Shown one piece after another: positions 1-64,000 of a DNA stretch of 64,000 bases. Source of the stretch: Agromyces tardus (GTDB taxonomy: Bacteria; Actinomycetota; Actinomycetes; Actinomycetales; Microbacteriaceae). The notes under the pieces are model-generated. The model was not told the DNA's origin and searched no databases. It saw only the letters and a program-made list of their open reading frames with translations. The stretch lies in assembly GCF_003710805.1 (NCBI RefSeq), contig NZ_RHHB01000004.1, positions 1 to 64,000 on the forward strand, written 5' to 3'. The translations under genes were made by a program, and so were the position numbers. Within the stretch, counting starts at the first letter, position 1. Each line of letters opens with the position of its first letter.

Positions 1-986
1 GCCGGGGCGGGCGGCTGGCGGCGCTCGCCGTGGGCGGGCGCGTGCTCGCGCAGGCCGCGGTGGTGCGGTGCGCCCGGGCGTTCCGGGGCGCCGACGTCGT
101 CGACGCGAACACCGCGCGTTCCGCCGCATACGGCGCGTTCGCGGTGCGCGGCACGCGGAAGGCGTTCGTCGTGCACCTGCGCGACCTCGTCGAGCCGGCC
201 GCCCTGGGCCGGGCCGGCCACGCGCTCATGGTGCGGGTCGTGCTGCCGCGAGCCGACGGCGTCGTCGCGAACTCGCGCGCCACGCTCGAGTCGGCGCGCC
301 CGTACCTGCGTTCCGGGGTGCCGGCGGAGGTGATCCCGAGCGCGTCGGGGCTGCGTACGGGTGCGCCGGCGCGATCGGCCGGCCCCGCGGCATCCGGGTC
401 GGTTCGCAACGTCGGCATGCTCGCACGGATCGATCCCTGGAAGGGGCAGATGCAGCTGCTCGAGGCGTTCGCGCGCGTGTTCCGCGGCCGCGACACCCGG
501 CTGCAGCTCGCGGGCGGAGCGCCGTTCGGTCATGAGCAGTTCGCCGAATCCCTCCGCCGTCGCGCCGACGAGCTCGGCGTCGGTGCGCAGCTCGACCTGC
601 CGGGTCATGTCTCCGACGTCGAAGCGCTGCTGTCGGGGTGGGATGTCGCGGTGCAGGCGTCGACCCGTGCGGAGCCGCTCGGCCAGAACGTGCTGCAGTA
701 CCTCGCGGCCGGCCTGCCCGTGGTCGCCGCCGACGAGGGCGGGCCCGCGGAGTGGATCACCGACGGCGTCAACGGCCTGCTCGTGCCCCCGCGCGACGTC
801 GCGGCGCTCGCCGCGGCGCTCGAGCGGCTCGACGCGGATGCGGCGTTGCGCGCGCGACTCGCGGCGTCGGCCGCCGCGACGCCGGGGCTCCTCGACGACC
901 CTGCGGTCACCCGGGCGCACGAGGCGTTCTACGACCGCGTCCTGCGGTCGGTGTCCGACCGGCGTCGGGGTCGGCCCTCCGCGTAG
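1..986 (+). CDS. GT4-family glycosyltransferase, 5' end cut by window edge
   Basis: About 328 residues are visible and the frame stays open to the left edge, so the true start is probably outside; the first in-window start is a GTG at 30. The C-terminal half is a typical GT-B nucleotide-sugar domain: a NVGMLARIDPWKGQ segment opens it, and the family E-x7-E region reads AEPLGQNVLQYLAAGLPVVA around nt 675-735, followed by the usual DGVNGLLVPPRD loop. Such enzymes transfer a sugar from a nucleotide donor at the cytoplasmic face, often for cell-surface glycans. The acceptor cannot be told. Full-length relatives are commonly 350-400 residues, so only the N-terminal tip is missing. Confidence 0.85.
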   Translation, partial: RGGRLAALAVGGRVLAQAAVVRCARAFRGADVVDANTARSAAYGAFAVRGTRKAFVVHLRDLVEPAALGRAGHALMVRVVLPRADGVVANSRATLESARPYLRSGVPAEVIPSASGLRTGAPARSAGPAASGSVRNVGMLARIDPWKGQMQLLEAFARVFRGRDTRLQLAGGAPFGHEQFAESLRRRADELGVGAQLDLPGHVSDVEALLSGWDVAVQASTRAEPLGQNVLQYLAAGLPVVAADEGGPAEWITDGVNGLLVPPRDVAALAAALERLDADAALRARLAASAAATPGLLDDPAVTRAHEAFYDRVLRSVSDRRRGRPSA

Positions 987-1028
987 CCGCCGAGGCGCGG
1001 GTGGGCGTCCGGGCGGTGGCGTGCCGGG

Positions 1029-1937
1029 TCAGGCCCGGCGAGCGGATGCCGCGGCCGCGCGTCCGAGCCCGGCCGCGTCGATGCCCACCGGCCCACCGGT
1101 GACGAACGCGGTGATCGCGTCGAGCGCGGCATCCGCCCCGAGTACTCGGGAGTGCCCGGAGCCGCTCGTGAGCACGAGGCGCGAGCGCTCGCCGTGGGCG
1201 TCGTGCAGGCGGAGAGCCTCGTCGACGCGCACCTCGCGGTCGTCGCGGTCGTGCACGACGAGGAGGGGCACGTCGGCGGGCAACGGCGAGGCCACCGCGT
1301 CGAAGCGCGCCCAGCTGTCGGGCTCGCCGGGGAAGATGCGGCGGGCGAATCGCTCGGCGAGCGCGTCGGCGGTGGCCGACCCGGCGCCGAGGCGCGCGGT
1401 GAAGGAGTCGAAGACGTAGCGGGCGTCGGCCATGCCACCCACCGCGACGACGCCGTCGGTGGCAACGCCCTCGCGCACGGCTGCGAGTGCCGCCAGCGAC
1501 CCGAACGAGTGCCCGATGACGGCGTGGAACCGCCCGTGGTGGGAATGGAGCGCATCGATCGCGGCGACGTAGTCGCGGATGTCGGTGCGGCGCCCGGCCG
1601 ATTCCCCGTTCGCCGGTGCGTCGACCGCGACGAGCCGGAGGCCCTCGGTGCGCAGTTCGCGCACGATCGGGGCGAACTGGGAGGCGCGGCCGCGCCAGCC
1701 GTGCATGAGCAGCACGGTCTCGGGCCCCGAGCCCCACTCATAGGCGACGACATCGCGCCCTCGCACGCGGAGCAGGCTGCGCCGCGCGGACTCGTGCACC
1801 GCGCGGTCGGACGGGCGCACCGGCAGCGGGCCGCCCACGCGCATGAAGAGGGGGAGCGCGAGCCGGGCCGCGGCGTCGGGGGAGACGCGTTCGGCGGCGC
1901 GGATCGCGGCGACGTGGGCGGAGAGTACGGGATGCAT
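1029..1937 (-). CDS. Alpha/beta hydrolase
   Basis: A 302-residue protein of the alpha/beta hydrolase fold. The nucleophile elbow is GHSFGS, the oxyanion strand reads VLLMHGW, the acid lies in VVHDRDD and the histidine in GSGHSR near the C-terminus, so the triad is complete. Substrate is unknown; an esterase or lipase-like reaction in the cytoplasm is likely, as no signal peptide is visible. The start at 1937 is chosen because GGAGGA lies just upstream. It is divergent from the TetR gene at 2063, and its -10 box (TATTCT, 2008-2013) abuts the first TetR operator copy, so it is probably repressed by that regulator. Confidence 0.85.
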   Translation of the reverse strand: MHPVLSAHVAAIRAAERVSPDAAARLALPLFMRVGGPLPVRPSDRAVHESARRSLLRVRGRDVVAYEWGSGPETVLLMHGWRGRASQFAPIVRELRTEGLRLVAVDAPANGESAGRRTDIRDYVAAIDALHSHHGRFHAVIGHSFGSLAALAAVREGVATDGVVAVGGMADARYVFDSFTARLGAGSATADALAERFARRIFPGEPDSWARFDAVASPLPADVPLLVVHDRDDREVRVDEALRLHDAHGERSRLVLTSGSGHSRVLGADAALDAITAFVTGGPVGIDAAGLGRAAAASARRA

Positions 1938-2011
1938 GGTTCCTCCAGTGGGTGCGACGCGACCGGCGCACGATCGGGCGGGGGCCGGCTGGCGGCATCC
2001 GCCCGGAAGAA

Positions 2012-2052
2012 TACGAACGGTCGTGCGTAGAGTATACGAACGTTCGTGCGTA
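2012..2052. promoter_or_regulatory. Duplicated TetR operator in a divergent promoter
   Basis: Two 18-bp copies, TACGAACGGTCGTGCGTA (2012-2029) and TACGAACGTTCGTGCGTA (2035-2052), differ at one base and start 23 bp apart. The second contains the perfect palindrome ACGAACGTTCGT. Copy 1 overlaps the -10 of the hydrolase gene; copy 2 touches the -10 (TAAAAT, 2051-2056) of the TetR gene, whose GTG start follows 6 nt later. This placement fits joint repression of both genes. Confidence 0.7.
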
Positions 2053-2062
2053 AAATCGAGGG

Positions 2063-2863
2063 GTGAGCACCGAGATCTTCGCGAGAGCCGGGCCCGAGAC
2101 GGGTGCGGATGGGCTGAGTGCGGACGCGTCGGGCACTGGCGCCTCGGGCGCCGGCACGCCGGGCGTCGGCACGCTGAGCGCCGGTTCGCCGGACGCACAG
2201 CAGCGTGGTCTGCAGCGCCCCGACGGCCGGCGGCTGCGCGGCGATGCCTCGCGCCGGATCGTGCTCGCGCAGGCGGTCGACCTCGCGTCGATCGAGGGGC
2301 TCGACCAGCTCACGATCGGCCGCGTCGCCCAGGCGGCGGAGCTCTCGAAGAGCAACGTGGCCACCCTGTTCGGCAGTCGCGAGCGCCTGCAGCTCGCGAC
2401 GGTCGAGGCGGCCCGCGAGCGCTTCGTCGAGACCGTCATCGAGCCGGCCCGCTCACTGCCTCGCGGGCTCGGCCGGGCGCTCGCGCTCATCGACAACTGG
2501 ATCGCGTATTCGCGCGATCGCGTCTTTCCGGGCGGATGCTTCTTCGCCGACGCCGCGGCCGACTTCGACGCCAAGCCCGGCGAGGTGCGCGACGCAGTCG
2601 CGGCCACGCTGCGCGACTGGAACGGCTACCTCGGCGCCACCCTCCGGCACGCGCGCGACCTCGGCGAGCTGCCCGGGCTCGACGACCCCGAGCAGCTCAC
2701 CTTCGAGTTCATGGCGCTCCTCGACCTGGCGAACCGCAACTCCCTGATGGGCGACACGAACGAGCCCTACCGGCGTGCGCGAGCGGGCATCGTGGCCCGG
2801 CTGCGCGGCGCGGGGGCGGATGCCGCGGCGCTCGCGGTGTTCGCCGCGGCATCCGACGCCTGA
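2063..2863 (+). CDS. TetR-family transcriptional regulator
   Basis: A 266-residue regulator. The first 50 residues are a low-complexity Gly/Ala/Ser/Thr tail; the TetR_N helix-turn-helix follows (residues about 58-110, with IGRVAQAAELSKSNVATLFGSRERL as its core, listed here only as a landmark split over nt 2310-2390). The C-terminal ligand domain contains GGCFFADAAADFDA, a pattern frequent in this subfamily. GTG at 2063 follows TAAAAT by 6 nt, so the transcript is probably leaderless. Neighbour and operator arrangement suggest autoregulation plus control of the divergent hydrolase. The inducer is unknown. The last codons lie in an imperfect 48-bp tandem duplication. Confidence 0.85.
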   Translation: MSTEIFARAGPETGADGLSADASGTGASGAGTPGVGTLSAGSPDAQQRGLQRPDGRRLRGDASRRIVLAQAVDLASIEGLDQLTIGRVAQAAELSKSNVATLFGSRERLQLATVEAARERFVETVIEPARSLPRGLGRALALIDNWIAYSRDRVFPGGCFFADAAADFDAKPGEVRDAVAATLRDWNGYLGATLRHARDLGELPGLDDPEQLTFEFMALLDLANRNSLMGDTNEPYRRARAGIVARLRGAGADAAALAVFAAASDA

Positions 2864-2928
2864 GCGGGCCGCGCACGCGCCCCGAGGTTCGCTGCGGCAT
2901 CCGACGCCTGAGCTGGGGTGCACGCGCC
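2839..2928 (+). repeat. Imperfect 48-bp tandem duplication of the TetR gene end
   Basis: The block beginning GTTCGCCGCGGCATCC at 2839 recurs with few changes from 2887. It includes the last codons and stop of the TetR gene, so the second copy repeats a stop-containing gene tail downstream. Confidence 0.6.
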
Positions 2929-3011
2929 GAGCGCGGCACGCGCAGCAGCCGCGGCGAACACAGGCGTCGCGGTGGCGACACGCCGGTTCGGCTCCTGCGT
3001 CCGCGACCGAT

Positions 3012-3172
3012 GCGGCGTGTCGCCCTGTTCTCATGACACCGGTGGAAGCGGGGCGGGGCGGCACAGGATCGCGCCGGGGCGCGCGCACCGAGAGCAGGGA
3101 ACGGCTGGGCGACACGCCGCAGCAGGCCCTGTTCTCGTTGCCCGTGCGGCGTGCAGTCCTGTTCTCGTGACC
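3012..3172. repeat. Cluster of CCTGTTCTC / GCGACACGCC repeats in the 2864-3194 gene-free stretch
   Basis: This 331-bp stretch has no gene I can support. It holds three copies of CCTGTTCTC (3024-3032, 3128-3136, 3158-3166), two followed by RTGAC. GCGGCGTGTCGCCC (3012-3025) is the exact reverse complement of GGGCGACACGCCGC (3107-3120). A further GCGACACGCC lies at about 2974-2983. The copies could fold into a long imperfect hairpin. Its role is unknown; it separates the convergent TetR and fprA genes. Confidence 0.6.
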
Positions 3173-3194
3173 GGCCGGGCGACCGCGGCCCGGG

Positions 3195-4628
3195 TCAGCC
3201 GGCGACGAGCGCGCCCGAGCGCGAGATCTCGACCTGCTCGTCGCGCGGCACGACCTTGACCCGCTCGCGCGTGATCCCGGCGTGCGCGGCATCCGCGGGC
3301 TCCCACGCCTCGCCGAGCGAGCGCTCGTGCGCGTCGAGCGCGAGCCAGCCGTTCCACGTCGTGAAGCGGATGCCGCGGGCCTCGAGCAGCTCGAACACCT
3401 CGTCGCCGTCGGGTCCCGCATCCACGGTCGGTGCCGCGAGCGCGCCGGACGCGGCATCCGCCACCAGGTTCGTGATCGTCTCGAGCGCGTCGCCCTTGGT
3501 GTGGCCGATGAGGCCGACGGGGCCGCGCTTGATCCAGCCGGTGGCGTAGACGCCCGGGATCGGGGCGCCCGCGGCATCCGTGACCCGGCCGCCGTCGTTG
3601 GGGATGACGGCGCGGCGCTCGTCGAACGGCACGCCCGGCACGGGCGAGCTCGCGTAGCCGACGGCACGGTAGACGGCCTGCACGGGCACGTCGACGAACT
3701 CGCCGGTGCCCTCGACCGAGCCGTCGCCGACGGGCCGGGTGCGTTCGAAGCGCACGCCCTCCACGGCGGAGGAGCCCAGCACCTCGACGGGCGCGTGCAG
3801 GAAGTGCAGGTGCAGGCGGCGCGACGCGGGCGCGCGGCCCTCGTCGCGGGTGCGCCAGCCGTTGAGCGTGCGGGTCATCACCTTCACCTGGTTGTTCGAC
3901 GCGAGCAGCTGCTCGGCGTGCGGGTCGCCGGCGGCGCGCTCGAAGTCGTCGTCGTACACGACGATGTCGACGTCGGGCACCTCGCCCAGCTCGCGCAGCT
4001 CGATGGGCGTGAACTTCACGTGGGTCGGGCCGCGGCGGCCGAAGACGTGCACGTCGGTCACGGGCGAGGCCTCGAGGCCCTCGACGACGTTCGCGGGCAC
4101 GTCGGTCGGGAGCAGGTCCTTCGGATGCTTCGCGAGCACGCGCGCGACGTCGAGCGCCACGTTGCCGTTGCCGATGACCGCGATCGACTGCGCCTCGAGC
4201 GGCCAGGTGCGCGCGACATCCGGGTGCCCGTCGTACCAGGCGACGAAGTCGGCGGCGCCGTACGAGCCCGGCAGGTCGATGCCGGGGATGTCGAGCGGGG
4301 CGTCCTTGAGGGCGCCGGTCGCGAAGATCACGGCGTCGTAGCGCGCGCGCAGCTCGTCGACCGTGACGTCGCGGCCGACCTCGACGTTGCCGATCAGCCG
4401 GATCGTGCCCGCGTCGAGCATCTCGTGCAGCGAGTTGACGATGCCCTTGATGCGGGGATGGTCGGGGGCGACGCCGTAGCGGATGAGGCCGTAGGGCGCG
4501 GGCAGCGACTCGAACAGGTCGATCGCGACCTCGCCGCCCGCCTCGGCGACCTGCCGCTGCAGGATGTTGCCCGCGTAGATGCCGGCGGGGCCGGCGCCGA
4601 CGATCGCGACTCGGAGGGAGAGGGTCAT
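3195..4628 (-). CDS. fprA: Ferredoxin/flavodoxin-NADP+ reductase, FprA type
   Basis: A 477-residue FAD- and NADPH-binding reductase of the adrenodoxin-reductase-like FprA family of actinobacteria. The N-terminal dinucleotide motif GAGPAG is at residues 11-16, a second (GNGNVALDVAR) near residue 155, and the family signature PYGLIRYGVAPDHPRIKG near 50. It passes electrons from NADPH to ferredoxin. Its place just downstream of cobA and the sulfite reductase operon on the same strand suggests it feeds ferredoxin-dependent sulfite reduction. The 176-bp gap upstream carries a G-rich tandem repeat, so it may have its own promoter. Confidence 0.92.
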   Translation of the reverse strand: MTLSLRVAIVGAGPAGIYAGNILQRQVAEAGGEVAIDLFESLPAPYGLIRYGVAPDHPRIKGIVNSLHEMLDAGTIRLIGNVEVGRDVTVDELRARYDAVIFATGALKDAPLDIPGIDLPGSYGAADFVAWYDGHPDVARTWPLEAQSIAVIGNGNVALDVARVLAKHPKDLLPTDVPANVVEGLEASPVTDVHVFGRRGPTHVKFTPIELRELGEVPDVDIVVYDDDFERAAGDPHAEQLLASNNQVKVMTRTLNGWRTRDEGRAPASRRLHLHFLHAPVEVLGSSAVEGVRFERTRPVGDGSVEGTGEFVDVPVQAVYRAVGYASSPVPGVPFDERRAVIPNDGGRVTDAAGAPIPGVYATGWIKRGPVGLIGHTKGDALETITNLVADAASGALAAPTVDAGPDGDEVFELLEARGIRFTTWNGWLALDAHERSLGEAWEPADAAHAGITRERVKVVPRDEQVEISRSGALVAG

Positions 4629-4685
4629 GGGGAGGTGGCCTTCCAGTGGGCCCGCGGCTGCGGGGCTGAGTGGTCGAGGTGGTCT

Positions 4686-4729
4686 GGGTGCGGGGTGCGG
4701 GGTGCGGGGTGCGGGGTGCTGGTGCGGGG
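4686..4729 (+). repeat. GGGGTGC tandem repeat with G-quadruplex pattern
   Basis: Four exact 7-bp GGGGTGC units run from 4692 to 4719, with a partial unit before and another GGGG at 4726-4729. Four GGGG runs separated by TGC meet the usual G-quadruplex pattern on the plus strand. It lies about 60-100 bp upstream of fprA, in the template strand for that gene. Confidence 0.75.
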
Positions 4730-4804
4730 CGGCGGTCGGGGCTTCGGGGTGTCGGGCGCGGCGGGTGCGGTCCGACGAGCGCGGGGCGGTGCGGCGGCGT
4801 GCGC

Positions 4805-5689
4805 CTACGACAGCCGCGGCGCCCGCGGCACCGCCTGCGCGGCGATCTCCTCGGGCGCGTACGGGCTCAACGCGACGACGTCGCCGACCACGACGACCGC
4901 GGGCGAGCGGATGCCGCGGGCCGCCGCCTGCGCCGCGATCGTCTCGAGCGTACCGACCGTGACCCGCTGGCGCGGACCATACCCGTCCTCGATGATCGCG
5001 ACCGGGCAGCCGGGGCCGCGCTCACCCCGGGCGAGCGTGATGGCCGAGTTCGCGAGCGTGCCGATGCCCATGAGGAGCACCACGGTGTGGTCGCGTCCGC
5101 CGCCGAGCGACTGGATCTGCTCGTGGCCCGTCACCACCGTGAACGTCGTCGCGAGTCCGCGATGCGTGAGCGGGATGCCCGCGATCGCCGGGACGGAGAT
5201 CGCGCTCGTGATGCCCGGCACGACCTCGACGTCGACGCCGGCGTCGCGGCAGAACGCGACCTCCTCGCCGCCGCGACCGAAGACGAACGGGTCGCCGCCC
5301 TTGAGCCGCACGACCTGCTTGCCGTCGCGGGCGAGCGCGACGAGCAGGGCGTTGATGGCGTCCTGCGGCACGGCGTGGTGGCCGGGCAGCTTGCCGACGT
5401 CGACGACCTCGGCGCGCAGGTGCACGCCCTCGGCGGCGAGCCCGTCGAGCACGCCGCGGGCGCCGAGGCGGTCGGCGACGATGACGTCGGCCGCCTCGAG
5501 CGCGCGCAGTCCGCGGAGCGTGAGGAGGCCCGCGTCGCCGGGGCCCGCGCCCACGAGCGTCACACGGCCCGCACCGCTGGCCGAGGAGCCGCGAAGCGGC
5601 GTATCGAGACCCGGTGTCGCGGTCTCGATACGCGCCGCCGGCGCTACCCGACCGGCGGGGGCGCGACCGGCGGGCTCGGACGCGCTCAT
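4805..5689 (-). CDS. cobA: Uroporphyrinogen-III C-methyltransferase (SUMT)
   Basis: A 294-residue SAM-dependent enzyme that methylates uroporphyrinogen III twice to precorrin-2, the first committed step to siroheme, the cofactor of the sulfite reductase in this operon. The catalytic domain starts near residue 40 at GRVTLVGAGPGDAGLLT; GGDPFVFGRGGEE and PGITSA are family motifs. No CysG-type dehydrogenase/chelatase domain is fused. Its ATG overlaps the permease stop (ATGA). Residues about 12-37 are encoded by two palindromic repeat units (5579-5611 and 5621-5653) and are not part of the normal fold, giving the peptides GRVAPAARIET and GLDTPLRGSSA. Confidence 0.92.
   Translation of the reverse strand: MSASEPAGRAPAGRVAPAARIETATPGLDTPLRGSSASGAGRVTLVGAGPGDAGLLTLRGLRALEAADVIVADRLGARGVLDGLAAEGVHLRAEVVDVGKLPGHHAVPQDAINALLVALARDGKQVVRLKGGDPFVFGRGGEEVAFCRDAGVDVEVVPGITSAISVPAIAGIPLTHRGLATTFTVVTGHEQIQSLGGGRDHTVVLLMGIGTLANSAITLARGERGPGCPVAIIEDGYGPRQRVTVGTLETIAAQAAARGIRSPAVVVVGDVVALSPYAPEEIAAQAVPRAPRLS
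5579..5653. repeat. Palindromic repeat pair inside cobA
   Basis: Two facing units of the 33-bp family: 5579-5611 (ends GTATCGAGACC) and 5621-5653 (begins GGTCTCGATACGC). They are in frame in the N-terminal region of cobA and, being in opposite orientation, can form one long hairpin. Confidence 0.85.
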
Positions 5690-6777
5690 GCGCTCGCCCC
5701 CGTCAGTCCGCGCCGGCGCAGGAGGCCGCGCTCGATCGGCGCGAACACGAGCAGCTCGATGATCACGCCGATCGTGAGGATCACGAGGATGGTGCCGAGG
5801 GCACCGGCCAGGTCGGCGAGGTCGCGGCTCTGCTGCAGCATCGAGCCGAGGCCGAAGCCGATGGTGCCGCCGAAGGCGATGATCTCCGCGGCCATGAGCG
5901 AGCGCCACGAGAAGGCCCAGCCCTGCTTGAGGCCCGCGACGTAGCCCGGCAGCGCGGCCGGCACGACGACCGAGGTCGCGAGCTGCCAGCGCGAGGCGCC
6001 GAGCACGGTGCCCACGCGGCGCAGCTGCGGCGGCACCTGGGCGATGCCGGCGACGAGGCCGTTCGCGATGGAGGGCACGGCGCCCATGAGCACGACGAAG
6101 TAGACCGTGGCATCCGACAGCCCGAACCAGATGATCGCAGCGGGCACCCAGGCCACCGACGGCAGCACCTGCAGGCCCGAGAGCAGCGGCCCGAGGGCAC
6201 GACGGAGCAGGCCCCATTCGGCGAGCAGCAGGCCGAGCGGTGTGCCGATCGCGATCGCGATGAGGAAGCCGAGGATGCCGCGCTCGAGGCTCGTGGCGAT
6301 GGCGAGCTGGAGGCGGCCGTCCTCCCACGACTGGCCGAGCGCCGCGGCGACGTCGAGCGGACCGGGTGCGAGGTCGGGGCGAGGGGCGGCGATGACCGTG
6401 TAGGCCTGCCACGCCGCGATGAGCAGCACGACGAGCACGATCGGCGGCAGCGCGCCGGCGAGGGTGCGGCGCCACCACGGACGCCGCGTGCGGGCGTCGG
6501 TCTGCAGGGCGTCGAGCCCGGATTCGAGGGCGCGGAGGTCGTCGGACTTGCCCTTCGGTCGTGGAGAGGTCTCGCCCTCGTCGGTCGAGGAGCCGCGAAG
6601 CGGCGTATCGAGACCACCGGCGGGCTGGGTCTCGATACGCGCCTCCGGCGCTACTCGACCGGCGGGCTGGGTCTCGATACGCGCCTCCGGCGCTACTCGA
6701 CCGGCGGGCTGGGTCTCGATACGCTCGCCGGCGCTCGCTACTCGACCGGCGGTGGTGGGGAGGATGTCATGCGGCAT
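5686..6777 (-). CDS. ssuC: ABC transporter permease, SsuC/TauC type
   Basis: A 363-residue inner-membrane permease with a BPD_transp_1 domain in about residues 115-355 and some six membrane segments; the EAA-loop region reads VGTVLGASRWQLATSVVVPAALPG. With ssuA and ssuB it should import a sulfur compound such as a sulfonate or sulfate. The start at 6777 overlaps the ATPase gene by 11 bp. Between this start and the first membrane segment lies an odd extension of about 75 residues whose core is a near-perfect triple 14-residue repeat, PAGRVAPEARIETQ, encoded by palindromic DNA units. No ATG or GTG occurs in frame after the repeats before the transporter domain, so they are probably translated. 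Confidence 0.88.
   Translation of the reverse strand: MPHDILPTTAGRVASAGERIETQPAGRVAPEARIETQPAGRVAPEARIETQPAGGLDTPLRGSSTDEGETSPRPKGKSDDLRALESGLDALQTDARTRRPWWRRTLAGALPPIVLVVLLIAAWQAYTVIAAPRPDLAPGPLDVAAALGQSWEDGRLQLAIATSLERGILGFLIAIAIGTPLGLLLAEWGLLRRALGPLLSGLQVLPSVAWVPAAIIWFGLSDATVYFVVLMGAVPSIANGLVAGIAQVPPQLRRVGTVLGASRWQLATSVVVPAALPGYVAGLKQGWAFSWRSLMAAEIIAFGGTIGFGLGSMLQQSRDLADLAGALGTILVILTIGVIIELLVFAPIERGLLRRRGLTGASA
6583..6747. repeat. Array of four palindromic repeat units inside ssuC
   Basis: Units at 6583-6615 (reverse orientation), 6628-6660, 6670-6702 and 6712-6747. The last three lie 42 bp apart with the spacer GGCGGGCTG, so one 14-codon period is repeated. Unit lengths of 33 or 36 bp keep the reading frame. 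Confidence 0.92.
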
Positions 6778-7594
6778 TGCGGCGGATCTCCCTTCGCAGC
6801 TGCTCGGTGATCTCGATCGAGAGCCGGCCGACCTGCGGCGACTCGATGCGGCGCGGGCCCTCGTCGGCGATCGTCCACTCGTTCACGATGCGGCCCGGGC
6901 GGCTCGACATGAGCAGCACGCGCTGCCCGAGCCGCGCGGCCTCGCGCACGTTGTGCGTGACGAACACGATCGTGCGGCCGGTCTCGCGCCACACGCGCTC
7001 GAGCTCCTCGTGCAGGAGGTCGCGCGTGATCGCGTCGAGGGCGGCGAACGGCTCGTCCATGAGGAGCACGGGCCGGTCCTGCGCGAGCGCGCGGGCGAGC
7101 GCGACGCGCTGCCGCATCCCGCCGGACAGTTCGTGCGGACGCTTCTCCGCGGCATCCGCGAGGTTCACGACGTCGAGCAGCTCGAGCGCCCGCGCCCGGC
7201 GGCCGGCCCGGGTGAGGCCGGAGCCGCCGAGGCGCAGCGCGAGCTCGACATTGCGGCGCGCGGTGAGCCACGGGAGCAGCGAGGCGTCCTGGAACATCAC
7301 CGCGGCGCCGCCGTCGGCGACCTCGACCGATCCGGTCGTGGGCGTCTCGAGCCCCGCGACGATCGACAGCAGGGTCGACTTGCCGCAGCCCGAGGCGCCG
7401 AGGAGGCAGACGAACTCGCCGGGCTGCACCGCGAGGTCGATGCCGTCGAGCACGACCGGCCCGCCGTCGCCGAAGCGCTTGCCGAGCCCGCTGACGCGGA
7501 TCGCGGCCGTGCGTGCCGTCGAGCCGGAACGGGTCTCGAGGTCCGCCTGCGGCGCTCCTCGACCGGCGCCGGCGCCCGCGGTGATCGTGGACAT
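6767..7594 (-). CDS. ssuB: ABC transporter ATP-binding protein, SsuB/TauB type
   Basis: A 275-residue ATPase. Walker A is GASGCGKST (about residue 66), the Q-loop is in VMFQDASLLPW, the signature is LSGGMRQR and Walker B is VLLMDEP. It energises import by the neighbouring permease. It begins 2 nt after the substrate-binding gene stop. Residues about 11-22 (GRGAPQADLETRS) come from a palindromic repeat unit at 7532-7564; the ABC domain proper starts near residue 31. Substrate assignment rests on the operon with cysteine biosynthesis genes. Confidence 0.9.
   Translation of the reverse strand: MSTITAGAGAGRGAPQADLETRSGSTARTAAIRVSGLGKRFGDGGPVVLDGIDLAVQPGEFVCLLGASGCGKSTLLSIVAGLETPTTGSVEVADGGAAVMFQDASLLPWLTARRNVELALRLGGSGLTRAGRRARALELLDVVNLADAAEKRPHELSGGMRQRVALARALAQDRPVLLMDEPFAALDAITRDLLHEELERVWRETGRTIVFVTHNVREAARLGQRVLLMSSRPGRIVNEWTIADEGPRRIESPQVGRLSIEITEQLRREIRRNAA
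7532..7564. repeat. Palindromic repeat unit inside ssuB
   Basis: A single 33-bp unit beginning GGTCTCGAGG and ending GGCGCTCCTCGACC, in frame near the ssuB N-terminus. Confidence 0.8.
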
Positions 7595-7596
7595 GG

Positions 7597-8724
7597 CTAC
7601 TCCGTCCCGAGCCCCGCGGCGCTCACGGGCTCCTCGCCCTCGTCCTCGAGCACCGCGTTGAGCGCCGAGAGGTCGAAGAGGCCGTCGATGTCGCCCGGCT
7701 TCGAGGTGCCGGCGGCCACGCCGTCGTCGAGAAGCTGCTCGAAGGTCTCGGCGTGCGGGTCCACGGTGAAGTCGACGTGCTCGAGCGCCCGTTCGATGAC
7801 GGCGTCGCTCAGCGGCTTGCCGGTGTCGGCGTCGAGGCGCGCATTGATGACCGTGGCGGCCTCGTCGGGGTTCGCGGCGATCCAGTCGACGGATGCCACG
7901 TGGCCCGCGATGAGCGCCCGCACCGTCTCGGGGTGCTCTGCCAGGAAGTCCGCGCGCACGAGGAGCACGGTCGTGGGGAACGCCCCGTCCTCCCACAGGT
8001 CGGCCTCGTCGACGAGCACCTTCGCGCCCGCGTCGACCACGAGCCGCGACACCCACGGCTCGGGGAGCCAGGCTCCGTCGACCTCGCCCGACTGGAACAG
8101 CGTCAGCGTCTGCGCGTTCTCGGTCGGCGCGATCGCGACGTCGCCGCCGCCCGTGGTGTCGGTCTCGTAGCCCTCGTCGGCGAGCCAGGTGCGCAGCGCG
8201 ACATCCTGCGTGTTGCCGAGCTGCGGCGTCGCGAGCGTGGTGCCCGCGAGGTCGCTCGGGTCGTCGATCGACGGCTGCACGACGAGCGCGGCACCGCCGC
8301 TCGCGGCCCCGGCGACGATGCGCGCCGAGGCGCCCGCCGACTTCACGTAGGTGTTGATCGCGGGGTTGGGGCCGATGTAGGTCGCGTCGATCGCGCCGGC
8401 GCTCAGCGCCTCGATCGCCGCGGGGCCCGCGTTGAAGACCTGGGTGCTGAGCTTCGTGTCGCCGAGGGCGTCCTGGAGGAGGCCCTCCTCGAGCCCGACG
8501 AGCGCGGGCGCGTGGGTGACGTTCGCGAAGTAGCCGAGGCGCAGCTCCGTGGCGGGCGTGCCGGTCGCCTCGGCGGCGGGTGCCTCGGGCTGCGTGCCGG
8601 CGCCCGCGGCGGTCTGGGCGGAGCATCCGGTGAGGGCCGCGCTGAGGACGATCGCGCCGGCGAGCATCATGCCGGCGAAGTCTCCGAGTCGGGTCGTACG
8701 GGTGGCGCGCGATGGTGCGGTCAT
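7597..8724 (-). CDS. ssuA: ABC transporter substrate-binding lipoprotein, SsuA type
   Basis: A 375-residue lipoprotein. The signal peptide ends in the lipobox LTGC at about residues 31-34, so it is anchored outside the membrane. The mature part is an NMT1/SsuA-like binding fold: LRLGYFANVTHAPALVG, then a GPNPAINTYV ligand loop. It should capture a sulfonate, sulfate or similar sulfur source for the permease. Its ATG overlaps the cysN stop (ATGA). It carries no repeat-encoded insertion. The exact ligand is not predictable from the sequence alone. Confidence 0.88.
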   Translation of the reverse strand: MTAPSRATRTTRLGDFAGMMLAGAIVLSAALTGCSAQTAAGAGTQPEAPAAEATGTPATELRLGYFANVTHAPALVGLEEGLLQDALGDTKLSTQVFNAGPAAIEALSAGAIDATYIGPNPAINTYVKSAGASARIVAGAASGGAALVVQPSIDDPSDLAGTTLATPQLGNTQDVALRTWLADEGYETDTTGGGDVAIAPTENAQTLTLFQSGEVDGAWLPEPWVSRLVVDAGAKVLVDEADLWEDGAFPTTVLLVRADFLAEHPETVRALIAGHVASVDWIAANPDEAATVINARLDADTGKPLSDAVIERALEHVDFTVDPHAETFEQLLDDGVAAGTSKPGDIDGLFDLSALNAVLEDEGEEPVSAAGLGTE

Positions 8725-10037
8725 GCGGGTACTCCTTCGGTGACGATGCCGGCGGCGAGGGTTGCGCCGTCGTGCGGGTGGATGACCAGGAACGCCCCGG
8801 CCCGGCGGTGTGCGGCGTACGGCTCCACGGCGAGGTTCGCCGAGAGCTTCAGCCCCACGAGTCCGATGTCGTTCGCCTCGAGCGCGCCGGCGGGCGTGGT
8901 GGCGAGCGTGTCGAGGTCGAGTCGACCCCGGATGTCGGCGACGAGCGCCTGCACGGTCGAGGTGCCGTGCTTCACGAGCACGCGCGATCCGGGCGTGAGC
9001 GGGCGCGGGTCGAGCTGGAACACCGCGGCGTCGAGCTCGCGGCGCGGCTCGGAGAGCGAGCCGGCGGCCGCGATCACGGCGCCGCGTGCGGCATCCACGT
9101 CGTCGGCGAGGCTGAGCGAGACCGAGAGCGGGGCGGATGCCTCGTCGACGGCCACCGGGCCACGGTCGATGCGGGTCACCGTGGTGGTGACGCCCGCGGG
9201 GAACACCTGCACGGAGTCGCCCACGCGCACGGTGCCCGACTCGATGCGGCCCGCGAATGCGCGGTAGTCGCGATAGTCGTCGGCGGTCTCGGCGCCCTGC
9301 TCGAGGAGGTCGGGCGCGAGCGCGCCCTGCGGGCGGATCACGAGCTGCACCGGCAGGCGCAGCGCCTCGAGGTCGGTCTCGAGCTCGTCGATCGAGGGGA
9401 GCGCCTCGAGCAGCTCGAGGAGGCTCGGTCCGTCGTACCAGGGCGTGTTCGCCGAGCGGTCGACGATGTTGTCGCCCGCGAGGGCGGACACGGGCACGAC
9501 GTGCGCGTCGGGCAGGCCGAGGTCGCGCGCGAGCGCGGCGACATCCGCCGCCACCTGCTGGAAGACCGCCGCGTCGTAGCCGACGAGGTCGATCTTGTTG
9601 ACGGCCACGATCACGTGGGGCACGCGCAGCAGCTGCACGACCGCGAGGTGCCGGCGGGTCTGCTCGAGCACGCCCTTGCGCACGTCGACGAGCACCACGA
9701 CCGCGTCGGCCGTGGCCGCGCCGGTGACCATGTTGCGCGTGTACTGCACGTGGCCGGGGCAGTCGGCGAGGATGAACGACCGGCGCCCGGTGGAGAAGTA
9801 GCGGTAGGCCACGTCGATCGTGATGCCCTGCTCGCGCTCGGCGCGCAGGCCGTCGGTGAGCAGCGCGAAGTCGATCGCGCCGGGCTCGCCGCCGAAGCCG
9901 CGCTCGGCGCTCGTGCGGGCGACCGACTCGAGCTGGTCGGCGAGGATCGCCTTCGAGTCGTGCAGCAGGCGGCCCACGAGGGTGGACTTGCCGTCGTCGA
10001 CCGACCCGGCGGTCGCGAAGCGGAAGAGCGTCGACAT
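8721..10037 (-). CDS. cysN: Sulfate adenylyltransferase subunit 1 (GTPase)
   Basis: A 438-residue EF-Tu-like GTPase that with CysD forms ATP sulfurylase, making APS from sulfate and ATP. GTPase motifs are GSVDDGKST (residues 11-19), DCPGH (near 90) and NKID (near 145). It ends without a fused APS kinase (CysC) domain, consistent with an APS-reductase pathway. The start at 10037 shares one base with the cysD stop (TGATG), indicating translational coupling. Longer upstream in-frame starts would run deep into cysD. Confidence 0.94.
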   Translation of the reverse strand: MSTLFRFATAGSVDDGKSTLVGRLLHDSKAILADQLESVARTSAERGFGGEPGAIDFALLTDGLRAEREQGITIDVAYRYFSTGRRSFILADCPGHVQYTRNMVTGAATADAVVVLVDVRKGVLEQTRRHLAVVQLLRVPHVIVAVNKIDLVGYDAAVFQQVAADVAALARDLGLPDAHVVPVSALAGDNIVDRSANTPWYDGPSLLELLEALPSIDELETDLEALRLPVQLVIRPQGALAPDLLEQGAETADDYRDYRAFAGRIESGTVRVGDSVQVFPAGVTTTVTRIDRGPVAVDEASAPLSVSLSLADDVDAARGAVIAAAGSLSEPRRELDAAVFQLDPRPLTPGSRVLVKHGTSTVQALVADIRGRLDLDTLATTPAGALEANDIGLVGLKLSANLAVEPYAAHRRAGAFLVIHPHDGATLAAGIVTEGVPA

Positions 10038-11068
10038 CAGAAGTACCCGTCCTTCTTGCGATCCTCCATGGCCGCCTCCGAGAGGCGGTCGTCGGCGCGC
10101 GTCGCGCCGCGTTCGGTGAGGCTGGATGCCGCGACCTCGGTCACGATCTCGGAGAGGCTCGCGGCATCCGACAGCACGGCGCCCGTGCAGCTCAGGTCGC
10201 CGACGGTGCGGTAGCGCACGGTGCGGCGCTCGACCTGCTCGCCCGCGCGGGGACGCGACACGTCGCTCACGGCGAGCCACATGCCGTCGCGCTCATACAC
10301 GTCGCGCTCGTGCGCGAAGTAGAGGGGCGGGAGCGGGATCTGCTCGCGCTCGATGTAGCTCCACACGTCGAGCTCGGTCCAGTTCGAGATCGGGAACGCG
10401 CGCACGTGCTGGCCGACGGTGTGGCGGCCGTTGTAGAGGCTCCAGAGCTCGGGGCGCTGATTGCGCGGGTCCCACTGGCCGAACTCGTCGCGGAGGCTGA
10501 TGATGCGCTCCTTGGCGCGGGCCTTGTCCTCGTCGCGTCGGGCGCCGCCGAAGACCGCGTCGTGCTTGCCCGCGGCGATCGCGTCGAGCAGCGGCTGGGT
10601 CTGCAGCGGGTTGCGGGTGCCGTCGGCGCGCTCCTGCAGCCGGCCGTCGTCGAGGTAGTCCTGCACGCTCGCGACCTCGAGGCGGATGCCGAGGCGCGCG
10701 ACGGTCTCGTCGCGGAACGCGAGCACCTCGGGGAAGTTGTGCCCCGTGTCGACATGCAGCACGGGGAATGGAACCCTGCCCGGCCAGAACGCCTTCGTCG
10801 CGAGGTGGAGCACCACGACGGAGTCTTTGCCGCCCGAGAAGAGGAGCACGGGGCGCTCGAACTCGGCGACGACCTCGCGGATGATGTGGATCGCCTCGGC
10901 CTCGAGGGCGTCGAGGCTCGTGAACGCACTCGCTGGTCGAGTAGGGCGCGCAGCGCCCGTATCGAGACCCGGGGCGCTGGTCTCGATACGCTCGCTGGCG
11001 CTCGCTACTCGACCGGCGGGCTCGCTGGCGCTCGCCACTCGACCGGTGGGGTTCGAGGTGTCGGTCAT
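10037..11068 (-). CDS. cysD: Sulfate adenylyltransferase subunit 2
   Basis: A 343-residue PP-loop ATP pyrophosphatase, the catalytic subunit of ATP sulfurylase. The PP-loop SGGKDS is at residues 78-83, later than in typical CysD because about 40 extra residues precede the fold. Those residues (GRVASASE...GRVASASERIET..GLDTG) are encoded by palindromic repeat units at 10935-11044. The C-terminus KDGYF is the normal CysD end. Start and cysH stop overlap (ATGA). Confidence 0.93.
   Translation of the reverse strand: MTDTSNPTGRVASASEPAGRVASASERIETSAPGLDTGAARPTRPASAFTSLDALEAEAIHIIREVVAEFERPVLLFSGGKDSVVVLHLATKAFWPGRVPFPVLHVDTGHNFPEVLAFRDETVARLGIRLEVASVQDYLDDGRLQERADGTRNPLQTQPLLDAIAAGKHDAVFGGARRDEDKARAKERIISLRDEFGQWDPRNQRPELWSLYNGRHTVGQHVRAFPISNWTELDVWSYIEREQIPLPPLYFAHERDVYERDGMWLAVSDVSRPRAGEQVERRTVRYRTVGDLSCTGAVLSDAASLSEIVTEVAASSLTERGATRADDRLSEAAMEDRKKDGYF
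10935..11044. repeat. Palindromic repeat units inside cysD
   Basis: Units at 10935-10969 (reverse), 10979-11014, and a shortened unit at 11019-11044. They lie in the N-terminal coding region of cysD. Confidence 0.88.
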
Positions 11069-11982
11069 AGGTGCAACCCGCATTCCGTCTTGGCGAGGCC
11101 GGCCCAGCGGCCCGACCTCGGGTCCTCGCCCGCGGCGACGGGCTTCGTGCACGGCTCGCAGCCGATCGAGGGGTAGCCGTGCGACATCAGGAGGTTCACG
11201 GGCACCTGGTGCGCGCCCGCGTAGTCGAGCAGCTCGTCGAAGGTCCACGCCGCGAGCGGGTTGACCTTCACGAGTCCATTCCGCTCGTCGTACGTGACGA
11301 GCGGAGTGTCGGTGCGCGTGGGCGCCTCCTCGCGGCGCACACCCGTGAACCAGACCTCGTATCCGCCGAGGGCGCGCTGCAGGGGCTCGACCTTGCGGCG
11401 GGCGCAGCAGAGGCCGGGGTCGCGGGCGAAGAGCTCCGCGCCGAACTCGGCGTCCTGCTCGGCGACGGTCTGCTCGGGCAGCACGTCGACGATTCGCACG
11501 TCGAGCGCACGGGCGACCTCGTCGCGCGTCACGTAGGTCTCGGTGAAGTGGTAGCCCGTGTCGAGGAAGAGCACGTCGACACCGGGCAGCGCCGCGGCGA
11601 CCACGTGCGGCAGCACGGCGTCGGCCATCGAGCAGGCGACGGCCGCGGCATCCGTCGTGAAGTTGGCCGCGACCCAGGCCACGACCTCGGCGGCGGATGC
11701 CTCGGGCCCGCCCTCGGGCGAGAGCAGGGCGTTGCCCGCCTCGGCGAGGGCGCGGAGCTCATCGGCGCTGCGCAGGTGTGCGGGTCGAGTGGGGCGCGGA
11801 GCGGACAGGGCGGTGGTCTCGATACGCGCCTCCGGCGCTACTCGACCGGCGGGTGCGTTGGTCTCGAGACGCTCGCTGGCGCTCGCTACTCGACCGGCGG
11901 CGGAGGCGGTGAGGGTCTCGAGACGCTCGCTGGCGCTCGCTCCTCGACCCGCAGAGGTCAGCCCGATGTTGCGAGCGCTCAT
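11065..11982 (-). CDS. cysH: Assimilatory APS reductase, 4Fe-4S type
   Basis: A 305-residue reductase. Cluster ligands CC at residues 192-193 and C275/C278 (GCEPC), and the C-terminal catalytic ECGLH (C301), mark the iron-sulfur APS reductase group rather than PAPS reductase. It makes sulfite from APS using thioredoxin. The first 66 residues hold three repeat-derived peptides (GRGASASERLET, GRVASASERLET, GRVAPEARIET) before the fold begins near residue 70. It overlaps sir and cysD by ATGA junctions. The absence of cysC nearby agrees with direct APS reduction. Confidence 0.93.
   Translation of the reverse strand: MSARNIGLTSAGRGASASERLETLTASAAGRVASASERLETNAPAGRVAPEARIETTALSAPRPTRPAHLRSADELRALAEAGNALLSPEGGPEASAAEVVAWVAANFTTDAAAVACSMADAVLPHVVAAALPGVDVLFLDTGYHFTETYVTRDEVARALDVRIVDVLPEQTVAEQDAEFGAELFARDPGLCCARRKVEPLQRALGGYEVWFTGVRREEAPTRTDTPLVTYDERNGLVKVNPLAAWTFDELLDYAGAHQVPVNLLMSHGYPSIGCEPCTKPVAAGEDPRSGRWAGLAKTECGLHL
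11815..11949. repeat. Three palindromic repeat units inside cysH
   Basis: Units at 11815-11847 (33 bp), 11860-11895 (36 bp) and 11914-11949 (36 bp), all in frame; a decayed fourth may start near 11783. They encode most of residues 10-56 of CysH. Confidence 0.9.
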
Positions 11983-13760
11983 CGGAGGGCCTCCTCGTCG
12001 GCGCGGTGCGCCCACTGGGCGAAGGTCTCGCCGGCCGCGGCGTCGCGGTCGTCGAGGAAGCGGGTGACCACGCGCTCGACGTAGTCGGCGATGCCGTCGG
12101 CCGTGACCTTGAGGCCGCGCACGGTACGGCCGAGGCCGGCCTCGTCGCGGTCCTGCGAGGCGAGCCCGCCACCGAGGTGCACCTGGTAGCCCGGCACCTG
12201 CCGGCCCGAGTCGTCCATGATGAGCTGGCCCTTGAGCCCGATGTCGGCGGTCTGGATCCGCGCGCACGAGTTGGGGCAGCCGTTCACGTGCAGGGCGATC
12301 GGGTGGGGCAGGTCGAACGCGTCGAGCCGCTCCTCGAGGTCGAGCACGGCGGCGGTGGCGAATGCCTTCGTCTCGACGATCGCGAGCTTGCAGAACTCGA
12401 TGCCCGTGCACGCGATCGTGCCGCGCCGGATCAGGCTCGGCCGGGCCTGGAGTCCGAGCTCGTCGAGGCCGGCGATGAGCGACTCGACCCGGTCCTCGGG
12501 GATGTCGAGGATGACGACCTTCTGGTGCGGCGTGGTGCGCAGGCGGGTCGACCCGTGGGCCTCGACGAGGTCGGCGAGCCTGGTCAGGATCGGGCCGGAG
12601 ACGCGCCCGACGATGGGCGTCGCGCCGATGTAGAACCGGCCGTCGCGCTGGCGGTGCACGCCCACGTGGTCGCCGGCCGTCGCGGGGGTCGGCGCGGCGG
12701 GACCGTCGGGCAGCGGAGCGGAGAGGTACTCGGTCTCCAGCACCTCGCGGAACTTCGCGGTGCCCCAGTCGGCGAGCAGGAACTTGAGCCGAGCCTTGTT
12801 GCGCAGGCGCCGGTAGCCGTAGTCGCGGAAGATCTGCGCGACCCCGTGCCACACCTCGGCGGTGCGCTCGGGTGCGACCCACACGCCGAGGCGCTCGGCG
12901 AGCCGCGGCGCCGTCGAGAGGCCGCCGCCGACCCACAGGTCGTACCCGACACCCAGCGACGGGTGCTCGACCGCGACGAACGCGACGTCGTTGATCTCGT
13001 GCACGACGTCCTGGCTCGGGTGGCCCGTGATGGCCGACTTGAACTTGCGCGGCAGGTTCGCGAGCGACTCGTCGCCGATGAACCGGCTCGTGATCTCCTC
13101 GATCTGCGGCGTGGGATCGATGAGCTCGTCGGCCGCGATGCCGGCGACCGGCGAGCCGAGCACGACGCGGGGCACGTCGCCGCACGCCTCGGTCGTGCCG
13201 AGCCCCACCGACTCGAGCCGGCGCCAGATCTCGGGCACGTCCTCGACGCGGATCCAGTGCAGCTGCACGTTCTGGCGGTCGGTGAGGTCGGCGGTGTCGC
13301 GGCCGAACTCGGTCGAGATGCCGCCGATGACCCGCAGCTGCTCGGTCGTCAGCTGCCCGCCGTCGATCCGCACGCGGAGCATGAAGTACTCGTCCTCGAG
13401 CTCGTGCGGCTCGAGCGTGGCGGTGCGACCACCGTCGATGCCGGGCTTGCGCTGCGTGTAGAGGCCCCACCAGCGGAAGCGGCCGTGCAGGTCGGTCGGA
13501 TCGATCGAGGCGAAGCCGCCCGCGGCGTAGACGTTCTCGATGCGCTCGCGCACGGCGAGGCCGCCGTCCTCCTGCTTCCACTGCTCGTTGGGGTTGAGCG
13601 GGGCGGTGCCGTCGACCTTCCACTGCCCGTGCGGGCGGGCGGCGGGCCGGGCGGGGCGCTCGGCGCCGGCGGCTCGCTCGGTGCGGACCGGCCGTTCGGG
13701 CCGTTCGGCGCGCACGGGGCGCGACGTGGCCGGCGCGGCATCCGTCGTCTCGATCGTCAC
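11979..13760 (-). CDS. sir: Ferredoxin-type sulfite reductase (siroheme, 4Fe-4S)
   Basis: A 593-residue sulfite/nitrite reductase reducing sulfite to sulfide. The two half-domains are visible, and the siroheme/4Fe-4S ligands are C451, C457, C495 and C499 (ACTGIEFC and NGCPNSC). It needs reduced ferredoxin, which fprA downstream could supply. Residues 1-45 are an Arg/Pro-rich tail without repeat units. The GTG at 13760 follows a strong GAGGAGGG site. It is the first gene of the overlapped cys series, so its promoter should drive cysH to cobA. Confidence 0.93.
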   Translation of the reverse strand: MTIETTDAAPATSRPVRAERPERPVRTERAAGAERPARPAARPHGQWKVDGTAPLNPNEQWKQEDGGLAVRERIENVYAAGGFASIDPTDLHGRFRWWGLYTQRKPGIDGGRTATLEPHELEDEYFMLRVRIDGGQLTTEQLRVIGGISTEFGRDTADLTDRQNVQLHWIRVEDVPEIWRRLESVGLGTTEACGDVPRVVLGSPVAGIAADELIDPTPQIEEITSRFIGDESLANLPRKFKSAITGHPSQDVVHEINDVAFVAVEHPSLGVGYDLWVGGGLSTAPRLAERLGVWVAPERTAEVWHGVAQIFRDYGYRRLRNKARLKFLLADWGTAKFREVLETEYLSAPLPDGPAAPTPATAGDHVGVHRQRDGRFYIGATPIVGRVSGPILTRLADLVEAHGSTRLRTTPHQKVVILDIPEDRVESLIAGLDELGLQARPSLIRRGTIACTGIEFCKLAIVETKAFATAAVLDLEERLDAFDLPHPIALHVNGCPNSCARIQTADIGLKGQLIMDDSGRQVPGYQVHLGGGLASQDRDEAGLGRTVRGLKVTADGIADYVERVVTRFLDDRDAAAGETFAQWAHRADEEALR

Positions 13761-13800
13761 GGTCCCTCCTCGGTCGATCGGGTGCCCCCGTTCGGGGCAG

Positions 13801-13894
13801 GTCGGATCGACGGTACGGCGGTGCGGAACGATCCGACAGGGCGGCTGTCATGTCCGGTCACGCCCCGTCGCATCGCGTAACACGCCGTCGTGTT
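13801..13894 (-). promoter_or_regulatory. Inverted repeats upstream of sir
   Basis: The gap 13761-14022 holds GTCGGATCG (13801-13809) with its exact complement CGATCCGAC (13829-13837), a 9-bp stem with a 19-nt loop, 41-77 nt before the sir start. Farther up is AACACG-N4-CGTGTT (13879-13894), a possible operator. The controlling protein is not in the window as far as I can tell. Confidence 0.45.
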
Positions 13895-14022
13895 TCGACA
13901 TGAAGGGTTGCGCTTCGCCGCCGCGGCGTTCCGCTGCGGTAGTGGGGGCCGAGACCGCGCGATCGGTGCGCGGAAGCGCCGATCGCGCGCCGGAACGGGC
14001 GCGGAGCGTGCCGCCGCCGGTG

Positions 14023-14778
14023 TCAGGCGAGGCGGTCGGATGCCGCCGCTCGCGCCGCCTCGTAGCGGTCGAGCACGATCGCCACGAGCTCGGCCGGCGC
14101 CGCGTCGTCGTGGCGCAGCACGGGCTCGGCGAGCACGTCGGGAGCGGTGGCCGCCGCGAGATCCTGGAAGTAGCCGGGCGCGAGCAGGTAGCTCGCCACC
14201 GCGAGCCGCGACGCGGGGTGCTCGGCGCGCGCTGCCGCGACCGCGTCGGGCAGCCGCGGCTCGGCCGCCGAGAGGAAGCCGAGCGACACGGGCCCGGCGG
14301 ATGCCGCCGCGAGCCGCGCGGCCATGTCACGGCAGTCGACGACCGCGCGTGCGTCGCTCGATCCGGCGACGGCGAGCACCACGGGATCCGCGTCGCCCGC
14401 GCCCGCCTCCACGAGCCGTCGGCGCAGCACGGTGACGAGCCGGTCGTCGGGCCCGAGCGCCCCGGCGATCACGACCGCGCGCCCGGCGTCGGCCGCCTCC
14501 GTGGCCGCCTCGGCGAGGTCGACGTGCACGTGGTAGCCCGCCGAGAGCAGCAGCGGCACGATGACGGCGGGCTCCCCGGGCTCGAGCGTCGCGAGCGTCG
14601 CGGGCACGTCGGGCTGCTCGACGTCGACGTGGCCGAGCCGAGTCGACGGCGTGGCATCCGGGTACCGCTCGGCGACCGCTGCTGCGACGGCGTCGAACAG
14701 GCCGCGCACGGCGAGGCGACCCTCGGGCGACGAGGTGCCGTGCGACACGGCCACGAGGGCGGGCGGGCGCTGCGTCAT
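14023..14778 (-). CDS. Sirohydrochlorin chelatase-like protein, CbiX family
   Basis: A 251-residue two-domain CbiX/SirB-like protein. Metal-site histidines appear in AVSHGTSS near the N-terminus and SAGYHVHVD around residues 79-87. It should insert ferrous iron into sirohydrochlorin to complete siroheme for sulfite reductase. It lies upstream of sir on the same strand with a 262-bp gap. No separate precorrin-2 dehydrogenase is visible in the window, so that step must be encoded elsewhere. Confidence 0.85.
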   Translation of the reverse strand: MTQRPPALVAVSHGTSSPEGRLAVRGLFDAVAAAVAERYPDATPSTRLGHVDVEQPDVPATLATLEPGEPAVIVPLLLSAGYHVHVDLAEAATEAADAGRAVVIAGALGPDDRLVTVLRRRLVEAGAGDADPVVLAVAGSSDARAVVDCRDMAARLAAASAGPVSLGFLSAAEPRLPDAVAAARAEHPASRLAVASYLLAPGYFQDLAAATAPDVLAEPVLRHDDAAPAELVAIVLDRYEAARAAASDRLA

Positions 14779-14819
14779 CCGCCCATCGTCGCATCCGAAG
14801 CCGCCGTGAACCCAGCCCC

Positions 14820-14842
14820 GTCACGCCGTGTGACGGCAGAAT
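14820..14842 (+). promoter_or_regulatory. Leaderless promoter with GTCAC-N5-GTGAC palindrome
   Basis: CAGAAT (14837-14842) lies 6 nt before the deaminase ATG and looks like a leaderless -10. The palindrome GTCAC-N5-GTGAC (14820-14834) sits just before it between two divergent genes and may bind a regulator. Confidence 0.4.
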
Positions 14843-14848
14843 GGGCGC

Positions 14849-15460
14849 ATGGATGCCGCGCTCGCCACCCACTTCACCGTCGCACTGCCCGACTGGCTCC
14901 GCGCCGAGCTCGACTCGCTCGCCGACCGCCCGCTGGGCTCCGCCGAGGAGCGCATGGCGCTCGTGCACGAGCTCGCCGACCGCAACTGGCGGGCCGGCAA
15001 CGGCGGACCCTTCGCGGCGATCGTCGTCGACGCGGCATCCGGCGCGCTCGTGTCTGCGGGCGTGAACGTCGTGCTCTCGAGCGGGCTGAGCTCGACGCAC
15101 GCCGAGGTCACGGCGCTGAGCCTCGCGCAGCGACGCCTCGGTCGGTGGGACCTCGGGGCTGACGGAGCCGACCTCGAGCTGCTCGTCAACTGGCGTCCGT
15201 GCGTCATGTGCTACGGCGCCACGATGTGGTCGGGCGTGCGGCGCCTCACGATCGCGGGCGACGGGCCCGAGTGCGAGGACCTCACGGGGTTCGACGAGGG
15301 CCCGATGCATCCCGACTGGGTGGGCGAGTTCGAGCGCCGCGGCATCCGGGTCACCACGGGGCTGCTGCGCGACGAGGCGCTCGCCGTGTTCCGGGCGTAC
15401 GGCGCCTCCGACGCGGTCGTCTACAACGCGCGCGGTTCGGTCGAGCCCGGCGACGCCTGA
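14849..15460 (+). CDS. Nucleoside/guanine deaminase-like protein
   Basis: A 203-residue zinc-dependent deaminase of the cytidine deaminase-like fold. HAE (about residue 80, in SSTHAEVTAL) supplies one zinc ligand and the catalytic Glu; PCVMCYGA (about residue 116) supplies two Cys ligands. The spacing and length fit guanine deaminase or related purine/nucleoside deaminases. It is probably leaderless (CAGAAT 6 nt upstream). The precise base is not decidable from the sequence. Confidence 0.82.
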   Translation: MDAALATHFTVALPDWLRAELDSLADRPLGSAEERMALVHELADRNWRAGNGGPFAAIVVDAASGALVSAGVNVVLSSGLSSTHAEVTALSLAQRRLGRWDLGADGADLELLVNWRPCVMCYGATMWSGVRRLTIAGDGPECEDLTGFDEGPMHPDWVGEFERRGIRVTTGLLRDEALAVFRAYGASDAVVYNARGSVEPGDA

Positions 15461-15494
15461 GTGGTCGGATGCCGCGTCGGCTAGCGTGGCGCCC

Positions 15495-16487
15495 ATGACC
15501 CACGACTCCCGCATCCGCGTCGGCATCCTCGGCATCGGCTGGATGGCCGACATGATCGTCCCCGACTTCCAGCGCGTCGACGCGTTCGACCTCGTCGCCG
15601 TGGGCGGACGCGATGCCGCGCGCACCCGCGCGTTCGCCGACGACCGGGGCATCCCGCGCGCGCTGGGCGTCGACGAGCTCCTCGCCTCCGACGAGATCGA
15701 CCTGCTCTACATCGCGACGACGCACGACAGCCACTTCGAGCTCGCGCGGCGGGCGATCGAGCACGGCACGGCGGTCCTGCTCGAGAAGGCCTTCACGATG
15801 AACGCCGCGGAGGCGGAGGAGCTCACCGCCCTCGCCCGCGAGCGCGGCGTCTTCCTCATGGAGGCGATGTGGATGCGCTTCAACCCCGCGATCCGGCGCG
15901 TGGCCGAGCTGCTCGCCGAGGGCGCGATCGGCGAGCCGCGCCACCTCGACGCCTCGTTCGGCTTCGCCATCACCGATCCGGCGCACCGGCTGTGGGACGC
16001 GGTCCGCGGCGGCGGCTCGGCGCTCGACCAGGGCGTCTACCCGCTGACGCTCGCCGACCTGTTCTTCGGAGAGCACGCAACCCTTGCGGCGACGGGGTCC
16101 CGGCTGGGCCCCGACGGGCGGCCGACCGCCGTCGACAGCGAGCTCGCCGTGCTGCTCGGCTATGCCGACGGCCGTCAGGCGTCGCTCGCCACCTCCCTCC
16201 GCGCGATCCTGCCGTGCGACGCGTCGATCGGCGGCACCGCCGGCCGCATCCGCGTCCTGCCGGCGTTCTGGGCGACCGAGGGCTTCGTGATCGAGCGGCC
16301 GACCGGCGGGTTCGCGCTCGATCGTGAGGAGGTCTCGATGCCCAAGGTCGGCAACGGCTACGTGCCGATGCTCGAGGCGGTCGCCGAGGCGATCGACGAC
16401 GGTCGCCTCGAGCACGAGCTCTCGAGCCACGCGGCGACGCTGCGCATCATGCGGGCCGTCGACACGGTGCTCGCCCAAGTGCCCTGA
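15495..16487 (+). CDS. Gfo/Idh/MocA family oxidoreductase
   Basis: A 330-residue NAD(P)-dependent oxidoreductase. The Rossmann motif GILGIGWMA is at the N-terminus, and EKAFTMNAAEAEEL near residue 95 is the family's EKP-like catalytic loop. The C-terminal GFO_IDH_MocA substrate domain follows. The sequence resembles the dihydrodiol dehydrogenase/sugar dehydrogenase branch; substrate unknown. ATG at 15495 is preferred over GTG at 15486 because TAGCGT (15482-15487) is a likely -10 box that would overlap the earlier codon. Confidence 0.88.
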   Translation: MTHDSRIRVGILGIGWMADMIVPDFQRVDAFDLVAVGGRDAARTRAFADDRGIPRALGVDELLASDEIDLLYIATTHDSHFELARRAIEHGTAVLLEKAFTMNAAEAEELTALARERGVFLMEAMWMRFNPAIRRVAELLAEGAIGEPRHLDASFGFAITDPAHRLWDAVRGGGSALDQGVYPLTLADLFFGEHATLAATGSRLGPDGRPTAVDSELAVLLGYADGRQASLATSLRAILPCDASIGGTAGRIRVLPAFWATEGFVIERPTGGFALDREEVSMPKVGNGYVPMLEAVAEAIDDGRLEHELSSHAATLRIMRAVDTVLAQVP

Positions 16488-16501
16488 GGCCGAGCCGCGC
16501 G

Positions 16502-17293
16502 CTACTCCACCACGAGCGCGAGCGACGTGTCGCCGCACGGCACGACGGTCGCGCCGCCGGGCAGCGTCGCGGCATCCGTCGGGGCCACCGCGCCCCCCGA
16601 GGCGCGCACGGGCGCGAGCATCTCGGCGAGGCCCTCGAGCCGCAGCAGCGCGCCGGTCGCCCGGTGCGCGTCGGTCGACGCGACGATGCGGCCCGAGGCG
16701 TTGACGACGGTGCACGGCTGCGTCGCCTCGCGCAGCACCGGGAGCAGCACCTGCTCGAGCCGCGCGACGTACATGTCGGCCCCGACGAGGCCCACCATCT
16801 CGCCGCCGACCGTGACGGGCGTGGTGACGGTCACGGTGTAGTCGTCGGTGCAGAGGTAGTCGACGTACGGGCCCGTGAGGTGCCGTGTGCCGGTGCGCTC
16901 CGGCACGCGCCACCACTCGAGCGTGGTGTAGTCGCGGAACGCCTCGGAGTCGGGGTCGCTCACGGCCTCGAGGCGACGAATGCCGCCGCCGGGCGCCGGC
17001 CGGAAGGTGTTGGCGTCGCTCAGCCACCACGCGAGGTGCCACGGGGCGTCGGCGAGGTAGCCGGGCGCGGCCACGAAGCCGGCCCCCGTGATGAGCGTGC
17101 CCGCGCGGTCGAGCTCGGCGGCGACCGTGGACGCGATCGCGGGGTCGAGGTCGGCGGCGCGGGGCTCGGGGTCGTCGGCGAGCAGTCGCTCGAGCTCCTG
17201 CTGCCAGCCGTCGATGAGGGCGAACACCGGGTCGATCACGGCGGCGACGCGCAGCGCGATCGCGTCGGCGCCCGTGGCGAGTGCCTGCGTCAT
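16502..17293 (-). CDS. Soluble Cache-domain sensor-like protein
   Basis: A 263-residue protein with a double-Cache-like ligand-binding region (residues about 80-220), with VGLVGADMYVARLEQVLLP and VVNASGRIVASTD as typical strands. No transmembrane segment or signal peptide is seen and no output domain is attached, unlike most Cache sensors, which are extracellular parts of receptors. Its ATG overlaps the GntR gene stop (ATGA), so the two are co-translated. It may act as a cytoplasmic ligand sensor or binding partner for the regulator of the neighbouring importer; this is inference. Confidence 0.75.
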   Translation of the reverse strand: MTQALATGADAIALRVAAVIDPVFALIDGWQQELERLLADDPEPRAADLDPAIASTVAAELDRAGTLITGAGFVAAPGYLADAPWHLAWWLSDANTFRPAPGGGIRRLEAVSDPDSEAFRDYTTLEWWRVPERTGTRHLTGPYVDYLCTDDYTVTVTTPVTVGGEMVGLVGADMYVARLEQVLLPVLREATQPCTVVNASGRIVASTDAHRATGALLRLEGLAEMLAPVRASGGAVAPTDAATLPGGATVVPCGDTSLALVVE

Positions 17294-18078
17294 GGGCTGC
17301 TCCCTTCGTGCCGGGCGATCGGCGAGTCGGACGCCGCCTCGAGCCGCACCTTCTCGTCGATGAGCCATTCCACGGCCGACCCGATGTGCGCGGTCGTCGC
17401 GACGCGGGCGGACGTGGAGTCCGCTGCACGGATCGCGTCGATCACCTCGAGCCGGCTCTCCCTGCTGCGGTCACGGTACTCCTGATCGCGCAGGCAGAGC
17501 CAGAGCAGGGCCCCGGCCTCCGCCTGCAGGCGCAGCTCCTCGTGCACGAGCCGCGGCGACTGGCTGATCGCGGCGACCTCGAGCTGGAAGCGGCCGACCG
17601 CGCGGCGGGCGCCGCCCGGGGTGGCGAGGTCGGCGCGGGCGTCGATCTCGACGAGGCTCTGCACGTCGTCGTCGCTCGCCCGGTCGGCGGCGACCTCGGC
17701 GGCCATGCCGGCGATCGCGGCGTAGTGCAGCGAGAGGTCGCGCAGCTCGATGCGGCTGAGCGCGCGCACGCGCTCCTCGAGCATGCGGGTGGAGGCATCC
17801 CGGTCGTAGGTCACGAAGCTGCCGCCGTCGCGACCGCGGCGGGTGCGCACGAGGCCCTTGTGGCGCAGGGCCACGAGCGCCTCACGGGCGGTGACGGGCG
17901 CGACGCCGAGGAACTTCGCGAGGTCGGCCTCGCTCGGCAGGCGCTCGCCGTCGCGCAGCACGCCGGCGACGATCGCGTCGGTGAGGCGCTGCTCGACGAG
18001 CTCGGCGCGTCCGGCGCCCTCGAGCGGGGAGAAGATCACGGCTCGGGCGGCGTCGGCGCGCGTCGTGGCGTTCGGCAT
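17290..18078 (-). CDS. GntR-family regulator, FadR (FCD) type
   Basis: A 262-residue regulator. The N-terminal winged helix (residues 25-90) includes GERLPSEADLAKFLGVAPVT, and the C-terminal all-helical FCD ligand domain spans about 105-230. GAGGAGGAGG precedes the ATG. It is divergent from the polyamine-type ABC importer at 18229, and a CATATG-N4-CATATG site lies between. Control of that operon and of itself is the simplest reading. Confidence 0.88.
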   Translation of the reverse strand: MPNATTRADAARAVIFSPLEGAGRAELVEQRLTDAIVAGVLRDGERLPSEADLAKFLGVAPVTAREALVALRHKGLVRTRRGRDGGSFVTYDRDASTRMLEERVRALSRIELRDLSLHYAAIAGMAAEVAADRASDDDVQSLVEIDARADLATPGGARRAVGRFQLEVAAISQSPRLVHEELRLQAEAGALLWLCLRDQEYRDRSRESRLEVIDAIRAADSTSARVATTAHIGSAVEWLIDEKVRLEAASDSPIARHEGSSP

Positions 18079-18169
18079 CGTCCTCCTCCTCGAGCGTCGG
18101 GGCGGGAGCGTGGCCCCCGCACTGGGGTGGCCGCCCCCCGATTCCGTGATGCGACCGTAACACGCAGGT

Positions 18170-18198
18170 CTGGACTATGACATATGAATCCATATGAT
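18170..18198 (+). promoter_or_regulatory. Importer promoter overlapped by CATATG palindrome
   Basis: CTGGAC (18170-18175) and TATGAT (18193-18198), spaced 17 bp, form a plausible promoter for the importer operon. CATATG-AATC-CATATG (18181-18196) covers the -10 and is a candidate GntR operator. Confidence 0.6.
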
Positions 18199-18228
18199 TT
18201 CCAGTATCGACATCGAAGGAGATCGTCC

Positions 18229-19284
18229 ATGACCGACCAGCAGCCGGCGATCCGGCTCTCCGGGCTCACCAAGGAGTTCGGCGCCGTGACCGCCGTCGAC
18301 CATGTCGACCTCGAGATCGCCGCGGGCGAGTTCTTCTCGATGCTCGGTCCGTCGGGCTCGGGCAAGACCACGGTGCTGCGCCTCATCGCGGGCTTCGAGC
18401 AGCCGACCGGCGGCACCATCGAGCTCTTCGGCGACGACGTCACGAAGCGTGCGCCCTTCGACCGCGACGTGAACACCGTCTTCCAGGACTACGCGCTGTT
18501 CCCGCACATGAGCGTGCTCGACAATGTGGCCTACGGCCTGCGCGTGCGCGGCATCGGCAAGTCCGAGCGCAACGAGCGGGCGCGCAAGGCGCTCGCCGCG
18601 GTGCGCCTCGAGCAGATGGCCGACCGCAAGCCCTCGCAGCTCTCGGGCGGCCAGCGCCAGCGCATCGCCCTCGCTCGCGCCACCGTGGTCGAGCCGAAGG
18701 TGCTCCTGCTCGACGAGCCGCTCGGCGCGCTCGACCTCAAGCTCCGCGAGCAGATGCAGGTGGAGCTGAAGGAGATCCAGCGCGACCTCGGCATCACCTT
18801 CATCTTCGTCACGCACGACCAGGAGGAGGCGCTCACCCTCAGCGACCGCGTCGCCGTGTTCAACAACGGCCGCATCGAGCAGCTCGGCACCCCCGCCGAG
18901 CTCTACGAGCGCCCCGTCTCCCGCTTCGTCGCCGACTTCGTGGGAACCTCGAACCTCTTCGACGACGACCGGTCCCGCGCGATCCTCGGCCGCGGCGGGC
19001 AGCACTCCGTGCGCCCCGAGAAGATGACCGTCGGCGCCGGCGCCGGCGAGGCGGGCGAGGGCGTGATCAACGCCGCGGGCACCGTCGTCGAGACGATCTA
19101 CCTCGGCAGCGGCATCCGCATCGTCGTCGACCTCGACGCCGGCCTGCGCGTGAGCGTGCTCGAGCAGAACGACCGCAACCGCAGGCACGACGAGGACCGC
19201 GGCGACCGCGTCGTCGTGAGCTGGCACGACGGCGACGTCGTCGCCCTCGGCGGGGCGGATGCCGCGGCGCCGGCGCCGGCCTAG
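18229..19284 (+). CDS. potA: Polyamine-type ABC importer ATP-binding protein
   Basis: A 351-residue ATPase of the PotA group: Walker A GPSGSGKTT, Q-loop QDYALFPH, signature LSGGQRQR, Walker B VLLLDEP and a C-terminal TOBE region (residues about 260-345). It should power uptake of a polyamine or related cation. The ATG at 18229 follows AAGGAGATC, better than upstream in-frame codons. Four consecutive genes give a complete importer. Confidence 0.88.
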   Translation: MTDQQPAIRLSGLTKEFGAVTAVDHVDLEIAAGEFFSMLGPSGSGKTTVLRLIAGFEQPTGGTIELFGDDVTKRAPFDRDVNTVFQDYALFPHMSVLDNVAYGLRVRGIGKSERNERARKALAAVRLEQMADRKPSQLSGGQRQRIALARATVVEPKVLLLDEPLGALDLKLREQMQVELKEIQRDLGITFIFVTHDQEEALTLSDRVAVFNNGRIEQLGTPAELYERPVSRFVADFVGTSNLFDDDRSRAILGRGGQHSVRPEKMTVGAGAGEAGEGVINAAGTVVETIYLGSGIRIVVDLDAGLRVSVLEQNDRNRRHDEDRGDRVVVSWHDGDVVALGGADAAAPAPA

Positions 19285-19297
19285 CGCTCGAAGCCGA

Positions 19298-19328
19298 GGT
19301 CTCGATACGGCCTTCGGCCTACTCGACC
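19298..19328 (+). repeat. Palindromic repeat hairpin between potA and potD
   Basis: A 31-bp member of the palindromic family, beginning GGTCTCGATACGG and ending CCTACTCGACC, with the tight stem GGCC-TTC-GGCC. It lies 14 bp after the potA stop and may act as an attenuator or RNA stabiliser within the operon. Confidence 0.8.
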
Positions 19329-19388
19329 AGCAGCTCCCCGAAACGCACCACCCCAACGCACCACCCACAGAGAAACCAGGAGAGAACC

Positions 19389-20573
19389 ATGAAGCGCATT
19401 CCGCGCACGGCGCGCCGCGGCGTGACCGTCGGGCTCGCGATCACCTCGGTCGCGCTGCTCACCGCCTGCGGCACGGCCCAGGGCGGCGGCGGCTCGGCCG
19501 CCTCCGAGGCTCCCACCGAGCTCGGCGACATGGAGGGCCAGGTCTCGATCCTCGCGTGGCCGGGCTACGTCGAGGACGGCTCGAACGACCCCGCGGTCGA
19601 CTGGGTCACCCCGTTCACCGACGACACGGGCTGCAAGGTCACGGTCAAGACCTTCGGCACCTCCGACGAGGCGCTCAACCTCATGAAGACGGGCGACTAC
19701 GACGTCGTGTCGGCTTCGGGCGACGCGTCGCTGCGCCTCGTCGCCGCGGGCGACGTCGCGCCGGTCAACACCGACCTCATCCCGAACTACGAGAACATCT
19801 ACCCCTTCCTCAAGGACCAGTCGTGGAACTCGGTCGACGGCGTGCCCTACGGCGTGCCGCACGGCTACGGCGCCAACCTCCTCATGTACAACACGGAGGT
19901 CTTCCCGACCGCCCCCACCTCGTGGGACGTCGTCTTCGACAAGTCGGGTGACTACGCCGGCAAGGTCACGGCCTACGACTCCCCGATCTACATCGCGGAT
20001 GCCGCGGTGTACCTCATGGCCCACAACCCCGAGCTCGGCATCGAGAACCCCTACGCGCTCGACGAGGAGCAGCTCGCGGCGGCCGTCGACCTGCTGAAGC
20101 AGCAGCGTGCGAACATCGGCGAGTACTGGTCGGACTACCTCAAGGAGATCCAGGCCTTCACGACCGGCGACACGGTCGTCGGCACGAGCTGGCAGGTCAT
20201 CCAGAACGTGCTCGCGTCGGAGGGCGCGACCACCGACGTCGTGCTCCCCGAAGAGGGCGCGACCGGATGGTCGGACACCTGGATGATCGCGTCGGAGGCG
20301 AAGAACCCGAACTGCGCGTACGCGTGGCTCGACTACATCGCGAGCCCCGAGGCCAACGCGGCGGCGACGTCGTACTTCGGCGAGGCGCCCTCGAGCGACC
20401 AGGCCTGCGAGTTCCGCGACGACTGCGAGGCGTACCACGCCGGTGACGCCGACTACGCGTCGCAGATCTGGTACTGGTCGACCCCGATCGAGGAGTGCCT
20501 CGACGGTCGCACCGACGTGAAGTGCACCGACTACGCCGCCTGGACCGCGGCCTGGCAGGAGATCAAGGGCTGA
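19389..20573 (+). CDS. potD: Polyamine-type ABC importer substrate-binding lipoprotein
   Basis: A 394-residue lipoprotein with lipobox LLTAC at about residues 23-27. The mature fold is the PotD/PotF type (VSILAWPGYVEDG, then YGVPHGYGANLLMYN). It binds the importer's substrate outside the membrane; spermidine or putrescine is suggested by family, not proven. AGGAGAG precedes the ATG. Six Cys residues in the C-terminal part (e.g. EFRDDCEAY, EECLDG, VKCTD) may form extracellular disulfides. Confidence 0.87.
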   Translation: MKRIPRTARRGVTVGLAITSVALLTACGTAQGGGGSAASEAPTELGDMEGQVSILAWPGYVEDGSNDPAVDWVTPFTDDTGCKVTVKTFGTSDEALNLMKTGDYDVVSASGDASLRLVAAGDVAPVNTDLIPNYENIYPFLKDQSWNSVDGVPYGVPHGYGANLLMYNTEVFPTAPTSWDVVFDKSGDYAGKVTAYDSPIYIADAAVYLMAHNPELGIENPYALDEEQLAAAVDLLKQQRANIGEYWSDYLKEIQAFTTGDTVVGTSWQVIQNVLASEGATTDVVLPEEGATGWSDTWMIASEAKNPNCAYAWLDYIASPEANAAATSYFGEAPSSDQACEFRDDCEAYHAGDADYASQIWYWSTPIEECLDGRTDVKCTDYAAWTAAWQEIKG

Positions 20574-20585
20574 CGCCCTGACCGG

Positions 20586-20617
20586 TGCGGGTCGAGGAGC
20601 CGGCTCCTCGACCCGCA
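20586..20617 (+). repeat. Perfect 32-bp palindrome between potD and potB
   Basis: Each 16-bp arm (TGCGGGTCGAGGAGCC) is the exact reverse complement of the other, with no loop. It shares GGTCGAGGAGCC with the palindromic family. As RNA it would form a stable hairpin 13 nt after the potD stop, possibly lowering expression of the permease genes relative to potD. Confidence 0.85.
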
Positions 20618-20649
20618 CACGCCCGCACACCCCACCGACAGGAAGCAGC

Positions 20650-21624
20650 ATGACGATGAACGCGACGGCACCGGCATCCGCCCGGAACGCGGCATCCGCA
20701 CTGGAACCCGGCACGCCCGGGGCCTCGCCGCGCGCCGGCGTCCCGCGCCCGAAGCGCACCCCGGCCCGACGGGCCTCGGTGTTCCTCAGCACGCACCCGC
20801 GCACCCGGCTCGCGCTGCTGCTCGCCGCACCGCTGTTCTGGCTCGGCATCGTCTACATCGTCGCGCTCGTGCTCCTGCTCGTCACCGCGTTCTGGTCGGT
20901 CGACAGCTTCACGGGCGAGATCACGCAGGAGTGGACGCTCGACAACATCGTCACGGTGCTCACCGGGTCGCTGTACCAGACGGTGACGCTGCGCACCGTG
21001 GGCGTCGCGCTGCTCGTGACCATCATCGACGTGGCCTTCGCCCTGCCGATCGCCTTCTTCATGGCGAAGGTGGCGTCGCGGCGGATGCAGCGGATCCTCC
21101 TCATCGCGGTGCTGACCCCGCTCTGGGCGAGCTACCTCGTGAAGGCGTACGCGTGGCGGTCGGTGCTCTCGCAGGACGGCATCTGGGAATGGCTCGTCGC
21201 CCCGTTCGGCGGGTCGACGCCCGGCTACGGCCTCCCCGCCACCATCATCACGCTCGCGTACCTGTGGCTGCCGTACGTGATCCTGCCCATCTACGCCGGA
21301 CTCGAGCGGGTGCCCGACTCGCTGCTCGAGGCATCCGCGGACCTCGGCGGAAAGACCTGGCCGACGCTGCGGCACGTGGTGCTGCCGCTCACCATGCCCG
21401 CGATCATCGCCGGCACGATCTTCAGCTTCTCGCTCTCGCTCGGCGACTACATCACGGTGAACATCGTGGGCGGCGCGAACCAGATGCTCGGAAACCTCGT
21501 CTACACGAACGTGGGCGCGGCGAACAACCTGCCGCTCGCCGCGGCGATCGCGCTCATCCCGATCGCGATCATCTTCGGCTACCTCTTCCTCGTGCGCCGC
21601 ACCGGCGCCCTCGACAACCTCTAA
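20650..21624 (+). CDS. potB: Polyamine-type ABC importer permease 1
   Basis: A 324-residue permease with about six membrane segments after a 50-residue cytoplasmic tail. The EAA loop reads EASADLGGKTWPTLRHVVLPLTMP. It pairs with the next gene as the heterodimeric channel of the importer. AGGAAG lies 7 nt before the ATG. Confidence 0.88.
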   Translation: MTMNATAPASARNAASALEPGTPGASPRAGVPRPKRTPARRASVFLSTHPRTRLALLLAAPLFWLGIVYIVALVLLLVTAFWSVDSFTGEITQEWTLDNIVTVLTGSLYQTVTLRTVGVALLVTIIDVAFALPIAFFMAKVASRRMQRILLIAVLTPLWASYLVKAYAWRSVLSQDGIWEWLVAPFGGSTPGYGLPATIITLAYLWLPYVILPIYAGLERVPDSLLEASADLGGKTWPTLRHVVLPLTMPAIIAGTIFSFSLSLGDYITVNIVGGANQMLGNLVYTNVGAANNLPLAAAIALIPIAIIFGYLFLVRRTGALDNL

Positions 21625-21634
21625 GGGGCTCCGG

Positions 21635-22438
21635 ATGCGTCTCTCCCGCCTGTCGCGCACGACCCTCGGCGTCGTGACCGCCCTGATCCTCGTGATCGTC
21701 TACGTGCCCTTGTTCGTGGTGCTCGTGAACTCGTTCTCGACGTCGACCTCGCTCACCTGGCCGCCTCCCGGCTTCACCCTCGAGTGGTGGCAGAAGGCGT
21801 TCCAGAGCGCCGGCGCCATGGAGGCGGTGCTCACGAGCGTGCAGATCGCGATCATCGCGACCCTCGTCTCACTCGCCCTCGGCACGCTCATCTCGCTCGC
21901 GCTGCAGCGGTTCGACTTCTTCGGCCGCGACGCGATCAGCCTGCTCGTCATCCTGCCGATCGCGCTGCCGGGCATCATCACCGGTATCGCGCTCAACAAC
22001 TTCTTCCGCACGATCATGGGCGTGCCGCTCTCGATCTGGACGGTCGTGATCGCGCACGCCACCTTCTGCATCGTCACGGTGTTCAACAACGTCATCGCGC
22101 GCCTGCGACGCATGGGCACGAGCCTCGAGGAGGCGTCGGCCGACCTCGGCGCCGGCGTCTGGACGACCTTCCGCCTCGTCACCTTCCCGCAGCTGCGCTC
22201 GGCGCTCCTCGCGGGCGGACTGCTCGCGTTCGCGTTGTCGTTCGACGAGATCATCGTGACGACGTTCACGGCGGGCTCGGGCGTCACGACACTGCCGATC
22301 TTCATCCTCAACAACATGTTCCGCCCGAACCAGGCGCCCATCGTGTCGGTGATCGCCGTGGTGCTCGTGCTCGTGTCGATCATCCCGATCTACCTCGCGC
22401 AGCGCCTCTCGAGCGACACCGAGCAGAAGGCGCCCTGA
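21635..22438 (+). CDS. potC: Polyamine-type ABC importer permease 2
   Basis: A 267-residue permease, PotC-like, with six membrane segments; its EAA loop is EASADLGAGVWTTFRLVTFPQLRS. It starts 10 bp after potB and ends the operon. Its stop is only 4 bp from the end of the convergent helR gene, and no separate terminator hairpin is visible there. Confidence 0.88.
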   Translation: MRLSRLSRTTLGVVTALILVIVYVPLFVVLVNSFSTSTSLTWPPPGFTLEWWQKAFQSAGAMEAVLTSVQIAIIATLVSLALGTLISLALQRFDFFGRDAISLLVILPIALPGIITGIALNNFFRTIMGVPLSIWTVVIAHATFCIVTVFNNVIARLRRMGTSLEEASADLGAGVWTTFRLVTFPQLRSALLAGGLLAFALSFDEIIVTTFTAGSGVTTLPIFILNNMFRPNQAPIVSVIAVVLVLVSIIPIYLAQRLSSDTEQKAP

Positions 22439-22442
22439 TCCG

Positions 22443-24602
22443 TCAGGAGGAGCTCGTGAGGATGACGAGGCGCTGGGTCGCGCGGGTCATCGCGACGTAG
22501 CGGTCGACGGCCCCCTCGATCCCCGTGCCGAACGACTCCGGGTCGACGAGGACCACGAGGTCGAACTCGAGCCCCTTCGACAGCTGCGGAGTCAGCCATC
22601 GGACGCGCGGCGTCGCGCGCTGCGCGCCCGCCTCGGCGTCCTCCGGCGCGATGACGCAGGCGATGCCCTCGGCGTTCGCCGCGAGCCACGTGTCGAGGAT
22701 CGAGTCGAGGTCCGACGCTGCCCCGTGCCCGACGGGGACCCCGGTGCTGCGGATCGAGGTCGGCACGTTCGCGTCGGGGATCGCCGCGCGGATGACCGGC
22801 TCGGCCTCGGCCATCACCTCCTCCGGTGTCCGGTAGTTGATGGTCAGCGAGGCGACGTCGACCCGGTCGAGTCCGATCCGTGCGAGCCGTTCCTGCCACG
22901 AGTCGGTGAAGCCGTGCCGGGCCTGCGCGCGGTCGCCGACGATGGTGAAGCTCCGCGACGGGCAACGGAGCAGCAGCATCTGCCACTCGGCATCCGTCAG
23001 CTCCTGGGCCTCGTCGACGACGAGGTGTGCGAAGGGGCCCGCGAGCTCGTCGGGGTCGGCGCTCGGCAGTGCGGCCTCGTCGACCAGGGTGTTCTGGACG
23101 TCCTGGCCGCGCAGCATCGACATGACCGCCATCTCCGAGTCGTCGGCGGCGATCAGGTGCTCCATGACCCGCTCCCGCTCCTCGCGCTCGGCGGCGAGTG
23201 CGGCCTCCCGGAGCCGCCGACGGCGCGGCGCCTCGGGGTCGCCGATGCGCTGCCGTGCCGCATCGAGGAGCGGCAGGTCTGTGACCGTCCATCGCCGCGC
23301 GTCGGCGCGCTGCAGCATCCGCACCTCGTCGGCGGTGAGCCAGGGTGCGCACTGTCGCAGGTAGGCCGGGACCGACCACAGGTCGGCCACGACCCCGGCC
23401 GTGTCGAGCAGCGGCCAGGCCCGGCTGAAGGCGCGACGGAGGCCGCCGTGCTGCTGCAGCGCCGTGCGGAACTCCTCGTCGGACGCATCGCCGTCGTTCT
23501 TGTCGGCGAGGATCGTCAGCAGCCCCTCCCAGACCTGGTCGCGTGCCTCGTTGTGCGGGGTGCCGGGTTCGGGGGCGTCGAACGCCTCGGCCCAGTCGTC
23601 GGCGTCGAGCCGCACATCCGACCAGTGGGTCTCGACCTGCATCGGCCGGGTCGGCGGTTGCTCGTGGTAGCGGACGGCAGCCTCGATCGACCGCACCAGC
23701 TCGGCCGAGGACTTGAGGCGCGCCACCGCGGGGTCGGCCTCGATGGCGGCTGCGGCGCCCTCGGGCACGAGGTCTCGGAGGGTGCAGGTCTGCACGCCCT
23801 CCTCGCCGAGGCTGGGGAGCACGTCGGCGACGTAGTCGAGGTAGGGCTGGTGCGGGCCGACGAACAGCACGCCGCCGCGGCGGTGGCCGAGGCGCGGGTC
23901 GGAGTAGAGCAGGTAGGCGGTGCGGTGCAGGGCCACGACGGTCTTGCCCGTGCCCGGACCGCCGTCGACGACGAGCGCCCCGCGCGAACCGGCGCGGATG
24001 ATGGCGTCCTGGTCGGCCTGGATGGTGCCGAGCACGTCGCGCATGCGGGGCGAGCGGCTGGTGCCCAGGCTCGCGATGAAGGCGGAGTCGTCGTCGAGCG
24101 CCGCCGCGTGCCCGTCGAGCCCGTCCGTGGTGAACACCTCGTCCCAGTAGTCGCCGATCCGACCGCGGGTCCAGCGATACCGGCGGCGGCTCACGAGCCC
24201 CATCGGATTCGCGTGGGTCGCGCCGAAGAACGGCTCGGCTGCGGGCGATCGCCAGTCCAGCAGCAGTCGACGCCCGGCGCTGTCGGTGAGGCCGAGGCGG
24301 CCGATGTAGACGGGCTCCGCGTCATCCGCCGCGACCATGTGCCCGAGGCAGAGGTCGAGTCCGTAGCGGCGCAGGGTGCGCAGGCGGGCGGAGAGCCGGT
24401 GGATCTCGAGGTCGCGGTCGAGCGCCTGCTGGCCGCTGCCGCCGCGCTCCATGCGCACGACATCGAGGCGGCTGGACAGGTCGGCGATCGCGTCGGCGAG
24501 GCTGCGGGCGATGGCGTCGAAGTGCCGCTCATCGCGGGCGATCAGCGCCGGGTCGGCTTTGGCGGCGAGGCGGTCGGGCAGGTCGAAGGCGCTGGGGGTC
24601 AG
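22443..24602 (-). CDS. helR: RNA polymerase-recycling helicase HelR
   Basis: A 719-residue UvrD-like ATPase of the HelR/HelD group, which removes rifamycin-blocked or stalled RNA polymerase. Walker A GGPGTGKT is near residue 214; VVDEAQELT and the C-terminal VAMTRATQRLVILTSSS are helicase motifs V-VI regions. The family N-terminus (SAFDLPDRLAAKADPALI and following coiled coil) is encoded upstream of the first ATG/GTG in frame (GTG 24458, ATG 24452), which forces a start at CTG 24602, 5 nt after GGAG and after an in-frame stop. A rifamycin-associated element lies about 50 bp upstream, indicating induction by rifamycins. Confidence 0.85.
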   Translation of the reverse strand: MTPSAFDLPDRLAAKADPALIARDERHFDAIARSLADAIADLSSRLDVVRMERGGSGQQALDRDLEIHRLSARLRTLRRYGLDLCLGHMVAADDAEPVYIGRLGLTDSAGRRLLLDWRSPAAEPFFGATHANPMGLVSRRRYRWTRGRIGDYWDEVFTTDGLDGHAAALDDDSAFIASLGTSRSPRMRDVLGTIQADQDAIIRAGSRGALVVDGGPGTGKTVVALHRTAYLLYSDPRLGHRRGGVLFVGPHQPYLDYVADVLPSLGEEGVQTCTLRDLVPEGAAAAIEADPAVARLKSSAELVRSIEAAVRYHEQPPTRPMQVETHWSDVRLDADDWAEAFDAPEPGTPHNEARDQVWEGLLTILADKNDGDASDEEFRTALQQHGGLRRAFSRAWPLLDTAGVVADLWSVPAYLRQCAPWLTADEVRMLQRADARRWTVTDLPLLDAARQRIGDPEAPRRRRLREAALAAEREERERVMEHLIAADDSEMAVMSMLRGQDVQNTLVDEAALPSADPDELAGPFAHLVVDEAQELTDAEWQMLLLRCPSRSFTIVGDRAQARHGFTDSWQERLARIGLDRVDVASLTINYRTPEEVMAEAEPVIRAAIPDANVPTSIRSTGVPVGHGAASDLDSILDTWLAANAEGIACVIAPEDAEAGAQRATPRVRWLTPQLSKGLEFDLVVLVDPESFGTGIEGAVDRYVAMTRATQRLVILTSSS

Positions 24603-24652
24603 GGCTGCTCCTCTTCAGGGATCCGGTCGGCCGCCCATTCTGCGCCACGACC

Positions 24653-24673
24653 GGGGCCTTGCGGCAAGTCCCC
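24653..24673 (-). promoter_or_regulatory. Rifamycin-associated element (RAE) upstream of helR
   Basis: An inverted repeat GGGGC-CTTGCGGCAAG-TCCCC, whose core CTTGCGGCAAG is identical to the RAE I recall from rifamycin-responsive actinobacterial genes. It lies 51-71 nt before the helR start. Confidence 0.75.
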
Positions 24674-24693
24674 CTCCCCCGGTTATCCTGAAA

Positions 24694-24720
24694 GTGGAGA
24701 GCACCGCCGGTGCTCTCCAC
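24694..24720. terminator. Perfect 12-bp stem hairpin downstream of the cupin gene
   Basis: GTGGAGAGCACC (24694-24705), loop GCC, GGTGCTCTCCAC (24709-24720). It lies about 90 bp past the cupin stop and just upstream of the helR promoter, so it may insulate helR from readthrough. Confidence 0.6.
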
Positions 24721-24734
24721 TCGTGTCTCATCGC

Positions 24735-24800
24735 CCGAGCCGCCGAGCCGCCGAGCCGCCGAGCCGCCGAGCGGGCCGAGCCGCCGAGCGGCCGAGCGGG
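24735..24800. repeat. CGCCGAGC octamer tandem repeat
   Basis: Four exact CGCCGAGC units in a row followed by degenerate ones (GGGCCGAGC, CGCCGAGC, GGCCGAGC). It lies in the 3' flank of the cupin gene. Confidence 0.75.
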
Positions 24801-24811
24801 CGGCGCGGCGG

Positions 24812-25240
24812 CTACCAGGGCGACGGGCGGTCGTCGTCGCGCGTGCCGTCGTCGGGCAGGTGCGGCAGCTCGGCGCCACCCGCGCGGATGCACAGCCACC
24901 GCAGCTGCTCGGGGCTGTCGGGCGTGCAGCGCCAGGTGCGCCACACGCCCTGGCCGACGCGCACCACGGTGCCGGGGCCCACCTCGACCACGTCGTCGTC
25001 GAGGCCCATCTGCCCGCGCCCGGCGAGGAACACGTACAGCTCCTCGATGCGGGAGTGCGTGTGCCAGTAGCCCGCCTCCTCGCCCGGCTCGTACGCGTTC
25101 GCGGTCATGCCGATGTACTGCATGGTGAGGTCGTGGTCGACGATCCGTCGGCCGTCTCGCGAGCTCTCCGGTCGGAAGCCGCCGTAGTGCTCCCGCCACT
25201 CGTCGAGGCCGCCCATCTCCAACACGTCGTAGTCGCTCAC
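24812..25240 (-). CDS. Cupin-domain protein
   Basis: A 142-residue single cupin. The first cupin motif appears as GYWHTHSRIEELYVFLAGRG (metal ligands HTH and E) and the second around GPGTVVRVGQGVWRTWRC, where the usual second-motif histidine is not obvious. Function unknown; such proteins are small isomerases, dioxygenases or sensors. The GTG at 25240 lies 6 nt behind TACAGT, suggesting a leaderless transcript. Confidence 0.75.
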   Translation of the reverse strand: MSDYDVLEMGGLDEWREHYGGFRPESSRDGRRIVDHDLTMQYIGMTANAYEPGEEAGYWHTHSRIEELYVFLAGRGQMGLDDDVVEVGPGTVVRVGQGVWRTWRCTPDSPEQLRWLCIRAGGAELPHLPDDGTRDDDRPSPW

Positions 25241-25278
25241 GACGTCACTGTAGCGGGCGGGCCGGAGGCGGTCCCCCC

Positions 25279-26928
25279 TCACGCCCCCACGAGATCGCGG
25301 CGCTCGAAGGCGAGGATTCCGGCGATCGCCAGCACCAGTCCGATGCCCGTCATCACGAGCGCCGCGGGCACGCCGACCGGATCGACCGGCACCTGCTCGA
25401 GGTGGTGGAACGGCGAGAGGTTCAGCACCCACTCGGGCCACTCGAGCACCGGTCCGACGAGTTCGACGACGTAGGCGACGACCGCGGCACCGGCGGCGAC
25501 CGGCACGGTCAGCCGCGGGAGCAGCCCGAACACGAACACGGCCAGCCCCGCGAAGACGGCGATCGCGGGCAGCGCGTTGGCCGAGGCGGCGAACGCGTCG
25601 GCGGCCGTCACCGGCCCGTCGGTCGCGAGCACCCCGATCCACACGGCCGTGGCCGCGAAGGCCGAGAGGGCCACGACGGATGCGGCGAGCGTCACGACGT
25701 GCGCGCCGAGCCACCGCCACCGTCGCATCGGCCGGGTGAGCAGGAACTCCGCACGGGTCGACGCCTCCTCGGCGCGGGTCGCGCCCATGCGGAAGGCCGC
25801 GTAGACCGCGATGACCAGCCCGAGGATGACGGACTGCATCGCGACGAAGCCGAGCACGACGTCCTCCGCGGACATGCCGAAGAGCGCGAGGATCTCGAGG
25901 AATCCCTCGTCGGACTCGAGGAACTCGTCGACGGCGGGCAGCAGCATCCCGATGACCAGGCCGGCGGCGGCGAGGCCGGCCGCCCACGCCAGCAGCACGC
26001 CGAGGTTCATGCGCCACGCGAAGCCGATCGGCCCGCCGAGCCCCCACCACCGCGACGTTCCCGACGACCGCGAGCGCACGAGGGCGCCGCCGGCGTCGCG
26101 GATGCCGCGGAGCACCACCGCTGCGGCGGCGAGCACCACGATCGCGGCTGCCGGCACGAGCAGCACCGCCCAGCGGTTCCCGCCGAAGGCCTCGACCCGG
26201 TCGGTCCAGCCCACGGGGGTGAGCCACGAGAGCCACTCGCGTCGTTCGGCGCTGTTCGCGGCCATGCGCAGCAGGATCCACGCCGCGAGGACCACGCCCG
26301 ACACGGCCAGCGCGACGCGTCGGGTGCCGAACACCTGGGCGACGAGTGCCGACAGCGCCACGAGCGTGCCCCCGTACGCGAACATCGCGAGTCCGACGAG
26401 GAGCGAACCCTCGGGCTCGGCGCCGATGAGCGCGAGCGCGACACCGACGGCGCCGCCGATCACGGCGCAGGCCGCGAGCAGCACGGCCAGCTGCAGCACG
26501 AGCACCGACCGGGCGCCGACCGGTGCGGCGTGCACGAGGTCGGCCCTGCCGGTGTCCTCGTCGCCGCGCAGCACGCGCGTCGTGGCGGTGAGCGCCCACG
26601 CGGCGAGGATCAGCGTGAGGGAGAGCCCCGCGTCCCACACCGCGAATCCGCCGACGGTGTCGACCGCGGTGGCCGGGCCGGAGATGATTCGGATCCCCGG
26701 ATCCTCGCCCCACATCAGGAGCGCGCGCCGCGACGCCTCATCGGGGTAGGCGGTCTCGAACGAGAGGCCCTCCAGCGCGATGAGCCCGCCGAGGGCGAGC
26801 GCGATGGCCACGGCGCCGCGGGCGATGAGCCGCGCGGTGAGTCCCGCGACCGACCGCAACGGTCGCGGCGCACGCCCGGAGCGCACGTGGCGGTGCGTCG
26901 CGGGCTGCGTCGCGTGCGCGGTGGCCAT
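25279..26928 (-). CDS. ABC-2 type exporter permease
   Basis: A 549-residue membrane protein with about 12 hydrophobic segments. It has two permease halves, like the actinobacterial ABC-2 permeases annotated as polyketide or antibiotic exporters. An AAGGGA site precedes the ATG at 26928. It follows the ATPase gene at 26982-27863 by 53 bp on the same strand and with it should form an exporter; cargo unknown. Confidence 0.82.
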   Translation of the reverse strand: MATAHATQPATHRHVRSGRAPRPLRSVAGLTARLIARGAVAIALALGGLIALEGLSFETAYPDEASRRALLMWGEDPGIRIISGPATAVDTVGGFAVWDAGLSLTLILAAWALTATTRVLRGDEDTGRADLVHAAPVGARSVLVLQLAVLLAACAVIGGAVGVALALIGAEPEGSLLVGLAMFAYGGTLVALSALVAQVFGTRRVALAVSGVVLAAWILLRMAANSAERREWLSWLTPVGWTDRVEAFGGNRWAVLLVPAAAIVVLAAAAVVLRGIRDAGGALVRSRSSGTSRWWGLGGPIGFAWRMNLGVLLAWAAGLAAAGLVIGMLLPAVDEFLESDEGFLEILALFGMSAEDVVLGFVAMQSVILGLVIAVYAAFRMGATRAEEASTRAEFLLTRPMRRWRWLGAHVVTLAASVVALSAFAATAVWIGVLATDGPVTAADAFAASANALPAIAVFAGLAVFVFGLLPRLTVPVAAGAAVVAYVVELVGPVLEWPEWVLNLSPFHHLEQVPVDPVGVPAALVMTGIGLVLAIAGILAFERRDLVGA

Positions 26929-26981
26929 GCGGCATCCCTTCCGGTCGGCCCCCGGGCGCGGCGACGCGCCGCGAGGGGTGG

Positions 26982-27863
26982 TCAGTAGTAGGTGAGGAAG
27001 ATCTCCTCGAGCGACGGCTCGACGGTGTGCAACCGAACCACGTGGTGCTCCGCGAGCCGCCGCACGAGTGCGTCGGGTTCGCCTGCGAGGATGATGCGGA
27101 TGCCGCCCGGCACGCCGGCCATCGGCCCGACCGCCGTCACGCCCGGCACGCCGTCGAGCACCGGCGGCGCTCCGTCGAACACCGCCTCGACGATGGTCGT
27201 GCTGATCCGGCGCAGTTCGTCGAGGGCGGCGACCTCCACGAGTCGCCCCGCCCGGAGGATGCCGACCCGGTCGCACAGGTCCTGCACCTCGTCGAGGATG
27301 TGCGACGACAGGAAGATCGTCTGGCCGCGAGCGGCCGCATCCCGTGCCACGATCTGGAACTGCTCCTCCATCAGGGGATCCAGGCCCGCGGTCGGCTCGT
27401 CGAGCAGCAGCACGTCGGGCCGGCCCATGAGCGCCGCGACGAGCGCGAGCTTCTGCCGGTTGCCCTTCGACAGGGAGCGGACCCGCGCCGAGGGGTCGAA
27501 GTGGAACCGCTCGACGAGCTCGGCCCGGAAGTCCGTATCGACCCAGCCGGTCGCGTTGCCCAGCAGTCGCAGCACCTCGTGCCCGGTCAGCTGCGGCCAG
27601 AGCGCCACCTCCCCGGGCACGTAGCCGAGGTGACGGTGTGCCTCGGCGACATCGGAGGCGGGGATGCCGAGGACCGTCGCGGTGCCCCGCGTGGGCCGGA
27701 TGAGCCCCAGCAGCAGGCGGATCGTCGTCGTCTTGCCCGACCCGTTCGGTCCGAGGAATCCGAAGATCTCGCCGCGCGTCACCTCGAGGTCGAGCGCTTC
27801 GAGCGCCGCGACCTTGCCGTAGTGCTTGGTCAGGTCGGATGTCGCGATCGCCGCGTCGCCCAT
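26982..27863 (-). CDS. ABC exporter ATP-binding protein
   Basis: A 293-residue ATPase of the CcmA/drug exporter group: Walker A GPNGSGKTT, signature LSKGNRQK (a K in place of the second G, common in this group), Walker B VLLLDEPTAGLD, and H-loop LSSHIL. The C-terminal 80 residues form the regulatory tail typical of ABC-2 ATPases. It is upstream of the permease in the same operon. Confidence 0.88.
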   Translation of the reverse strand: MGDAAIATSDLTKHYGKVAALEALDLEVTRGEIFGFLGPNGSGKTTTIRLLLGLIRPTRGTATVLGIPASDVAEAHRHLGYVPGEVALWPQLTGHEVLRLLGNATGWVDTDFRAELVERFHFDPSARVRSLSKGNRQKLALVAALMGRPDVLLLDEPTAGLDPLMEEQFQIVARDAAARGQTIFLSSHILDEVQDLCDRVGILRAGRLVEVAALDELRRISTTIVEAVFDGAPPVLDGVPGVTAVGPMAGVPGGIRIILAGEPDALVRRLAEHHVVRLHTVEPSLEEIFLTYY

Positions 27864-27949
27864 CCCGGCTCCCTTCGGCGCGGTGCGCGCCCGAGGGCAG
27901 TCTCGCCGACGGCGGGACACGCGTCGGGGGCGAAGGTCCCGGCGCGCCC

Positions 27950-30385
27950 CTACCCCTGTTCCTCCCGCGCGCGCACGACGACCGTGCGCGGCTCGTGCCC
28001 GTCGGCGCGCACCGTGACCGTGATCTCGCCGGCGCCGGTCGGGCGGACGACCGCCTGCGCGCGTCCGTCGAAGGTGCGGGTGCGGCTCGCGAGGTACGAC
28101 TCGGTCGTGTCGGGTCGGGCGCTGCCGAGCCCGAGCAGTTGGCCGGGCCCCTCGACGGCGACCTCGACGTCGAGATCGCGGTCGGGCCACACGATGCCCT
28201 CGTCGTCGGTCAGCGAGACCGTCACGTACGCGAGGTCGTCGAGCGAGGCGCGGATGTCGTTGCGCTCCGCCTCGGCGCGCAGCACGACCCCGCCCGTGGC
28301 CGAGCGCAGCGTGTCGCGGCCGGTCTCCACTCCGCCGCTGTACGCGACCGCGACGAGCTCGCCCGGCTCGAAGCCGACCTCGAACTCGGCGCGGTAGCGG
28401 TGCTGCGGCCCGGCGGGGGCGCGACCGACCGAAGCGCCGTTCAGCAGCAGCTCGACCTCGCCGGCGTCGCTGTACACCTCGACGACCACGGGCGTGCCGG
28501 ATCCGGCCGACGCCGACCACGACCACGAGGCGACCGTGTCGGACCACGACCACGGCCCGCCCGCCGGCACGAGCCCATCCGTGCGAGGCCGGCGCACGGC
28601 GAGGTACGGGATGCTGCGCAGTCCGTACACGATCTCTCGGTAGTACGAGGCGGGCCGGCGGAAGCCCGTGATGTCGAGGTCGCCGCACCACGCGAGCTGC
28701 CAGGGGAACGGCCCGGAGGTGCCCCCGAAGCCGCCGCCCGGTTCGACGTGGTCGACGCGGCCGATGCCGGCCTCGCCGAGGTAGTCCCAGCCCGTCCACG
28801 TGAAGTCGCCGATGACGTGGTCGTTGGCGATGACGAGCGGCCAGCCCACGTCGATCCGGGTCGCGAACGTCTCGGTGCCGATGATGACGCGGTTCGGGAA
28901 GGCGGTGGCGTCGGGGCCGTAGCGGCCGTCGCCGTAGTTGAAGCCCGCGGCATCCACGGCGGCGAAGCTCTCCTCCGTGCGCCGGGTGACGAGGCCGGAG
29001 GAGACCAGTTCGGTCATCATCGTGCCCATGTCGGCCATCGCATCGTTGATGTCGCCCATGGGTGGGAGTTCCTTGATGACCGAGACGAGCCCGTTGATGC
29101 TGTTCGTCGTGAAGCGGGTCGGATCGAGCGCCCGCACCTTCTCGGCGAGCAGCCGCCCGAGGCGGGAGCCGTGCGGCCGGCCCGTCTCGGGGATCTCGTT
29201 GCCGATCGAGTAGAACACGACCGAGGGGTGGTTGAAGTCCTTCGCGACCATCGATTCGAGGTCGCGCTCCCACCACTCGGGGAAGGCGAGCGAGGCGTCG
29301 AACGGCGACTTCGACTCGGCCCACATGTCGAACGACTCGTCCATGACCACCATGCCGACGCGGTCGCAGGCGTCGAGCAGCTCGGGGCTGAGCGGGTTGT
29401 GCGCGCTGCGGATCGCGTTGAATCCCGCCGCCTTGAGCAGCTCGATGCGCCGCTGCTCGGCTCGGGCGATCGACCTCGCACCGATCACGCCGTTGTCGTG
29501 ATGGATGCACGCGCCGCGCAGCTTCACCGAGCGGCCGTTGATGCGCAGGCCGTGCCGCGGGTCGAGCTGCAGGGTGCGGATGCCGAAGCGCACCGAGTCC
29601 GCATCCGTGACCTCCGCCCCGTCGTGGCCGCCCGTCACGGTCACGCGCGCACGGTGCAGGACGGGGCTGTCGAGGTCCCAGCGCTCGGGGGAGTCGAGCC
29701 ACAGCCGCTGGCGCACGGTGCCCGATTCGCCGGCGAGGAGCGTGATCGGCGAGCGACCCCGTGCGATCACGGTGCCGTCGGGCGCGTCGATCTCGACGCC
29801 GACGACGACCGTGGCGGTGCGCAAGCCGTCGTTCGCGACCGTCGCGTCGACCTGGGCGAGCGCACCGGCGTCGTCGATGCCGGGCGTCGAGACGCGGACG
29901 CCATCGAGCGCGAGGTGCACGAGCGGTCCGGTCGCGAGCGCGACGTTGCGATGGATGCCCAGGCCCGAGTACCAGCGCGAGTCGCGGTGCGCCCGAGCCT
30001 CGACGCGGATGACGTCGGGCTCGCCGTCGTGGCGCAGGAACGGGTCGAGCCGCACGGCGAACCGCGAGTAGCCCGACGGTCGCTGCGCCGCGAAGTGATC
30101 GTTCACGAACACCATCGCGTCGCGGTAGACGCCGTCGAACACGAGGGCGTGCACGCGGTCCGCCGCGTCGGCCCCGAGCTCGAGGGTGCGCGAGTACTCG
30201 ACGGCACCGCCGGGGAAGTAGGCCCCGTGCGCTCCCGAGGGCGCCTCCGCCGAGCGCTCGAAGGCGAGCATCGCGTCATGCGGCAGCGACACGACCGCGT
30301 CGGGCACCGGCTCGCCGCCGATGCCGTCGAAGAGGCCTCGCTTGGGCGAGACGGACCAGTCGTGGTTGAGGGGAGTCGTTCGCAT
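27950..30385 (-). CDS. Glycoside hydrolase family 2 (beta-galactosidase-like)
   Basis: An 811-residue GH2 enzyme with N-terminal sugar-binding domain, immunoglobulin-like domain, central TIM barrel and C-terminal Ig-like domains. The acid/base Glu is in SIGNEIPE (about residue 395) and the nucleophile Glu is likely in IIGTETFATR (about 502). It has no signal peptide, so it acts in the cytoplasm on imported oligosaccharides; beta-galactosidase, -mannosidase or -glucuronidase cannot be separated. ATG 30385 has GAAGG upstream; ATG 30400 is an alternative. A 24-bp palindrome 27 bp upstream and a TetR gene beyond it suggest local repression. Confidence 0.85.
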   Translation of the reverse strand: MRTTPLNHDWSVSPKRGLFDGIGGEPVPDAVVSLPHDAMLAFERSAEAPSGAHGAYFPGGAVEYSRTLELGADAADRVHALVFDGVYRDAMVFVNDHFAAQRPSGYSRFAVRLDPFLRHDGEPDVIRVEARAHRDSRWYSGLGIHRNVALATGPLVHLALDGVRVSTPGIDDAGALAQVDATVANDGLRTATVVVGVEIDAPDGTVIARGRSPITLLAGESGTVRQRLWLDSPERWDLDSPVLHRARVTVTGGHDGAEVTDADSVRFGIRTLQLDPRHGLRINGRSVKLRGACIHHDNGVIGARSIARAEQRRIELLKAAGFNAIRSAHNPLSPELLDACDRVGMVVMDESFDMWAESKSPFDASLAFPEWWERDLESMVAKDFNHPSVVFYSIGNEIPETGRPHGSRLGRLLAEKVRALDPTRFTTNSINGLVSVIKELPPMGDINDAMADMGTMMTELVSSGLVTRRTEESFAAVDAAGFNYGDGRYGPDATAFPNRVIIGTETFATRIDVGWPLVIANDHVIGDFTWTGWDYLGEAGIGRVDHVEPGGGFGGTSGPFPWQLAWCGDLDITGFRRPASYYREIVYGLRSIPYLAVRRPRTDGLVPAGGPWSWSDTVASWSWSASAGSGTPVVVEVYSDAGEVELLLNGASVGRAPAGPQHRYRAEFEVGFEPGELVAVAYSGGVETGRDTLRSATGGVVLRAEAERNDIRASLDDLAYVTVSLTDDEGIVWPDRDLDVEVAVEGPGQLLGLGSARPDTTESYLASRTRTFDGRAQAVVRPTGAGEITVTVRADGHEPRTVVVRAREEQG

Positions 30386-30411
30386 CGTGCGCCTTCGCAT
30401 TCGGCTTCGTC

Positions 30412-30435
30412 AATCTCCAATGAGCATTGGAGATT
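30412..30435 (-). promoter_or_regulatory. Operator palindrome upstream of the GH2 gene
   Basis: AATCTCCAAT-GAGC-ATTGGAGATT, a perfect 10-bp inverted repeat, is strikingly AT-rich for this region. It lies between the TetR gene (ending at 30488) and the GH2 start, and is the likely TetR binding site. Confidence 0.75.
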
Positions 30436-30487
30436 TGCTGGGCCGACTGTACCCCGAGTCGCCCGAAGCGGCAACTCGCGCGGTGGC

Positions 30488-31111
30488 TCAGAGCTCCGTG
30501 ACGGTCGTGATGAGTCGCAGGTGCCGGCGCAGGGTCTCGGTGACGCTCACCGAGTCCGGGTCGATGAGCCAGTGGATCTGCGCGCCGTCCCACAGTGCGA
30601 ACGTCGAGGTCGCCGCGAAGTCGGCATCGACCCCCGGGGCCAGCAGGCCGTGCTGCTGCATCCGCTCGAACCCGGTGCGGAAGTCGCGCCGCGTGCGAGC
30701 CGTGCGCTCGCGGAAGTACTCGCCGCCGGGGTGGTCGACCGTGGTCGACTCGGCCGAGAGCACCGCGTACAGCGAGATCAGCCCGGGCCGGCGGTCGTTG
30801 CGCTCGGCGAGCTCGATGAGGCCGCGCGGGATCAGGGCGGGGTCGAGCTCCTCGATGTCGGGGATCGACTGGGTGTCCTGGGCGATCTTGTCGTCGAGCA
30901 CCGCGCGCAGCAGCGCCTCCTTCGACCCGAAGTGGTGCAGGATCGTCGAGGGATCGATGCCGATGCGCTCGCCGATGTCCTTCAGGGACCCCGCGCGGAA
31001 CCCCGACGCCGAGAACACCTCGAGCGCGGCCGCGATGATCTCGCGCCGGCGGGCGCCGGTCTTGCGATACGGCCCCCGCTTGCGGCGCTCGGTCTCGTCG
31101 GCCTCGGTCAC
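30488..31111 (-). CDS. TetR-family regulator of the GH2 gene
   Basis: A 207-residue regulator; TetR_N helix-turn-helix at residues about 22-68 (IGIDPSTILHHFGSKEALL). The C-terminal domain is unassigned. GTG at 31111 follows GAGGAGG. It is directly upstream of the GH2 gene on the same strand, with the operator palindrome between the two. Confidence 0.85.
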   Translation of the reverse strand: MTEADETERRKRGPYRKTGARRREIIAAALEVFSASGFRAGSLKDIGERIGIDPSTILHHFGSKEALLRAVLDDKIAQDTQSIPDIEELDPALIPRGLIELAERNDRRPGLISLYAVLSAESTTVDHPGGEYFRERTARTRRDFRTGFERMQQHGLLAPGVDADFAATSTFALWDGAQIHWLIDPDSVSVTETLRRHLRLITTVTEL

Positions 31112-31167
31112 GGGTCCTCCTCGGCTGGGCGTGCTCGGTGATCCGACACTAGCCCCGCGACGGCGAA

Positions 31168-31199
31168 CGGATGCCGCGGCCCGAAGCCGGCGGCATCCG
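31168..31199. terminator. Hairpin terminator built of GGATGCC motif arms
   Basis: CGGATGCCG (31168-31176) and CGGCATCCG (31191-31199) flank an inner GGC-CCGAA-GCC stem. It lies 24 bp past the stop of the 31223-31978 gene and upstream of the TetR gene. Confidence 0.65.
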
Positions 31200-31222
31200 C
31201 TCGCCGGGTTCGCCCGAGCCGG

Positions 31223-31978
31223 TCACACGGTGGGGCGGGGGTGTTCGCCGCGTCGGCGCTCGCGTCCGTGGTGGAACTCGTGCCCGCGGCAGGGGTGCTC
31301 GCCGCCGTGGTGGCGCTCGTGGCCGTGGTCGTGCGGGTGCTCGCCGCCGTGGTGGTGCGGGTGCTCCCCGTGGTGGCGCGGCCGGCGGCCGTGGGGGCGA
31401 CGGATGCCGCGGCGCGGGCCGTGCGGCATCCGCTCGTCCTCGCTCCACCCGAGCGTGCGCGCGATGGCCTCGAGCGATGCCAGCGTGGTGGCGAACTCCT
31501 CTGGGCCCACGGCCCCGGCGACCCTCGCGCGGAGCGCGGAGACGCGCTCGACCAGGGCGTCGCGGGCGGCGACGCCCGACTCGGTCAGCCGCCAGGCACC
31601 GGGCTCGCCTTCGACCCAGCCGCGCTCGACGAGCGGTTCGACCTTCTCGGGGCGGGAGGCCAGGCGCTCGGCCAGGCGCGCATCGGCGACGGCGCCGCCG
31701 ATGAGGTTGAGCCGGCGCCAGTCGCGCCGGGTGAGGCCCTCGGCCTCGAAGAGCGCGCGCATCTCGTCGTCGAGGCGGCGGTCGATGACGCGCAGCCAAT
31801 AGCCGAGGGGGCGGGGGCTCGTGGGGATGGTCCCGGCGTCGCCGGGGCCGTCGGTGGAGGTGTCGTGGTCGGTGTCGTTCGTCATGGTGGTGTCCTTCGT
31901 GTCGCTGATCTCGGGCGTATCGGCGGCGTCGGGGACGTCGCCGAGGTGGTCGTGGTCGTTCGTTCCGGGGGTGGTCAT
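31223..31978 (-). CDS. MarR-like regulator with histidine-rich C-terminal tail
   Basis: A 251-residue protein. After an acidic N-terminal stretch, residues about 55-175 resemble a MarR-type winged helix (LGYWLRVIDRRLDDEMRALF). The last 70 residues carry about 19 histidines (HHGEHPHHHGGEHPHDHGHE and following) and one Cys, a strong metal-binding candidate. It is divergent from another His-rich MarR gene at 32172. ATG 31978 follows GGAAGGG; ATG 31885 is an alternative. A metal-sensing role is inference. Confidence 0.7.
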   Translation of the reverse strand: MTTPGTNDHDHLGDVPDAADTPEISDTKDTTMTNDTDHDTSTDGPGDAGTIPTSPRPLGYWLRVIDRRLDDEMRALFEAEGLTRRDWRRLNLIGGAVADARLAERLASRPEKVEPLVERGWVEGEPGAWRLTESGVAARDALVERVSALRARVAGAVGPEEFATTLASLEAIARTLGWSEDERMPHGPRRGIRRPHGRRPRHHGEHPHHHGGEHPHDHGHERHHGGEHPCRGHEFHHGRERRRGEHPRPTV

Positions 31979-32133
31979 GGTGGCCGTTCCCTTCCTGGCG
32001 CGCTGCGCGCCGCAGGGCACCGCCGGCTGTGCGCGGGCGGCGCGGGTGGTTGCGGATGCGGCGGCGGCCTGCGCGGTCGTTCCCGGTGCGTGTCCGGATG
32101 CCGTGGCTCGGGGCCGTGCATCGCCTCCGACTA

Positions 32134-32164
32134 TTGCATGCTCAATGACATGTATATGTAGAAT
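32134..32164 (+). promoter_or_regulatory. Leaderless promoter of the His-rich MarR gene with direct repeats
   Basis: TTGCAT (32134-32139) and TAGAAT (32159-32164) precede the ATG at 32172 by 7 nt. AATGACATGTAT occurs twice (32144-32155 and 32162-32173), spaced 18 bp, as a candidate regulator site between the divergent genes. Confidence 0.55.
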
Positions 32165-32171
32165 GACATGT

Positions 32172-32834
32172 ATGAACCCGTCCCGTCAAGTCCCGTCCGG
32201 CGAACCCGTGGATCCGGACCCGATCGGCGCGATCGAGGCGGCGCTCGTGACCATGCGCCGCGACCAGGGCCGGCGCCGGCTGCAGCGTCGCGCGGAACGC
32301 GAGGGGACGGGACGGTGGGGCGACGGCCCCGAGGCGCCCGACTTCGGCCGCCGGGGCGGCGGACCCGGGCCGTGGGGCGGCGGCCGCCACCACCGCGGCG
32401 GCCCGCACGGCGACGGTCACGGCCACGACCACGACGCTCACGCTCACGACCACGACGGCCACGACCACGGGCCGGGGCACGGGCCGCACGCGATGGCGCA
32501 CGCGGCGCGCTTCCGCCTGCTGGACGCACTCGAGGCATCCGACCGTCCGCTCTCGGTGAGCGAGCTCGCCGACGAGATCGGCGTCGACCAGCCGCGGGCG
32601 AGCCGCCTCGTGCAGGCCGCCGTGCACGCGGGGCACGTGCGTCGCGAGGCCGACCCCGCCGACGCGCGCCGGAGCGCGCTCGTGCTCACGTCGGCCGGTC
32701 GCGACGTGCTCGCGTCCGCCCGTACCACCCGGCGCGGGGCGGTGGAAACCGCACTGACCGGTTTCAGCGCGGAGGAGACGGCCGAGTTCGCCCGGCTGCT
32801 CTCGCGTTTCGTGGCGGCCTGGCCGCGCGACTGA
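32172..32834 (+). CDS. MarR-family regulator with histidine-rich N-terminal segment
   Basis: A 220-residue protein. Residues 73-110 hold about 14 histidines in an HGHDHDAHAHDHDGHDH-type run; a standard MarR winged helix follows (residues about 112-215: SVSELADEIGVDQPRASRLV, then the wing DPADARRSALVLT). The His run precedes the DNA-binding domain, whereas in the divergent partner it follows it. Probably a metal-responsive regulator, though the ligand is unproven. ATG 32172 is chosen from the leaderless promoter; ATG 32163 is also in frame. Confidence 0.8.
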   Translation: MNPSRQVPSGEPVDPDPIGAIEAALVTMRRDQGRRRLQRRAEREGTGRWGDGPEAPDFGRRGGGPGPWGGGRHHRGGPHGDGHGHDHDAHAHDHDGHDHGPGHGPHAMAHAARFRLLDALEASDRPLSVSELADEIGVDQPRASRLVQAAVHAGHVRREADPADARRSALVLTSAGRDVLASARTTRRGAVETALTGFSAEETAEFARLLSRFVAAWPRD

Positions 32835-32906
32835 GCCGCGGCATCCGCTCGTCACCGACGCCGTGAGCGCGCGCCGTCAGCGACGCCGCGCGCCCGCTCG
32901 GCTCGG

Positions 32907-34811
32907 CTAGAAGCTCGTGACGAGGTCGCCGAGCACGTCGCCCACCTTGGTCGGGTCGGTCGCGTCGTAGAAGTGGGCGCCGGTGGCGCTCGAGATCGAC
33001 TGGAGCGTCTTCACGTCGGCGTCCGCGCCGTAGGCGAGCGTGAAGATGAGCACCGGCGTGGTGTCGTGCAGCTCGTGCAGGTTCTCGACCATCTGGTCGG
33101 CCGTGATCGGTTCGCCCAGCGTCTCGTTCTTGCCGTCGCTCAAGAGCACGATCGCGTTGATGTGATCGGGGTCCCAGTCGGCGGCCTGCTGCTTCGCGAA
33201 CGTGTCCACCGCCGCGTAGAGCGGGGTGAACTCGATGGGCTTGAGGGCACCGAGTGCGCTCAGGAACTTCGTGCGACCCGTGTCGATGTCGGCCACGGGG
33301 GCCACGAGCCCGGGAGTGATCGGGCCGTCGTCGACGGACGAGAACGCGGCGAGGCCCACGTTGTCACCGGCGGTGAAGTAGTCGAGTGCCTTCGTGATCG
33401 CGTCCTTGGCCGCCGCGAGCTTCGATCCGCCGGTCGCGATGGGCTCGTCCATCGAGCCGGAGACGTCGACGAGGAAGAGCACCTGGGCGCGCTTGCGCAC
33501 CTCGGGGAAGGCCGCGTTCGTCGCCACGATCACGCTGGAGTCGGGGAAGGGCAGGGCGCCCGACTCGCCGGAGGCGAGCTGGCCGACCTCGGCGACCATC
33601 GGGTCGAACTCGCCGTTGAGGTCGCGGTACCCACCGGTGCGCACGATCTGCTGGCCCTGTGCGGTCGCCGCGTACCGCAGGAAGTCCGCTCCGGCCGCGG
33701 CCTCGGTGTCGTCGACCCACGATCCCGTCAGCACGACGGCCGGGTTGTCGGCGACGTAATAGCCGTCCTTCGGGTAGATCGGGACGAGCTTCTCCTTCGG
33801 AGGATCGCTCTCGATGCGGGTGATGCCGTCGCGGCTCGTGATGCCGCGGTTGTAGTCCCATACGGACTTCTCGTCGACGATGACGGCCGAGAGGAAGTCG
33901 GCGACGGAGCCCTTCTCCTCGGACTGGCGCGCATGCCAGAGGAAGTGCTCGGGTGTGGCCATGTAGTGGCTCGTCGCGAGCTCGTGCTGCTTGACCTCCT
34001 CGGTCACGTCGGGGTCCTCGATGTCCTTCGCCGTGAGCTCGCTCAGCGACCCCGCAGCGGAGCCGTACGACGCGAGCATGGCCGCCTCGCCGGAGCTGGC
34101 GATCAGGGGGCTCGTCTTGCCGAGCTTGAAGGCACCCCATTCCGGGTGGCCGAGCTCGCTCCACGCGTCCTCGTTGCCGGCCGCGGCGAACACATCGTCC
34201 CACGTCGGGCGCTCATCGTCCCAGCCGATCGCCGCCGCGAGGCTCTGGGGCATGGCGAGCACGATGTCGGATGACGCGATGCTCGTGCCCTCCTCGGGCA
34301 CGTTGGCGCCGCCTCCGCCATCGCGTGCCATCGCGAGCCATGAGCTCGAGTCGGGGATCCAGACGGTGGGGCGCGCGTCCTCGGCCGCGTCGGTGAAGCC
34401 GGTGGCCGCGTCCTCGGCGGCGAGGCCCGACTTGTCCTCCTTGGCGACGACGGTGACGCACGTGCCGTCGACGTCGCGCGGCGCGGCGTTGTAGCCCTCG
34501 ACGAGGGCGGCCACCATCTCGGAGTTCTCCAGCGACGAGAGCACCGTCACCGTCGTGCACGGCGCCGCGCCCGCGGTGGCCGCAGGTTCGTCCTCGGGGA
34601 ACACGATCGGCTCCGGCGTGGCCTCGGGGCTCGCCTGTGCCGAGGTGCCGCCGCCCTGTCCGTTGACGACGACGGCGGCGACCGCTGCACCGCCGACGAG
34701 GACCAGGACGACCGCGCTGACGACGACCGCCCACGTGATGCGCCGCCGTCGCTGCCGCTCCTCGCGGATGCGTCGCCGGTCGCTGCGCGATGCCGGACCG
34801 CCGGCGCTCAC
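32907..34811 (-). CDS. Membrane-anchored substrate-binding plus VWA domain protein
   Basis: A 634-residue protein. One membrane helix (residues about 25-48) anchors an extracellular part: a bacterial substrate-binding fold (about 85-430) followed by a von Willebrand A domain with MIDAS motif DVSGSMDE near residue 445. The combination is seen in other actinobacteria with unknown role. GTG 34811 is the start; an 8-bp stem hairpin (GTCGACCG-N5-CGGTCGAC, 34838-34858) lies just upstream. No transporter permease is next to it, so it may bind ligands or surface partners rather than serve import. Confidence 0.8.
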   Translation of the reverse strand: MSAGGPASRSDRRRIREERQRRRRITWAVVVSAVVLVLVGGAAVAAVVVNGQGGGTSAQASPEATPEPIVFPEDEPAATAGAAPCTTVTVLSSLENSEMVAALVEGYNAAPRDVDGTCVTVVAKEDKSGLAAEDAATGFTDAAEDARPTVWIPDSSSWLAMARDGGGGANVPEEGTSIASSDIVLAMPQSLAAAIGWDDERPTWDDVFAAAGNEDAWSELGHPEWGAFKLGKTSPLIASSGEAAMLASYGSAAGSLSELTAKDIEDPDVTEEVKQHELATSHYMATPEHFLWHARQSEEKGSVADFLSAVIVDEKSVWDYNRGITSRDGITRIESDPPKEKLVPIYPKDGYYVADNPAVVLTGSWVDDTEAAAGADFLRYAATAQGQQIVRTGGYRDLNGEFDPMVAEVGQLASGESGALPFPDSSVIVATNAAFPEVRKRAQVLFLVDVSGSMDEPIATGGSKLAAAKDAITKALDYFTAGDNVGLAAFSSVDDGPITPGLVAPVADIDTGRTKFLSALGALKPIEFTPLYAAVDTFAKQQAADWDPDHINAIVLLSDGKNETLGEPITADQMVENLHELHDTTPVLIFTLAYGADADVKTLQSISSATGAHFYDATDPTKVGDVLGDLVTSF

Positions 34812-34996
34812 CGACGGACTCCCGTCTCGCGGGCAGGGTCGACCGCGCGACGGTCGACGGACCGCGGGGGTCGCGTCACGAGTGCGTCGGGCATGGATTC
34901 GTCCTCAGGGCCGGGAGCAGGGTCGAAACCGAGCCTATCTCGCGGATCTGAACGAACCCAAGGAACCGGTCGGGCGGCCACCGGGGCGGGAGCAGC

Positions 34997-35545
34997 TCAC
35001 GACGTGGAGTTCAGCATCCCGATGACGACGGCGGTCCACCAGGCGAGCTGGGAGATCGTGGCGCTGGCGATGAACCGCACGCGTGCCGGACGTGGAAGGG
35101 CGCTGAAGCGCATCTTGCGGGGGAACCGCGCGAGCGTCGTCGTCCACCGCGTGAGGGCGACGCCGTTCAGCGAGAGCACGAGCACGGCGCCCAGCTTCAC
35201 GAGCGTCGCAGGCGAGTCGAGGTGCGGCTGCAGGAATGCGCCGCTTGCGAGCAGGCCGATCAATCCCGCCCAGATCGGCACCTTCAGCGTGAGGTCCACC
35301 TGCCGCAGGTCCCGCACGGACCGCCACTCGGTGACCCACAGGAGTCCGTACCACTCCACCATCAGCACGGCGCCGAGCCCGACGATGAGCGATGCGAGGT
35401 GCACGAACACCGCGATGGTGTGCAGCCAGGGCGGCGGCGCGAGCAGCGTGCTCAGCCCGATCGACGCGGCCCAGCCGGCCGTGACGAGGACGTAGGCGAC
35501 CGCGCGCCGGCGCTTTCGCTTGCGCTGCCTCGCCTTGGGGGTCAT
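34997..35545 (-). CDS. Small integral membrane protein, unknown function
   Basis: A 182-residue protein with a basic N-terminus (KARQRKRKRRR) and about five membrane helices. No known motif recognised; a conserved-looking VEWYGLLWVTEWRSV loop sits between helices 2 and 3. ATG 35545 is preferred because the upstream in-frame alternative (GTG 35641) would translate two tandem hairpin repeats; there is no clear ribosome binding site at either. Confidence 0.6.
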   Translation of the reverse strand: MTPKARQRKRKRRRAVAYVLVTAGWAASIGLSTLLAPPPWLHTIAVFVHLASLIVGLGAVLMVEWYGLLWVTEWRSVRDLRQVDLTLKVPIWAGLIGLLASGAFLQPHLDSPATLVKLGAVLVLSLNGVALTRWTTTLARFPRKMRFSALPRPARVRFIASATISQLAWWTAVVIGMLNSTS

Positions 35546-35578
35546 CGTCACGGGGGTGAGCGCCGGCCTCTCACTCGT

Positions 35579-35622
35579 GGCGTGGGGGACACGCCGGCTC
35601 ATGGCGTGCGGGGGGACACGCC
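35579..35622. repeat. Two tandem GGCGTG...CACGCC hairpins
   Basis: GGCGTG-N5-CACGCC (35579-35595) and GGCGTG-N8-CACGCC (35603-35622), 24 bp apart. The arms share GACACGCC with the cluster at 3012-3172. They lie just upstream of the small membrane protein gene. Confidence 0.65.
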
Positions 35623-35674
35623 GGGATCTCGCCGGGTTCACATTACCGAACGGGATGCCCGTCGCCGCACCGGT

Positions 35675-37123
35675 TCAGCCCGGGGTGCCTGCCGCCGACG
35701 GCGTCGGCGAATCCGCGGCATCCGCCACCCGCTTCGGCAGCCGCACGAAGAGCATCATCACGAAGCCGGCCGCGAGGATCAGGGCGATGCCGAGGATGCC
35801 CCAGTACTGCGCGCCCGCGACGGAGATGAATCCCGCCCACAGCAGCGGCGAGAGGAAGCTCGCCGCGCGACCCGTCGTGGCGTAGAGGCCGAAGATCTCG
35901 CCCTCGCGCCCGGCGGGCGTCACGCGCGCGAGGAACGATCGGCTGGCGGCCTGCGCGGGGCCGACGAGGGCCGAGAGGAAGAGGCCGAAGACCCAGAACA
36001 CGGCCGTGCCGGCGTCGTGCGCGAAGAACACGACGAGCGTCGAGACGACGAGGCCGCCGAGCGTCGCGAGGATCACGGCGCGCGGCCCGAACCGGTCGTC
36101 GAGGCGGCCGGCGAAGATCGTCGACACGCCCGCGACGATGTTCGCCGCGACCCCGAAGATCACGACCTCGTTGAACGAGAACCCGAACGTGACGCTCGCG
36201 ATGAGCGCGCCGAACGTGAAGACCCCCGCGAGGCCGTCGCGGTACACGGCGCTCGCGAGCAGGAACCAGAACGTGGGCCGGGCCTCGCGCCAGAGCCGCG
36301 CGATGTCCCGCACGAGCACGACGTAGCTGCGGAAGAAGCCCACGCGCTCGCGGCCCGGCGCCGGCGGCGCCTCGGGCACGTTGAGGAAGATCGGCAGCGA
36401 GAACACGAGCGTCCAGACCGCGCAGAACAGGGCCACGATGCGGATGTTGAGCCCGCCCTCGGTGGGGATGCCGAACCAGCCCGAGAGCTGCGCCGCCACG
36501 ACGAGCGCGAGCACGACGATGCCGCCGAGGTAGCCGAAGCCCCAGCCGAGGCCGCTGACCCGCCCGACGGTGCGCGGCGTCGACACCTGCACGAGCATCG
36601 CGTTGTAGTTCACGCCCGCGATCTCGGAGAACACCGTGCCGGCGGCGAGCAGCCCCGCGCCGAGCCAGAAGAACCGGGCGTCGGCCTCGACGAAGAACAT
36701 CATCGCCATGCTCAGGATGACGCCGCCGGTCGCGAAGGCCAGCCAGGCCTTGCGGCGGCCCTCGGCGTCGGCCCGCTGGCCGAGCACGGGCGCCAGCAGG
36801 GCGATCAGGATGCCGCCGATGCCGATCGCCAGCCCGAGCTGGCTCGACAGGTCGGCGAGCCCGCGGTCGTACGCACGGTCGCCCTCGTCGAGGCCCGCGA
36901 CGTCGGACGGGAGGAAGAGCGCGCTCGTGAGGTACACCGAGAACACGAAGGTGGTGATGACCGAGTTGAACGGCTGCGTCGCCCAGTCCCACAGCGCCCA
37001 CGACCACACCTGCTTGCGCGGGATGCGCCGCTCGCCCTGCAGCTCGAGTCCCGTCATCACCTCGAAGTCGTCGGTGGTGGCGCCGCGGTCGGCGGCGGCG
37101 CGGGGGGCGTCAGGGTCGGTCAT
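35675..37123 (-). CDS. MFS transporter, UMF1/Atg22-like
   Basis: A 482-residue transporter with about 12 membrane segments; the N-terminal WALWDWATQPFNSVI motif is characteristic of the UMF1/Atg22-like MFS branch. Substrate unknown. ATG 37123 follows GGGAGACTC. The preceding kinase gene on the same strand ends 94 bp upstream; co-expression is possible. Confidence 0.85.
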   Translation of the reverse strand: MTDPDAPRAAADRGATTDDFEVMTGLELQGERRIPRKQVWSWALWDWATQPFNSVITTFVFSVYLTSALFLPSDVAGLDEGDRAYDRGLADLSSQLGLAIGIGGILIALLAPVLGQRADAEGRRKAWLAFATGGVILSMAMMFFVEADARFFWLGAGLLAAGTVFSEIAGVNYNAMLVQVSTPRTVGRVSGLGWGFGYLGGIVVLALVVAAQLSGWFGIPTEGGLNIRIVALFCAVWTLVFSLPIFLNVPEAPPAPGRERVGFFRSYVVLVRDIARLWREARPTFWFLLASAVYRDGLAGVFTFGALIASVTFGFSFNEVVIFGVAANIVAGVSTIFAGRLDDRFGPRAVILATLGGLVVSTLVVFFAHDAGTAVFWVFGLFLSALVGPAQAASRSFLARVTPAGREGEIFGLYATTGRAASFLSPLLWAGFISVAGAQYWGILGIALILAAGFVMMLFVRLPKRVADAADSPTPSAAGTPG

Positions 37124-37217
37124 GGGGGGAGTCTCCCGGCATCCGGTGAACGGTGGGTGACGGCGCGCCCGCCGGGGCGATCCGCGTCGATCCCGTGCAC
37201 TGTATCGCGCCCGCCCC

Positions 37218-38105
37218 CTACCGGTACACGTCCGCGATGAGCTCGCCGAAGAGCTCCTCGGCGTCGCACTCGAGCCGTTGCCGCGTGAACCAGTCGCACA
37301 CGTTGACGCAGTCGCGGTGCAGCAGGTCGAAGCCCTGCGGATTCGCGACCACGTCGACCACCTGGGGCAGGTCGATCGCCACGACCCGCCCCCGGTGCAC
37401 GAGCAGGTTGTACGGCGAGAGGTCGCCGTGCGCGAGCCCCGCGAAGGCGAGCGTGCGCATGAAGTCGGCGACCTGGTGGAACAGGTCGCGCAGCTCATCC
37501 GGCTTCGCCCGCACCTGGGCGAGGCGCGGAGCGGCGACCCGGCCCTCGCCGACGAACTCCATGAGCACCTCGGTCTCGCTCACCTGCACCGGGTACGGCA
37601 CCGCGGCGCCGAGCTCGAAGAGGCGGCCGAGCGCGTCGAACTCGGCGTACGCCCACTGCACGCGGGCGATGGCGCGGCCGTACGAGGTGCCCTTGGTGAG
37701 GGCGCGCATGTCGCGCGTGCGGCGCGTACCGCGACCCTCGGTGTAGATCGCCGAGCGGTGGAAGTCGCTGTGCTCGGTCGTGCGGTACCGCTTCGCGGCG
37801 AGCAGCGAGCGGTTGCCGGGCACGTCGGCGGGCGCATCGGGCACGGCCCGTTCGATGAGGAACAGGTCGGCCTCCTTGCCCGTCTTCACGACCCCGAGCT
37901 CGGTGTCGATCGCCGCGGCGGAGGTGACGAGCCAGTCGGGGCGCGGCTCGGGGCCGCGCTCGCTCGGCAGGGTGGCTGGCCACGTCGACCAGCGCTGGTC
38001 GGCGCCGGGCTCGGTGGACTGGAAGCGAAGGTCGGATGCCGCGCCGAACGGCGAAGCGGTCGTGCCCTGCGGCACGGTGTCGTCGAGTGACGAGAGAAGG
38101 TTCAC
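37218..38105 (-). CDS. RIO-type (atypical) serine protein kinase
   Basis: A 295-residue RIO-like kinase. The nucleotide-binding lysine is in LLAAKRYRTTEHSDF, the catalytic loop is HGDLSPYNLLV (about residue 227) and the metal-binding Asp is in VVAIDLPQVVD. Bacterial RIO proteins are little studied; ribosome or signalling roles are guessed. Its GTG start and GGAG site are sequestered by a hairpin, and a 20-codon leader ORF lies 50 nt upstream, so translation is probably regulated. Confidence 0.88.
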   Translation of the reverse strand: MNLLSSLDDTVPQGTTASPFGAASDLRFQSTEPGADQRWSTWPATLPSERGPEPRPDWLVTSAAAIDTELGVVKTGKEADLFLIERAVPDAPADVPGNRSLLAAKRYRTTEHSDFHRSAIYTEGRGTRRTRDMRALTKGTSYGRAIARVQWAYAEFDALGRLFELGAAVPYPVQVSETEVLMEFVGEGRVAAPRLAQVRAKPDELRDLFHQVADFMRTLAFAGLAHGDLSPYNLLVHRGRVVAIDLPQVVDVVANPQGFDLLHRDCVNVCDWFTRQRLECDAEELFGELIADVYR

Positions 38106-38155
38106 GGTGGTTCTCCGAGATCAGGAGGCCACCGGACGCCCGGCGCGAAACGGGC
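38105..38155 (-). promoter_or_regulatory. Leader-region hairpins masking the RIO kinase ribosome binding site
   Basis: Hairpin 1: GCCCG (38138-38142) pairs with CGGGC (38151-38155), beginning within the leader ORF stop codon. Hairpin 2: CGGTGG (38105-38110) with CCACCG (38129-38134), plus CTCC (38113-38116) with GGAG (38124-38127). On the transcript the GGAG site of the kinase and the first base of its GTG are paired. This is the arrangement expected of a translational attenuator. Confidence 0.6.
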
Positions 38156-38217
38156 TACGGGCGGGCGGCCTCACAGGGAAGGGTGTCTGCGATGCGCACG
38201 ACAAGGACGGTGTTCAT
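38155..38217 (-). CDS. 20-codon leader peptide upstream of the RIO kinase
   Basis: A short ORF starting MNTVLVVRIA and ending DTLPCEAARP. GGAGGGA lies 9 nt before its ATG, a better ribosome binding site than that of most genes here. Its stop is 49 nt before the kinase start and directly precedes the hairpins. I do not recognise it from a described attenuator. Cys and three Pro/Arg-type residues near the end could make ribosome pausing sensitive to amino acids. Confidence 0.5.
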   Translation of the reverse strand: MNTVLVVRIADTLPCEAARP

Positions 38218-38337
38218 CGGTCTCACTCCCTCCGGTCTCGGGTTGCGGGCTTCGGACGCCGCGTGGCGCGGTCCGCACGAGAGCATACGCCCCGAACGAG
38301 TCGGTGTCCACGTTCTGCCGGGCGGTAGGGTCGCGGC

Positions 38338-38922
38338 ATGCGCGAAGTCGTGTACGCCGGGGCATCCGCCACCGTCGTGCTCGTGGAGGGCGAGAGCGAC
38401 CGGCTCGCGCTCGAGGCGCTCGCCGAGCTCCTCCGCTTCGACCTCGCCGCGGCGGACGCGGCCGTCGTCTCCATGGACGGCGTGACGAACCTGCGCCACC
38501 ACCTCGCCGCGCTCGCTCGGACGCCGATTCGGCCCCGGGTGCTCGGACTCTTCGACCTCGCGGAGATCGCGCACGTGCGCCGGGCCGTCGAGGGCGTGGG
38601 ACTCGCGCGCCCCGGGTCGGATCTCGCGCAGCTCGGCTTCTTCGCGTGCGACCCCGACCTCGAGGGCGAGCTCATCCGGGCGCTCGGGTCGGAGCGGGTG
38701 GAGGAGCTCCTCGCCGAGCACGGCGAGCTCTCCCGGTTCCGCGGGTTCCAGCGTCAGCCCGCGCAGCGGGTCAAGGCGACCGAGGTGCAGCTGCGCCGGT
38801 TCATGGGCACGCACAGCGGGCGCAAGGCGCAGTTCGCGCCGATCCTCGTGCGTGCGCTCGACGTCGCGAGCGTGCCCGCGGCGATGGCGGCGCTGCTCGC
38901 CGCGGCGACCGACGCGGGCTGA
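38338..38922 (+). CDS. Stand-alone TOPRIM-domain protein
   Basis: A 194-residue protein consisting of an OLD/DnaG-type TOPRIM domain: VLVEGESDRLALEALAELL gives the catalytic Glu, DGVTNLRHHL and LGLFDLAEI the later acidic strands. No ATPase (OLD) partner is fused or next to it. Possible nuclease or regulatory role in nucleic-acid metabolism or defence; unproven. ATG lies 6 nt behind TAGGGT (38326-38331), a leaderless promoter. Confidence 0.7.
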   Translation: MREVVYAGASATVVLVEGESDRLALEALAELLRFDLAAADAAVVSMDGVTNLRHHLAALARTPIRPRVLGLFDLAEIAHVRRAVEGVGLARPGSDLAQLGFFACDPDLEGELIRALGSERVEELLAEHGELSRFRGFQRQPAQRVKATEVQLRRFMGTHSGRKAQFAPILVRALDVASVPAAMAALLAAATDAG

Positions 38923-38981
38923 GGCGCGCCGTTGGGGACATTGGTCCTCGACCTCGTGCGCTCTGCGTGCTTGGGTGAACC

Positions 38982-40568
38982 ATGGACCCCGCCGCATCCC
39001 CCGACGACGCGCAGCCGTTCAACCGGCGACTCGCACTCCTGCTCGCGATGGCGATGTTCGTGCTCGTCGTCGACACGTCGATCATGAACGTCTCGATCTC
39101 CGCCGTCGTCGAGGACCTCGGCACGACGGCGAGCGACGTGCAGGGCGCGATCGCGCTCGAGGCGCTCGTCTCGGCCGCGTTCATCCTCATCGGCAGCAAG
39201 ACCGGCGACCTCATCGGCCGCAAGCTCGCCTACATCCTCGGGCTCCTCGGCTACGCCGTCGGCGCCGTCGCGATGACGTTCGCCCAGGGCATCACGGCCG
39301 TGATCGTGTTCTGGGCGATCATCGGCGGCATCGGCGCCTCGCTGCTGCTGCCGGCGATGCAGTCGCTCATCCACGGCAACTTCGCGGGCGCGCAGCAGAA
39401 GCGCGTGTACGCGCTCGTCGGGGCGTCGGCGGCGATCGCTGCGGCGGTCGGCCCGCTGCTGGGCGGGTTCATCACCACGTTCCTGTCGTGGCGGGTGGCC
39501 TTCGGGCTCGAAGCCGTCATCATCGCGGTCGTGCTCTCGGGCATCGGGCTCGTGAAGGACGTGCCGTACACGGGCTCGCGTGCCGTCGACTGGGGCGGCG
39601 CGGCCTTCTCGGTCGTCGGCATGGGCGGCGTCGTGCTCGGCATCCTCGTGTGGCAGGAGGGCGGGCAGTACGTTGGCCTCATCATCGGCATCGGCGTGGT
39701 CGCGCTCGGCAGCCTCGCGTGGTGGCTGCGCGATCGCAAGCGCCGCGGGAGGGCGACCCTGATCGACCCCGGCCTGTTCTCGTCGAGGATCTTCCGCTCG
39801 GGCGTGAGCGGCCAGCTCCTGCAGCAGATCGCGCTCGGCGGCACCATGATCGTGCTGCCCCTCTACCTCCAGATCGTGCTCGAGTACAACGCGCTGTGGG
39901 CCGGCCTCTCGATCGCCCCGCTGTCGCTCAGCATGTTCGTCGTGGCCATGCTCGCGGGCAGGCGGGCGAAGGGCCGGCCGAGCAACATCATCCTCTGGGG
40001 GTTCGGGCTGCTCGTGGTGGGCATCGTCGTGATCATCCCGCTCGTGCCCCGCGCCGACTCGGGCTGGTGGCTCACGATCCCGCTCATCATCGCCGGATGC
40101 GGCCTCGGGCTGCTCGTCTCGCAACTCAACAACTACACGCTCTCGCCGATCTCCGACGAGCGGGTCAGTGAGGCGGCGGGCGTGAACTCCGCGGCCGGCT
40201 CGTTCGGCCTCTCCTTCGGGCTCGCGTTCGCGGGTGCGATCCTGCTCGCCGTGCTCGCGTTCTCGTTCACCGCGCGGACCGAGGCGAGCACCGTGCTCTC
40301 GCCCGATCAGCAGCAGCAGGTCGCCGCCGTGCTCGAAGAGGACGCCCAGCTCATGTCGACCACCCAGCTCGAGGAGCTGCTCGCCGACGAGACGCCCGAG
40401 GTGCAGGACGAGATCATCGCGATCAACACCGACGCCCGCCCGATCTCGCTGCAGGTCGCGCTGCTCGTGCCCCTGCTCGCGGGGCTGGCGGGCATGGTGG
40501 TCGCGCTCAGGATGCGCAAGCTCCCCGACCCGACGCCGTCGGGGGCCGCGGAGACGATGATCGGCTGA
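38982..40568 (+). CDS. MFS drug-type transporter, DHA2-like
   Basis: A 528-residue transporter with about 14 membrane segments, motif A-like GSKTGDLIGRKLAYILG and motif C region AAVGPLLGGFI, matching the DHA2 efflux family. A charged loop of 50 residues (QQQQQVAAVLEEDAQL region) precedes the last helix. Likely exporter of a small hydrophobic compound; no regulator is adjacent. Confidence 0.85.
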   Translation: MDPAASPDDAQPFNRRLALLLAMAMFVLVVDTSIMNVSISAVVEDLGTTASDVQGAIALEALVSAAFILIGSKTGDLIGRKLAYILGLLGYAVGAVAMTFAQGITAVIVFWAIIGGIGASLLLPAMQSLIHGNFAGAQQKRVYALVGASAAIAAAVGPLLGGFITTFLSWRVAFGLEAVIIAVVLSGIGLVKDVPYTGSRAVDWGGAAFSVVGMGGVVLGILVWQEGGQYVGLIIGIGVVALGSLAWWLRDRKRRGRATLIDPGLFSSRIFRSGVSGQLLQQIALGGTMIVLPLYLQIVLEYNALWAGLSIAPLSLSMFVVAMLAGRRAKGRPSNIILWGFGLLVVGIVVIIPLVPRADSGWWLTIPLIIAGCGLGLLVSQLNNYTLSPISDERVSEAAGVNSAAGSFGLSFGLAFAGAILLAVLAFSFTARTEASTVLSPDQQQQVAAVLEEDAQLMSTTQLEELLADETPEVQDEIIAINTDARPISLQVALLVPLLAGLAGMVVALRMRKLPDPTPSGAAETMIG

Positions 40569-40613
40569 TCGCGGGCCGGCCGCCGGCGTGCGTGAAGCCG
40601 GATGCCGCGGGCG

Positions 40614-42308
40614 TCAGCGCGTCGCGGCCGCCCGCCGCACGTGGCTGCGCGCGTGCTCGACGGCGGGCGGGAGCTCCTCGAACAGGTGGTTCTGGTGCCG
40701 CAGCGAGGCGATCGCCCCGACGCGGGTCACGAGCCGCAGGTGCCGGGTCTGGATGCCCTTGACGAGCACGGTCACCCCGCGTCGCTCGAGCGCCTGGATG
40801 AGCTCGTTGATCACCTGGGCGCCGGTCGCGTCGAGGATCTGGAGCTGCGACATCCGGATGATGACGACCTCGACCCCGCGGATGTCGCCGACGCGCTCGA
40901 GCATGCGCTCGGCCGCCCCGAAGAACAGTGCCCCCTCGAGGCGGAACAGGGCGATCCGCTCGTCGCCGGGCTCGGCGGGCCCGGGCAGCTCCTCGCGGTG
41001 CACGCCGCTCGAGCGCGCGAGCGCGCGGAGCGCGAAGAACGCGGCCACGGCGATGCCGATGAGCACCGCGTAGATGAGGTCGAAGCTCACCGTGATGATC
41101 GCGGTCACGATGAAGACGATCGCGTCGGAGCGGGTCGAGCCCACGACGGTGCGGATCGTGGCGACCGAGATCATGCGGGTCGACGTGACCATGAGCACGC
41201 CCGCGAGGGCGGCGAGCGGGATGACCGCGACGACGGTTGCCCCGACGGCCACGACGCCCGCGAGCAGCAGTGCGTGCACGATCGCGGCGACACGGGTGCG
41301 CCCGCCGGAGCGCACGTTCACCGCCGTGCGCGCGATGGCGCCGGTGGCGGGCATGCCCCCGAAGAAGGCGGATGCCACGGAGGCGAGTCCCTGCCCGACG
41401 AGCTCGCGATCGGCGTCGTACGGGCCGGTGTCGGAGATGGATGCCGCGACCCGCGCCGACAGCAGCGACTCGATCGCCGCGAGCGCCGCCACCGTCAGGG
41501 CCGGACCGAGCAACGGCGCGACGGCGTCCCACGACAGGGTCGGGAGGGTCGGCGCCGGCAGGCCGGTCGGCAGCTCGCCGATCGTCGCGACGGGGAGCTG
41601 CAGGAGCGCCGCGACCGCGGTGACGAGCACGATGGCGATGATCGACCCCGGCAGCATGCGGTGGATGCGCGGCGCGAGGAGCATGACGACGGCGACCACG
41701 GCGACGATGCCGAGCGACCACGCGACCTCGGGCCAGCTCACGGTCGAAAGGGACTGCAGCGCGGCGACGATGGCGTGCGTGCTCTCGCCCGGCGTCGTGC
41801 CGAGTGCGGCCGGCACCTGCTGCAGGAAGATGATGACCGCGATGCCGAGGGTGAACCCCTCGATCACGGGCCACGGGATGTAGGTGACGGCGCGTCCGAG
41901 CCGCAGCGCGCCGGCGGCCACGACCATCACCCCCGCGAGCAGTCCGACCGTCGCGAGCGCGCCGACGCCGTTGGCCGCGATGATCGGGCCGAGCACCACG
42001 ACCATGGCGCCCGTGGGCCCGGACACCTGCACGTTCGATCCGCCGAAGACCGCCGCGACCACGCCCGCGATGATCGCGGTGACCAGGCCGCTGGCGGCGC
42101 CGGCGCCCGAGCTCACGCCGAACGCCAGTGCGAGCGGCAGCGCGACGATGCCGACGGTGACGCCGGCGACGAGGTCGCCCTTCCACGTGCGCCGCAGGTC
42201 GCGGTAGTCGGATGCCGCGGGCGCGAGGCTGCGCACGTAGGCAGCGGCCCTGCCCGCCGGCGACGGGGTGGCGGGGGTCGGCGCCGCGGGGGTCGCGGCT
42301 CCGCTCAC
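40614..42308 (-). CDS. SulP-family anion transporter with STAS domain
   Basis: A 564-residue SulP/SLC26 transporter: membrane part residues about 45-425 and a C-terminal STAS domain (about 445-550; ILDATGAQVINEL is the STAS core). These carry sulfate, bicarbonate or other anions. It starts with GTG overlapping the ArsR stop (GTGA), so both are translated as a unit. Distance from the cys operon gives no direct link to sulfate. Confidence 0.87.
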   Translation of the reverse strand: MSGAATPAAPTPATPSPAGRAAAYVRSLAPAASDYRDLRRTWKGDLVAGVTVGIVALPLALAFGVSSGAGAASGLVTAIIAGVVAAVFGGSNVQVSGPTGAMVVVLGPIIAANGVGALATVGLLAGVMVVAAGALRLGRAVTYIPWPVIEGFTLGIAVIIFLQQVPAALGTTPGESTHAIVAALQSLSTVSWPEVAWSLGIVAVVAVVMLLAPRIHRMLPGSIIAIVLVTAVAALLQLPVATIGELPTGLPAPTLPTLSWDAVAPLLGPALTVAALAAIESLLSARVAASISDTGPYDADRELVGQGLASVASAFFGGMPATGAIARTAVNVRSGGRTRVAAIVHALLLAGVVAVGATVVAVIPLAALAGVLMVTSTRMISVATIRTVVGSTRSDAIVFIVTAIITVSFDLIYAVLIGIAVAAFFALRALARSSGVHREELPGPAEPGDERIALFRLEGALFFGAAERMLERVGDIRGVEVVIIRMSQLQILDATGAQVINELIQALERRGVTVLVKGIQTRHLRLVTRVGAIASLRHQNHLFEELPPAVEHARSHVRRAAATR

Positions 42309-42688
42309 GGCGCGACCTCGGCGGCGGGGACGCCGGCTGGGAGCTCGGGCAGCCCGCCGCGGTCGACGAGCTGGCGATGCGTGGTCTCGAGGATCTCGCC
42401 GAGCAGGGCGCGGGCGACGCGGAGCAGGTCGGCGACCTGCGGATAGGCGAGGCGGTAGTACACGAGGCTGCCGCGGCGATCGGATTCGACCAGCCGATTG
42501 CGGCGCAGCACGGCGAGGTGCTGCGAGAGGTGCGACGCCTCGAGGGAGGTCGCGTCGAGCAGCTCGGAGACGGAGGCCTCGGGGGCCGCCGAGAGCACCT
42601 CGAGGATGCGGATGCGGATCGGGTGCGAGAGCCCCTTGAAGAGGCCGGCCTTCACCTCGTAGAGGGGGCGGTCGGAATCGGTCAGCAC
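42305..42688 (-). CDS. ArsR-family repressor
   Basis: A 127-residue winged-helix regulator: HPIRIRILEVLS, then recognition helix SLEASHLSQHLAVLRR and wing RRGSLVYYRL. No Cys residues are present, so classical thiolate metal sensing is unlikely. GTG 42688 follows GGAGG by 7 nt, better than ATG 42730 upstream. It is the first gene of the ArsR-SulP pair, with an AT-rich palindrome 28 nt upstream. Confidence 0.85.
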   Translation of the reverse strand: MLTDSDRPLYEVKAGLFKGLSHPIRIRILEVLSAAPEASVSELLDATSLEASHLSQHLAVLRRNRLVESDRRGSLVYYRLAYPQVADLLRVARALLGEILETTHRQLVDRGGLPELPAGVPAAEVAP

Positions 42689-42715
42689 GCGAGCGCCTCC
42701 TGCGGGTTTACGGAT

Positions 42716-42729
42716 TGATGAAATCATCA
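42716..42729 (-). promoter_or_regulatory. ArsR operator palindrome
   Basis: TGATGA-AA-TCATCA, AT-rich in a GC-rich setting, 28 nt before the ArsR start. A natural binding site for the ArsR protein over its own promoter. Confidence 0.55.
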
Positions 42730-42774
42730 TACCGCGAGCGCCCGAGCCTCAGGCACCTGCGCGGCATCCGCGGA

Positions 42775-43329
42775 TCAGACGCCGGGCCGGATCCACTCCG
42801 CGAACGTGGGCGCGCTCACGAAGGTCACGGTGTCGTCGTCGACGACCACGATCGGGGCGAGGCCGTTGCCGGGGTCGACCGGCCCGGTCCAGGCGCCGGG
42901 AACCGGGTCGTCGGTCTGCGTGTAGCCCGCCGCCGCGAGCGCGTTCGTCCAGGCCGTCGCGTCACCGGCGACCATCGCCTGGCGGACGTCGAGGATGATG
43001 TCCGACTGCGGCTTGCCCCACGAGCAGACGAGGCCGCCCTGCTCGGCGATCTGCCCGGCGATCGTGTCGGTCGCGGAGGACTCGCGCGGCACGAGTCCGT
43101 CGGCCTCGAGCTTGGTGTACGCGTCCGCCGTCAGCACGTCGTCGCACGTGGCGCCGGCAGTCGGCTCCTCGCTCGGCATCGCGGTCGCGGGTTCGGGCGA
43201 GGATGACCCCGCCGGCGCCGACGACGCGGTGTTGGTGGGGGCGTCGCCGCCGCCGGCGCAGCCGGTGAGCCCGAGGGCGAGGATCATGGCCGCGGCGGCG
43301 AGGGCGCGCGCAGCGTGGGTTCGAGTCAT
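42775..43329 (-). CDS. Lipoprotein, unknown function (DUF3558-like)
   Basis: A 184-residue lipoprotein with lipobox LTGC (about residues 21-24), a Ser/Thr/Pro-rich linker and a small globular domain holding CDDVLTADAY...VCSWGKP, which resembles DUF3558-type lipoproteins (two Cys likely in a disulfide). ATG 43329 lies 6 nt behind TACCGT, a leaderless start. Function unknown. Confidence 0.72.
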   Translation of the reverse strand: MTRTHAARALAAAAMILALGLTGCAGGGDAPTNTASSAPAGSSSPEPATAMPSEEPTAGATCDDVLTADAYTKLEADGLVPRESSATDTIAGQIAEQGGLVCSWGKPQSDIILDVRQAMVAGDATAWTNALAAAGYTQTDDPVPGAWTGPVDPGNGLAPIVVVDDDTVTFVSAPTFAEWIRPGV

Positions 43330-43419
43330 GCGCTTACGGTAACGGCCACGGGGCGCAACACGACACCGGGAGTCGACCCACCGCGGGATCGAGATGGGGA
43401 CACTGGAAACGCGCTGTGA

Positions 43420-43503
43420 GTTGAGTCGGGTGCGCTCAAGTTTCGAGTCGGCAACTTGACACCGTTCAGGGCCGCTGGAACACTTGAGCCATCGGGACTC
43501 AAG
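43420..43503 (+). promoter_or_regulatory. dnaK promoter with two HAIR operators
   Basis: HAIR 1 CTTGAGC-N7-ACTCAAG (43483-43503) and HAIR 2 GTTGAGT-N7-GCTCAAG (43420-43440) are HspR-binding inverted repeats whose centres are 63 bp apart. TTGACA (43456-43461) is the -35; the -10 (about 43479-43484) runs into HAIR 1, so HspR bound there blocks transcription. Confidence 0.9.
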
Positions 43504-43584
43504 TCTCGAAGAACATGACTTCGGTCGCAGGCCCGCAAGGCCGGGCCGACCGTCGAGGGGCACACGCGGCATCCGGTCGCCTGA

Positions 43585-45483
<1,899 letters not shown>

Positions 45484-45485
45484 TC

Positions 45486-46139
45486 ATGGCCTCCGACGAG
45501 AACCGGAACAACGAGGAGCCGGTCATCCGCGACAAGCGGCGGATCGACCCCGAGACGGGTGAGGTTCGCCAGCCGACGCCTGAGGCCGAAGGGGCGCCCG
45601 CGGAGGGCGCCCCCGAGGCCCCCGAGGCCGGCGGGGCTGCGGATGCCGCGGCATCCGGCACCGACGACGAGGACGTGCTCACCGTCGACGACATCCTGAA
45701 CGCGGCCCAGGCCGAGGTGCAGGAGCCGAGCGACGAGCACCTCGCGGACCTCAAGCGGGTCACCGCCGAGTACGCGAACTACCGCCGCCGCACCGAGGCG
45801 AACCGCGAGATCGAGCGCGAGCGCGCGGTCGGCGCGGCCGTCGCCGTGCTGCTGCCGGTGCTCGACGACCTCGACCGTGCCGAGAAGCACGGCGACCTCG
45901 AGGGCGACGCCCCGTTCGCCACGATCGCGGCCAAGCTGCGCGCGGCCACGGCCAAGCTCGGGCTCACGCCGTTCGGCGAGATCGGCGAGCCGTTCGATCC
46001 GCAGCGGCACGAGGCGATCTTCCAGCAGCCGTCCGACGAGGTCGAGGTCGAGACGGTCGCCGACGTCGTCGAGACGGGCTACCTGCTCGGCGGCACCATG
46101 CTGCGCGTCGCGAAGGTGGTCGTGAAGACCCCGCAGTGA
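45486..46139 (+). CDS. grpE: Nucleotide exchange factor GrpE
   Basis: A 217-residue GrpE: disordered acidic N-terminus (about 75 residues), coiled coil around LADLKRVTAEYANYRRRTEANREIE (split here only as a landmark at nt 45747-45815), and the C-terminal beta domain (FDPQRHEAIFQQ). It exchanges ADP on DnaK. It starts 2 bp after dnaK. Confidence 0.97.
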   Translation: MASDENRNNEEPVIRDKRRIDPETGEVRQPTPEAEGAPAEGAPEAPEAGGAADAAASGTDDEDVLTVDDILNAAQAEVQEPSDEHLADLKRVTAEYANYRRRTEANREIERERAVGAAVAVLLPVLDDLDRAEKHGDLEGDAPFATIAAKLRAATAKLGLTPFGEIGEPFDPQRHEAIFQQPSDEVEVETVADVVETGYLLGGTMLRVAKVVVKTPQ

Positions 46140-46149
46140 CGACTCCGCC

Positions 46150-46239
46150 GATCGAGTAGCGCCGCCCGCAGGGTGACGCGCATCGAGACCCGACACGAGG
46201 TCCCGATACGCGTCCGGCTCCGCCGGGCGCTACTCGACC
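46150..46239 (+). repeat. Palindromic repeat pair between grpE and dnaJ
   Basis: Units at 46150-46190 and 46199-46239 in facing orientation, ending GACC at 46236-46239, fill most of the 137-bp grpE-dnaJ gap and can form a large hairpin. It may lower readthrough into dnaJ-hspR. Confidence 0.8.
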
Positions 46240-46276
46240 GGCGACATATCCGGCAGACTCGAGAAAGGAGGCGCCG

Positions 46277-47287
46277 ATGGCCAGTCAGGATTGGTTCGAC
46301 AAGGACTTCTACGCGATCCTCGGCGTCTCGAAGGACGCGAGCGACGCCGACATCAAGAAGGCCTACCGCAAGCTCGCCCGCAAGTACCACCCCGACCAGA
46401 ACCCCGGCGACGCGGCTTCCGAGGCGAAGTTCAAGGAGCTGAGCGAGGCGCACTCCGTGCTCGCCGACCCCGAGGAGCGCAAGGAGTACGACGCCATCCG
46501 CGCCATGGGCTCGGGCGCCCGCTTCACCGCGCCCGGCGGCGGCGGCGGGGCCGGCGGCTTCGAGGACGTCTTCGGCAACATGTTCGGCGGCGGCGCGGGT
46601 CGCGGCGGCGGAACCCAGTACACGTTCCGCCAGGGCGGAGGCGGCGACTACGACGACCTGCTCGGCGGCCTGTTCGGCAGCGGCCGCTTCGGCCAGACCA
46701 CGGGCGGCTACCGCGGCTTCGGCGGGCCGACGAGGGGGCGCGACGTCACGGCGTCGACGACGCTCGACTTCCTCACCGCCACCCAGGGCGACCGCATCAC
46801 GCTGCAGACCTCCGAGGGTCGCGAGATCACCGTGAACGTGCCCGCCGGCGTCGCCGACGGGCAGAAGATCCGGCTGCGCGGCAAGGGCCACCCCTCGCCC
46901 GACGGCGGCGAGCCCGGCGACATCGTGCTCACCGTCACGGTGCGCAAGCACCCGGTCTTCGAGCGCGACGGCCTCAACCTGCGCGTCACGGTGCCGGTGA
47001 CCTTCGCCGAGGCCGCCCTCGGCGCCACGATCCAGGTGCCCACCCTCGGCGGCGAGCCCGTGAAGCTCAAGATCGCACCGGGAACCCCGAGCGGCCGCGT
47101 GCTGCGGGTCAAGGGGCGGGGCGTGCACACCAACAAGGGCACGGGCGACCTGCTCGCCGTCGTGCAGGTCGCCGTGCCGTCGCACCTGTCGAAGGACGCC
47201 GAGGAGAAGCTGCGCGAGTTCGTCTCCGAGCTGCCCGACGAGAACCCGCGCGACGACCTGCTCGCCAAGGCGAGGCGCTCGTCGTGA
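46277..47287 (+). CDS. dnaJ: J-domain co-chaperone DnaJ without zinc finger
   Basis: A 336-residue DnaJ: J-domain residues 9-75 with HPD, Gly/Phe-rich stretch (85-155), then C-terminal beta-sandwich domains. The four CxxCxGxG zinc-finger repeats of classical DnaJ are absent, making it a class B type. AAAGGAGG precedes the ATG. The J-domain stimulates DnaK ATPase. Confidence 0.95.
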
Positions 47288-47703
47288 GCATGAACGAGGC
47301 GAGCCCGCTGTTCGTGATCTCGGTCGCGGCCGAGCTCGCGGGGATGCATCCGCAGACCCTGCGGCAGTACGACCGGCTAGGGCTCGTCTCGCCCACCCGC
47401 ACGGCGGGCAAGTCGCGCCGGTACTCCATGCGCGACGTCTCGCAGCTGCGCGAGATCGCCCAGCTCTCGAGCGAGGGCGTGAGCCTCGAGGGGATCCGCC
47501 GCGTGCTCGGCCTCGAAGACCGGGTGGCGGAGCTCGAGCAGCGCGTCCGCGAGCTCGAGGGCGCGCTCGCCGACGAGATGCTGAACCGCCCGGGTCGCCG
47601 CGTGTTCGCGGCGGGAGCCGCGGGCGACGTGGTCTCGATGCGCGCCGGCACCCGCGTGCGGCGCGAGAACGCCATCGTCGTCTGGCGTCCGCTCGAACGC
47701 TGA
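47284..47703 (+). CDS. hspR: Heat-shock repressor HspR (MerR family)
   Basis: A 139-residue MerR-like repressor: [20 protein letters not shown] is the HspR recognition helix, with a coiled coil near 80-100. It represses the dnaK operon by binding HAIR sites and needs DnaK as co-repressor. GTG 47284 overlaps the dnaJ stop; ATG 47290 is equally possible. Confidence 0.93.
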
Positions 47704-47717
47704 GCGCGCTCCGCGAT

Positions 47718-47757
47718 CGGGCCGTGACGCCGCCCCAGTCCGGGGGTGAACGGCCCG
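47718..47757 (+). terminator. Terminator-like hairpin after hspR
   Basis: CGGGCCGT (47718-47725) pairs exactly with ACGGCCCG (47750-47757); the loop contains CCCC-N5-GGGG. It lies 15 bp after the hspR stop. Confidence 0.55.
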
Positions 47758-47856
47758 GCGCCGCCCCGAACCGGGCCGGATCGCATTGTGCGGCCGGGCG
47801 GTCGGTGGGACGATGAGGCATCCTCTGCGCAGCATCCGTCTTGTGTGGGAGCGTCC

Positions 47857-50346
47857 ATGGCCGCATCGTCCGAGCCCGCAACGTCCGTCGCCGAGAGTGC
47901 ATCCGGCACGCCCGAGTACGTCGACGCGGTCGTGATCGGCTCCGGTTTCGGCGGCTCCGTGACCGCGTACCGGCTCGCCGAGGCCGGACGATCCGTCATC
48001 CTCATGGAACGCGGACACGCGTACCCGCCGGGCACGTTCGCGCGCACGCCGATCGAGTTCGCCGAGAACTTCTGGTCGCCCGCCGACGAGCTCTACGGGC
48101 TCTTCGAGACGTGGAGCTTCCGGGGCCTCGAGGGACTCGTCTCGTCGGGCCTCGGCGGCGGCTCGCTCATCTACGCGAACGTGCTGCTGCGCAAGGACCC
48201 GGAGTGGTTCGTGCACGACTCGCCCCTCCCGGGCGGGGGGTACGAGAACTGGCCGATCGGCCGCGAGGACCTCGACCCGTACTACGACCGCGTCGAGCGG
48301 ATGCTGGATGCGACGCCGTACCCGTACCACGACACCCCGAAGACCGAGACGTTCGCCCTCGCCGCGAAGGCCGCGGGGCACGAGCCGTTCCGGCCGCCGC
48401 TCGCGGTGACGTTCACCGGCCGGGACGGCGAGCTCGGCGGGTACCTGCCGATCGAGCCGAAGCCGTACGGCAACATCCACGGCCGCATGCGCTACACGTG
48501 CGCCCTGTCGGGCGAGTGCGACATCGGCTGCAACTCCGGCGCGAAGAACTCGCTCGACCACACCTACGTGTCGGCCGCAGCGCACCACGGCGCCGACGTT
48601 CGCACGCTGCACGAGGTGCGCGGCTTCCGTCCGGTCGACGGCATGTGGGAGGTGCGGTACCGCCGGCATCGCCCGAACGAGGGTCCCCCCGTCGAGGGCA
48701 CGGTGCGCGCCGCGCGGGTGGTGCTCGGCGCCGGCACATTCGGTTCCACCTACCTGCTGCTGAAGAACCGCGCCTCGCTGCCCGGTCTCTCGCCGGCCCT
48801 CGGCAGCCGGTTCTCGGGCAACGGCGACCTGCTCGGCTTCCTCATGGGCGCGAAGGAGCAGATCGACAAGGTGGCCAGGGCGCGCCGCATCACGGGCAGC
48901 CGCGGACCCGTGATCACGAGCGCGATCCGCATCGGCGACCGCGTCGACGGCGACGGCAGCGCCGGGCGCGGCTACTACGTGCAGGAGGCCGGCTACCCGG
49001 GCTTCCTCAACTGGATGATCGAGACCGCGCAGCTGAAGTCGGTCGTGTCCCGGTCGACGCGCGTCGCCCTGCGGATGCTCGCGAACCGACTGAGCATGCG
49101 GGGCGAGTCGAACATCTCGGGCGACCTCGCGAACGTGCTCGGCCGCACCGCACTGTCGACGAGCTCGCTGCCGGTGCTCGGCATGGGGCGCGACGTTCCC
49201 GACGGGAAGATGTACCTCGACCGCGGCCGTCTCGCCGTCGACTGGACCACGACGACGTCGATCGACTACTTCGCGGCGATGCGCGAGACGATGTCGAAGT
49301 TCGCCGAGGAGCTCGGCGCGAAGTACGTCGACAACCCGCTGTGGTGGGCGAAGCGCGTCATCACGGTGCATCCGCTGGGCGGGGCGCCCATGGGGCGCAA
49401 CCACTTCGAGGGCGTCGTCGACGAGTGGGGCGGGGTGTTCGGGCATCCGGGTCTCTCCGTCGTCGACGGCGCGGCGATGCCCGGCCCCGTCGGCCCCAAC
49501 CCGTCGCTCACGATCGCGGCGTTCGCGGACCGGGCGGCCGACCACGCACTCGAGCAGTGGCCGAAGTCCCGCCGGCGCCGCCGGCGCACCGACGCGACGC
49601 AGCCCGCCACGGGCGCATCGCAACCGACCGGAGGGATGTCGCCCATGGACGCGAACGCAGCGGAGCAGCCCGGGCCGGGCGGACCGAGCGGGAACGGCGC
49701 CGTCGCGACATCCGTCGCCTTCACCGAGCAGATGAAGGGGTTCTTCGTGCTCGGCCAGGGCGAGCCGCGATCCGCCGCGCAGGATGCGCGCGTACGCGAC
49801 GAGCGCATGATGTTCGAGCTCACGATCACGGCGCCCGACATCGACGAGTTCGTCTCGGGCGACGCGCACGAGGGCACCGCGAGCGGATACCTCGAATCCG
49901 ACGCGCTCGGCGGGCGACTCGAGGTCGAGCGCGGCTGGTTCAACCTGTTCGTGCTGGCGGGCCACGAAGAGGACCGCCTCATGAAGTACCGCCTCTGGCT
50001 GACGACCGAGGGCGGCTCGCCCGTCACCTTCGTGGGCTACAAGGAGGTGCGCGACGACCCCGGGTTCGACCTCTGGGAGGACACCACCACGCTCTTCGTG
50101 CAGGTGCTCGACGGGCACGTGCCGCCCGGCACGGATGTCGCGGCCACGGGCCTGCTCGACCCGGACGACCCGTCCGTGCTCGGCGCCGGCGTGCTGCGGA
50201 TCAAGCCGCTCGACTTCGCCGAGCAGATGACGACGTTCACCACGACCGGACCGGGCGGCGCGCAGGCGATCGCCCGGTTCGGCGGGCTCTTCCTCGGCAA
50301 GCTCTGGAGCACCTACGGACGGCTGGCACGAGCGGAGGACGCATGA
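47857..50346 (+). CDS. GMC oxidoreductase (cholesterol oxidase-like) fused to a C-terminal domain
   Basis: An 829-residue flavoenzyme. GSGFGG (residues 28-33) binds FAD; C-terminal HPLGGAPMG and PGPVGPNPSLTIAA are GMC motifs. A CALSGECDIGCNSGAKNS segment is typical of the cholesterol oxidase-like branch. A proline/arginine-rich linker (569-620) joins an unnamed domain (623-829: FTEQMKGFFVLGQ, GYKEVRDDPGFDLWEDTTTLF) that is also seen with steroid oxidases. GGGAG precedes the ATG. It oxidises an alcohol, perhaps a sterol. Stop overlaps the next gene. Confidence 0.85.
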   Translation: MAASSEPATSVAESASGTPEYVDAVVIGSGFGGSVTAYRLAEAGRSVILMERGHAYPPGTFARTPIEFAENFWSPADELYGLFETWSFRGLEGLVSSGLGGGSLIYANVLLRKDPEWFVHDSPLPGGGYENWPIGREDLDPYYDRVERMLDATPYPYHDTPKTETFALAAKAAGHEPFRPPLAVTFTGRDGELGGYLPIEPKPYGNIHGRMRYTCALSGECDIGCNSGAKNSLDHTYVSAAAHHGADVRTLHEVRGFRPVDGMWEVRYRRHRPNEGPPVEGTVRAARVVLGAGTFGSTYLLLKNRASLPGLSPALGSRFSGNGDLLGFLMGAKEQIDKVARARRITGSRGPVITSAIRIGDRVDGDGSAGRGYYVQEAGYPGFLNWMIETAQLKSVVSRSTRVALRMLANRLSMRGESNISGDLANVLGRTALSTSSLPVLGMGRDVPDGKMYLDRGRLAVDWTTTTSIDYFAAMRETMSKFAEELGAKYVDNPLWWAKRVITVHPLGGAPMGRNHFEGVVDEWGGVFGHPGLSVVDGAAMPGPVGPNPSLTIAAFADRAADHALEQWPKSRRRRRRTDATQPATGASQPTGGMSPMDANAAEQPGPGGPSGNGAVATSVAFTEQMKGFFVLGQGEPRSAAQDARVRDERMMFELTITAPDIDEFVSGDAHEGTASGYLESDALGGRLEVERGWFNLFVLAGHEEDRLMKYRLWLTTEGGSPVTFVGYKEVRDDPGFDLWEDTTTLFVQVLDGHVPPGTDVAATGLLDPDDPSVLGAGVLRIKPLDFAEQMTTFTTTGPGGAQAIARFGGLFLGKLWSTYGRLARAEDA

Positions 50347-51401
50347 CCGTCGAGACCCCGACGCCGCGCACGACGCGCGACGACCAGCACACCGAGCACA
50401 TCCCGTTCCTGGCCGACGACGGCCAGTACCTCACGATGCTGCACGTCGAGAATCCCGCGATCACGCCCACGCGGGGCCCCGTGCTGCTCGTGCACGGGGC
50501 GGGCGTGCGCGCCGAGATCTTCCGCCCGCCGATCCCGCGCACGCTCGTCGACGCGCTGCTCGACGACGGCTTCGACGTCTGGATGCTCAACTGGCGGGCG
50601 TCGATCGACCTCGAGCCCGTGGCGTGGACCCTCGACGACGCCGCGGTGTACGACTACCCGGCCGCAGTGCGGCTCGTGCGCGAGCGCACGGGCGCCGACA
50701 CGGTCAAGGCCTTCGTGCACTGCCAGGGCTCCACGTCGTTCACGATGTCGGCCATCTCGGGGTTGCTGCCCGACGTGTCGACGATCGTCACGAACGCGGT
50801 GTCGCTGCACACGGTGCTGCCCGCCGGGTCGCGGTTCAAGATCCTCGGGCTCGCGCCCACCATCGAACGGATGTCGCCGACGCTCTCGCCGCGGTGGGGG
50901 TACATGTCGGAGGGTCCGTTCTCGCGGCTCCTGCGGGCGTGGGTCACGGCGACGCATCCGGAGTGCGACAACCCCGTGTGCGCCATGGTGAGCTTCACCT
51001 ACGGCAGCGGTCACCCCGCGCTGTGGGCGCACCGCAACATCGACGCCGCCACGCACGACTGGATCACCGGCGAGTTCGCGGGCGCCCCGATGACGTTCTT
51101 CATGCAGATGCGCGAGTGCGTGCGCGCCGGGCACCTCGTGCCCGCCGGCACGGCACCCGGAGTGCTCCCCGACCTCCTGGCGCGCCCGAGGACCGACGCG
51201 CGCTTCGTCTTCATCGCGGGGGAGGACAACCGCTGCTTCCTCGTCGAGAGCCAGCAGCGCAGCTTCGACCACTTCGATGCGCTGGCGCCGGGGAAGCACG
51301 CGCTGCACCGCATCCCGGGCTACGGGCACCTCGACGTGATCTTCGGTGCGAACGCGTGGCGCGACACGCATCCGATCATCGTGGACGAGTTGCGGCGCTG
51401 A
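50343..51401 (+). CDS. Alpha/beta hydrolase with putative Cys nucleophile
   Basis: A 352-residue hydrolase translated with the GMC gene (ATGA). The nucleophile elbow is FVHCQGST: C127 occupies the position normally held by Ser in GxSxG. Acid in AGEDNRCF (about 294) and His in GYGHLDVIFG (about 328). Cys nucleophiles occur in PHA synthase-like enzymes; the reaction here is unknown, likely acting on products of the GMC oxidase. Confidence 0.82.
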   Translation: MTVETPTPRTTRDDQHTEHIPFLADDGQYLTMLHVENPAITPTRGPVLLVHGAGVRAEIFRPPIPRTLVDALLDDGFDVWMLNWRASIDLEPVAWTLDDAAVYDYPAAVRLVRERTGADTVKAFVHCQGSTSFTMSAISGLLPDVSTIVTNAVSLHTVLPAGSRFKILGLAPTIERMSPTLSPRWGYMSEGPFSRLLRAWVTATHPECDNPVCAMVSFTYGSGHPALWAHRNIDAATHDWITGEFAGAPMTFFMQMRECVRAGHLVPAGTAPGVLPDLLARPRTDARFVFIAGEDNRCFLVESQQRSFDHFDALAPGKHALHRIPGYGHLDVIFGANAWRDTHPIIVDELRR

Positions 51402-51409
51402 GGCGTCGG

Positions 51410-51443
51410 GGTCTCGAGACGGGCGCGGGCGCCCTCCTCGACC
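51410..51443. repeat. Palindromic repeat between convergent genes
   Basis: A 34-bp unit, GGTCTCGAGAC to CCTCGACC, with the perfect stem GGGCGC-GG-GCGCCC. It lies between the convergent hydrolase and 51465 genes and probably serves as a bidirectional terminator. Confidence 0.75.
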
Positions 51444-51464
51444 TGCACAATCGGGCAGACGCTG

Positions 51465-52181
51465 CTAGCGACCCCAGGCCGACGGGGGTGCCTCGACGAC
51501 CGGCACGGGCGTGGTGGTCCAGTTGGCGCCGTAGCCGTAATGGCTCGTCGCCCACGGCGACGCCCAGATCGCCTGGGCGGTGCGCTCGGCGGAGCTGCCG
51601 TCGGCGAGGCCCGCGGCGATGTCGGCGTACACCGACCGCTGCAGGTTCTCGGCCGCGTAGTATGCCGCGGTGTCGAGGGTGTCGTAGCTGCCGAGGCCGC
51701 TGCCGCCGCCCGAACCCTGCCCGTTGTTCATCGGGTTGTTGCGGTTGAACCAGTTGTCGGGGCCGTTCTCCTCGCGCATCCACTGCACCATGACGGTGAC
51801 GTTCGCGTCGGTGAGCGGCCATCCGCCGTACACGAGCACGAGCTTCGCCCAGTCGTAGTTGGTACCGCCTGCGACGAGCGTCTGCGTGCCCGTCTCGGCG
51901 ACGTACGACTCGCGCGACAGGGCGGGCGTGCTCACGTCGCCGTCGACGCGCACGTCCTGCACGTCGCCGTCGACGAATGCGCTCACCGAGGCGGCATGGG
52001 CGACGTCGACCGGCCGCTGCAGGGGCGCGATCGCGAAGGTCGCGACGATCGCGAACGTGGCCGCCGCGGAGAGCGGGGCGATGATGCGCCGAAGGATGCC
52101 GCGGGCAGGACGCATACGGCTCGCGACCCTGTGAGGTGTCGCGCGCCGCGCCCCCCGTGGTCGTCGCCTGGTGTCCCGCAT
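51465..52181 (-). CDS. Secreted lysozyme-like/unknown protein
   Basis: About 238 residues with a signal peptide (hydrophobic stretch AAATFAIVATFAIAPL). The exported part reads NYDWAKLVLVYGGWPLTDAN, NNPMNNGQGS and AIWASPWATSHYGYGANW, suggestive of a lysozyme-like peptidoglycan hydrolase fold; the catalytic Glu may be in MREENGPDN. ATG 52181 has TACCCT upstream; ATG 52115 would give a shorter signal peptide. Confidence 0.55.
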   Translation of the reverse strand: MRDTRRRPRGARRATPHRVASRMRPARGILRRIIAPLSAAATFAIVATFAIAPLQRPVDVAHAASVSAFVDGDVQDVRVDGDVSTPALSRESYVAETGTQTLVAGGTNYDWAKLVLVYGGWPLTDANVTVMVQWMREENGPDNWFNRNNPMNNGQGSGGGSGLGSYDTLDTAAYYAAENLQRSVYADIAAGLADGSSAERTAQAIWASPWATSHYGYGANWTTTPVPVVEAPPSAWGR

Positions 52182-52227
52182 CCGGGGCCGAGGGTAGCAA
52201 ACCCGCCTGCGAACCGCATCCGCACCG

Positions 52228-52899
52228 TCAGCCGGCGGTGGCCTCGCCCCGCCCGAGCCCGGCGTCGCGGGCCTTCACGATCGCCTGCGCCCGGTCGGCG
52301 ACCTGCAGTTTCGCGAAGATGTTCGACACGTTGTTGCGCACGGTCTTCGGAGACAGGAACAGTTCGTGCGCGATGGCCGGGTTGCTGCGGCCGGCGGCCA
52401 CGAGGTCGAGGATCTCCCGTTCGCGACGGGTGAGCTCCGGGAACGCGCCCGCGGGATCCTCCGACACGGCGAGACGGGCGAAGTAGGCGCCGATCCGCTG
52501 GGCGACGCCCGGACCGAAGAGCGCCTCCCCCGCTGCCACGCCGCGTACCGCCCGCGCCACGTCGTCCTGGCGCGCCCCCTTGAGCACGTAGCCGCGCGCA
52601 CCGGCGCGCATCGCCTGGAACACGGTGTCGTCGTCCTCGGCCATCGTCAGCATGAGCACGGCGAGATGCGGATGTCGCGCCGTGAGCTGCCGCGTCGCGG
52701 CGATGCCGTCGAGTACCGGCATCTGCACGTCCATCACGACGACGTCGGGCAGGAGCTCGTCGACCACGACGATCGCCTCGGCCCCGTCGGCGGCGACGCC
52801 GACGACCTCGAGGTCGGGCACCGATGAGAGCGCCTGCCCCAGTCCGTCGCGGTAGAGCGGGTGGTCGTCGACGACGACGATGCGGATCGCCTCGGTCAT
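52228..52899 (-). CDS. Response regulator, NarL/LuxR family
   Basis: A 223-residue regulator. Receiver: D11-D12 acidic pair, phospho-acceptor D57 (VVMDVQMP). LuxR-type helix-turn-helix at residues 158-200 (LTRREREILDLVAAGRSNPA). AAGGAGG precedes the ATG, which overlaps the kinase stop (ATGA). It is phosphorylated by the kinase encoded upstream; targets unknown. Confidence 0.92.
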   Translation of the reverse strand: MTEAIRIVVVDDHPLYRDGLGQALSSVPDLEVVGVAADGAEAIVVVDELLPDVVVMDVQMPVLDGIAATRQLTARHPHLAVLMLTMAEDDDTVFQAMRAGARGYVLKGARQDDVARAVRGVAAGEALFGPGVAQRIGAYFARLAVSEDPAGAFPELTRREREILDLVAAGRSNPAIAHELFLSPKTVRNNVSNIFAKLQVADRAQAIVKARDAGLGRGEATAG

Positions 52900-55088
52900 G
52901 CCGCGACCTCCTTCGTCGGGATGGGCGGGGCGCCACTGTCGCCCTGCATGCCTCCGCGCCCCTCGCCCACGGCCTCGGGAACGATCGGCAGCGTCGCCCG
53001 CACCTCGGTCCCTCCGTCCGGCCCCGCCCCGATGCTCCACGCGCCGCCGAGCTCGACCGCGCGCCGACGCTGCGAGCCGAGGCCCGAGCCCGAGCCGGCG
53101 CCAGAATCGGATCCGGCCGGCTCCGTCGCATCCGTGTGCCCGCGGCCGGTGCCACGCCCGTCGTCGGCGACGACGAGTTCGACCTCGTCGCCCCGATCGC
53201 CGAGTCGCGCGGTGACGCGCGCCTGGCGGGCGTCGGCGTGCCGCACGACGTTCGTGAGCGCCTCCGAGGCGATGCGGTACACGGCGACCTCGACCGCCGC
53301 GGGCAGGCTGTCGGGCAGGTCGAGGTCGGCGCGGATCTCGAGGTCGCTGCCCGCCGACAGCCGCTCGCACTGCTGCGCGATGGCGCCCGCGAGTCCGAGC
53401 TCCGCGAGCGCGGCAGGGCGCAGGTCCTGCGCGATGCGGCGCACCTCGTCGACCGCGCGGCTCGCATCCGCCGCCGCGGCGTCGATGAGCCGCCGCGCCT
53501 CGTCGGGCTCGGTGTCGAGGCGGACGGCGGCGGCGTCGAGCCGCAGCGTGATCCCCGCGAGCATCGGGCCGAGGCCGTCGTGCAGCTCGCGGCGCATCCG
53601 ACGGCGCTCGTCCTCGCGAGCCGTGACGAGCCCGGTTCGGATGCCGCGCAGCTCCGTGTTCGCGTCGCTCGCGCTCACCGCGGCGACGGCCTGGCGGATC
53701 ACGTCGTCGAGAAGGCGCCGGTCCCGCGCCGAGAACCGCGGACGCCGGGCAGGCGCCATCGCGAGGGTGCCGATCGTGCGGTCGCGGTAGCGCACCGGTT
53801 CCGCCACCACCGTGGCCGCGGCATCCGCTGCACCGTGCTCGGCCACGAGCTCGCCGTCGCCCGCGCGCTCGAGCGAGATGCGCACGTACGGAGTCAGGAA
53901 GGCCCGCCCGATGGTCTCGGCGACGGCCGCGAGCTGGCCCTCGCTCGTCTCGGCGGCCTCGAGGTGCTCGGCGAGGCCCGCCATCACCTCGTACGGCTCC
54001 TCGCGCTCGCCCGAGACGAGCCGGGCCACCGCGCGACGCAGCCGCCGACGGAACGGCAGGTAGAGCGCCGCCACGATCGCGGCCGCCGCGATCGCCACCG
54101 GGCCGGCGCCGAGCGAGGCGCCGACCGCCGCGGCGAGCAGCAGGTCGGCCACGACGAACGCCGCGACGAGGAGCGCCGAGAGCAGCGTCCAGCCGAGCAG
54201 GCCGTCGATATCGTAGAGCCGGTAGCGCGTGATCGCGATCACGATCGACGCCGAGAACGCCCCGATGCCCACGGTGAGCAGCAGGTTGGCTCCCTCGGAG
54301 GGCAGGACCACCCAGCTGAGCACCGCGAACACCACGACGATCGACGCCCAGAGCAGCCAGCGCAGCTGTGCGCGCAGCGCGTCGTCGGCGCCCGACCGCC
54401 GGTGCAGCACCACGGCGAGCGCCGCCGCGAGGCCCGGCACGAGGGCGATGCGGGCGATCGTGAGCGCGACCGGCCACACCCCGGGCGCGAGCTGCAGTTC
54501 GACGGGGGCGGTGACGAGGCCGGCGAGCAGCGGGTCGAGGGGTTCGCCCTCCTGCGCGACGAGCTCCGCCGCGGGCGCGACCATGAGCGCGAGCGGCAGC
54601 AGCGACGTCGCGGCGATCGATCCGATCGCGACCCGGCGCCATCCCCCGCGGGGGAGCCGGCCGTCGGGGAACAGCACGAGGATGACGGGGATCGCCGTGA
54701 GCAGCCAGGCCCCGAACCGTCCGTACCACCAGAACGCGGCGGCGGCGCCGGGTGCCCCGGGCAGCAGCGCGACCGACGCGTTGACCCACGAGGCGGCGAG
54801 TCCGTCGAGGCACCAGAGCACGCCGTAGCCGAGCAGGGCGACGGCGATCGGATGCCACGGCAGTCGTGCGAGCAGCAGCGCCCCCGGGATCGCGAGCGCG
54901 AGCCCCGGCAGCACGCCGGTCCACCCCGCAGCGACGGGCTGGGGTGCCCCGCCGGCCCAGAGCGCGATGTCGAGTACGACGGCGATCACGGATGCCGCGG
55001 CGGCGAGCACGAAGAGCGCGACCGCGGTCGCGCGGGCCGCTGCCGCCGCGCGCGTCGGGGGCGGCGCGGGGGCGGCCGGCGTCGTCAT
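52896..55088 (-). CDS. Sensor histidine kinase, NarL-partner type
   Basis: A 730-residue membrane kinase. About 9-10 membrane helices (20-345), a GAF-like region (about 370-480), the HisKA_3 H-box RRELHDGLGPMLAG near residue 505 and a HATPase domain with VVADDGRGTG. It senses an unknown membrane or internal cue and phosphorylates the downstream regulator. The nearest neighbour is a divergent membrane protein gene at 55258. Confidence 0.9.
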   Translation of the reverse strand: MTTPAAPAPPPTRAAAAARATAVALFVLAAAASVIAVVLDIALWAGGAPQPVAAGWTGVLPGLALAIPGALLLARLPWHPIAVALLGYGVLWCLDGLAASWVNASVALLPGAPGAAAAFWWYGRFGAWLLTAIPVILVLFPDGRLPRGGWRRVAIGSIAATSLLPLALMVAPAAELVAQEGEPLDPLLAGLVTAPVELQLAPGVWPVALTIARIALVPGLAAALAVVLHRRSGADDALRAQLRWLLWASIVVVFAVLSWVVLPSEGANLLLTVGIGAFSASIVIAITRYRLYDIDGLLGWTLLSALLVAAFVVADLLLAAAVGASLGAGPVAIAAAAIVAALYLPFRRRLRRAVARLVSGEREEPYEVMAGLAEHLEAAETSEGQLAAVAETIGRAFLTPYVRISLERAGDGELVAEHGAADAAATVVAEPVRYRDRTIGTLAMAPARRPRFSARDRRLLDDVIRQAVAAVSASDANTELRGIRTGLVTAREDERRRMRRELHDGLGPMLAGITLRLDAAAVRLDTEPDEARRLIDAAAADASRAVDEVRRIAQDLRPAALAELGLAGAIAQQCERLSAGSDLEIRADLDLPDSLPAAVEVAVYRIASEALTNVVRHADARQARVTARLGDRGDEVELVVADDGRGTGRGHTDATEPAGSDSGAGSGSGLGSQRRRAVELGGAWSIGAGPDGGTEVRATLPIVPEAVGEGRGGMQGDSGAPPIPTKEVAA

Positions 55089-55257
55089 CCCGCCATGATC
55101 GCACGCGGCCCGGCGCCGCCGGCAGGGACCGGTGTCCCGGGTTCCGGCGGGACATCGCCGGGCACACGAGGGGACGACAATCCCTGCCGCGGCGATCGTG
55201 CCGCGAGGAGCATCGTTCCCGGCGAATCCGCCGAACGACGCTCGAAGGGAACCGACC

Positions 55258-55917
55258 ATGACCGCCGCCTCGACCACCGCGACGACCGACTCCACCCACT
55301 CCACCCCGGCGCCGAAGCCCGCGCCGCGCCTTGCACCGCAGCCGCGCGTCACGACGAAGGGGGTGCGCCTGGCCGGCATCGGCCTCGCGGTGGGCAGCCT
55401 CGTGTGGGCGTCGACCCTCGCCTTGTTCGGCCCGCAGAGCGAATCCGCTTTCGGCACGATGATGGGCGACCTCGGCGGCCTCCTCTTCCAGTTGGGCCTG
55501 TTCGGCCTGCTCGCGGTGCAGGAGCGCACGTTCGCGACCGGGCCGAAGCGCTTCTGGAAGGTCGCCTTCGTCGTCGAGCGGGTGCTGCTCGCGCTCGCCG
55601 CAGCGTGGTCGCTGCTGCACGCGTTCTGGCCGTCGCTGGCGATCCTCCCGATCCTCGACCTGTTCTGGCCGCTCTCGATGGTCGGCATGTTCGTCATCGG
55701 CATGGCGATCCTCGTGAAGGGCCGCTGGACGGGGGCGCTGCGCATCTGGCCCGCGATCGCCGAGAGCTGGGCCGTCGTGTGCGTGCCCGCGCTCGCGATC
55801 TTCGGCCCGGCGGTGGGCTCGTGGCTCCCCGCGACGCACCTGCTCGTCGGCTACGTCACGCTCGGCATCCTGCTCGCGCTGCTGCCGGAGCGCACGGGCG
55901 CGGCCCGCGTCGGCTGA
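55258..55917 (+). CDS. Integral membrane protein, unknown function
   Basis: A 219-residue protein with a Thr/Pro-rich N-terminus and about six helices. No family recognised. AAGGGAACC precedes the ATG. Divergent from the sensor kinase, so it may be a target of that two-component system. Confidence 0.65.
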   Translation: MTAASTTATTDSTHSTPAPKPAPRLAPQPRVTTKGVRLAGIGLAVGSLVWASTLALFGPQSESAFGTMMGDLGGLLFQLGLFGLLAVQERTFATGPKRFWKVAFVVERVLLALAAAWSLLHAFWPSLAILPILDLFWPLSMVGMFVIGMAILVKGRWTGALRIWPAIAESWAVVCVPALAIFGPAVGSWLPATHLLVGYVTLGILLALLPERTGAARVG

Positions 55918-56028
55918 CCCGACGCCGCTCATCGCGACGGCGGTGCCCGGCTCCGGCCGGGTGCCGCCGTGTCGCGCTGCGCGCAGCAGGGCGACGGGGC
56001 TGTGGATGCCGCGGCATAGCCTTGGGGG

Positions 56029-57183
56029 ATGCAGTTCGACTTCGGCGCGCTCCGCCGGTTCCCCGACGTCGAGGGCGAGGGCCTCGAGGCGTCGGATGCC
56101 GCGGACCGGCTGCTCCTCGACGAGGCCGCCGTGCGGCTCGCTGCGAGCGTGCCCGGCGAGGTCGTCGCGCTCGACGACGCGTACGGCGCGCTCGCGCTCG
56201 GCGCGGTCGCGGCGGGGGCTCGTGGCATCCGCGTGCACCAGGACGCGATCACGGGAGAGCGGGCGCTCGCGGAGAACGCGCGACGGTTCGGCCTGACGGG
56301 CGACGAGCTGCCGGTGAGCCTCCCGCTCGGGCCCGAACTCGTCGCGGGAGCCCGGCTCGTGCTGCTGCGGCTGCCGCGGTCGCTCGACCGGCTCGACGAA
56401 CTCGCGGGGCTCGTGGCGCAGCACGCGGCATCCGATGCGGTGCTCCTGGCCGGCGGGCGCCTCAAGCACATGTCGCTCGCGATGAACGACGTGCTCGGCG
56501 CGTGGTTCGCGCGGGTCGACGTCTCGCACGCGCGCCAGAAGTCGCGGGTGCTGACGGCGTCGGGGCCGCTGGGTCTCGAGACGCTCGCTCCTCGACCCGC
56601 ACGGGATGGGGCGGCGTGGCCGCGCGCGCAGCGCGACCCGGAGCTCGGGCTCACCGTCGTCGCGCACGGCGGCGTCTTCGCGGGCACGGGCGTCGACATC
56701 GGCACGCGATTCCTGCTCAGACAGCTCGGTGCCGCGATGCCGGACGCCGCATCCGCCGTCGACCTGGCGTGCGGCTCGGGCGTCGTCGCCGCGTGGCTCG
56801 CACGGGAGCGGCCCCGGATCGTGGTGCACGCCTCCGACCGCAGTGCCGCTGCCGCGGCATCCGCCCGCCTCACCGCCGCCGCGAACGGCGTCGCCGACCG
56901 CGTGCGCGTGACGCAGGCCGACGGCCTCGAGCACCTCGCCGACGCGAGCGAGCGGCTCGTGGTGCTCAACCCGCCCTTCCACTCGGATGCCGCGCTGCAC
57001 ACCGGGATCGCCGCGCACCTGTTCGCCGACGCGGCCCGCGTGCTCGCGCCCGGCGGCGAGCTGTGGTGCGTCTGGAACTCGCACCTGCGCTACCGCCCGC
57101 TGCTCGAGCGCATCGTCGGCCCGACGCGCCAGATCGCGCGCAACCCGAAGTTCACCGTCACGGCATCGACCGCCACTGGTTGA
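56029..57183 (+). CDS. rRNA guanine-N2 methyltransferase-like protein (RlmG/RsmC type)
   Basis: A 384-residue class I methyltransferase with degenerate N-terminal domain and C-terminal SAM domain (VDLACGSGVVAAW, then VVLNPPFH). NPPF and the arrangement fit rRNA guanine methyltransferases. Residues 182-190 (GLETLAPRP) come from a short palindromic repeat unit (56572-56597) in the inter-domain linker. ATG lies 6 nt behind TAGCCT (leaderless). Confidence 0.8.
   Translation: MQFDFGALRRFPDVEGEGLEASDAADRLLLDEAAVRLAASVPGEVVALDDAYGALALGAVAAGARGIRVHQDAITGERALAENARRFGLTGDELPVSLPLGPELVAGARLVLLRLPRSLDRLDELAGLVAQHAASDAVLLAGGRLKHMSLAMNDVLGAWFARVDVSHARQKSRVLTASGPLGLETLAPRPARDGAAWPRAQRDPELGLTVVAHGGVFAGTGVDIGTRFLLRQLGAAMPDAASAVDLACGSGVVAAWLARERPRIVVHASDRSAAAAASARLTAAANGVADRVRVTQADGLEHLADASERLVVLNPPFHSDAALHTGIAAHLFADAARVLAPGGELWCVWNSHLRYRPLLERIVGPTRQIARNPKFTVTASTATG
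56572..56597 (+). repeat. Short palindromic repeat unit inside the methyltransferase gene
   Basis: A 26-bp member (GGTCTCGAGACGC to CTCCTCGACC), in frame on the plus strand in an inter-domain linker. Confidence 0.75.
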
Positions 57184-57192
57184 ATTGGTGGC

Positions 57193-59847
57193 ATGACCAC
57201 GTCGTCCCGTCTGCCGACGGGGACCGTCACCTTCCTGTTCACGGATGTCGAGGCGTCGACCCGCATGGTGCAGGCCGCCGGTGACGCGTGGCCCGGCCTG
57301 CTGTCGCAGCACGATCGCCTGCTCCGCGACGCGATCACCGGCAACGCCGGCACCGTGGTGAAGACGGAGGGTGACGGGTTCTTCGCGGTCTTCCCCTCGG
57401 CGCGCGACGCGGTGGCCGCGGCGGCGGACGCCCAGCGGAGCTTCGCCTCCCACGTCTGGCCGGACGGCCGGCGCCTCACGATCCGCATCGGCCTCCACAC
57501 CGGACTCGGCATGCTCGGCGGCGACGACTACGTGGGCATCGACGTGCACCGGGCCGCGCGCATCGCGGCTGCCGGCCACGGCGGACAGGTCGTGCTCTCG
57601 GAGACGACCGCGGTGCTCGTCGAGCGCGACCTGCCCGCCGGGCTGGCGCTCCGCGACCTCGGCGCGCACCGGCTCAAGGACCTCGCGCAGTCCGAGACCA
57701 TCTTCCAGCTCGACATCGCAGGACTCGACGCCGAGTTCCCGCCCCTGCGCACGCTCGACGCGGTGCCGAACAACCTTCCGCTGCAGGTCACGAGCTTCGT
57801 CGGCCGCCGGGAGGACCTCGCGCGCGCCCTGTCCCTGCTCGAGGCGTCCCGCGTGCTCACGATCACCGGCACCGGCGGCACGGGGAAGACCCGGCTCGCC
57901 CTCCAGGTCGGTGCCGAGGTCGGCGGCAGGTTCCGCGACGGTGTGTTCTTCGTCGACCTCTCGCCGACCCGTGACGCCGCCCTCGTCGCCTCGCAGGTGC
58001 TCAAGGCGCTCGGCGGTGCGGCTGCCTCGGGCAGGCGACCGCCGCGCGACGCGCTCCTCGAGCGACTGGGAGAACGCGAGGTGCTCCTCATCCTCGACAA
58101 CTTCGAGCAGGTGATGGCGGCCGCGCCGCTCGTGGCCGAGCTCGTCCGCGTGTCGCCCGGGTCGAGGTTCGTCGTGACGTCGCGAGGGCCGTTGCGGATC
58201 ACGGCCGAGCAGGAGATGCCCCTCGAACCGCTGGGGGTGCCCGAGCGGCTCGATCCCGAATCTGCGGCGGGATTCGACGCCGTCGCGCTCTTCATCGAGC
58301 GCGCCATGGCGGTGCGCCCCGACTTCGCGCTGACCCCCGAGAACGCCTCGGCCGTCGCCGAGCTCGTGCGGGGGCTCGACGGGCTGCCGCTCGCCATCGA
58401 GCTCGTCGCCTCGCGGGTGCGCCTGCTTCCGGTGCCGGAGATCCTCGCGCGGCTCGATCTCGCCTCACTCGGGTCGGGCTCCGTCGACCTCCCGGAGCGG
58501 CAGCGCACGATCGAGGGCGCGATCGCGTGGAGCCACGACCTCCTGTCCGCCCCCGTGCAGGGCCTCTTCGCCCGGCTCGGGGTCTTCGCGGGCGGCGCCG
58601 ACCTCGCCCAGATCGAGCGGGTGTGCTCCGATGTCGACGTCGACGTGCTGACCGGACTGGCGGAGCTGGTGGACCAGGGCCTGCTGCGGCAGGTCCCGGG
58701 GGGACCGCGGGCCCGCTTCCGGACCCTGCACGTGATCCGCGAGGTGGCGCTGCGCCGCCTGTCCGCGAGCGGGTCGGCCGACGCGGTGCAGCGCTGGCAT
58801 CTCGAGGCCTTCGTCGAGTGGGCCGAGGAGATCGCACCCCACCTGCTGGGTGCGGACCGCAAGGACTGGCTCGACCGCTTCGACGCCGACCATGACAACG
58901 TGCGGTCCGCGCTGGACTGGGCATCCGCGCACGGCGAAGCCGATCTCGCGCTCCGGCTGGCCTCCGCCTCGTGGCGCTTCTGGCAGAGCCGCGGTCACCT
59001 GCTCGAGGGCCGCCGCCGCCTCGAGTCCGCCCTGGGACTGGCCGGCGGCGCCCCGGCGAACCGCGCCAGGGCGCTCGAGGCGCTCGCCGGGGTCTGCTGG
59101 TGGCAGGGGGAGATCGACGCGTGCGTGGCGCCCTATCGGGAGGCCCTGCGGATCCAGCGCGAACTCGGCGACCCTGCGGAGATCGCGAATGCCCTCTACA
59201 ACCTCGCGCTCGCCGAGTCGGTCGTCGGGCCCGGCACCGCGGGAGCGGACGATGCCCGCCGGGACGTGTACGCCCTCCTGGACGAGGCCGAGGAGATCTC
59301 CCGCAGACGGGGTGACGAGAACGGCCTCGGCAACGTGGCCTGGGGCCGCGGCATCGCCATCTCCTATTTCGAGGACTACGCGCCGGCGGCCCTCGAGCAA
59401 TGGCGCAGCAGCATCGAGCACTATCGTCGGGCCGGCAACGACTTCGGCACCGGCTGGGGGATGTTCGAGGTCGCGAACTTCGCGGTGCGCCATGACGACC
59501 ACGAAACCGCGCGGCAGTACCTCGCGGAGGGCCTCGAGCTCTTCGCGCGGCACCGGGACGTGTCGGCCGTGGTGCTCCTGATCGCCCTGGCAGCGGGCCT
59601 CGCCCAGGCGATGGGCGACGATTCGCGCGCCGCCCGGCTGGCGGGCGCCTCCCGAGCACTGCGCGACGCGTCGGGCACCAATGTCGTCGATCACGGGATG
59701 AACCGCCTCCCCGACTTCACCCTGGGCGATCCGGAGCACCTCACCGGGGAACTCGCGGCGGCCTATCGCGAGGGCACGGAGATGGACTTCGACGCCGCCG
59801 TCGCGTACACCCTGGGCGGGGCCGGCCCGGCAGGCGATCCGGCGTGA
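57193..59847 (+). CDS. Class III nucleotidyl cyclase fused to NB-ARC-type ATPase and TPR-like repeats
   Basis: An 884-residue protein. Cyclase domain residues 8-175: metal Asp D18 (FLFTDVEAS) and D61 (KTEGDGFF), and an AAR near [20 protein letters not shown] domain from about 200: Walker [13 protein letters not shown] and LLILDNFEQ. The C-terminal third holds helical repeats (residues 560-840). It lacks the LuxR helix-turn-helix common in related proteins, so it is probably a cyclase regulated by an ATPase switch. Confidence 0.85.
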
Positions 59848-59899
59848 ACGGACCGACGGGGGAGGTGCGAGCGAGCCGCGAGCGTGTCAGGCTGGGGAG

Positions 59900-60196
59900 G
59901 TGACGTCCACGATCGAGCAGCTCGACGCCGACCTCGTCACCGACGAGGCAGTGCGTCCCGACCTGCCGTGGCAGACGATCGTGTGGGACGACCCGGTCAA
60001 CCTCATGACCTACGTCACCTACGTCTTCCGCAGCTACTTCGGCTACCCCCGCGAGGAGGCCGAGCGGCTCATGCTGCAGGTGCACCACGACGGGCGTGCG
60101 GTCGTGGCATCCGGCAATCGCGAGGCGATGGAGCGGCACGCGCAGGCCATGCACGGCTACGGCCTGCAGGCCACCGTCGCGAGGGCCGAGGCGTGA
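59900..60196 (+). CDS. clpS: ClpS adaptor protein
   Basis: A 98-residue Clp[21 protein letters not shown] is the adaptor core with the N-degron-binding DDPVN and later VHHDGRAVV. It delivers N-end-rule substrates to ClpCP. GTG start at 59900. It is followed at 11 bp by the DUF2017 gene, the usual actinobacterial pairing. Confidence 0.93.
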
Positions 60197-60206
60197 GGGC
60201 CGCCTC

Positions 60207-60701
60207 GTGATCGTCGCGGGCCGCGAGGGCGGCGCCGACGGCGTGCGCATCGTGCTCGAGACGGAGGAGGCCATGCTGCTCTCCGAGCTCGCCGACCAGG
60301 TCGATTCGGTGCTGCTGCTCGGCGGAGACGACGACCCGGCGCTGGGCAGGCTGCTGCCGAACGCCTACCCCGACGACGCGACCAACGCACGCGACTTCGC
60401 CCGCTACACGCGCGAGAGCCTCGTCGACGGCAAGCGGCAGGCCGCGCAGTCGGTGCGCGACGCGACCGCGACCGAGCGCGGTTCCGGGATCGTCGAGATC
60501 GAGCTCGACCAGGCGCAGGCGTGGGACTGGCTCACGTTCCTCACCGACCTGCGGCTGATCCTCGCGGAGCGGGTCGGCGTGGTCGACGAGGACGCCGACG
60601 AGGCCGACGAGCAGCGCGACGACTACCTGCGCGCGGCCTACGAGTGGGCGGGCATCGTGCAGGGATCGATGCTCGAAGTGCTCGACCCGATGCAGGGGTA
60701 G
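60207..60701 (+). CDS. DUF2017 protein (AosR-like)
   Basis: A 164-residue protein of the ClpS-linked DUF2017 family, whose mycobacterial member (AosR) is described as a redox-responsive regulator. This copy has no cysteine at all, so a thiol switch cannot operate. GTG 60207 is the first start after ClpS. Confidence 0.82.
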   Translation: MIVAGREGGADGVRIVLETEEAMLLSELADQVDSVLLLGGDDDPALGRLLPNAYPDDATNARDFARYTRESLVDGKRQAAQSVRDATATERGSGIVEIELDQAQAWDWLTFLTDLRLILAERVGVVDEDADEADEQRDDYLRAAYEWAGIVQGSMLEVLDPMQG

Positions 60702-60769
60702 CTGGCAGTCTGATCCCGACGACCCGCTCCGAGCGCCGGGGGGCGCGGCGGGCGCGGGAACGAGGAGCC

Positions 60770-61924
60770 ATGACCAGCACGTCGAACGTCGCGCGCGGAG
60801 GCCGGCCGGTGACACTGCGGTACCTGCTGCGGCATCCGGTGGACACCGTGGAATCGCTCGAGTCATCGGCGCTCGTGGTCGGTGCGGTCGCCTTCGTGAT
60901 CGGGGCGATCGCCGAGGCGCTCGTGCACTGGAACGAGCCGCTCGAGATCGCGGGCCGGGGTTCGCTCGGCGACTTCGCGGCGCTCGGCGGCGCGATCGCA
61001 GCGGTCCTCGCCTTCCTGTTCGGCCGTCTCCTCCTCGGGCGTGCGGCCGCAGAGGGCGCGCTGTTCGACCGCCTCGAGAATCCCGGCGCCCGCTTGCACT
61101 GGTTCGACGTCGTCGCGCTCGCGGTGGCGCACGGCCTCATCGCCCTGCTCGGCTGGGTGGGCACCGCCGCGGTGCTCGAACTGTCGTTCCAGGGGGCGGT
61201 GGTCTACCCGCTGCCCGCGTCGATGCTCGCCGGCGTCGCCCTCGCGCTCACGGCGTACGTGTGCTTCCTCTCGGCCGTGCGGATGACGCCGATGCTGCTC
61301 TCGCTCGTGCTCGCCGTGTTCCTCGTCTTCGGAGCGCTCGCGGCGATGCTGAGCTCGACCGATCCGCTCTGGTGGGAGAAGAACCTCAGCGCACTCGGCA
61401 TGACCGACGACGTCTCCGCGCTCGCCTTCAACCTCACGCTGATCGTCGCGGGGCTGCTGGTCACCATCATCGCGCGCTACGCCACGGCGGGCCTGCCCGG
61501 CCGCACGCACGAGGAGATCCGCGGCCGCCGGCTGGTGCGCTACGGGCTCGTGCTCATCGGCGTCTTCCTCGCCTGCGTCGGGATCTTCCCGGTCGACGAG
61601 TTCTTCGCCGTGCACAACACGGTGGCGACGGGCATGGCGGTGGCCTTCGCGGTGCTCGTGATCGGGCTGCCGTGGTTCGTGCCGTCGATGCCCCGCGTCT
61701 TCCTGATCCTCGGCTACGTGTACGTCGGCGTGATCGTCGTGCTCGCGGTCTTCTTCGTCACCGGGTACTACAACCTCACCGCGGTCGAACTCGTGGCCGG
61801 CGTGCTGATCTTCAGCTGGATCATCGTGTTCCTGCGCAACACCGGCACGGCAAGGCGAGCGGATGCCGCGGTGCAGGCGGATGCCGCGGAGCCGGCGCTC
61901 GCGCCGGAGGCATCCGTCGCCTGA
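60770..61924 (+). CDS. Integral membrane protein, DUF998-like
   Basis: A 384-residue membrane protein with about nine helices; KNLSALGMTDDVSALAFN resembles the DUF998 core. Function unknown. GAGGAG precedes the ATG at 60770. Confidence 0.7.
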   Translation: MTSTSNVARGGRPVTLRYLLRHPVDTVESLESSALVVGAVAFVIGAIAEALVHWNEPLEIAGRGSLGDFAALGGAIAAVLAFLFGRLLLGRAAAEGALFDRLENPGARLHWFDVVALAVAHGLIALLGWVGTAAVLELSFQGAVVYPLPASMLAGVALALTAYVCFLSAVRMTPMLLSLVLAVFLVFGALAAMLSSTDPLWWEKNLSALGMTDDVSALAFNLTLIVAGLLVTIIARYATAGLPGRTHEEIRGRRLVRYGLVLIGVFLACVGIFPVDEFFAVHNTVATGMAVAFAVLVIGLPWFVPSMPRVFLILGYVYVGVIVVLAVFFVTGYYNLTAVELVAGVLIFSWIIVFLRNTGTARRADAAVQADAAEPALAPEASVA

Positions 61925-61938
61925 CCCCTGCGGAACGC

Positions 61939-61972
61939 CGAACGGCCGGGCGCCTGCGCACCCGGCCGTTCG
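61939..61972. terminator. Bidirectional terminator hairpin
   Basis: CGAACGGCCGGG (61939-61950), a 10-nt loop, and its exact complement CCCGGCCGTTCG (61961-61972), between convergent genes. Confidence 0.8.
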
Positions 61973-61987
61973 CGATCCAGCGCCGGA

Positions 61988-62398
61988 TCAGGCCTGCGAG
62001 AGCGCCTTCGCCTTGATGACGTCGTACTCCTGCTGCGTGATCGTGCCCGAGTCGAGCAGCGCCTTGGCCTTGGCGATCTCGTCGGACGGGCTGGCGCTGC
62101 CGGCCGTCTGGCGGATGTACGCCTCGGTCGCCGCCTGCGCCTGCTTCGCGTCGCGCGCCGAGCGCTCGGCCATGCCGTTGCCGCGTGCGATGAGGTAGAC
62201 CAGCGCGGTCAGGAACGGCACGAAGATCAGGAAGATGATCCACACCGCCTTCCACCATCCGCTGAGCTTGTGGTCGCGGAACAGGTCGCCGACGATCGCG
62301 AAGAGCGCGAACAGGTAGGCGATGAACGCGAAGCTCCAGAAGAAGAGCCAGATGATGTTCCAGAAGTTGTCCAAGAATCCCACGATTGAGCCTTTCAT
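61988..62398 (-). CDS. SHOCT-domain membrane protein
   Basis: About 136 residues: two membrane helices (IIWLFFWSFAFIAYLFALFA and WVIFLIFVPFLTALVYLIA-like) and a C-terminal SHOCT motif (AKALLDSGTITQQEYDVIKAK). Function unknown. GTG 62386 with AAAGG upstream is an alternative start matching the family N-terminus MGFLDNFW. Confidence 0.75.
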   Translation of the reverse strand: MKGSIVGFLDNFWNIIWLFFWSFAFIAYLFALFAIVGDLFRDHKLSGWWKAVWIIFLIFVPFLTALVYLIARGNGMAERSARDAKQAQAATEAYIRQTAGSASPSDEIAKAKALLDSGTITQQEYDVIKAKALSQA

Positions 62399-62583
62399 CA
62401 ACTCTTGACGAGGGTCGATGACCGTCCCCCGGTGGTCAGGGTACTCGGCACCACTGGGGCGCGCGGGACTTTCGACTTCAGCGCGTCGCTCGGCGGCGCG
62501 ATACGTTCGCCCAGCCGTTGCGCGCGTGACGTGGCCGCGGCGAGCCGCTATGTTCGCGACAACACGGTCACTGGGGGTGCGCA

Positions 62584-63948
62584 GTGGGAGACTCGCCGAA
62601 TCAGCCACGACGGCTCGAGGAAATGAAGCTCGCCGTCCCGGAGCGAGATCCGAACGCCACGCCGCGGCGCCTGCTCCTGCTCGCGATCCCCGCGATCGCG
62701 GTCGGCATCCTCGCCGCCCTCGTGCTCTGGAGCGTCGACGCCATCGCGGGCGCGCTCGACGGCCTCCTGTGGACCACGTGGCCCGACGCCCTCGGCGTCG
62801 ACCCGTCGGGGTGGTGGATCGTGCTCGTGCTCACGACCACCGGACTCGCCGTGGGGCTCGCGCTCACGTTCGTGCCGGGGCACGGCGGTCCCGACTCGGC
62901 GACCACCGAGCTCACGCCGCCCCCGATGAAGCTCAGCGCGCTGCCGGGGCTCGCGCTCGTCACGATCCTCGCGCTCGCCGGCGGCGTGAGCCTCGGCCCC
63001 GAGAACCCGGTCATCGCGATCAACGCGACGCTCATCGCCGCGATCCTCGCACGCCTGCTGCCGCAGGTCCCCGGGCAACTCGCCATGCTGCTCGCCACCT
63101 CGGCCACGATCGGCGCACTGTTCGACACCCCGGTGGCGGCGGCGCTCATCTTCACGGGGGTCGTCGCGGCCGTGAAGGCGGGCGGCTCGCTGTGGGACCG
63201 GCTCTTCCTGCCGCTCGTCTCGGCCGGCGCCGGGGCGATGACGATGCACCTGCTGGGCGCGGCCGTGTTCGCGTTCGACGTGCCGCCCTACGACTCGCCG
63301 CAGGCGATCGACCTCCTCACGGGATCGGCCGTCGCGATCGGGGCCGCGCTCGTCGGCCTCGCCGCCCTCGCCGCGTTCCCGTGGGTGTACCGCGCGTTCC
63401 ACGCGATGCGGCATCCGATCATCGTCACGACTGTCGGCGGCCTCGTGCTCGGCCTCCTCGGGCTGATCGGCGGCCCCATCACGATGTTCAAGGGCCTCGA
63501 GCAGATGGGCGAACTGCTCCAGAACGCCGACGACTACGACGGCGCGCAGCTCGCCGCGATCGCCGGAATCAAGACGGTCGCGCTGCTCGTCGCGGCGAGC
63601 GCGCTGTTCCGCGGCGGCCGGGTCTTCCCCGCCACGTTCATCGGGGTCGCCCTCGGCATGCTCGGGCACGTGCTCATCCCGGGGCTCCCGCTCGGCCTCG
63701 CCGTCGCATGCGGCGTGCTGGGGCTGACGCTCGTCGTAACCCGTGACGGCTGGGTCGCCATCTTCCTCGGCGTCGCGATCGGCGGCGACATCACACTGCT
63801 GCCCGTGCTGTGCGTCGTCGTGCTGCCGGTGTGGTTGATGGTCACCGGCGCGCCCGAGTTCCGCATCCAGCCGCCGGCGCCCGCGCCGGCGGACCCGTCC
63901 GCGACTCACGCGCCGCCCGGGCCGCCCGAGGCGACCTCCGCTCGCTAG
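62584..63948 (+). CDS. CLC-family ion channel/transporter
   Basis: A 454-residue membrane protein with CLC motifs SLGPENP (about residue 138, equivalent to GxEGP) and GGRVFPATF (about 344). The external gating Glu position is Leu, unlike H+/Cl- exchangers, as in YfeO-type proteins. Some ten or more helices. GTG start with GGGGG upstream; its stop TAG is also part of a -10-like TAGGGT for the next gene. Confidence 0.82.
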   Translation: MGDSPNQPRRLEEMKLAVPERDPNATPRRLLLLAIPAIAVGILAALVLWSVDAIAGALDGLLWTTWPDALGVDPSGWWIVLVLTTTGLAVGLALTFVPGHGGPDSATTELTPPPMKLSALPGLALVTILALAGGVSLGPENPVIAINATLIAAILARLLPQVPGQLAMLLATSATIGALFDTPVAAALIFTGVVAAVKAGGSLWDRLFLPLVSAGAGAMTMHLLGAAVFAFDVPPYDSPQAIDLLTGSAVAIGAALVGLAALAAFPWVYRAFHAMRHPIIVTTVGGLVLGLLGLIGGPITMFKGLEQMGELLQNADDYDGAQLAAIAGIKTVALLVAASALFRGGRVFPATFIGVALGMLGHVLIPGLPLGLAVACGVLGLTLVVTRDGWVAIFLGVAIGGDITLLPVLCVVVLPVWLMVTGAPEFRIQPPAPAPADPSATHAPPGPPEATSAR

Positions 63949-63971
63949 GGTCGTCGATGGGAGGGGGGCCC

Positions 63972-64000
63972 ATGCAGCGTCCATTCGCCGGACTGACCCG
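63972..64000 (+). CDS. Start of a gene cut by the right edge
   Basis: ATG with GGAGGGGG just upstream, reading MQRPFAGLT to the edge. A leaderless in-frame start at 63957 behind TAGGGT is equally possible. Function cannot be inferred. Confidence 0.4.

Follow-up and report, generated by a model that had tools for sequence, protein, structure and literature searches.

We identified a short leader open reading frame (ORF) and a set of alternative RNA helices upstream of a RIO kinase gene in Agromyces tardus, and comparison with related loci confirms the element, its conservation and its association with RIO kinase genes. The element probably acts as a translational attenuator that reports translation of the leader and not a particular peptide. 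This class of mechanism appears well supported by comparison, through the leader ORF and its place, a covarying helix that reaches into the leader codons (helix 1:2), the co-adaptation of a second helix at the kinase Shine–Dalgarno (SD) sequence (helix 2:3), and the association with RIO kinases. All coordinates are positions in the window, a 64,000 nt stretch of A. tardus contig NZ_RHHB01000004.1.

The RIO kinase locus and its leader

The kinase gene occupies 37218..38105 on the (−) strand and encodes a 295-aa RIO1-type atypical protein kinase with a GTG start at 38105 and a match to the Pfam RIO1 family (PF01163, E 1.5e-33). The best solved chains for the protein are RIO3 and Rio1 (E 6e-21 to 3e-18), and alignment to these chains reveals the sequences HGDLSPYN and IDLPQ, which correspond to HxDLSxYN and IDxxQ, presumably the catalytic motifs of the RIO domain. 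Models of PA4780-type and archaeal Rio1 proteins also match the kinase, each below its own cut-off. Kinase matches occur in 57 of 60 genomes of the same genus, and the best named matches are from Agromyces. Downstream of the kinase gene, and possibly co-transcribed with it, is a gene for an ATG22-like MFS permease (35675..37120, (−) strand, start uncertain). We rejected the permease as a conserved target of the element because only 39 of 99 RIO loci, including loci of Microterricola, Microbacterium and Leifsonia, have a homologue downstream on the same strand. On the other side, a divergent gene at 38338-38922 (+) encoding a 194-aa protein with an OLD-like TOPRIM domain (PF20469, E 1.4e-8) adjoins the leader promoter.

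The leader transcript is predicted to be driven from a promoter-like site, TGGACA and TATGCT separated by 17 nt (38282..38310, (−) strand, 9/12 matches), which is the sole sigma-70-like site in 37000-38500, compared with an average of 0.0 in shuffled sequences. Transcription would start near 38275, placing a GC-rich hairpin predicted by folding, GGACCGCGCCACGCGGCGUCC (38254..38274, (−) strand), where the transcript presumably begins; frames upstream of other Agromyces leaders (TAPRGIR-like) suggest similar letters at this position. A strong leader SD, GGAGGGAG (arm 0, 38226..38233, (−) strand), precedes a 20-codon ORF, MNTVLVVRIADTLPCEAARP (38155..38217, (−) strand), that runs from an ATG at 38217 to a TAG stop ending at 38155. 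The leader ORF with a strong SD that the original prediction placed ahead of the RIO kinase is therefore present (38217-38155, SD 38233-38226), giving the kinase gene a short ORF with its own SD directly upstream, and the leader is likely to be translated. We found no terminator-like site (a GC hairpin followed by a T run, as in an intrinsic-terminator attenuator) in 37000-38500, and no Rfam match up to E 1 in 36500-39500.

To compare leaders we built an alignment (A1) of 100 distinct leader-to-kinase sequences, nearly all from the family of the window and one from Aeromicrobium. An automatic search found the leader in 111 of 124 loci; 12 of the 13 missed were added by eye and L074 was dropped, its leader being the same as that of L073. 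Two copies of the window and one weak match (L001, L002 and L017) were excluded before counting, and removal of duplicates left the 100 distinct sequences. The start codon is ATG in 99 of the 100, leaders are 14–24 codons long, and the SD, stop position and frame of the ORF are kept in relatives. Arm 1, the leader strand of helix 1:2, lies at a multiple of 3 from the leader ATG in 88 of the 96 sequences in which it could be placed. The eight exceptions (L073, L077, L081, L086, L090, L091, L096 and L099) are 14-codon leaders with a TGA at arm 1, so that a terminating ribosome would still cover this arm.

Alternative pairings of the leader RNA

Three strands of the RNA form the two folds. Arm 2, GGUGGCCUCC (38124..38133, (−) strand), is the anti-SD strand common to both and is supported by covariation and co-adaptation; arm 1, GAGGCCGCC (38164..38172, (−) strand), spans leader codons 16–18 and forms a covarying helix with arm 2; and arm 3, GGAGAACCACC (38106..38116, (−) strand), combines the kinase SD (38116-38113) with the bases up to the GTG and pairs near-invariantly. 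The SD-masking hairpin of the original prediction is found as GGUGGCCUCC at 38133-38124 with GGAGAACCACC at 38116-38106, adjoining the GTG. The hairpin predicted to start within the leader stop can also be read in the sequence (GCCCG 38155-38151 with CGGGC 38142-38138), and we set it aside as a conserved stem since the interval between leader stop and kinase start, in which it lies, ranges from 29 to 98 nt. The key helix had been overlooked: helix 1:2 joins arm 1, in the last leader codons, to arm 2 through 9 bp (GAGGCCGCC 38172-38164 with GGUGGCCUC 38133-38125), is also found as an inverted repeat, and covaries.

Of the 891 cells of helix 1:2 across the 100 distinct sequences, 94.4% are paired, compared with 31–55% in shifted registers. 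Twenty-seven cells carry double changes and 6 of the 9 pairs are changed on both sides; in 500 shuffles the covariation score was never matched, and the number of pairs changed on both sides was matched twice. Unguided RNAalifold recovered six helix 1:2 pairs and nothing else. Compensatory changes in a stem had been anticipated, and they occur in this helix reaching into the leader codons, not in the stop-codon hairpin. Helix 2:3 is nearly invariant, with 83.1% of its 834 cells paired (0/500 shuffles; 36–52% in slid registers). Its double changes do not rise above column shuffles (pairs, 153/500; cells, 60/500); most slid registers have more of them, and for cells all do.

A duplex test comparing each sequence's own arms with permuted partners further supports both helices and reveals a third pairing, between the leader SD and a pyrimidine tract in codons 11–14, CACCCUUCCC (arm 0′, 38176..38185, (−) strand), which is also predicted by folding. 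In the 91 of 100 sequences with arms located, none of 2000 permutations equalled the observed pairing for 1:2, 2:3 or leader SD with tract, with relatedness controlled only through slid registers and control pairings, and with the arm-1 pattern placed on the stop codon, 19 nt late, in L114, L118, L120 and L123. The 54 sequences outside Agromyces gave 0, 0 and 1 of 2000 for the same three pairings, and two control pairings were no better than permuted ones (1393/2000 and 1907/2000). One of these controls, leader SD with arm 2 (1393/2000), is thereby rejected for the main set; families f12 and f14 differ, with the same pairing predicted in five of six loci. The two mutually exclusive folds are thus supported in different ways, 1:2 by covariation and 2:3 by co-adaptation but not by column covariation. 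Folding energy alone is unexceptional (z −1.36; 18 of 200 shuffles equally good), and support for the element is comparative. In a subgroup (L089, L092, L095, L102 and L115), GAAAG replaces GGAG ahead of the kinase start, and in some of these loci the arm-2 region has a GGAGA/UCUCC-type hairpin of its own; the logic at the kinase SD may differ there.

Ribosome passage and competing readings

We propose that arm 2 would pair with one of two partners, arm 1 within the leader's final sense codons or arm 3 at the kinase SD. A ribosome reading the leader to its end would cover arm 1 and leave arm 2 to mask the kinase SD, the OFF state. A stall within about the first ten codons, or a failure of ribosomes to load, would allow arm 1 to hold arm 2 and leave the kinase SD more open, the ON state. 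The signal would then be slowed or inhibited translation, antibiotics included.

Predicted folds of the 95 of 100 sequences usable for modelling ribosome states point in this direction. Helix 2:3 has a median probability of 0.17 when a ribosome sits at codon 6, compared with 0.98 when the leader is covered to its stop, and from the first state to the second the probability rises by more than 0.3 in 49 of 95 sequences and falls by as much in none. From this rise in 2:3 we expect the kinase SD to be masked once the leader has been read through, and to be opened by a stall early in it. Ribosome-free RNA is predicted to be a mixture (mean 2:3 probability 0.36, median 0.13), with a mean not lower than the 0.37 obtained with a ribosome at codon 6. 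Whatever the state, the kinase SD stays largely paired (mean unpaired 0.19 ribosome-free, 0.16 at codon 6 and 0.06 at the stop), and its opening gains more than 0.2 over the stop state in only 27 of 100 sequences, with one in the opposite direction. The same models bear on the reverse arrangement, in which ribosomes finishing the leader melt the structure at the kinase start and kinase translation needs leader translation. Such activating coupling would suit the closeness of leader and kinase, which are 29–98 nt apart or overlapping, and in 28 of 95 loci the full footprint of a ribosome at the stop would extend into the arm-2 window, so that a long pause there could open the SD in some species; in the other 67 loci arm 2 stays free under the full footprint, with a median 2:3 probability of 0.74. 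The strengthening of the masking helix upon leader coverage runs against coupling, as do the widely varying leader–kinase gaps, and we regard this reading as quite unlikely.

The leader codons weigh on two further readings. Over codons 2–14, pairwise averages on these short stretches, calculated without a tree, give pN/pS of 1.31 (n = 31), 0.85 (n = 17) and 1.15 (n = 14) in three leader groups. The other two frames give 0.52–1.10, so the coding frame, being no lower, is not the constrained one. A recount of the second group with 18 sequences gave pS 0.291 and pN 0.244, and in two conserved stretches of the kinase from the same strains pN is far below pS. Overlapping leaders, a second design described below, behave likewise: in family f24 and its relatives the 10 rows in register give pN 0.165 and pS 0.154, and the full set of 13 gives 0.255 and 0.211, while 9 rows of f18 give pN 0.198 and pS 0.217. 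A classical drug- or amino-acid-dependent arrest leader, in which a nascent VLVV or VFV near codons 4–7 stalls the ribosome and opens the kinase SD, would draw on the hydrophobic TVFV or TVLV run that several genera share close to the N terminus, on the fact that a stall at this run leaves arm 1 free, and on a GLPAD-like stretch that recurs in the overlapping leaders of f24 and relatives. The run is, however, missing in some genera (MTATSEKTPHPSSPEAAV, MTASNESAMNPSFPEVAAF), inspection by eye revealed no repeated regulatory codon, and the residues are not under the purifying selection expected of an erm-type arrest peptide in any of the three leader groups, so that peptide-specific arrest is not supported and an arrest leader appears unlikely. 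The ribosome-stalling attenuator of the original prediction therefore stands as a leader ORF with SD masking and finds no support as peptide-specific stalling (pN/pS 0.85–1.31). Of the two failings named in advance as telling against it, amino-acid constraint is indeed absent, and a stem does covary. Nucleotides in the leader are more conserved than codons explain: in the Agromyces group, synonymous change is 0.135 in the leader versus 0.37–0.41 in the kinase stretches, and the codon GCA is fixed in 31 of 31 leaders. This conservation would also fit a structured 5′ UTR with an incidental ORF, to which a protein or small molecule binds, as in a riboswitch or in autoregulation by the kinase. Against it stand the kept SD, ATG (99/100), stop position and frame, the short ORF present in families of quite different sequence, and the lack of an Rfam match; we consider it improbable. 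The comparisons are most consistent with a leader ORF and leader nucleotides that are kept and leader residues that are not.

Known leaders share parts of this arrangement. The erm and ABC-F attenuators (ErmCL, ErmAL1 and VmlR type) depend on an arrest brought about by the drug, and their RNA is closed in the untranslated state. They resemble the RIO element in having a leader ORF, mutually exclusive hairpins and a main SD that is masked or free, and the RIO element differs in its lack of residue constraint, its three arms rather than four, and an untranslated RNA predicted to be a mixture. Cysteine-responsive mycobacterial leaders, likewise actinobacterial short ORFs controlling a downstream gene, carry runs of Cys codons, whereas the leader in the window has one Cys. 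The whiB7 upstream ORF (uORF) of actinobacteria is described as responding to several translation stresses, and is alike in phylum and in being a uORF, with whiB7 as a different target (PMC12121999). By analogy, the closest system in working is toiL–topAI of Escherichia coli. This uORF is reported to sense several ribosome-targeting antibiotics, and the likenesses are a short uORF, a main-gene ribosome-binding site (RBS) masked by RNA pairing that stalled ribosomes are proposed to open, and a response not bound to one drug (PMC12121999). The toiL–topAI hairpin, as described there, pairs the uORF with the topAI RBS, whereas in the RIO element a separate anti-SD strand would choose between leader codons and kinase SD. 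The two also differ in gene and phylum, and the RIO element is known here from sequence and predicted folds.

Leaders across actinobacterial RIO kinase loci

We searched 120 genomes of the window's family with a covariance model of the element (R1) under stricter filters. R1 matches all 15 family genomes known to hold a full-length kinase homologue (E 1e-7 to 1e-18) and also two further genomes, G194 and G832, both kinase-bearing. The genome of the window has one clear copy, its next match being at E 0.011. There are 11 weaker matches in the family (E above 1e-4) and 23 weak ones in the window's own genome, and the three read from each set (L235–L237 and L238–L240) are coding-like or without a suitable gene after them; none of these six weak matches places another gene under the same element. 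The arrangement is also rare by chance. Among 120 Agromyces SD-start genes, only 2 have an SD-led ORF of 13–25 codons ending 25–80 nt upstream, and one of the two is this kinase gene, with an arm score of −12.6, compared with −4.6 for the other gene and a median of −12.25 for 100 RIO leaders.

Outside the window's family, across 13 other families, a strong-SD short ORF precedes 53 of 61 RIO loci, a collected subset of the positive genomes, versus 7 of 124 background genes, all from Agromyces and possibly including this kinase gene. The conservation of leaders upstream of RIO kinases anticipated by the original prediction thus holds both within the family (R1 in 15/15) and beyond it (53/61). 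The remaining 8 loci lack a leader by the fixed rule (L140, L155, L187, L189, L192, L195, L257 and L261); two of these (L257 and L261) have one by another rule and two more (L187 and L189) by eye.

These loci follow two designs, with the leader either separate from the kinase gene or overlapping its start. In the separate leaders of family f9 the arms have other letters: all six loci have an arm 2 (GGCUCCUC, GGCCCCUC or a similar sequence) that pairs with the SD GAGGAGC, arm 1 (GAGGAGC or GAGGGGCC) pairs with arm 2 by duplex prediction in L135, L141 and L146, and inspection by eye places arm 1 at the stop codon in L136, L138 and L144. Overlapping leaders, found in several actinobacterial families (f18, f24, f6 and others), begin 53–73 nt ahead of the kinase start and run across its SD. 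Reading such a leader would block kinase initiation directly, following the same logic as the separate leaders, and the two architectures may serve one end in one gene family.

We tentatively extend the proposal to a class-wide actinobacterial element in which a short leader, read for ribosome passage and not for its peptide, sets the level of RIO kinase, a generalization we put at somewhat less than even. Archaeal and eukaryotic RIO kinases are tied to small-subunit maturation, and if the class-wide reading is true, bacterial RIO kinases would be tied in a comparable way to the state of the translation machinery. Kinase synthesis that depends on leader completion suggests that the kinase is needed when translation falters, which would offer a way into the signals that bacterial RIO kinases answer. 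The element would also exemplify an attenuator with a leader of conserved position, length and RNA pairing and unconserved residues. The original prediction knew of no such element for RIO kinases, and our search of the open-licence literature agrees: among the papers listed on RIO kinases with leaders, on bacterial and actinobacterial RIO kinases and on actinobacterial leaders, none reported it, an absence that is weak evidence; the same literature yielded no study of the role of RIO kinases in bacteria of this kind.

More distant actinobacterial loci were surveyed as well, leaving out rows in which the start motif was not found (L157, L159, L162, L163, L168–L170 and L172–L177). An SD-led short ORF precedes the kinase in L158 (by eye), L160, L161, L166 and L167, and some of these have a CUCC..GGAG pair; L164, L165 and L171 have no clear leader. 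The distant loci hint at an older origin of the leader arrangement. Many overlapping leaders of f24, f21 and f121 (L250–L265) share a GGCCTGCCCGCAGACC-like nucleotide stretch and a peptide resembling MS-TV-GLPAD, and GCAGAC, which includes the same Ala codon as in these overlapping leaders, recurs in the leaders of Agromyces too.
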